23,350 nucleotides of DNA from a virus: positions 1 through 23,350 of IMG/VR virus record IMGVR_UViG_3300044988_000527, one strand, 5' to 3'. The notes beneath the pieces were generated by a model. The model saw only the letters and a program-made list of their open reading frames with translations, was not told the origin of the DNA and did not search any database. A program made the translations under genes and the position numbers. Positions 1-23,350 of the stretch are shown in pieces. Within the stretch, counting starts at the first letter, position 1, and each line of letters starts with the position of its first letter.

Positions 1-1424
1 ATCAGATTATTAGACGCTGTTTTGATGTTTGCGATATCAACATCTGCTAAACATCTAGCGGGAACAGCATCAGCTGGTGACGTACCTAGCGTTGCAATGG
101 TTGCCGTATAACTGTTGGCGTTTAAAAGCCCGACAATGCCGGAAATGGTCATGCCGGATTGCATCAGATCATAATTCAGTGTTGGCGTTGCGCTGCCATT
201 GTGGAATGTTTGCAAACGATTTTCCGCTATAACGAATCTCACTGTTGTTGCTGCGCCTGTATATTGCGCGGCTAATCCATTGCCGCCGCCGTGGCGCATG
301 TGGCAGCCTGTCCGCCCGTGCGTTGCAAGGTCGTGGCCCCTATCGATGACGGATTTAATTTCCAGCCATTGTGCAGGCGATATAGCGTTGGGGTTGTCGC
401 CTTCGCGGGTTGTGTTTGCATATGTTCCGCGCAGACTGCGAGCCTCAAGAGCATCTAACCATGATGACAATTCACCTGGAAACACTCCGCCTGTTACATA
501 AGCTTCAATATCATCCCGTATAAAACAGACCATACCACCGCGCCGGGGCTTGTTAAATATTTTTGCTGATTCACCCGCCGGCCCTTTGACCAATGAATCT
601 AGCGTGTTTGAGCCGCCGCCAGAATTGGTAAACCCTAGATTATAGGGCGTTGAATCTAAAACCGGATAGGTAACTACTCCGCCTTTTATCGCCGCTACAC
701 CTGTGCCCATATTAAGGTGAACATCACGTGCGGCTGATTTGCCTCCACCTATTAAAATTGGGTTGTTGTGTTCAGTTGATGCACCGTTTTGTGTCAGCCA
801 ATTGACGTTCGTGTGTCCGCCAGACAACAACCTGAATGTTTTGACGACTGTGTTAGCGCCGTCTGATCGACTATACAACACGTGATTTTCGTCACGAGTG
901 TCATAAATATGCACCTGTCCGCCAACGCCAAGGGCATCAATCCTGTGTCCAATGTTGCAGCGTGTGAAATGATTTCGCCGCAGAATAACTGTCGATGTAA
1001 TGCCAGCCGCTGTCAGTAACGCATCACCAGCGCAATCGTGTACATAGTTGTCAGTCATTGCGCCGTCTGCAATATTCGCATTAATCCTAAAGGCATAGGT
1101 TGAAGCCTTGGTTTTACTAATATCGCATTTTCTAGCCGCTGAGTTGGCATGCTCTAATCGGAACACATAAAAGCCAGACATATTTGTGCCGTCGATGTAA
1201 ATCTTATCCGATCCCCAAGGTTCAAAAATCACGCCTTTTGTGTCAAGAATATTGGCAGTAACCATAAACGGCGCTGATTTTGTTGTTTTTAACAAAATCG
1301 TATCGCCAGCTGTCGCGGCTGTGTAAGCGGATGCTACGTTAGTCCACGGGTCTAAAGCTGTGCCTGTGCCTGTGTTTGTGCCCACACCTGCTGAAACTGT
1401 GCAGTCTACATATCTAGTCGCCAT
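1..1424 (-). CDS. Tail spike/fibre-like protein: beta-helix N-terminus plus NodB-like deacetylase domain (partial, runs off left edge)
   Basis: I translated the minus strand from the ATG at 1424-1422; it stays open for 474 codons to the window edge, so the C-terminus is missing. Residues 1 to about 60 (MATRYVDCTVSAG, then ALDPWTNVASAYTAATAGDTILL) are the usual opening of phage right-handed beta-helix (pectate-lyase-fold) spike proteins, and residues 60-290 continue in short beta-rich units. Residues 295-375 look like a NodB polysaccharide deacetylase: a strand ending in an Asp pair (D304-D305), then WLDALEARSLRGTY resembling the family's helix and 'ATFF' strand, then GHDLATHGRTGCH with H369 and H375 as possible metal ligands. 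The spacing H-x5-H differs from the canonical H-x3-H. The start overlaps the stop of the upstream gene by one base (TAATG), so the two are translationally linked. Likely role: binding and modifying host surface polysaccharide. Spike call fairly sure; deacetylase call moderate. Confidence 0.75.
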   Translation of the reverse strand, partial: MATRYVDCTVSAGVGTNTGTGTALDPWTNVASAYTAATAGDTILLKTTKSAPFMVTANILDTKGVIFEPWGSDKIYIDGTNMSGFYVFRLEHANSAARKCDISKTKASTYAFRINANIADGAMTDNYVHDCAGDALLTAAGITSTVILRRNHFTRCNIGHRIDALGVGGQVHIYDTRDENHVLYSRSDGANTVVKTFRLLSGGHTNVNWLTQNGASTEHNNPILIGGGKSAARDVHLNMGTGVAAIKGGVVTYPVLDSTPYNLGFTNSGGGSNTLDSLVKGPAGESAKIFNKPRRGGMVCFIRDDIEAYVTGGVFPGELSSWLDALEARSLRGTYANTTREGDNPNAISPAQWLEIKSVIDRGHDLATHGRTGCHMRHGGGNGLAAQYTGAATTVRFVIAENRLQTFHNGSATPTLNYDLMQSGMTISGIVGLLNANSYTATIATLGTSPADAVPARCLADVDIANIKTASNNL

Positions 1425-1726
1425 TATGCAGCCCCCACAGTCACGCCAGATAATTGACCGCCGCTATAGGTAAATGTTTTAACGACCCCGCCGCCCGTTA
1501 CTGTTGCAAGATTGCCGCCGATATAGGTGGCTGTGTAGCTAACTCCATCGTCATCCCAGGATATTGGTCCGCTTGAACCATAAACAATGTTGCTTAAGTT
1601 ACCTCCCATCAATTGAAATACTTGAACTCTTTGCTCAGATCCCAATCCGTCAATTGAGCCTTGAACAGATAGCCAATCAGTTTGTTTTATGCCAGATTTG
1701 ATCGGTCTGTGTTTTATGTCGCTCAT
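1424..1726 (-). CDS. Small beta-rich virion-associated protein, unknown
   Basis: A 100-residue protein that I do not recognise by family. The C-terminal half is built from short glycine-rich beta units (GGNLSNIVYG, GGNLATVTGG, GGQLSGVTVG), a spacing that suggests a small repeated beta-hairpin structure common in phage appendage proteins. It lies directly after the head completion gene and is coupled by a one-base stop/start overlap to the spike-like gene. A plausible job is a tail or spike accessory protein, but that rests only on position and composition. An AGGA element lies about 10 bases before the ATG at 1726. No signal peptide or membrane segment is seen. Confidence 0.6.
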   Translation of the reverse strand: MSDIKHRPIKSGIKQTDWLSVQGSIDGLGSEQRVQVFQLMGGNLSNIVYGSSGPISWDDDGVSYTATYIGGNLATVTGGGVVKTFTYSGGQLSGVTVGAA

Positions 1727-1742
1727 TCCAATATCCTATTTA

Positions 1743-2243
1743 TTAAAGCAACGCCACATGAGCGCCTGCAGTCGCGGTTTTAATGTCTAATGGCAATATC
1801 TTGGCAAACAGTTTTTGCACGGCTTGCGCCGATTGATCCAGCCAATACTGTTCTGTTTCCGGTAAATCTTTCACGTCGTTTTCAGCTACTTGCCGCTGGT
1901 TCATGCTGTTGAACTGTTTTAACAATAGGGCTTTGGCATAGCTGTAAACCGCGTGGCTGTACAAAATGACAAAGCGGTCGCTGTCCGATAGATCAGCCGG
2001 GTTTGCGGTGACATACGCATCGGCTGTGACGTGTCCCATATCGATCATCGCCAGCTTGACCGGTTCCAGATCCATATTCACATTCACCACGCCCAGTGTC
2101 AGGCCCCATTTAATGGCCTCGTTGTCGTATTCTGCCGGTATCCTGTACCGGCTCATCAGTTCGCCCAGGTCAAGATCAAACCAAAAGCCATCGTTTACAA
2201 ACGGGCTTGGGGTGGTTAGTGATGGCTTGCCGGTTAAACTCAT
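1743..2243 (-). CDS. L: Head completion/stabilisation protein, P2 gpL-like
   Basis: The 166-residue product matches the length of P2 gpL (169). The N-terminal NDGFWFDLDLGELMSRYRIP segment parallels gpL's NDGFWPD...YRIPD region, and the middle (LYSHAVYSYAKALLL) parallels its RAVYSTAKA helix. In P2, gpL closes the portal vertex after DNA packaging. I take the ATG at 2243 (MSLTGKPS), preceded by GGA about 8 bases upstream; an in-frame TTG two codons earlier is less likely. It follows the small terminase gene after a roughly 100-base gap that holds no gene I can find. In P2 the next gene is X, a tail protein; here a small beta-rich protein follows instead. Confidence 0.88.
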   Translation of the reverse strand: MSLTGKPSLTTPSPFVNDGFWFDLDLGELMSRYRIPAEYDNEAIKWGLTLGVVNVNMDLEPVKLAMIDMGHVTADAYVTANPADLSDSDRFVILYSHAVYSYAKALLLKQFNSMNQRQVAENDVKDLPETEQYWLDQSAQAVQKLFAKILPLDIKTATAGAHVALL

Positions 2244-2344
2244 GATCAATCCAATTTAGTGCCAGGCAAAACAACCGTTCGATAACATCGGGTGTCGCGA
2301 GTATCGAGAGGTGATTGCCAGCCTGGGCTTGAGGAGTTATTTAG

Positions 2345-3142
2345 TTATTGATCGGCTTGATCAACAACCGGTTTTAGTTTGTCCTTGGCTTCTTTCATCA
2401 ATCCTTTCACGCCAGCGCCTTCCGGATTTACCTGTTCGGCTTTTTCACACAAGGCCAGCACAGTCAGCCAATCGTTTTCACGCTTTTTATGCTTGGCCAA
2501 CATCACGTACAATTTGCTTTGCACGGGTGGCGCCAATGACCATTGTTCGTTATCCAGCGTGGCCACCAAGGTTTCCAGATACGGGTTGGCGGATTCATCA
2601 CGCTTTAACAGCGCATTGGCCCAGTCATACACGGCATCACAAACAAAGGTTTGCAAATCCCGGTCGAATTCTGGCGGCGTGACATGAATCCCTTGTTTGA
2701 TCAGATGAAACGCCAGCGCCAGGCCTTGCTCGATCTGCAGCGTATCAAACAGCCAGATGCACACCCGAACCGCAATGTCGTTGGGGTAGTTATCGCCCTT
2801 ATCGACATAGGCTTGCACGAATGGAAAGTAGGTCAGCAACATGGTGGCTTTGGCCTTGGCTTTTTCCACCACGTCTTTCAAAACGGCCAGGCTGGCCAAA
2901 TCAGCCGACATAGCCGCCTGGTAATGTTCCAAGGTTTGCAGTTCAGCCGGTGTTGCTGCCGGTGTGCTGTCGGTGTTTTCCGGCTGCCCTGCATATTGGT
3001 TGCCGCTTTCGATTTCAGCGGCTTTAATGGCGGCCAGCTTGCGCACGGGTGCGTATGCAGTGTCGGTTGCAACGGGTTGGCCGTCGGCTGCATCCTGCAG
3101 TTGTTGCTGTTTAATCCGTGCGATTTTGCTGACTAATTCCAT
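2345..3142 (-). CDS. M: Terminase small subunit, P2 gpM-like
   Basis: A 265-residue protein in the gpM slot (P2 gpM is about 247 residues). The core resembles gpM: a run after residue 75 of SADLASLAVLKDVVEKAKAKATML, then YFPFVQAYVDKGDNYPNDIAVRVCIWLFDT (compare gpM's LPFWLPWVNGVLELGKGAQDDILMTVMLWRLDT), and a C-terminal helical repeat with AGVKGLMKEAKDKLKP, like gpM's AGVKKEIERLERELKP. It recognises packaging-site DNA and hands it to the large subunit. The N-terminal 70 residues are a low-complexity, poorly conserved extension. GGAATAA lies just before the ATG. It sits between capsid gene N and head completion gene L, exactly as in P2. Confidence 0.88.
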   Translation of the reverse strand: MELVSKIARIKQQQLQDAADGQPVATDTAYAPVRKLAAIKAAEIESGNQYAGQPENTDSTPAATPAELQTLEHYQAAMSADLASLAVLKDVVEKAKAKATMLLTYFPFVQAYVDKGDNYPNDIAVRVCIWLFDTLQIEQGLALAFHLIKQGIHVTPPEFDRDLQTFVCDAVYDWANALLKRDESANPYLETLVATLDNEQWSLAPPVQSKLYVMLAKHKKRENDWLTVLALCEKAEQVNPEGAGVKGLMKEAKDKLKPVVDQADQ

Positions 3143-3154
3143 GATTATTCCCGA

Positions 3155-4243
3155 TTAAACCAGCGTGATGCCTTCGACCATGGCAGTGGCAAACTCTTCT
3201 TGCACCACATAAGCCAAGTTCATGCTGTTAAACTCGCGGACCTCATCCTTCGCTGGCCAATCTTGTTGGGTGCGGCGGATGCTGGAATCTTGGTAGTAAA
3301 TAGCCAGATTCGATAGCGGGGTAATGACAATAGTGCCATTCGGGAAGAAAGGCGGGCTAAAGGTTGGCAAGCCGCCAAAGTCGGATGTCACAACGCCATT
3401 GATCAAGGCTTTTTCAGTCGGTGTATTGCCGTGGGTTTCGTAGAATTTATCCATTGCAGAAACCAACAAGTTATCACCCACCAAGGCCACCAAATCACCA
3501 CGATTTCTGAACGCTGCCGACACAACTTGTTTAATGTCGTGGATCGCTTCAGACAGGTTTTTGTAAGTACCGGTAGCACCAATCGAAACACCCGATCCAA
3601 CATGCTGTGAAGTGCTGTTGAACGTGCGGATTTTTTCCAACCAGCCGATGTTCAAATCTTGCAGGTTAGGGTTGGTAACGATGTTGGTACCCGCTGCGGC
3701 AGATGTGCCGTACCAGCCTGTAACTAGCATATCGTTAACAATCGCTTCCCGGACGATTTGCATATACAGCGCTTCGAAATTCTGGAATTTTGCCCAAGCG
3801 TCGATGTCTGCATAAGACAAAGCTACGTCAAAGTTGGTTTGCTTAACCGTCCAGTCCTGGTTGTCTTGTTGGTTTAAGCGCTTGGGCGTGCGTTCGCCTG
3901 ATCCTGTGTTGGTGCGGCTGGCTACGCGACCCGTCAAACCCAAAATAACCTTTTGACCGGTGGTATCCGTGACCGGAATCATCGGCAAGCTGGAGAAAAA
4001 CGGATTGGCCAGCTGTACGGCTTTTGGTATCAGGGTTTGTTGCAGTGGCAAGGTTGCCGCATACAACGCATCAGCCACCACGTTACGCTTCAGGTTTTGG
4101 AAAAACTGAACGGCTTGCTGTGATGATGGGTTAAAGTGCTGACCCAATCGCGGATCCGATGGCGCTACGCCAAACGCGGCAGCGGTGGCTGCAAACAATG
4201 CGGTTAAGCGGGCTTGGCCTTGTTTTGATAATGGCTGACTCAT
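3155..4243 (-). CDS. N: Major capsid protein, P2 gpN-like
   Basis: The 362-residue product has the length of P2 gpN (357) and its landmarks: an N-terminal helical region that the scaffold protease would trim, then NPFFSSLPMIPVTDTTGQKVILGLTGRVASRTNT (compare gpN's LNIINVVPVDEQEGEKIGLGVSGPVASTTDT region), the TNFD-LSY-DIDAWAKF stretch (compare gpN's TNYDVHLPYAVLDAWAKFPDF), and late in the protein SSIRRTQQDWPAKDEVREFNSMNLAYVVQ (compare DSWRRKIKDNPEHNRIENYESSN-AYVVEDY). It forms the HK97-fold shell. It follows protease/scaffold gene O by 24 bases, on the same strand. Confidence 0.93.
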   Translation of the reverse strand: MSQPLSKQGQARLTALFAATAAAFGVAPSDPRLGQHFNPSSQQAVQFFQNLKRNVVADALYAATLPLQQTLIPKAVQLANPFFSSLPMIPVTDTTGQKVILGLTGRVASRTNTGSGERTPKRLNQQDNQDWTVKQTNFDVALSYADIDAWAKFQNFEALYMQIVREAIVNDMLVTGWYGTSAAAGTNIVTNPNLQDLNIGWLEKIRTFNSTSQHVGSGVSIGATGTYKNLSEAIHDIKQVVSAAFRNRGDLVALVGDNLLVSAMDKFYETHGNTPTEKALINGVVTSDFGGLPTFSPPFFPNGTIVITPLSNLAIYYQDSSIRRTQQDWPAKDEVREFNSMNLAYVVQEEFATAMVEGITLV

Positions 4244-4267
4244 GATTATTCCTTGTTAGGTTGTCCG

Positions 4268-5158
4268 TTAGATGTACAGGCTGGCTGTTTCATCGCCAGC
4301 ACCAAAATGCTCGCCGCCTTCGGTGCCTGGTTGTTCTGTCAGGGCCTGATTCAGCTTGGTTTCGAGTGCTGAAAATTTTTCGGTGAGTTCAGCCACTAGA
4401 ACTGTGGTTGTGCCATCGCCGCTTGATGCTGCCGGGGTTTTGGAAAACTTGGCTTCCAATTCATCCAGTCTGGCGTTTAACTTGGCAAACGCTGCAGCGG
4501 TTGGATCGGGTGTTTCGTCGGTGTTTTCGTCGTCACCACCGTTGTCCTTTGCCAGCTTGGCAAACATGGCTTTAATTTCGGCCACTTCCGTTTTTAATGC
4601 TTCCAGGGCTTGTTTATCGGCCATGTCGTTGTCCTCTGTGGGTTGGTTTTTGAATAAGGCTTTGATTTGATCCAGCAGGCTGTTTGGCGCTTGGTCTTCA
4701 AATGTTTGGGTATGCGCTTCGATAAAGGGCGTCACAGCGCCAAATTGCTGCGTATTGTTTTTGCTGAAGCGGATTTCTGTGGTGGCCACGCTGCCTGGGT
4801 CGTCCAAAGCACCCAAACCGGTTAGATACGCTTTGCCGGACTTGCGAAAATCAAAGCTGATTTCCATGCTGGTAAACAGGCGTTGGCCAAAGCGGTTGTC
4901 GGCTTGATAAAAAGCATTGGGCGATAAAATCGCCCAAAGGTCGCGCCCACCTTCATCATTGTCAGTGGCGCGTAGCGCATCAACCGTGCCGTAATTTTGA
5001 AACCGCATGTGATCAGGCCAGATCAGAGCCGTGAAGATTTCTTTGTTGTAGCTTTCGGCCATTTCATCAATCCAGGCTGGATCTATCACGCGGCCATCAG
5101 TGGTCGGTCCGCTGCGGCCAATGCGCTTGAAATCGGTCTGTAAGACTCTGCCTGCCAT
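4268..5158 (-). CDS. O: Capsid scaffold and maturation serine protease, P2 gpO-like
   Basis: A 296-residue protein (P2 gpO is 284). The N-terminal protease domain keeps the gpO catalytic residues in register: D21 in TDGRV, H50 in WPDH and S97 in FTSMEI, corresponding to Asp19, His48 and Ser107 of P2. GKAYLTGLGALDDPGS follows, matching gpO's GKCYLVGLAVTDDPAS. The C-terminal part (about residues 165-285) is rich in Glu, Lys, Leu and Ala and predicted coiled-coil (KTEVAEIKAMFAKLAK and ARLDELEAKF), the scaffold part. It cleaves itself and the capsid, portal and small terminase proteins during head maturation. It is the first gene of the minus-strand head operon and diverges from terminase P across 5159-5335. 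An internal Met (MADKQALEALKTE) could give a scaffold-only product, but this is unproven. Confidence 0.92.
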   Translation of the reverse strand: MAGRVLQTDFKRIGRSGPTTDGRVIDPAWIDEMAESYNKEIFTALIWPDHMRFQNYGTVDALRATDNDEGGRDLWAILSPNAFYQADNRFGQRLFTSMEISFDFRKSGKAYLTGLGALDDPGSVATTEIRFSKNNTQQFGAVTPFIEAHTQTFEDQAPNSLLDQIKALFKNQPTEDNDMADKQALEALKTEVAEIKAMFAKLAKDNGGDDENTDETPDPTAAAFAKLNARLDELEAKFSKTPAASSGDGTTTVLVAELTEKFSALETKLNQALTEQPGTEGGEHFGAGDETASLYI

Positions 5159-5335
5159 GTTTCACTCTAAATCAGGTGGAATTGACACACAGATTAAACT
5201 TTTCAAGCTTGTATTCAATAGGGTTTGTTCCTATTGATACCTATTTTATTAATATAGGAATTTTCAGAAAATTCAGCAGGCGTTTTGCGGATATTTACAC
5301 CTGATAATGAGTGAAAAATCATTATCCGGTAAATC
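5159..5335. promoter_or_regulatory. Divergent late control region between head operon (O) and terminase operon (P)
   Basis: An AT-rich 177-base gap between two divergent late operons, as between P and O in P2. It holds three inverted repeats: TTCCTAT (5228-5234) with ATAGGAA (5254-5260); a perfect 17-bp dyad GAATTTTC-A-GAAAATTC (5258-5274); and GATAATGA (5303-5310) with TCATTATC (5319-5326) around an 8-base loop. An ACACCT element (5297-5302) matches the repeated motif upstream of the Ogr-like gene. I find no convincing sigma70 -35/-10 pair and no TGT-N12-ACA P2 Ogr site, so the activator's site here, if any, differs from that of P2. Confidence 0.6.
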
Positions 5336-7138
5336 ATGGCAAAAGTAATCCCACCCGAACAAAAGCAGCTGGCCAAGCAGATGTATATCAAAGGGGCATC
5401 GATACAGGATATTGCCAAACGCTTGGGCATGACGGCTCGATCGCTTTACAACTGGCGGGATGCTGAGGCTTGGGATAATTTCTGCCCACCCGACACAATT
5501 GAAATTGCGCTGGCCAGGCGTATCAACTTTTTAGCCGATCTGGATAAAACGCCTGCGCAGCTGGATGAATTTATCAAGCTGACCGAGGCGTTTGGCAAGC
5601 TGCAAAAAGACAATGCTGTAGCCTACAAAATCAAAATGGAAGGGGAAGCCATCAGCAAAGGCCATCCCATTTATATCAACGTGCCGGGTGAAGCCGATTA
5701 CCGACAACCCAAACCGGCAGGCAGCACAAAAGAGCGTAAACCGCGCGAAAAGAAAATCAAAAATGATGTGTCCGGAATTTCCGAACAACTGCTGGATGAA
5801 GTACGGGAAAAGCTGTTTTACGACTATCAAAAAACCTGGTGGGAACATCGCAACGACCGCACGCGCATCATTTTAAAATCCAGGCAGATCGGCGCCACGT
5901 TCTACTTTGCCTGGGAAGCCTTTAACAAAGCCATCGTTACCGGCAAAAACCAAATATTCCTGTCGGCCAGCCGGGACCAGGCGGAAGTCTTTAAAGCCTA
6001 CATCATCGCCTTTGCGCTGCAGCATTTCGAGCTTGAACTGAAAGGCACCACGGTTATTTTGCTGAGCAATGGCGCTGAACTGCGATTCTTGTCTACCAAC
6101 AGCAACACCGCGCAGTCCTATCACGGTGATTTGTATATCGATGAGTTTTTCTGGATACCCAAGTTCAAGCGGCTGCGTAAAGTAGCCAGCGGCATGGCAT
6201 CGCATAAAAAGTGGACGACCACGCTATTCAGCACGCCCAGTGCCATCAGTCATGAAGCGTATGGCGAATGGGCCGGGGAAGAGTTCAATAAAGGCAAGGC
6301 CGATGACAAACGCATCGAATTCGATGTGTCACATAAAAACCTGAAAGACGGTTGGTACGGACCGGATAAAAAGTGGCGGCATATGGTCACGGTTAAGGAT
6401 GCTGAGGCGCAAGGCTGTGATTTGTTTGATATTGACGAATTGCAGATCGAATACTCAGAAGATGACTTCCAGAATCTGTTTATGTGCAAGTTTATCGACG
6501 ACAGCCAGTCGGTATTCAGCTTGGCGCGCTTGCTGGATTGCACCGTCGATATCGACGACTGGAAAGATTATATCGACGGATCTGACCGCCCCTTTGCCAA
6601 CAAACCCGTTTCAGCTGGGTACGACCCCAGCCGCACCCGAGACAACGCCAGTTTGGCATTGCTTGCGGTACCGCTGAAACCGTCGGATAAATGGCGGGTA
6701 TTGCGCACCAAAAGCTATCACGGCCAAAACTTCGACTACCAAGCCAACCGCATCAAAGAAATTAAGGACAGTTACAACATCGTGCATCTAGGCATCGATA
6801 CCACCGGCATCGGTTACGGGGTGTACGAAAAGGTCATCGACTTTTATCCAAACGCCACGCCGATTCATTACAGCATGGACATGAAAAATCAGCTGGTTGT
6901 GAAGTCGCTGGATGTGATCAATACCGGGCGGTTTCAGTATCTGGCCGGTGACAACGAAATCACCCGCGCCTTTTTAATGATCAGCAAAACCACCACCAAC
7001 AGCGGGCAAATCACCTATGCAAGCAGCCGTAGCGTTGAAAGCGGTCATGCCGACATCGCCTGGTCAATTATGCACGCCTTGATTTACGAACCGATCAACA
7101 ACGATGGCCGCAAAACCACCGTCACTTTTAGCCACTAA
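5336..7138 (+). CDS. P: Terminase large subunit (ATPase/nuclease), P2 gpP-like
   Basis: A 600-residue packaging motor (P2 gpP is 590). Residues 1-50 hold a helix-turn-helix (SIQDIAKRLGMTARSLYNWR), the standard gpP N-terminus. The ATPase has a Walker A-like LKSRQIGAT at 180-188 and a Walker B-like LYIDE at 266-270, followed by FFWIPKFKRL. The C-terminal RNase-H-type nuclease has acidic residues in AGYDPSRTRDN (D430), GIDTTGIG (D488) and GHADIAW (D573). The enzyme cuts concatemers and pumps DNA into the procapsid through the portal. The start has no clear Shine-Dalgarno sequence; instead the 3' arm of a hairpin ends 10 bases before the ATG. It is first in a plus-strand operon with an endolysin and the portal. 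Confidence 0.94.
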   Translation: MAKVIPPEQKQLAKQMYIKGASIQDIAKRLGMTARSLYNWRDAEAWDNFCPPDTIEIALARRINFLADLDKTPAQLDEFIKLTEAFGKLQKDNAVAYKIKMEGEAISKGHPIYINVPGEADYRQPKPAGSTKERKPREKKIKNDVSGISEQLLDEVREKLFYDYQKTWWEHRNDRTRIILKSRQIGATFYFAWEAFNKAIVTGKNQIFLSASRDQAEVFKAYIIAFALQHFELELKGTTVILLSNGAELRFLSTNSNTAQSYHGDLYIDEFFWIPKFKRLRKVASGMASHKKWTTTLFSTPSAISHEAYGEWAGEEFNKGKADDKRIEFDVSHKNLKDGWYGPDKKWRHMVTVKDAEAQGCDLFDIDELQIEYSEDDFQNLFMCKFIDDSQSVFSLARLLDCTVDIDDWKDYIDGSDRPFANKPVSAGYDPSRTRDNASLALLAVPLKPSDKWRVLRTKSYHGQNFDYQANRIKEIKDSYNIVHLGIDTTGIGYGVYEKVIDFYPNATPIHYSMDMKNQLVVKSLDVINTGRFQYLAGDNEITRAFLMISKTTTNSGQITYASSRSVESGHADIAWSIMHALIYEPINNDGRKTTVTFSH

Positions 7139-7204
7139 ATGGAAACAATCATGGTTGATAACTTCCTGGAACCGCAACAAAAAAGAAACAATATAGGTGA
7201 CCGC

Positions 7205-7657
7205 ATGAATCGAAACAGAAAGGCCTTTTTAGACATGATCGCCGTTTCAGAAGGGACCGCCCATTTAGGGGATCGCGGTTACAACGTCATGGTAGGCGGC
7301 AAGCTGTTTGATGGCTATCACGACCACCCGCACCCTTACGTATATATCAAGCGCATCAACAATTATTCATCCGCCGCCGGTCGCTATCAATTGTTATTTC
7401 GCTATTGGAAAGTTTACAAAGCCCAATTGCAATTGCCGGATTTTGGTCACGACTCACAAGATAAAGTAGCACTGCAGCAAATCAAGGAATGCAAGGCGCT
7501 GGATGATATTGACGCCGGGCGGTTTGATGAAGCTGTGCGTAAATGCCGCCGCATTTGGGCCAGCTTGCCCGGTGCTGGCTACGGACAACATGAAAACAGC
7601 CTGACAACCTTACGCCTAGCCTTTGTGAAAGCAGGCGGCCAATTGGCGCAAGCCTAG
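7205..7657 (+). CDS. Endolysin, lambda R-like lytic transglycosylase
   Basis: The 150-residue product matches lambda R (158) along its length: NRKAFLDMIAVSEGT, a GYNVMVGG box, the YHDHP segment, AAGRYQLLFRYW, KVALQQIKE and IWASLPGAGYGQHE. The catalytic Glu is E16 of SEGT (Glu19 in lambda R). It cuts the glycan strands of peptidoglycan at lysis. I chose the ATG at 7205 because AGGTGA lies five bases upstream and the product then begins as lambda R does; the in-frame ATG at 7139, directly after the terminase stop, has no ribosome site and adds 22 unrelated residues. No signal peptide is present, so a holin must release it. Its place between terminase and portal is unusual; P2 has an unrelated lysozyme (K) in its tail operon. 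Confidence 0.92.
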   Translation: MNRNRKAFLDMIAVSEGTAHLGDRGYNVMVGGKLFDGYHDHPHPYVYIKRINNYSSAAGRYQLLFRYWKVYKAQLQLPDFGHDSQDKVALQQIKECKALDDIDAGRFDEAVRKCRRIWASLPGAGYGQHENSLTTLRLAFVKAGGQLAQA

Positions 7658-7665
7658 GAACTGAC

Positions 7666-8706
7666 ATGACACAAACGATGCTAGAACAGACTGAAACTGA
7701 ACAATCGACCGGCAAATCCATGGTGTTTGCCTTTGGTGATCCGGAGCCGGTGTTAACCAGCAATGTCACCGATTATTTAGGCGTGTTTTTGGACGTGGGC
7801 GGCGATTATTACCGGCCACCGGTTGACTTAACCGGCTTGGCTAACCTGATGAGCGCCAATGCTTACCATGGGCCCATCCTGCACTTTAAAAAGAACATGC
7901 TGGCCAAATGGTTTAAACCGTCGGCTTTGCTGTCATCTTTGGATTTCAAACGCGCGGCTTTGGATTACGTGGTGACAGGCAATGCTTACTTTCAAGCGTT
8001 TAAAAACCGTTTGGGGCAAGTGGTTAGACTGGCTTGGTTGCCTGCGCTGTCTATGCGGCCTCACAAGAAATCCGGGGTGTTTGTGCGGCTGCTGGATAAC
8101 AGCAATCAATTCACGCTGGGACAGCAAACTATAGAATATCAACCGGGTGAAGTGATCCACCTGAAAGAGCCTGACATAAAGCAAAGCATCTACGGCATGC
8201 CGCAGTATTTGGGCGGGATTCAATCGGTATTGCTCAGCGAGGATGCCAGCTTGTTTAGGCGTAAGTATTTCATCAACGGCGCTCACATGGGTTACATACT
8301 GGTGACAGCCGATGCCAACCTGGACGAAGCCACCGCCAAGGCCATCGAAAACCAGGTCAAGCAGTCCAAAGGGCCCGGCAACTTCCGCAGCCTGTATTTA
8401 AACATCCCGCGCGCAAATGGCAACAAAGAGCCTGTAAAAATCATCCCGGTCGGCAACATCGGCAGCAAAGATGAATTTCAGGCCATCAAGGAAGTGACTG
8501 AAATGGAAATGCTGGCCATGCATCGGGTTTACCCAGGCTTAGCCGCCATCATCCCGGCCAATGTCGGCGGCTTTGGCGATATGCAAAAAGCCATGCAGGT
8601 GTATCACGAACTGGAAGTGACGGCCATGCAGCAAGTCTTTTTGGAACTGAACGAAATCATCCCCGGTAATCCGGTAGCGTTTAAGGATCCGGTCTGGCAG
8701 TCATGA
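7666..8706 (+). CDS. Q: Portal protein, P2 gpQ-like
   Basis: A 346-residue protein with the length of P2 gpQ (344) and its family blocks: AFGDPEPV near the start, the YYRPPVDL segment, SSALLSSLDFKR-like beta region, DYVVTGNAYFQ, LPALSMRP, GEVIHLKEPDIKQSIYGMPQYLGG, RRKYFINGAHMGYILV, and RVYPGLAAIIPANVGGFGDMQKA near the C-terminus. Twelve copies form the ring at the packaging vertex. AGGAA lies about 8 bases before the ATG. It follows the endolysin by eight bases, and its stop overlaps the next start (ATGA). The PBSX/P2 portal family assignment is firm. Confidence 0.93.
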   Translation: MTQTMLEQTETEQSTGKSMVFAFGDPEPVLTSNVTDYLGVFLDVGGDYYRPPVDLTGLANLMSANAYHGPILHFKKNMLAKWFKPSALLSSLDFKRAALDYVVTGNAYFQAFKNRLGQVVRLAWLPALSMRPHKKSGVFVRLLDNSNQFTLGQQTIEYQPGEVIHLKEPDIKQSIYGMPQYLGGIQSVLLSEDASLFRRKYFINGAHMGYILVTADANLDEATAKAIENQVKQSKGPGNFRSLYLNIPRANGNKEPVKIIPVGNIGSKDEFQAIKEVTEMEMLAMHRVYPGLAAIIPANVGGFGDMQKAMQVYHELEVTAMQQVFLELNEIIPGNPVAFKDPVWQS

Positions 8707-9098
8707 ACTTAAGCTACTGTGTCTTGCACAAGGAATGCCATGGATGCCACGAAGGCTTGATGTATTCGGCTAGGTTTTATCACCAACCAGTCGATCCTAA
8801 CACCACGTTTAGACTTTTACCCAGCTATGTCGGCTCGTGTGCGCTGCGCATTTTAGACAAAAACGTACACATTACCCGCATGGTATTCATGGAAGCGGAA
8901 GTCAACGGCATCAAAGTGGGCTTTAGATTTGAAAAGCATCATCAGCTGCATCTGTGGCTGAGACTGCTGGAAGCTGAGCCTAGCGTACAAACGGCCAGCT
9001 GGGAGCGTCACAAGGCAGATCAAGAAATCTGCCGAACCGTGAGCATTATCGAGAGAATTAGATTTTTAACCCGAAACAACGCCCAGGAGTTTTTATGA
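8703..9098 (+). CDS. Unknown phage protein with Cys-rich N-terminus
   Basis: A 131-residue protein I do not recognise. The N-terminus has three cysteines and nearby histidines (CVLHKECHGCHEG, C6, C13, C16), which could bind a metal; a fourth Cys occurs near residue 47. The rest looks mixed alpha/beta and ends in a basic helix (IIERIRFLTRNNAQEF). It is translationally coupled on both sides by ATGA overlaps, to the portal upstream and to a small membrane protein downstream, so it is made with the late genes. No membrane segment is seen. Function unknown. Confidence 0.7.
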   Translation: MNLSYCVLHKECHGCHEGLMYSARFYHQPVDPNTTFRLLPSYVGSCALRILDKNVHITRMVFMEAEVNGIKVGFRFEKHHQLHLWLRLLEAEPSVQTASWERHKADQEICRTVSIIERIRFLTRNNAQEFL

Positions 9099-9265
9099 TT
9101 AACGTATTAATTAAATATGCCGTGCTGGTGTTGGTGATTGCGTTTATTTTGATGCTGGGCTTTGCAGAGCTTATCAAAGAACTGATCAAGCAGCTGCAGC
9201 TGCGGGTATTTGATCGGTTTGATCGGCGCGTGGATGCGATGTTTAAACGGGTATTTGATTGGTAG
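9095..9265 (+). CDS. Small single-span membrane protein, possible holin
   Basis: A 56-residue ORF begins at the ATG overlapping the previous stop (ATGA), with a strong AGGAG six bases upstream. Residues 4-24 (VLIKYAVLVLVIAFILMLGF) form one hydrophobic span; residues 25-56 are amphipathic and basic (KELIKQLQLRVFDRFDRRVD), ending FDW. This is the only membrane protein near the signal-less endolysin, so a holin or lysis-regulator role is reasonable, but it has one span only and no family match that I recognise. It is the last gene of the plus-strand late operon and is followed by a palindrome. Confidence 0.75.
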   Translation: MINVLIKYAVLVLVIAFILMLGFAELIKELIKQLQLRVFDRFDRRVDAMFKRVFDW

Positions 9266-9268
9266 CGT

Positions 9269-9293
9269 GTAGGGTACGCAGTGCGTACCCTAC
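9269..9293. repeat. Perfect 11-bp palindrome, REP-like / likely bidirectional terminator
   Basis: Arms GTAGGGTACGC (9269-9279) and GCGTACCCTAC (9283-9293) flank a three-base loop AGT. It sits in the 39-base gap between convergent operons (plus-strand operon ending 9265, minus-strand gene ending 9305). No long T-run follows on either strand, so it may be a REP-type dispersed repeat that also blocks read-through. GTAGGGT-type palindromes are common dispersed elements in gammaproteobacterial chromosomes, which may hint at host acquisition. Confidence 0.75.
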
Positions 9294-9304
9294 CGATTTA
9301 AGGC

Positions 9305-9550
9305 CTAAGCCTGAACAGTATCAACACCGGCTGTTTTAAACAAGCCGCGTATCTCATCCAATATCAGTTTTTCCCGCTCGATGATCGGGTCAATCAGGTA
9401 AGGCAGTTCGGAAAGCTCGATGGCGTTGGCGTGGTTATGACAACCGTTTAACAGGCCGCTGACACAGCGCAACGCTGCAATCTCATTTTCCAAGGTTTCC
9501 ATGTGCTCCATGATCTGGCTTTTTAAGCCTGCTAGCGTGGCGGCCATCAT
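9305..9550 (-). CDS. Small helical protein downstream of BRO antirepressor, unknown
   Basis: An 81-residue protein with a predicted coiled-coil N-terminal half (GLKSQIMEHMETLENEIAAL) and a second helix near the end (EREKLILDEIRGLF). Its ATG overlaps the stop of the BRO gene (ATGA), so the two are translated together; it could be a partner of the antirepressor. Two adjacent ATGs exist (9550 and 9547). No domain family is recognised. It ends 12 bases before the palindrome at 9269-9293. Confidence 0.65.
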   Translation of the reverse strand: MMAATLAGLKSQIMEHMETLENEIAALRCVSGLLNGCHNHANAIELSELPYLIDPIIEREKLILDEIRGLFKTAGVDTVQA

Positions 9551-10119
9551 GCATCCCCTTGTAACAGCATTTTGCCAGAACTGGGGAACAGATCGGTTTG
9601 TTTAAAATCCTTACCAAGCAGCTGCAGGTCTGGCATTTTGCGACCGACCAGATTACACAAATCCCGCAACTCATCCACCAACAGTTTAAACAGCATGGCG
9701 TCAGTGGTCAGCGTTAAACGGGCGGTGATTTCCACGATCTGTTTGGAATAGGCCAGCCGGTCTTTGCCTTCGATAATACCGAAGTAACCGTGCTTACGTA
9801 TTTGCGGCAAAACCTCACCCAATACCCAGTTGGCAAACTCTTTGGCCTTGGGTTTGTTGGAGCGAAAAATCAGCCAGTACAAACCGGATTCGTTGACAAA
9901 AACACCCTCTCTTTCGCCTTTTATGGTCTGGAGATTCCAGACCATAAACCAGCTTTCTGGCATGTTTTCGAGTGATGCTGCTGCACCTTTCCAAACTATA
10001 TCGAGAGCGTCACAAACGTCTTTTGCACAAAACCAAACATTGTCGCTGTCATCGACAGCGGTGCGAACGTCTAATGTTTCGAATTGGAATGGATTAGCGA
10101 GTGGTTTAAATTGAGACAT
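9547..10119 (-). CDS. BRO-N domain antirepressor
   Basis: Residues 1-115 of this 190-residue protein form a BRO-N domain: FQFETLDVRTAVDDSDNVWF, the CAKDVCDALDI helix, then VFVNESGLYWLIFRS and AKEFANWVLGEVLPQIRKHGYF, the hallmark of phage Ant/BRO proteins. The C-terminal 75 residues (YSKQIVEITARLT to FPSSGKMLL) differ from common Ant C-termini. Such proteins bind DNA or repressors and trigger induction. I take the ATG at 10119 with AGGTGA upstream; an in-frame TTG at 10176 would add 19 residues but lies inside the structured leader. An unusually structured leader with its own promoter precedes it, implying post-transcriptional control. Confidence 0.88.
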   Translation of the reverse strand: MSQFKPLANPFQFETLDVRTAVDDSDNVWFCAKDVCDALDIVWKGAAASLENMPESWFMVWNLQTIKGEREGVFVNESGLYWLIFRSNKPKAKEFANWVLGEVLPQIRKHGYFGIIEGKDRLAYSKQIVEITARLTLTTDAMLFKLLVDELRDLCNLVGRKMPDLQLLGKDFKQTDLFPSSGKMLLQGDA

Positions 10120-10176
10120 GATGTCACCTATAGGTTTAAGTAAGTGCCATCCAATATGAGGGAGGGCGAGACTCAA

Positions 10177-10345
10177 CTACAGCCTATAGACTGCCGGACG
10201 TATTCCCCGAAGGTATTGTATTTCGCCCTGTCATCTCGCCCATTGTACGGATGATACCGAAACGGATTTCGGGATCATAAAACTCGGGGCATAAAAAAAC
10301 CGCGAGGCTTTCGGGTGCGGATGACCGCTATAGGATTGTAGTAAA
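10177..10345 (-). ncRNA. Candidate C4-like antisense RNA/structured leader of the antirepressor gene
   Basis: About 250 bases before the BRO gene code for nothing obvious but are highly structured on the minus strand. A 10-bp stem with one mismatch lies at 10253-10276 (CCGAAA and TTTCGG around a short loop), a CC-UUCG-GG hairpin around 10208-10215, and a hairpin CAGUC-UAUA-GGCUG at 10180-10193. GGGCGAGA in the RNA (10241-10234) is complementary to TCTCGCCC (10171-10164), which lies between the leader and the antirepressor start. That layout, a self-complementary RNA made upstream in sense with an antirepressor gene, is the one known for C4 RNA of P1/P7 (Rfam C4). Boundaries are approximate. 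The family call is from arrangement and partial sequence memory, not a covariance search. Confidence 0.5.
10293..10320 (-). terminator. Rho-independent terminator or attenuator in the antirepressor leader
   Basis: Reading the minus strand, CCGC (10320-10317) and GCGG (10303-10300) form a short GC stem around a 13-base loop, followed directly by seven T (10299-10293). It lies only about 25-50 bases downstream of the predicted start of the leader promoter, so it would act as an early attenuator for the BRO transcript as well as a terminator for the gene ending at 10375. Confidence 0.5.
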
Positions 10346-10348
10346 TCC

Positions 10349-10378
10349 AGTTTAGGCCCGAAGCCTGATGTTTGTCAA
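10349..10378 (-). promoter_or_regulatory. Sigma70-type promoter for the antirepressor leader
   Basis: On the minus strand, a consensus -35 TTGACA (10378-10373) is followed after 18 bases by TAAACT (10354-10349), a 4/6 match to -10. Transcription would begin near 10342 and run through the structured leader into the BRO gene. The -35 box overlaps the last codons of the upstream gene. Confidence 0.5.
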
Positions 10379-10698
10379 TTGTCTAATAAGCCGTGCTTCA
10401 TTTTTAATTCGTCAATCCGTTCAAATTCTGGACGGATGTCGAAAATATCAGGATTGATACTCAGCACGAATTCTTTAATCTTGGTGATGATCTCACCGGT
10501 TTCTGTATTAACTGCATTTCTGAACTTTGACATCTTGTAATAGTTCTTGTCACCGTATTTGTAATCGTGCGCAATTACCAAGTGACCACCGTTATATTTT
10601 GCCAGACCGAACACACGCATGGGGTTGTCACGGCCAACAACCAACACATCAACGCCATTTTCAAACTTATAATCAGGATACCTAACCTGCAAATCCAT
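10375..10698 (-). CDS. Hypothetical phage protein
   Basis: A 107-residue protein with no family I recognise. The first half is beta-rich (DVLVVGRDNPMRVFGLAKYNGGHLVIAHDYKYGDKNYY) and the second half helical and charged (EIITKIKEFVL, EFERIDELKMKHGL). A strong GAGGAGG lies just before the ATG at 10698. It stands between the virion operon and the antirepressor unit and is probably the last gene of the former transcript or a moron. No signal peptide or membrane span. Confidence 0.65.
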   Translation of the reverse strand: MDLQVRYPDYKFENGVDVLVVGRDNPMRVFGLAKYNGGHLVIAHDYKYGDKNYYKMSKFRNAVNTETGEIITKIKEFVLSINPDIFDIRPEFERIDELKMKHGLLDN

Positions 10699-10745
10699 AT
10701 AGCCTCCTCAAGCTGTTTGCTAAAACGGTTAAGGATAGCTCAGAC

Positions 10746-11048
10746 CTACAAATTCTTATCCACCGTAAAAGTCCCAATATCACTACTCCAGCTGCCGCTT
10801 GGCATCGTAACCTTGGCTTGTATTTGCCAGCTTTTAGGCTGATCAAGATCACCCGCTTGGGAAACATAACGAATTTTCCCATCACTGCCGGTGCTGCTGA
10901 AGGTAGCGGTTTTAGTCAAAAGGGATTTATCCGGCTTTTGAAATACGATCTGCTTTACCGTTGCTGATGACACATCCAGCACCGCGCCGGTTTCGTCTTT
11001 TAAAGTCACTTCAAATACGGTGCCGATGTCGTTTAAGTGGATGGTCAT
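10746..11048 (-). CDS. BppU-like (Ig-fold) baseplate/tail accessory protein
   Basis: A 100-residue all-beta protein. The opening (LNDIGTVFEVTLKDETGAVLDVSSATVKQIVFQKPDKS) is like the N-terminal domain of phage baseplate upper proteins (BppU_N type): a strand with a charged turn, then a 'linear function' beta sandwich in which KPDGS-like turns recur. The C-terminal half (GDLDQPKSWQIQAKVTMPSG) completes an Ig-like sandwich. GGAG lies before the ATG. Its start is directly joined to the stop of the micro-gene upstream (TAAATG), within a dense virion-gene operon. The family match is by pattern only. Confidence 0.6.
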   Translation of the reverse strand: MTIHLNDIGTVFEVTLKDETGAVLDVSSATVKQIVFQKPDKSLLTKTATFSSTGSDGKIRYVSQAGDLDQPKSWQIQAKVTMPSGSWSSDIGTFTVDKNL

Positions 11049-11174
11049 TTATAGCTCCAAAGTTATTTTCAGGGTTTTTTGTAGCGTACGTGTCATCCGG
11101 TGGCTTTTAATCACGGCCAATTCAACCGCATAGGCTTTTGAACACGTTAAGGTAAATTCTACGATTTCTGGCAT
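11049..11174 (-). CDS. 41-residue virion-operon micro-protein
   Basis: A small ORF of 41 codons (MPEIVEFTLTCSKAY to LKITLEL) fills the space between two virion genes. Its ATG comes one base after the stop of the 56-residue gene upstream, and its stop is adjacent to the start of the BppU-like gene, which is how real genes pack in this operon. It alternates polar and hydrophobic residues like a beta strand set. No ribosome site is obvious, so translation would depend on coupling. Unknown function. Confidence 0.5.
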   Translation of the reverse strand: MPEIVEFTLTCSKAYAVELAVIKSHRMTRTLQKTLKITLEL

Positions 11175-11175
11175 A

Positions 11176-11346
11176 TCAGCGACTCAGTGTAAAGTGGATG
11201 GTTTTTGTCACGCGCAAGGTAAACGCTTTAAACTCGCTCCAAACGGCGGCGGCCTGCATGTAAAACGATTGCTGTCTGAATGATGAAGGGCTAAAGCTAC
11301 GATGATCAAACACCGGCACCTCGCCATTGATCAGCTTCTGAGCCAT
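11176..11346 (-). CDS. 56-residue virion-operon micro-protein
   Basis: An ORF of 56 codons (MAQKLINGEVPVF to KTIHFTLSR) starts inside the end of the 301-codon gene, overlapping it by 41 bases in another frame, with AGG four bases before the ATG. Stops TGA and TAG sit just upstream in this frame, fixing the start. The sequence after residue 30 (AAAVWSEFKAFTLRVTKTI) is amphipathic and gene-like. Its stop is one base from the next ATG. No family recognised; position suggests a tail accessory protein. Confidence 0.6.
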   Translation of the reverse strand: MAQKLINGEVPVFDHRSFSPSSFRQQSFYMQAAAVWSEFKAFTLRVTKTIHFTLSR

Positions 11347-12211
11347 CGCCTATCACATCTGCACCGTTTATTTTTTGGGTGTCGGCGTGTATCGGTGTTG
11401 CTTGGGCTGCGGATAATACCGCTGCGGGCACTGCGGCCACTGCCGTGAGTACGTCGGTATTGTCGACGCCACCGGCTGACGCCGTGTTCAGTTTGCGGCC
11501 CATGGTGCCGGTCAGGTTAAAGTCTGCGGATAAGGCGTTCCACACCTCTGCGGCCACAGCCTCGGCGGTTAACACGGTGGCATTCGCTGTTGAACCTACC
11601 ATATTGCCAATGGCGTAAGGTGTTAATGAGCATGATAGTGTAAACGTTGCGGAGGCCGTTCTAAGCGGTGAGGTATCCACCGTGGGCAGTATGGTAGCGC
11701 TGGCAGCAAAGCTTATCGTGCTTGTGCCTTCTCCGCTGGTGACAGCGCCCAGCAAAGACGTTTGCCCATTAATCGTCAATGTTGCGGTGCCGATGGCGTT
11801 GACCGATGCCGTGAGCAGCGGACTGTTGGTATTGATCGATAGCGTTGCCGTACCCGTGCCAAATGCGACCAGTTCCCCGGTTTCTGTTGCAAAATCAATA
11901 CTAAAACTGGCGGAAGCCGGTGAAGTTACGCCGCCCAGTATCGCGCCCGATCCGCTGAGCGATAACCCCGCCGAATTGCGTGAACTGATTTCGCCAACTG
12001 ATTGAGGAATTAACCACGTTGAACCGGCATTGTTATAGCTTGGGGTTGCCCAATACCTAAATACCGTGTCACGCTGGCTCACATACATGATATTGCGTGA
12101 AAACCCGGACTTTCCAAAGTTACTGTTTAATCCCTGTTCAACGGACACCGCCGAACCGCCCGTAAATTTTAAGGGCGATTTGTGCAAGACTGAGCCGTTA
12201 CCGAGTAACAC
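11306..12211 (-). CDS. Virion protein with tandem beta-repeats and a phage tail-type C-terminus
   Basis: A 301-residue protein that starts at GTG (12211) right after the stop of the upstream gene; the GGGG that closes that gene lies six bases before the start. Residues about 85-215 are four to five imperfect Ser/Thr/Ala-rich beta-repeats of roughly 20-30 residues (patterns like GTATLSINTNSPLL, GTATLTINGQTSLL and GTSTISFAASATIL). Then LTAEAVAAEVWNALSADF and GTMGRKLN appear, the segment seen near the C-terminus of many phage tail and virion proteins. The C-terminal end (PIHADTQKINGADVIGDGSE) is also typical. Probably an appendage or decoration protein; exact role unknown. Confidence 0.75.
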   Translation of the reverse strand: MLLGNGSVLHKSPLKFTGGSAVSVEQGLNSNFGKSGFSRNIMYVSQRDTVFRYWATPSYNNAGSTWLIPQSVGEISSRNSAGLSLSGSGAILGGVTSPASASFSIDFATETGELVAFGTGTATLSINTNSPLLTASVNAIGTATLTINGQTSLLGAVTSGEGTSTISFAASATILPTVDTSPLRTASATFTLSCSLTPYAIGNMVGSTANATVLTAEAVAAEVWNALSADFNLTGTMGRKLNTASAGGVDNTDVLTAVAAVPAAVLSAAQATPIHADTQKINGADVIGDGSEADQWRGAGV

Positions 12212-12213
12212 GA

Positions 12214-13335
12214 TTAACCCCAGGCGGTATCGATGCTGCCGTAAAAAGCGCTATTGATGGGCGTTGCTGCCCCGGCATACATCAACCATTGCAGGTTAGC
12301 GCCGTCGTAAATTCTTGGCATGGATGGCAATTGATTCACCAAATCACGCTCAGAAGCCACACCCACTGTGGTAATCGGCAAGGTTACAATCGGTCTGCAC
12401 AGCACTAAATTCATACAGCCGGAGGTCATCGTCGCGGAAAAGTTAACCGATTGAACCGATAAAATCCCCTGATCGCCTGCAGCCATGGGCAAGAAGGGGC
12501 CATATTTGCCAACGCCGGTGCCCGAATAAGCAATCGAACCTACCGGGCTTGTCGCGTTAATAACGGGTAACGATGGCGATGCCGGGGTTAATCGACCGGC
12601 CACGCTGTTGGTATTGGTATAACTGAGTTGAACGGTGGGCGTACCAGCACCCATCACAACAGACGGAGTTAAATAAGCCCTAACGCCTTTACCATCCGCA
12701 TAACGTGGCAAGGTCTGAACGCCTAAAATCGTTTGGGCGCCGGTCGTGGTGACGGTTGAAATCGGGATAACCGCCAGCTGGTCAATCAGCATTAACACGG
12801 CGGGTGCTGTGGTCGCAGCTGCACTAAAGGCGCTAACATTCATCAGGTGTTTAATGTCCGGCGATACATCGCCACCGTGCTGAATACCATTGGGCACTTG
12901 GGTACCGGTAATGGTTTGCGCCGTGACGGTTTGCGAGATATTGACCGTGTAAGTACCACCGTTATTCGCGCCTGTACCTGTACCCAATGCGGTGATATAG
13001 GTTCCAGGTGCTACGCCGGTGCCGGTAAGTAATGATCCTACAGTGAAACGGCCTGTACCGTGCGTGGTATCGGTAAAGGTCGTCGATGAAATGCTGCCGC
13101 CTAAAGCTGCCGTTGTCGCTGTATTCGACGTGGTTTCACTTAACGCCTGAAATGTTAAGTTGGTACCGCCGCCAATAATGGAGTTTTGAAACGGGTTCCC
13201 AGCGCCGGTCGACAAGTCATACCATAGTCCCGCAGCTTGAGCGGATACAGGTAAAGCGTTTTTATTCCAATCGGTGCGATTGAATTTGCCTGCTGAAAAC
13301 GCGGCAATGATTTGATCCATGGACTGAATAGCCAT
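12214..13335 (-). CDS. Virion structural protein, paralogue B (with inserted beta-domain)
   Basis: A 373-residue protein clearly paralogous to the next gene upstream. Shared blocks in order: the W-x(n)-GLWYDLSTGAGNP opening, GIQHGGDV, KHLMN, LIDQLAVIP, TLPRYADGKGV, SYTNTNSVAGRLTP, GPFLPMAAGDQG, and LVLCRPIV. Between residues about 67 and 147 it carries an extra domain absent from the paralogue (GRFTVGSLLTGTGVAPGTYI, then TYTVNISQTVTAQTITGT), a Gly/Thr-rich beta module seen widely in phage tail proteins. Both paralogues end in Trp-Gly, and the GGGG of that ending serves as ribosome site for the following gene. Function unknown; likely a repeated virion component. Confidence 0.8.
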   Translation of the reverse strand: MAIQSMDQIIAAFSAGKFNRTDWNKNALPVSAQAAGLWYDLSTGAGNPFQNSIIGGGTNLTFQALSETTSNTATTAALGGSISSTTFTDTTHGTGRFTVGSLLTGTGVAPGTYITALGTGTGANNGGTYTVNISQTVTAQTITGTQVPNGIQHGGDVSPDIKHLMNVSAFSAAATTAPAVLMLIDQLAVIPISTVTTTGAQTILGVQTLPRYADGKGVRAYLTPSVVMGAGTPTVQLSYTNTNSVAGRLTPASPSLPVINATSPVGSIAYSGTGVGKYGPFLPMAAGDQGILSVQSVNFSATMTSGCMNLVLCRPIVTLPITTVGVASERDLVNQLPSMPRIYDGANLQWLMYAGAATPINSAFYGSIDTAWG

Positions 13336-13338
13336 TTT

Positions 13339-14208
13339 TTAACCCCATACGAAAGTAGCTGTACCATGAAGCGGTACACTGGCAAGAGAAGCTTGAGGGC
13401 AGACCAACACGTTTAAGTAAGCGTCGTCCTCAATGATTGATAGCTTGGTAACATCAACAAAGGTATTGCGCTCCATCGGTGCGTCCAATGTCCTGAGTGC
13501 AAAATGTTCGATCGGTTTGACCAGCACAAAGGCAATCAAGCCAGTATCGGCACTTAAAAATTGCACGGAATCAATGGACCGAACTCCGGTATCACCTGCC
13601 TGTAACGGCAAAAAAGGCCCGCTGCTTAATGCGGTGGCGGGTGATGAAGTAATGACGGTGCCGTTAACCAATTGCGTGTTGCATGATACGGTAGGCGTAA
13701 CCCTGCCGCTGACGCCGTTACTGTTGGTGTAAGTCACTCTGAATTGTGGATTACCCACGCCAGATTGACCAGCAACCTCGACCGGCAAAATCATTACCCC
13801 TTGACCTGTCACTGATCTGGGTAATGTCTCGGTATTGACCAGGAATTGTTCATCCGTGATGGACATATCGACAAACGGATAATACAGCAAGTAGTCGCAC
13901 AGCAAGGATGGCAAAGGAGCCGCATTGGCTGTAGTGCTCATTATCATGATCTGTTTGAGATACTTGGTATAACCCAAGGCATTGACGTTGCCACCGTGCG
14001 GGATGCCGCCGTCTGTGCTCTGTTTAAGCGGCACAGCAATATTGGGCGATGCCGCGTAATAGTTGGGAACCGGGTTTCCAGGTGACATACTCAGGTCAAA
14101 CCAAATACCTGCGCCAGTAATCTGTGTTGGGTTTTTCCGCCAACTGGTAAACCAAAAGTTACCGTTATTTTCGGCATTGACTAAATCCGCAATACTACGC
14201 AAAGCCAT
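13339..14208 (-). CDS. Virion structural protein, paralogue A
   Basis: A 289-residue protein, the shorter member of the tandem pair. It opens MALRSIADLV and GAGIWFDLSMSPGNPVPN, then GIPHGGNV, KYLKQIM, LLCDYLLYYP, TLPRSVTGQGV, TYTNSNGVSGRVTP, GPFLPLQAGDTGVRSIDSVQF, LVKPIEHF, and ends ATFVWG. All blocks align with paralogue B downstream, without the extra domain. The protein is all-beta with no signal peptide. It follows the Gp80-like gene by two bases. I do not recognise the family; high-copy virion or tail-tube-type roles are possible but unsupported. Confidence 0.8.
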   Translation of the reverse strand: MALRSIADLVNAENNGNFWFTSWRKNPTQITGAGIWFDLSMSPGNPVPNYYAASPNIAVPLKQSTDGGIPHGGNVNALGYTKYLKQIMIMSTTANAAPLPSLLCDYLLYYPFVDMSITDEQFLVNTETLPRSVTGQGVMILPVEVAGQSGVGNPQFRVTYTNSNGVSGRVTPTVSCNTQLVNGTVITSSPATALSSGPFLPLQAGDTGVRSIDSVQFLSADTGLIAFVLVKPIEHFALRTLDAPMERNTFVDVTKLSIIEDDAYLNVLVCPQASLASVPLHGTATFVWG

Positions 14209-14210
14209 GG

Positions 14211-14615
14211 TTAATCAGCCGATACGGATAACGCCCCAATAGCAAACTGTGGCTGAATCCCCGCGCTAACATTCAGCGTTGAGCTTAAAGCGCCACTGAT
14301 CATCATGGCCACCGCACCGGACGCCGTATCGACCACTGCAAAATGCGTAATAGCGGATGTGCCAGCCGTACAGGCTCCAAACTGAATCAAAGCGGCATTG
14401 GTAAAGGTTGATCCGCCATCCGTCCAGGCGGAGGCTTTGGTAAGCGCTACTCTGGAATATCCGGTATAGGTGGCCTCGGCTGCTAATGACGCTGCCTCGC
14501 CAGGATCTGCGGTAAACAGGGCCAGATATTGTGTCGCGCCTGCTCTGTAAGCGGGATCTGTACCCTGCAAGAATAATTTAAGTGCGGCGTTTTCGGTATT
14601 GTTGCTCAGTGACAT
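14211..14615 (-). CDS. Gp80-like phage virion/tail fibre protein
   Basis: A 134-residue protein, first in the virion operon. Its opening (SLSNNTENAALKLFLQGTDPAYRAGATQYLALFTADPGEA) and the EATYTGYSRVAL block followed by FTNAALIQFGACTAGTSAITHFAVVDT match the Gp80-like family found in many tailed phages next to fibre genes. AAAGGA lies before the ATG. It diverges from the Ogr-like activator across 14616-14765. Probably a small structural or fibre-associated protein. Confidence 0.75.
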   Translation of the reverse strand: MSLSNNTENAALKLFLQGTDPAYRAGATQYLALFTADPGEAASLAAEATYTGYSRVALTKASAWTDGGSTFTNAALIQFGACTAGTSAITHFAVVDTASGAVAMMISGALSSTLNVSAGIQPQFAIGALSVSAD

Positions 14616-14765
14616 GACAATCCTTTTTTAAGTTTAAAAAGCATTACATTTTAATGAGTGCTAATTTTGCTATTAATAAAGCTAAAATATACCAAAAAAA
14701 GGTGTTACACACCTAAAATAAGGTGTTTTTGTAAAATATGCTTTAAAACTTGAGGAGGTTTTTGC
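14616..14765. promoter_or_regulatory. Divergent control region between virion operon and Ogr-like activator
   Basis: A very AT-rich 150-base gap between divergent genes. It holds a perfect inverted repeat AGGTGT-TAC-ACACCT (14700-14714) and a further AGGTGT (14721-14726) exactly 21 bp from the first, two helical turns. Such spacing suggests an activator or repressor site on one DNA face. The ribosome site of the activator (GAGGAGG) is at 14752-14758. I see no clear -35/-10 pair and no TGT-N12-ACA P2-type site. Confidence 0.5.
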
Positions 14766-15020
14766 ATGAAAGTTAACTGCCCAAATTGCCACGGCAAAGC
14801 GAGGATTACATCCCGTAATGATCTGGCGATTACCGTGTCTGATTTGTATTGCCAGTGCATGAATACCCGTGATTGTGGGGCGTCGTTTGTGGTGACTCTG
14901 GCGTTTAAAAACTACCTGAATCCACCACTGACGAACACCCAACAATTAGCCGCGCATCTGCTAGGCAGTTTGACTAAAGATCAGCGTCAAGCGTTGCTGC
15001 AGAATGATTTGTTTCATTGA
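14766..15020 (+). CDS. Ogr/Delta-like zinc-binding late gene activator
   Basis: An 84-residue protein with the Ogr/Delta signature: CPNC at 5-8, then LYCQCMNTRDCGASFV with C31 and C37, compared with P2 Ogr's CPLC ... YHQCQNVNCSATF. The second pair is C-x5-C rather than C-x4-C, and there is an extra Cys (C29). In P2 and P4 these proteins bind upstream of late promoters and contact the RNA polymerase alpha subunit. The C-terminal half (residues 50-84) is longer and different from Ogr's. A strong GAGGAGG precedes the ATG. It diverges from the virion operon and is convergent with the early operon; its 3' end is duplicated at 15456-15480. Confidence 0.83.
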   Translation: MKVNCPNCHGKARITSRNDLAITVSDLYCQCMNTRDCGASFVVTLAFKNYLNPPLTNTQQLAAHLLGSLTKDQRQALLQNDLFH

Positions 15021-15021
15021 T
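14997..15021. repeat. Direct repeat R1, copy 1 (3' end of the Ogr-like gene)
   Basis: This 25-base segment, encoding LQNDLFH and the stop of the Ogr-like gene, recurs identically at 15456-15480. Beyond the repeat the flanking sequences differ. Confidence 0.9.
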
Positions 15022-15027
15022 TTACAA

Positions 15028-15417
15028 TCAAAAACCCGGATGAGAGGGTATTGTTATTGGTTGCCATAATTTAATGTCGTAGTCATCATCAAATTCAGCA
15101 TCATCAAAAACATTACCGTATGCGTTAGCCCAATGATAGCCGTCTTGGTCAACAAAAAAAGACACAATCATTATTTTAAAACCATCCCAACCCCATACAT
15201 TTTTAGAATAATCTTGACCATCTATAAGAGGCGGCGTGATTTTATTAGAGTCAATCCATACAGGAAAATTTTGACTATCATTAGCCATCCGTAACCGGTC
15301 TATTTCATCCAGCATGGCTTTTCGCTCGTAGCTTTCTGTGCCGTTTATATGTGCATATTGCGGGTTGACTCTTGACCGGATATCACGCTCAAGCTCTTGA
15401 GTAAAATTAGATTTCAT
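15028..15417 (-). CDS. DUF551-like phage protein (first cassette)
   Basis: The 129-residue product begins at the ATG at 15417 with AAGGGGA upstream. An N-terminal helical region (QELERDIRSRV, AMLDEIDRLRMAND) leads to a C-terminal domain with a WGWDGFKIMIVSFFVDQDGYHW core and a KLWQPIT ending, the pattern of DUF551 proteins, which close with a 'W(M/Q)P-P' motif. DUF551 genes are common small accessory genes of phage early regions with unknown function. It is flanked by R1 (the Ogr 3' end) and R2, so it appears to be an inserted cassette. It is convergent with the Ogr-like gene, only seven bases away. Confidence 0.65.
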   Translation of the reverse strand: MKSNFTQELERDIRSRVNPQYAHINGTESYERKAMLDEIDRLRMANDSQNFPVWIDSNKITPPLIDGQDYSKNVWGWDGFKIMIVSFFVDQDGYHWANAYGNVFDDAEFDDDYDIKLWQPITIPSHPGF

Positions 15418-15420
15418 CAC

Positions 15421-15451
15421 TTCCCCTTATCCAAAGAATTTTCAATCCGCC
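15421..15451 (-). pseudogene. Gene-end remnant: 3' fragment of the 71-residue gene (repeat R2, copy 1)
   Basis: On the minus strand this reads RIENSLDKGK-stop, matching the end RIENSLDTRGK-stop of the intact gene at 15679-15894. Bases 15428-15451 are identical to 15693-15716 (24 bases), with looser similarity continuing beyond. The 5' part of the gene is missing here. Confidence 0.8.
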
Positions 15452-15455
15452 ACTA

Positions 15456-15480
15456 CTGCAGAATGATTTGTTTCATTGAT
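15456..15480 (+). pseudogene. Gene-end remnant: 3' fragment of the Ogr-like gene (repeat R1, copy 2)
   Basis: An exact 25-base copy of 14997-15021, including LQNDLFH and the stop codon in frame, without the rest of the activator gene. It abuts the R2 remnant, giving the order R2-R1 between two different small genes. Confidence 0.85.
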
Positions 15481-15487
15481 AATTCAG

Positions 15488-15676
15488 TTATCTAAGTTTG
15501 GGTTTATAAAGAGCGTGTTTAAATATCAACTCACCTTTTCTACTATAAGGCCTCGTCCAGTTTTTTGGATTTTGAAAGTCTGAAAGTTCCTTTTCAAGTC
15601 GCTCTATCTCTTCAGCTGCCCACATTGCAGTATCGCTACCATTTTTTAATTTATGTATTCGTTCTTCTCTAGTCAT
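15488..15676 (-). CDS. Small coiled-coil protein (second cassette)
   Basis: A 62-residue protein starting at the ATG at 15676, about nine bases after AGGGG; an in-frame GTG two codons earlier sits too close to that element. Residues 1-34 form a charged helix (AMWAAEEIERLEKELSDFQ) and the tail is basic (YSRKGELIFKHALYKPKLR). It has no family that I recognise. It does not look homologous to the neighbouring DUF551-like gene, although both lie between the same R1 and R2 flanks. Its start lies next to the stop of the 71-residue gene. Confidence 0.6.
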   Translation of the reverse strand: MTREERIHKLKNGSDTAMWAAEEIERLEKELSDFQNPKNWTRPYSRKGELIFKHALYKPKLR

Positions 15677-15678
15677 TC

Positions 15679-15894
15679 TCACTTACCCCTAGTATCCAAA
15701 GAATTTTCAATCCGCCGGTCTATAGTGTAACTGACCGGCATGCAATGTTCGCCATTAAAATCGCCACTGACAATGCGTGACTCGGCTTTGTCCTGGGCAA
15801 ACTGCAAACATTCGGCGCTGTCCTGCAGGTCTTTAAGCCGAGCACCGTAGTGGTTGAAGTAATTGATGATGTAATCGCCTGTTTTAATGCTCAT
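15679..15894 (-). CDS. Hypothetical 71-residue early protein
   Basis: Product begins MSIKTGDYIINYFNHYGARL and ends in the RIENSLDTRGK sequence that is duplicated at 15421-15451. A helix (QDSAECLQFAQDKAESRIV) follows, then a short beta region (EHCMPVSYTID). AGG lies before the ATG at 15894. It follows the winged-helix gene by 11 bases on the same strand. No family is recognised. Its 3' end is the right-hand flank of the cassette array. Confidence 0.6.
   Translation of the reverse strand: MSIKTGDYIINYFNHYGARLKDLQDSAECLQFAQDKAESRIVSGDFNGEHCMPVSYTIDRRIENSLDTRGK
15693..15716. repeat. Direct repeat R2, copy 2 (3' end of the 71-residue gene)
   Basis: Identical for 24 bases to 15428-15451. This copy belongs to the intact gene, so it marks the original right flank of the cassette site. 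Confidence 0.9.
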
Positions 15895-15905
15895 GCGCTT
15901 ACCTG

Positions 15906-16493
15906 CTAGGCTCCGGCCAGCTGGTCGATGTAGTCAATCAGTTCCACCAGGTCGGGTTTGAATTCTGGATTGATCAACGCGGAGTCATTCAGTCTGCGCA
16001 GGATAGCCACTTTTCCAGATCGATTATTCAGCGTGGGTTGTGGCTGTGCGGTTTTATTGCTGCGGTAGGTTTTGATCAAATCAATCAGTACGCTATCGAT
16101 GGGATCGTCAGGCAGCAATACCGCCACTTCAGATGATTGGTGTTTAACCGGATCTTGGTTATCCCATTCATTTTCGGCAATAGCCAATTCTTCAATTGGT
16201 TCTGATGTTTCTGGATCTATAGCATCCATTTCAGGATCTATGGCGCTGGCAAAATCCGGATGAATTTTCCAAGTTAAAACGCTACGGCCATTTTTATACA
16301 GGCTTTCGCCGTTGATCACTTTGCCGTCACTGCGCAAAAAATTCAGGGTTTTACTAACCGATGGCACGTCTTTAAATAACGCGGTACCCACGGCATCCAG
16401 ATCGGAAAAAATTTCATTGGGTGTGATGGCTTCAGCCGGGTTGGCGCGGTGGTTTTGTTGTAATAAATGGATGATGTATTGGCGTTGGTTCAT
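15906..16493 (-). CDS. Winged-helix DNA-binding protein with acidic linker
   Basis: A 195-residue protein. Residues 1-75 (YIIHLLQQNHRAN, ITPNEIFSDL, VPSVSKTLNFLRSDGKVING, LTWKIHP) read as a winged helix with recognition helix and wing. Residues 80-125 are acidic and Pro-rich, probably disordered. The last 60 residues (KVAILRRLNDSALINPEFKPDLVELIDYIDQL) form a helical tail. GAGGA precedes the ATG. It lies just downstream of another DNA-binding protein in the early operon, so a replication-initiation or regulatory role is plausible; the function is unproven. Confidence 0.65.
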   Translation of the reverse strand: MNQRQYIIHLLQQNHRANPAEAITPNEIFSDLDAVGTALFKDVPSVSKTLNFLRSDGKVINGESLYKNGRSVLTWKIHPDFASAIDPEMDAIDPETSEPIEELAIAENEWDNQDPVKHQSSEVAVLLPDDPIDSVLIDLIKTYRSNKTAQPQPTLNNRSGKVAILRRLNDSALINPEFKPDLVELIDYIDQLAGA

Positions 16494-16500
16494 AAAATCC

Positions 16501-17094
16501 TCATTTAATCGTTTGTGTTAATACATCGACCAGCCAAAACTTATCGAATCGCAAAATATCGATATTGGCGGTGTAGTCGATGATGAATTTGCGCAGATCG
16601 GCGGCTTTGATGATGTATTCGATTTGAGTCACATCGTTGCGCTTTTCCGCTTTCAGCCAACCTTTTTGGATGTAACTGGCCAGGCTGCGAGTGGTGATGC
16701 CGGATAACCGCGACAGTTCACACAAGGTATAAATGCCTGCATCAACCCGCGCTTGTCTCTGCGTGATGCCCAGCACTTTGAGCTTTTGCAATATGCTGTG
16801 CTCGGTGCGGCGTTTGAAGCCTGCCTTAATCAGTTTTTCAATAATCCAGTTTGGGGTTTGGTGGGAAAACTGTTCGAGGATTTCTGTTTCCTGATCGGTC
16901 CAGTAAATCTGTGTTTTTTTGCTGAACCGCACGACACCCAGCACACAAGCACGCCTGTGAATGCTGGTTGATGATATGCCCAGGCGCTGCGCGGCTTGTT
17001 TGACTAAACCAGAACAGTTAGCACCTGATTGATAGGCGTTACGGATGATGCGGTCTTTGTGTTCGTCGAAATGGATGCGTTTATGAGCTGGCAT
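16501..17094 (-). CDS. Multi-domain DNA-binding protein (HTH, Myb/SANT-like, MerR-like)
   Basis: A 197-residue protein made of three DNA-binding-like units. Residues 8-56 (KDRIIRNAYQSG, LVKQAAQRLGISSTSIHRRACVLG) form a helix-turn-helix. Residues 64-112 (YWTDQETEILEQFSHQTPNWIIEKL and TEHSILQKLKVLGI) resemble a SANT/Myb repeat. Residues 121-175 (TLCELSRLSGITTRSLASYIQKGWLKAEKR) resemble a MerR-type unit. The ending (LRKFIIDYTANIDILRFDKFWLVDVL) is a conserved-looking tail that I associate with phage regulators of this type. GGAGG precedes the ATG. Likely an early-to-late regulator or replication-region binding protein. Confidence 0.7.
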   Translation of the reverse strand: MPAHKRIHFDEHKDRIIRNAYQSGANCSGLVKQAAQRLGISSTSIHRRACVLGVVRFSKKTQIYWTDQETEILEQFSHQTPNWIIEKLIKAGFKRRTEHSILQKLKVLGITQRQARVDAGIYTLCELSRLSGITTRSLASYIQKGWLKAEKRNDVTQIEYIIKAADLRKFIIDYTANIDILRFDKFWLVDVLTQTIK

Positions 17095-17290
17095 GGGCGG
17101 CCTCCTTTTTGCGGCGTTTTTGTTCTTTGCGGATGGCCGACAGTTTCTGGCTGGCGGCTTTTTGATCGTTGGCGTAATTGCTTTCCAAGTTTTTCAAAGC
17201 CGTTTCGGATGCTTCAGCAATTTGGCGTTTGAATTCGCAAAATAGAAAGTCGGTTTTGGCTTGTTGTCTGGATGGCATGATGGTTTTCAT
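17081..17290 (-). CDS. Small basic helical protein
   Basis: A 69-residue, strongly charged protein (ASETALKNLESNYANDQKAAS, then IRKEQKRRKKEAAH) that should be a single long helix or coiled-coil. Its ATG overlaps the stop of the preceding gene (ATGA), and its end overlaps the start of the DNA-binding gene by 14 bases. The ribosome site of that next gene lies inside it. No family recognised; possible nucleic-acid binder. Confidence 0.6.
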   Translation of the reverse strand: MKTIMPSRQQAKTDFLFCEFKRQIAEASETALKNLESNYANDQKAASQKLSAIRKEQKRRKKEAAHASS

Positions 17291-17589
17291 AACACCACCC
17301 CATCATCCAGAATCAGCGTGGCGTTAAGGTCGCTGTCGTCTTCGCGCAGGCCTTTGGCTTGTGCCCTAATCCGGCCATCGTTCCAGGCATATACGCGGAT
17401 ATACTTTTTTGAAATACCTCGAATTTCATTTAGTCTTTTCAAAAGTCGTTCGGTATGTTTTATGGCTTCATTAAGTTGTCGTTTTGATTTTTCATCGTTG
17501 GAAATAGCGATGGCATCCAATGATCGATAAACATCATCTCGAATGCAGTCAATAACATCAGTAACACCACAAAAGTCAGTTTTTTTCAT
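17287..17589 (-). CDS. Hypothetical early protein
   Basis: A 100-residue product starting at the ATG at 17589 (MKKTDFCGVTDVIDC), with GAGG upstream; an in-frame TTG five codons earlier overlaps that ribosome site and is rejected. A helix (SKRQLNEAIKHTERLLKRLNEI) is followed by a beta-rich end (KYIRVYAWNDGRIRAQ, LNATLILDDGVV). It follows the primase-helicase by 11 bases and couples to the next gene by ATGA. No family is recognised. Confidence 0.6.
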   Translation of the reverse strand: MKKTDFCGVTDVIDCIRDDVYRSLDAIAISNDEKSKRQLNEAIKHTERLLKRLNEIRGISKKYIRVYAWNDGRIRAQAKGLREDDSDLNATLILDDGVVL

Positions 17590-17600
17590 TTTTGTTATCC

Positions 17601-20264
17601 TCAAGCCTTAAACCGCCAACACCACACATTCCGGCCTTCGATTCGGCTTTTAACGCTGGTGTTGCCTAAATATTCCCGCTTCCGGCTTGTGGGTAGCCAG
17701 CGGCGGAGTTCTTTGCTGTCGATGGTTTCCTGTTTCATGTCCACGCAGGCGCGGCGGAAGTGTTCCAGGTTGACAGCGATTTCTGTTTCACAGTGGTTGC
17801 TGTGATTCAGCAGGTGCAGGCCGCTTTGGATTGGCGGCACACAATCATCTTGATCACCGGGCGGAACCGGGCGGCTGTTGAGGTAATCAAACAGCGCCCA
17901 AAACTGTTGCACGGTGGGGTGATCTTCATTCAGTGACGCTTGCCTATCCGCGGCCATATTGATCAGCGTGGTGTGGATGCGGGTAATGTCTCGATCCAGA
18001 ATCGGCACGACCAGTTTTAAACAATCGGCAAACGCCATGATCTTGGCGTGGTTCTCGACGATCCTTTGCAACTTGATGCCGGGGTTTTGTTGCAGGGTGA
18101 TGCGGTGCTTTTTAAACGACTCGGTAAACTGCTTCATCACCGCTTCGGCTTTGCTGACGCTGTGCAGCAAAAATCCGCTGACTTGTTCCACATCCAGCAT
18201 GTTCAGGCGGTCTGATGACAGCTTGCCGTCCATGCTGTGGTGCGAACGATCAAAGGTTAGATGCACGATCCGGGTCATGATCGCCTCGGAGGCAATCACC
18301 GGTACGTTTTGCACGATCATCAATCCGCTTTTGAAAATGGGCTTTTTGGTGCTGTTGTCCTGGGTTTTTTGCCCGGTGACGCGGCCAAATTCACCGTCAA
18401 ACAGGTCTTTTTGCTCGTCCCAGTTAAAGCGTTTTTGGTGTGCGTTTTCGGCCAGTTGTTCGTTGTCGGTTTCGTTAAATACCACCGGCAAGTTCGAGAC
18501 TTCCGCCATTTTGCGGGTACGGCCGGCCAGGGTTGAGCTGTTTGGGTTGAAGGATTCGCCTTCGCGGCCCAGCAGTTTCCAAAGAAAGTCCACCATATCG
18601 GATTTACCGGAACCGGCTTCTCCCACCACTTCCATAAACGGATAGCTGCGGTGTAAATGCCGAACTTGTTCCACAAACAAACAGCCAAACCACCACGACA
18701 ACGCCACCAAGCCACCCACGCCAAACGCGGTTTGGTAATCGCTTAACCAGTCGACCGGCTGTTTGATGCTGAGTTTTTGCTTGATGTCGACGGTGGTTTT
18801 GATGCCGCCTTGCTTTAGCTGGAAAAAGCTTTCTTTGTTGACTTGCAGGATTTTTCCGCCCTGTACCGCATAATCAGGAAACACATAAGCGCCAGTAGCA
18901 CGGTCGTATCCCACGTAATCCAGCGTGGTGACGATCTTGGGGATTCTGCCCATCCAGTGCTTATACAAGTAGTCCAGATCTGGACCGGAGCCGGTGAACT
19001 GAGCTCCAGGAGCTTTTTGCATCGCCGCTTTTTTAAAGTCGCCTGATGCACCGAAAGTTTTACCTGGGAAAGGTAGTTGTATTTCCGGCGCATGGTTGCT
19101 GAAGTTAAAGCGGAAAAAATACTGGCCGTCCTCGCCGTTTTCTGGCTGTTGGAAATATAGGAAATCCATTTTGAATGTGGCAATTTCTTTAATCTTGGAG
19201 GCATGGGCAAACGCTCGGCTTTCGGCTTTAAGTGGGTCTTCTTCGTGCTCTTTGGTAACGGCTTTTTCGTATTCGGTGGGGTCGATCTTGAATGAATAAG
19301 TGCTGTTGCCAAAAGTAAACACAAACATGGTTTTGCGCGGATCGTGCTCCCACATGACTAAGGCTTTTTGCACATAGCTTTTTGCCAGTTCGACCCGGCC
19401 TAAATAATGGTAGTGGTGCAGATCCTCTTCAGTGAGTTTGCGCAGTTTATGCAGGTCGTTCCAGTCGGCTTTTTCTTCCGTTTCGCTGGAAATAATCGCT
19501 CCGACCGTTTCTTTCATCTCCCGCAAACGCTCGGCATGTTTGCGCAGGCAACGGCGGCCTGTGGCGTCGTTGTCCAGGGCCAATATCCATTTAACATCCT
19601 TGCCCAAGTGCGGCTTGATGGCCTCACTTGGGAAAGTGCCGGATGACATGATTGCGCACGCTTTAAGGCCATTCATGTTTAAGGCGATAGCGTCCAGAAT
19701 GCCCTCGCACAGATACACGCGGTCGCCGGAATTGATCACCAAGCCGGGCGGCTGCCACCACAAACCTTTAAAACTGCCTTTGAAGTTTTTGTTGCGGGTT
19801 TCCTTGTCGCCGTCTTCGGCGCTGATGGTCACGTCATCAATCAAGCGCTCCCACATGACTTCATGCTTGTCGTCCAGGTAAAACCGAACGCTGGCCGTTC
19901 CTTTGTCGCCGTGCGGGTGCCAGTATTTACCTTGGCTATACCAGCCTTTGATTTTAGCCAGGTCAAAACCGCGGATTAAGTGGAGGTACGCGTCGGCGGT
20001 GGCGTTTGGGTTTTCGGGCGTGGCTTGGTATTTTTTGTTGAGGTTTTCGAATAGGTCTGGAAATAAGTCCTTGCTGGTGGCAGCAAAATTGCAATTGTTG
20101 GTCCGGTTGCACTGAATCACACCCGGCGTGGCTACCCAGGTCCACAAGGTTTTTTTGCCGCAACTCGGGCAAACACCTTCGCGCAGGTGTTCGCCGCGAT
20201 GCTTTGCATTGTAGGGTGGCGATTGCAGGCGCTGGATGATTTGGGGGTTGATTTTTTCAATCAT
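17601..20264 (-). CDS. Toprim primase-helicase (replication protein)
   Basis: An 887-residue fusion. N-terminal zinc ribbon with C32, C35, C52 and C58 (VCPSCGKK, IQCNRTNNC). Toprim primase core at about 183-245: YLCEGILDAIAL (E187, D191), CAIMSSGTF and ILALDNDATGRR (D231, D233). C-terminal P-loop ATPase: Walker A GEAGSGKSD at 548-556 and acidic Walker B-like VVFNETDNE at 594-602, then the TQDNSTKKPIFKSGLMIVQNVP and arginine-bearing TRIVHLTF sensor-like segments, as in DUF927-type phage helicases. It should unwind the phage origin and lay primers. Its start overlaps the previous gene by eight bases. It is the central gene of the early operon. Confidence 0.88.
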   Translation of the reverse strand: MIEKINPQIIQRLQSPPYNAKHRGEHLREGVCPSCGKKTLWTWVATPGVIQCNRTNNCNFAATSKDLFPDLFENLNKKYQATPENPNATADAYLHLIRGFDLAKIKGWYSQGKYWHPHGDKGTASVRFYLDDKHEVMWERLIDDVTISAEDGDKETRNKNFKGSFKGLWWQPPGLVINSGDRVYLCEGILDAIALNMNGLKACAIMSSGTFPSEAIKPHLGKDVKWILALDNDATGRRCLRKHAERLREMKETVGAIISSETEEKADWNDLHKLRKLTEEDLHHYHYLGRVELAKSYVQKALVMWEHDPRKTMFVFTFGNSTYSFKIDPTEYEKAVTKEHEEDPLKAESRAFAHASKIKEIATFKMDFLYFQQPENGEDGQYFFRFNFSNHAPEIQLPFPGKTFGASGDFKKAAMQKAPGAQFTGSGPDLDYLYKHWMGRIPKIVTTLDYVGYDRATGAYVFPDYAVQGGKILQVNKESFFQLKQGGIKTTVDIKQKLSIKQPVDWLSDYQTAFGVGGLVALSWWFGCLFVEQVRHLHRSYPFMEVVGEAGSGKSDMVDFLWKLLGREGESFNPNSSTLAGRTRKMAEVSNLPVVFNETDNEQLAENAHQKRFNWDEQKDLFDGEFGRVTGQKTQDNSTKKPIFKSGLMIVQNVPVIASEAIMTRIVHLTFDRSHHSMDGKLSSDRLNMLDVEQVSGFLLHSVSKAEAVMKQFTESFKKHRITLQQNPGIKLQRIVENHAKIMAFADCLKLVVPILDRDITRIHTTLINMAADRQASLNEDHPTVQQFWALFDYLNSRPVPPGDQDDCVPPIQSGLHLLNHSNHCETEIAVNLEHFRRACVDMKQETIDSKELRRWLPTSRKREYLGNTSVKSRIEGRNVWCWRFKA

Positions 20265-20445
20265 GTGAAAACCGCAATTCCTTTAACGCTTCATCTCTGG
20301 CTTTAGCCAACACTTCAGGCGGTGGATTGTGATCGTCGACTTTCATGCCGACGCGTTCGGTAAATCTATAAATCTGGTCAGACGTGGCAGCCGGCAGCCA
20401 TTGCCGTAACCAGGCTTTATCGCTACGAATGGACTGGTGTGGCAT
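20257..20445 (-). CDS. Small hypothetical early protein
   Basis: A 62-residue protein (MPHQSIRSDKAWLRQWLPAA to ELRFSHD), mostly helical (EVLAKARDEALKEL). It overlaps the end of the DUF3310 gene by 23 bases and the start of the primase-helicase by eight bases, so it is embedded in the translated block. No family recognised. It may act as a helicase accessory given its place, but nothing in the sequence proves it. Confidence 0.55.
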   Translation of the reverse strand: MPHQSIRSDKAWLRQWLPAATSDQIYRFTERVGMKVDDHNPPPEVLAKARDEALKELRFSHD

Positions 20446-20842
20446 CGACTAACTCCTGCAATAGTTCATCCAATGCTTCACGCGCGTCTGATAAATACTT
20501 CAGTAAGGGTTCAGCGTGATAGTAGGCGGTGAGTTTTTCGATAATCTTGCGGCGTTTGCCGTCGATGTTGTTGGCGGTGCAAAACTCCGAGGCGCGGATG
20601 GCTTGTTCGGTGTTGGCATCATAGACAAAGCCTTTGCGGTGCTGATCAATCAAAATATCCAGCTCGTGAAGGGCTTTTTCGATGTCTTCCAGGCCTTTTC
20701 CTGTGGGGTGGTTGTAACGGCTAATACGTTTTATGATGTCTCCGGCAATAAAGGACAGGCCGTTTTGATGGGTGTATTCAATCGGCTGTATCACCATGGT
20801 TTTGTAGTGGCTGCCGCCTATTTGTTTTTTTAGTGGGTTCAT
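20423..20842 (-). CDS. DUF3310 protein (T7 gp1.7-like family)
   Basis: Residues 3-70 of this 139-residue protein match DUF3310: KKQIGGSHYKTMVIQPIEY, then NGLSFIAGDIIKRISRYNHP and KGLEDIEKALHELDILI. The family includes T7 gp1.7, a nucleotide kinase-like protein, and is typical of phage early regions. Residues 70-139 add a helical extension (RASEFCTANNIDG, EKLTAYYHAEPLLKYLSD). I take the ATG at 20842 because the family domain begins right after it; AAGGA lies about 11 bases upstream. A longer in-frame extension to 20956 lacks support and would overlap the previous gene. Confidence 0.82.
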   Translation of the reverse strand: MNPLKKQIGGSHYKTMVIQPIEYTHQNGLSFIAGDIIKRISRYNHPTGKGLEDIEKALHELDILIDQHRKGFVYDANTEQAIRASEFCTANNIDGKRRKIIEKLTAYYHAEPLLKYLSDAREALDELLQELVDATPVHS

Positions 20843-20855
20843 GGCGTGAATATCC

Positions 20856-21218
20856 TTAGAAATGCTCGGTAAAAGCAGCTTGCTCAGTTTTAAAGCGGGT
20901 GGATACGTGATAGCCTCGCCATTGATCCCATAGCTGATCAAATACCAAGTTGCCATCTGTGATTAATTCATGGGGTTCTGTGCGCAGCTCTACACGACCA
21001 CGAATCACAGTCATGGCGTGGTCGTAGTAGTTTTCATCCAATAGGCATAAATCGGTTATATCCAGCTGAAATTCGTGTCCGTTGTAGGCGCTCAACAACA
21101 CTTGAGCGCACGCTTTTGAGCCTGAGCAGTCTTTGCTGGCCAGTTTGATTAGTGCTGATACCGATTCGGCGTATTGCAGCATGAAAATATTTGGCGTTTT
21201 AAAATCAGGGTATGGCAT
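20856..21218 (-). CDS. DUF7673-like early protein
   Basis: The 120-residue product (MPYPDFKTPN start) shows the pattern I associate with DUF7673: LIKLASKDCSGSKACAQVLLSAYN, then FQLDITDLCLLDENYYDHAMTVIRGRVELRTEPHEL, and FDQLWDQWRGY. These small acidic-aromatic proteins are of unknown function and are found in phage and plasmid early regions of proteobacteria. GAGGAG lies about nine bases before the ATG at 21218. An in-frame TTG 11 codons upstream is inside the preceding gene and unlikely. Overlaps the upstream gene by 14 bases. Confidence 0.7.
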   Translation of the reverse strand: MPYPDFKTPNIFMLQYAESVSALIKLASKDCSGSKACAQVLLSAYNGHEFQLDITDLCLLDENYYDHAMTVIRGRVELRTEPHELITDGNLVFDQLWDQWRGYHVSTRFKTEQAAFTEHF

Positions 21219-21453
21219 TTCGTCTCTCCTCAAGTATTCGTCGGCCTTCAATGACGTACTGACGCGCGTTTTCTCGAGTAAAGCGCACGGTAGCCGAAAA
21301 GGCGTTTTTTAATGCGGTTAGGTTTGGATCGGTTTTCAGCATGTCGGCTAGTGCCGGGTCTATGCTTTTAAGGCCGATCCACAGTTCGTTTTTGGTTTTG
21401 TCGTCCAGCTGGTCTGGTGTTACCCAGCCATCAGACCGGGGCTGAGCCGCCAC
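21205..21453 (-). CDS. Hypothetical early protein, GTG start
   Basis: An 82-residue protein (AAQPRSDGWVTPDQLDDKTKNELWI to EGRRILEERRNAIP) that is mainly helical. It appears to start at GTG (21453), inside the end of the membrane-protein gene (23-base overlap), with a weak GGTGG before it. Its C-terminal helix is strongly basic and includes the ribosome site of the next gene. No family recognised. Confidence 0.55.
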   Translation of the reverse strand: MAAQPRSDGWVTPDQLDDKTKNELWIGLKSIDPALADMLKTDPNLTALKNAFSATVRFTRENARQYVIEGRRILEERRNAIP

Positions 21454-21706
21454 AGACCACCAGCCATTGATATAAGGTCATACCCAGCGCAGCAATCAAA
21501 CCCACTAGCGCTACGCGGTAACTGATCAAGTCAGTGCGTTGGTTATCCAGCTGTTCGTTCAAATACTCGATGTGGTTATTTTTGGCGGTGATTTTGTTTT
21601 GTAGGTATTCAAAATAATTTTCAGAAGGGTTATTTTGAATAATCCGCTTGTCGAATAAACGATCATGTTTGTGTGATACATAATCCATCGGTTGTTGTAC
21701 TGACAT
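21431..21706 (-). CDS. Coiled-coil protein with C-terminal membrane span
   Basis: A 91-residue protein. Residues 30-60 (NYFEYLQNKITAKNNHIEYL, then NEQLDNQRTDL) look like a coiled-coil, followed by a membrane span at about 62-85 (SYRVALVGLIAALGMTLYQW, then LVV), so it should be a tail-anchored inner-membrane protein with the coiled-coil in the cytoplasm. AGGAG precedes the ATG. Such early phage proteins may serve superinfection exclusion or membrane recruitment; that is a guess from shape. Confidence 0.65.
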   Translation of the reverse strand: MSVQQPMDYVSHKHDRLFDKRIIQNNPSENYFEYLQNKITAKNNHIEYLNEQLDNQRTDLISYRVALVGLIAALGMTLYQWLVVCGGSAPV

Positions 21707-21715
21707 ATCAATCTC

Positions 21716-22054
21716 CTAATAAACGCTGATCAAGGTGGATAGTAAAATCTGACCCACATCCATCTTGATGTGTTGGCCTCTATCGTGTGTGATGGTTAAA
21801 ACGGTACTGCTACTGCGGTCGATATCGATAAACCAGGGAATTTTTCCGTGTTCGAACATGCCCACGCGTTCAATGACGATGTTGCGCAATTGATCCCAGT
21901 GGAACAGGTGGTCTTCGAACTGCATCAAAGACACGGTAGCCAGATCAATCAATTTGCTGCGGCGCTTAGGCAATAATTTCGCATTGGCGGCGATAAATTC
22001 ATCAGCATGGCTAGTCACTTTGCTGAGTTTGTTTAGCGTGGTTTGTAATTGCAT
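21716..22054 (-). CDS. Hypothetical early protein
   Basis: A 112-residue protein. The first 60 residues are helical and basic (TLNKLSKVTSHADEFIAANA, KLLPKRRSKLIDLATVSL). The last 45 look like a small beta sheet (KIPWFIDIDRSSSTVLTITH, GQHIKMDVGQILLSTLISVY). GAGGAGG lies seven bases before the ATG at 22054. It lies between the LuxR-type regulator and the membrane protein. No family recognised. Confidence 0.6.
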   Translation of the reverse strand: MQLQTTLNKLSKVTSHADEFIAANAKLLPKRRSKLIDLATVSLMQFEDHLFHWDQLRNIVIERVGMFEHGKIPWFIDIDRSSSTVLTITHDRGQHIKMDVGQILLSTLISVY

Positions 22055-22063
22055 GAATCCTCC

Positions 22064-22432
22064 TCAAGACTCTCGCTGAAAACGCGGGGTTTGCTGCCTG
22101 GTGTGGCAGCGGGTGACATTGGATCGCGCCGCTTTTGGCGGCCTTCTGCTGTCGTCATCTATCAGGCAGCACTGGCATAGCATGGCCAGCAGCCAAATCT
22201 TGATCGTGATGTCGACGTAATGGTTTGCCACGGCCTTGGCGACGATTTCGGCGGCGCTATGGGCGCCGAGTTTTTCGGCGATGGCTTCTATTTGTTTGCT
22301 GACGCAACCGTAACTACGGTGACAAACGCGGCAAATTTCTTTGCGCATCTTGCCTTCGCAGATCAACAGTAGGACGTCTGATTCTTTCTTGGTCAACGGT
22401 CCGCTGTTGGTTAAGGTGGCGTGGAGTTTCAT
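22064..22432 (-). CDS. LuxR-type (GerE) helix-turn-helix regulator without receiver domain
   Basis: Residues 10-72 of this 122-residue protein follow the GerE pattern: LTKKESDVLLLICEGKMRKEI, then VSKQIEAIAEKLGAHSAAEIV. There is no signal-input domain. The turn of the HTH carries CRVCHRSYGC (C34, C37, C43) and a second cluster CQCC lies at 86-89, so a metal site is possible. Residues 75-90 are hydrophobic (IKIWLLAMLCQCCL). The tail is basic. It is the second gene downstream of the Cro-like gene, the slot where lambdoid phages keep CII or O, so it probably regulates early or lysogenic promoters. Confidence 0.75.
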   Translation of the reverse strand: MKLHATLTNSGPLTKKESDVLLLICEGKMRKEICRVCHRSYGCVSKQIEAIAEKLGAHSAAEIVAKAVANHYVDITIKIWLLAMLCQCCLIDDDSRRPPKAARSNVTRCHTRQQTPRFQRES

Positions 22433-22434
22433 AG

Positions 22435-22581
22435 TTATTTAGCCTCTGAAGGATCTTCAATAACCATTGAATACAAATGATCAAGCCAGATACTTGATCC
22501 TTGATACTCATATCGGCTAAACCGGCTGCCTTGATCCTCAAGCCATAATCCGTTTTCCATCACTTCGTCGTAATCATTCAT
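22435..22581 (-). CDS. 48-residue early protein
   Basis: A 48-codon ORF (MNDYDEVMENGLWLEDQGSR to MVIEDPSEAK) with a strong TAGGAG eight bases before the ATG. Its stop is two bases before the start of the LuxR-type gene. Acidic and aromatic (WLEDQG, YEYQGSSIWLDHLYSMV); no family recognised, though small DNA-mimic or regulator-binding proteins can have this composition. A longer reading in another frame over 22314-22541 has no ribosome site and crosses two genes, so this one is preferred. Confidence 0.65.
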   Translation of the reverse strand: MNDYDEVMENGLWLEDQGSRFSRYEYQGSSIWLDHLYSMVIEDPSEAK

Positions 22582-22600
22582 GGTTATCTCCTAAAATTTC

Positions 22601-22614
22601 GGGCTATCAAGCCC
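22601..22614 (-). terminator. Weak hairpin after the Cro-like gene
   Basis: On the minus strand GGGCT-TGAT-AGCCC forms a five-bp stem followed by GAAATTTT. It lies between the Cro-like gene and the 48-residue gene and could reduce read-through into the early operon (a tR1-like role), but the T-run is poor. Confidence 0.35.
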
Positions 22615-22627
22615 ATAGCGATTTTTG

Positions 22628-22888
22628 TTACTGAGTAACAAAATTGTTACCACTGTCAGGCGATTTCATGCCTAACGCCACGGCAATTTTGTAACCGTCG
22701 CCAAACAGGCATTTGCTTTCGCCATTTAGCACCCGGTAAACGGTTTTTGCTTTAAAGCCATATTGCTTGCAGAACATAGGCACAGTCATGCCGTTACGTT
22801 TTAAGTAAGACTTGGCTTGCTTGGCTGTACGTAATCGATTCTTACTAGCAATGGTCACGTTTTTGTCTATACTTTGCTGTTGGGTCAT
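22628..22888 (-). CDS. Cro-like regulator, BcepMu gp16 family
   Basis: The 86-residue product ends in a helix-turn-helix of the BcepMu gp16 type: AKSYLKRNGMTVPMFCKQYG, FKAKTVYRVLNGESKC, DGYKIAVALGMK. It is transcribed leftward from a near-consensus promoter and faces the divergent repressor, the Cro position. No Shine-Dalgarno sequence is seen before the ATG at 22888; the untranslated leader would be about 25 bases and holds operator O1. Its last codons contain a further operator (O4, 22635-22650), so the protein or the repressor may also bind the 3' end of this gene. Confidence 0.75.
   Translation of the reverse strand: MTQQQSIDKNVTIASKNRLRTAKQAKSYLKRNGMTVPMFCKQYGFKAKTVYRVLNGESKCLFGDGYKIAVALGMKSPDSGNNFVTQ
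22635..22650. promoter_or_regulatory. Operator O4, GTAAC-N6-GTTAC at the 3' end of the Cro-like gene
   Basis: GTAACAAAATTGTTAC is the best dyad of the four sites and is nearly identical to O2. A GTTAC at 22627-22631 also pairs with its left half (GTTAC-TGA-GTAAC). It spans the last coding triplets of the Cro-like gene. Confidence 0.6.
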
Positions 22889-22894
22889 GTTTGG

Positions 22895-22910
22895 GTAACT
22901 TTTGTGTTAT
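22895..22910. promoter_or_regulatory. Operator O1, GTAAC-N6-GTTAT
   Basis: GTAACTTTTGTGTTAT, one base from the perfect dyad. It lies just downstream of the predicted start of the leftward promoter (22921-22949), in the untranslated leader of the Cro-like gene. Centre-to-centre distance to O2 is 32 bp, three helical turns. Confidence 0.65.
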
Positions 22911-22920
22911 CTATGGGTAA

Positions 22921-22949
22921 ATCATAGTAACAAAAACGTTACCTGTCAA
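22921..22949 (-). promoter_or_regulatory. Leftward early promoter with operator in its spacer
   Basis: On the minus strand TTGACA (22949-22944) and TATGAT (22926-22921) are 17 bases apart, close to the perfect sigma70 promoter. The spacer is filled by operator O2 (22927-22942), so any bound regulator must block polymerase. It drives the Cro-like gene and presumably the whole early operon down to about 15.0 kb. Confidence 0.8.
22927..22942. promoter_or_regulatory. Operator O2, GTAAC-N6-GTTAC
   Basis: GTAACAAAAACGTTAC is a perfect dyad in its outer five bases and sits exactly between the -35 and -10 of the leftward promoter. Confidence 0.75.
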
Positions 22950-22957
22950 TAGAAAAG

Positions 22958-22973
22958 GTAACAATTTAGTGAC
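22958..22973. promoter_or_regulatory. Operator O3, GTAAC-N6-GTGAC, overlapping the repressor start
   Basis: GTAACAATTTAGTGAC has one mismatch in the right half; the right half contains the GTG start codon (22969) of the repressor gene. Its centre is 31 bp from that of O2. Binding here would block the repressor's own expression, as in autoregulated lambdoid switches. Confidence 0.6.
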
Positions 22974-23350
22974 TATTGAAAATCGGTTGAAAGAAGAGCG
23001 CGAAAGGCTTGGATTTACTCAACCTGATTTTGCTGAATTGGCAGGGACCACCAAAAAAACGGTAATTGATTACGAGAAAGGCAAAACCAGTCCAAAGGCG
23101 AGTTTTTTAGAAACTATCGCCCGCGTGGGTGCTGATGTGAGCTACATCATTACCGGTGTTAAATCCGTCATTGCTGAAAGGCAAGCTGACTATGCAGTTA
23201 CTCCAGACAAGGCAGATTTGCTGGATTGTTTCGAGCATTGCTCGGAGGAGGATAAGCGAACCATTCGGCGGATGGCTGAGCTTTGCGCAAAGGAGGTCGA
23301 AGCCGAAAGCCAAGCTGAGCGAGCGAGCGAGCGAAAAAAGTATCTACGTG
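22969..23350 (+). CDS. XRE-family phage repressor (partial, runs off right edge)
   Basis: I translated from the GTG at 22969; the frame stays open for 127 codons to the edge. Residues 4-62 form a classic Cro/CI-type helix-turn-helix: ENRLKEERERLGFTQPDFAE, then LAGTTKKTVIDYEKGKTSPK, then FLETIARVGADVSYIITG. A helical, Glu/Arg-rich region follows (EDKRTIRRMAELCAKEVEAE). There is no sign yet of a LexA/CI-type self-cleaving peptidase, so induction may instead depend on the antirepressor, but the missing C-terminus could change that. AAGG lies about 10 bases before the GTG. A GAGC tetranucleotide run (23317-23332) occurs in the coding sequence. Confidence 0.8.
   Translation, partial: MTIENRLKEERERLGFTQPDFAELAGTTKKTVIDYEKGKTSPKASFLETIARVGADVSYIITGVKSVIAERQADYAVTPDKADLLDCFEHCSEEDKRTIRRMAELCAKEVEAESQAERASERKKYLR

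Follow-up and report, generated by a model that had tools for sequence, protein, structure and literature searches.

The stretch of DNA analysed here, called the window, is a virus contig of 23,350 bases. It carries P2-type head genes (capsid, terminase, scaffold and portal) and encodes a primase of 887 aa. The capsid reached 198 bits, slightly below the TIGR01551 cut-off of 219.65. Nucleotide searches of a phage collection with the window, and with the region of the related locus L169, gave no match.

Two divergent regulatory genes are positioned near the end of the window. On the plus strand, a gene with a GTG start (22969-23350) is cut by the record end at 127 aa. Its product matches the helix-turn-helix (HTH) family HTH_3 (PF01381, 5.9e-10; 39.5 bits against a gathering score of 23) and thereby belongs to the HTH_3/XRE repressors. 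The best solved relative is the 434 repressor (1per/2or1, 8e-6, residues 3-65 aligned), and the relatives that we collected are 37-93% identical to the window's repressor. The opposing gene on the minus strand (22628-22888, 86 aa) encodes a small HTH protein of the Cro/Ner/Apl-like kind. It belongs to the BcepMu gp16 family (TIGR04111, 4.6e-21; 74.5 bits against a cut-off of 34) and matches phrog_925, an HTH DNA binding protein (1.1e-19). Its structure model has four helices (pLDDT 76). The fold search returned no significant match; weak HTH fold matches included 434 Cro, and the regulator of phage 186 (6vmh) was among the non-significant ones. TAL-effector matches of the gp16 profile were rejected as summed repeat artefacts. 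A gp16-type relative was found in 113 of 121 related loci, and the divergent pair that the first-pass annotation had seen as part of an immunity-type switch was borne out. A further early gene on the minus strand (22064-22432, 122 aa) encodes a protein with a GerE/LuxR-type HTH domain, which matches a PHROG named sigma factor.

This region contains four sites of the form GTAAC-N6-GTTAC within 340 bp. O4 (22635-22650, GTAACAAAATTGTTAC) and O2 (22927-22942, GTAACAAAAACGTTAC) match exactly, while O1 (22895-22910, GTAACTTTTGTGTTAT) and O3 (22958-22973, GTAACAATTTAGTGAC) have one mismatch each, as the first-pass annotation had correctly listed. It had also proposed a motif scan of the genome. The scan covered the 23,350-base record, which is the window itself, and gave two exact and four one-mismatch sites, against 0.01 and 0.41 expected from dinucleotide shuffles. 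The remaining one-mismatch sites (3675 and 14147), together with two-mismatch sites elsewhere, occur at about the chance number. Between 22451 and 23000, where 0.016 sites with no more than one mismatch are expected, we observed four, and 5000 shuffles yielded no exact site at all. The four sites are not due to chance. The centres of O1 and O2 lie 32 bp apart and those of O2 and O3 31 bp apart. This fits the earlier proposal that the sites lie on one DNA face in the window, with the caveat that the distance from O2 to O3 varies among the relatives, being 30 bp in a close one and 30-35 bp across the wider family.

The principal putative repressor operator is O2. It is positioned inside the leftward early (lytic) promoter (22949-22921, minus strand), which has its -35 box TTGACA at 22949-22944, its -10 box TATGAT at 22926-22921 and a 17-base spacer. 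The promoter agrees with the consensus in 11 of 12 positions and reads toward the gp16-type gene. O2 covers 16 of the 17 spacer bases. Profile searches with the repressor gave 57 bacterial and 80 viral loci, from which 116 distinct loci anchored on the early -35 box were kept. The TGTCAA anchor is retained across these relatives. An N6 palindrome with four or five of five pairs stands at exactly the O2 place in 83 of the 116 loci, which supports the position inside the spacer that was claimed at first pass. On average 3.86 of 5 pairs were formed there, compared with 1.13 at upstream background offsets, and the offsets neighbouring O2 gave no palindrome signal in these loci. About one third of the relatives are without a clear N6 palindrome at O2. 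The half-sites at this place vary (TCCCA, TTCAA, GTTCA, GTAAC, TCCCT, GGAAA, GGAAC, GGGTA, GTGCC, GTATC and others). Judged by its kept position, O2 is a predicted operator of the whole family. In the TCCCA class, L102, L109, L115, L129 and L150 additionally carry copies of their own half-site at about +169 and -218 from O2.

The variation of the half-sites follows the repressor. There are about 26 half-site classes among the relatives, and they track residues 29, 31 and 34 of the recognition helix, which in the window repressor reads T28, T29, K31, T32, I34 and D35 at the relevant positions. Half-site distance correlated with differences in repressor residues 28-37 (raw r 0.66). Given the other residues the partial r was still 0.53, with none of 2000 permutations coming close, and for repressor residues outside the HTH the partial correlation was about zero. 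Positions 34, 29 and 31 were the strongest single ones, and the segment aligns with the recognition helix of the 434 repressor. When only neighbours less than 75% identical outside the HTH were used (85 loci), six helix residues predicted the exact half-site in 43 loci, compared with 11 from the remaining protein. The helix ASNSYN, for instance, pairs with TCCCA and ASNTYN with TCCCT. In an independent test, a search of the viral collection with the DNA pattern GTAACN6GTTACCTGTCAA alone matched 31 stretches. A family repressor adjoins 27 of them, every one with a KK[ST]xI helix; in another (L159) a repressor start is recognisable by eye, and three are unrelated.

Comparing operators in relatives with diverged repressors, as suggested at first pass, thus revealed half-sites that differ and that follow the repressor helix. 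Since they do so, the XRE repressor, and not the Cro-like protein, is most likely the reader of the O2 palindrome. The comparison gave no support to a reading of the palindromes by the Cro-like protein, which the earlier interpretation had included. In the literature that we searched, we found no description of predicting a half-site from six helix residues. Such a prediction would also give the immunity group, for P2-like and B3-like phages of many Proteobacteria. The switch in the window is itself of an ordinary phage kind; it is the comparison that yields a testable recognition rule.

O3 is the second putative operator and spans the GTG start codon of the repressor (22969-22971). The zone between +28 and +36 relative to O2 held more copies of a locus's own half-site than expected (z 8.8, with half-site classes permuted among loci), and the control zones showed nothing comparable. 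The right half of O3 is partly the start codon, and the permutation controls for that only in part. Copies of O3 with at least 8 of 10 matching bases were found in 25 of 98 loci, mostly at +31 or +32 and over the repressor start. The position of O3 over the GTG, noted already at first pass, therefore recurs in about a quarter of the loci.

The gp16-type gene has O4 at its 3' end, where a third half-site GTTAC (22627-22631) flanks the site. In the window's clade it stands at -292 from O2. A site of this kind was found in 10 of 121 loci, which form two groups with one common half-site; the other half-site classes were searched and gave no distal site. The second group consists of seven GTAAC-class loci (L161, L169, L176, L178, L181, L182 and L183), in which the site is fixed over the gp16 stop codon at -254 to -272 from O2. 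The site hence follows the gene end and not the distance to O2. The variable distance gives no argument for strict phasing, and looping would be possible. One could explain O4 as a functionless by-product of the last codons of gp16. It is mostly coding, the copy of the window is common to only three close relatives, and most of the family is missing it. Against this, the match is exact in 10 of 10 positions where 0.01 such sites are expected per window, and in the second group the matching site is fixed over a different gp16 stop, with one half outside the coding sequence. We consider a by-product unlikely, and the distal site that the first-pass annotation had placed at the end of the Cro-like gene holds up in both groups. 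TP901-1 is known to have an operator placed distally, where the opposing gene ends, and O4 suggests as much for proteobacterial phages. Directly behind the distal operator, past the gp16 stop, L161, L169 and L181-L183 have triple 11-bp direct repeats of TTTGCACATA.

The remaining site, O1, is palindrome-like, and its role is doubtful. It straddles the first two units of three 11-bp direct repeats (GGGTAACTTTT, GTGTTATCTAT and GGGTAAATCAT; 22893-22925) in the gp16 leader, a candidate Apl/Cox-like site. Because gp16 start and ribosome-binding sequences confound word enrichment in leaders, a lag test was used in its place. The leaders of 53 dissimilar relatives showed direct repeats at lag 10 (z 8.1) and lag 20 (z 4.3), compared with z -0.5 and -0.6 in coding control DNA. 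Tandem repeats of the TTCGTGTGAT type, with 10 bp spacing and units that differ between phages, stand in the gp16 leaders of L019, L087, L100, L105 and others. We infer that the leader repeats may be bound by the gp16-type protein, which more likely acts through those at 22893-22925. This suggests that the second regulator has direct-repeat sites of its own. A family-wide O1 was rejected, with a z of -1.1 for the O1 zone. If O1 were a true repressor operator, the bound repressor would form a roadblock to early elongation just past the transcription start. The 32 bp phasing with O2 and the single mismatch in the window and in L075 speak for such a role, which we nevertheless regard as doubtful, if somewhat less unlikely than a by-product origin of O4. 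O1 has two mismatches in L073, its right half is decayed in one of three clade members, it is absent outside the clade, and it sits in direct repeats, which are kept in their own right. We take O1 as a probable component of the leader repeat array; at the most it would be an auxiliary site for the repressor.

These observations also bear on the complete lambda-like operator logic that was claimed for the four sites. In its full form, the repressor and a gp16-type Cro would both bind O1-O4 with opposite orders of preference. The divergent regulator pair, the tandem sites 32 and 31 bp apart and a gp16 model that is a small HTH protein with 434 Cro among its weak matches would suit this. However, the half-sites track the repressor helix, O1 is confined to one clade and is not conserved in the family, and the leaders have a second, direct-repeat type of site. 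Moreover, the full-length repressor of the close relative L005 (154 aa) was searched for a peptidase domain and contains HTH families only. We therefore did not retain the lambda-like reading, and a full logic of this type is the least probable of the alternatives.

Near its 3' end, the repressor gene shows a peculiarity. A GAGC tetranucleotide tract on the plus strand varies in copy number among close relatives, with 4 copies in the window (23317-23334), 9 in L005 (4349-4384) and 14 in L006 (276-331). This puts the repressor tail in three different reading frames, and slippage or phase variation of the C-terminus is possible. A broader reading would combine both properties, so that repressor-operator pairs of the family obey a readable recognition code of about 26 classes while the tail of the repressor in the window's clade is set by the slipping tract. 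We think this combination improbable, only slightly less so than the full lambda-like logic. If it were true, immunity strength could be phase-variable between lysogens through the tract.

Taken together, we put a probability of about 85% on an immunity switch of a P2-like temperate phage, in which the XRE repressor acts on O2, O3 and O4 and the gp16-type protein more likely on the leader repeats. The immunity switch proposed at first pass thus appears right, on the conservation of O2 and O3 and the covariation with the helix. A dimer of the 434-repressor-like XRE protein would read GTAAC-N6-GTTAC. At O2 it would fill the spacer of the early promoter and block RNA polymerase, which would keep gp16 and the early genes off. 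By occupying O3, which spans the start codon of its gene, it would limit its own synthesis. O4 may make repression stronger in the manner of OD of TP901-1, through a loop with O2/O3 or as a barrier to leak-through transcription. Upon induction the early promoter would fire, and the gp16-type protein on the leader repeats would shut off the repressor promoter. It would act from between the two start sites, as Apl and Cox do in 186 and P2. The search for a rightward repressor promoter in the window gave no convincing match. The candidate is a weak -10 box (TATACT, 22868-22873, plus strand; 8 of 12 consensus positions), which would point towards the early promoter, so that the two would stand face to face as in P2. 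A temperature-sensitive repc mutant of Fc02, a phage of the B3 family, shows that pE, the leftward promoter from which ner is transcribed, is kept silent by the repressor (PMC9936078). A homologous layout therefore works as proposed, for pE and ner.

The B3-like Pseudomonas phages as a whole are among the closest known systems. B3 has homologues of the repressor (ORF18, 36%) and of gp16 (ORF17) in a like divergent arrangement, and a palindrome at the O2 place. Its half-site differs (GTGCC/GTGCA), B3 and Fc02 are transposable, and no distal site was seen in them. Another such system is the 434 repressor with its operators. These likewise consist of symmetric half-sites that flank six central bases and are read by residues of the recognition helix. 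Phage 434 differs from the window by another half-site, a C-terminal oligomerisation and peptidase domain, and a Cro that shares the operators.

In layout, the switches of P2/186 and TP901-1 come nearest to that of the window. TP901-1 has the CI/MOR pair, in which the antirepressor MOR binds CI and not DNA by itself, and the operators OR, OL and OD. OD lies distally within mor (PMC7250872). The window shares with TP901-1 a short repressor that lacks a peptidase domain, one predicted operator that overlaps the lytic promoter and, where the opposing gene ends, a putative distal operator (O4 and its second-group counterparts). In contrast to TP901-1, the window has a putative operator over the repressor start codon and not a central OR, and the phages are proteobacterial.

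In P2-related phages the operators of Apl/Cox are distinct from those of the repressor, lie between the promoters and consist of direct repeats one turn apart (PMC7498355). The likeness of the window to 186/P2 includes the P2-type head genes, predicted repressor operators over the lytic promoter and separate one-turn direct repeats between the promoters, a pattern that recurs at 10-11 bp in the leaders of the family. It differs in its second regulator, a TIGR04111 member instead of an Apl/Cox excisionase, and in the palindrome inside the -35/-10 spacer. Lambda has three tandem operators at the early promoter and a C-terminal autocleavage (peptidase S24) domain. Because O1 is not conserved and the leader repeats, spaced by 10 bp, are more like Apl/Cox sites, the design as read from the sequence resembles not lambda but P2/186 with a TP901-1-like distal operator.
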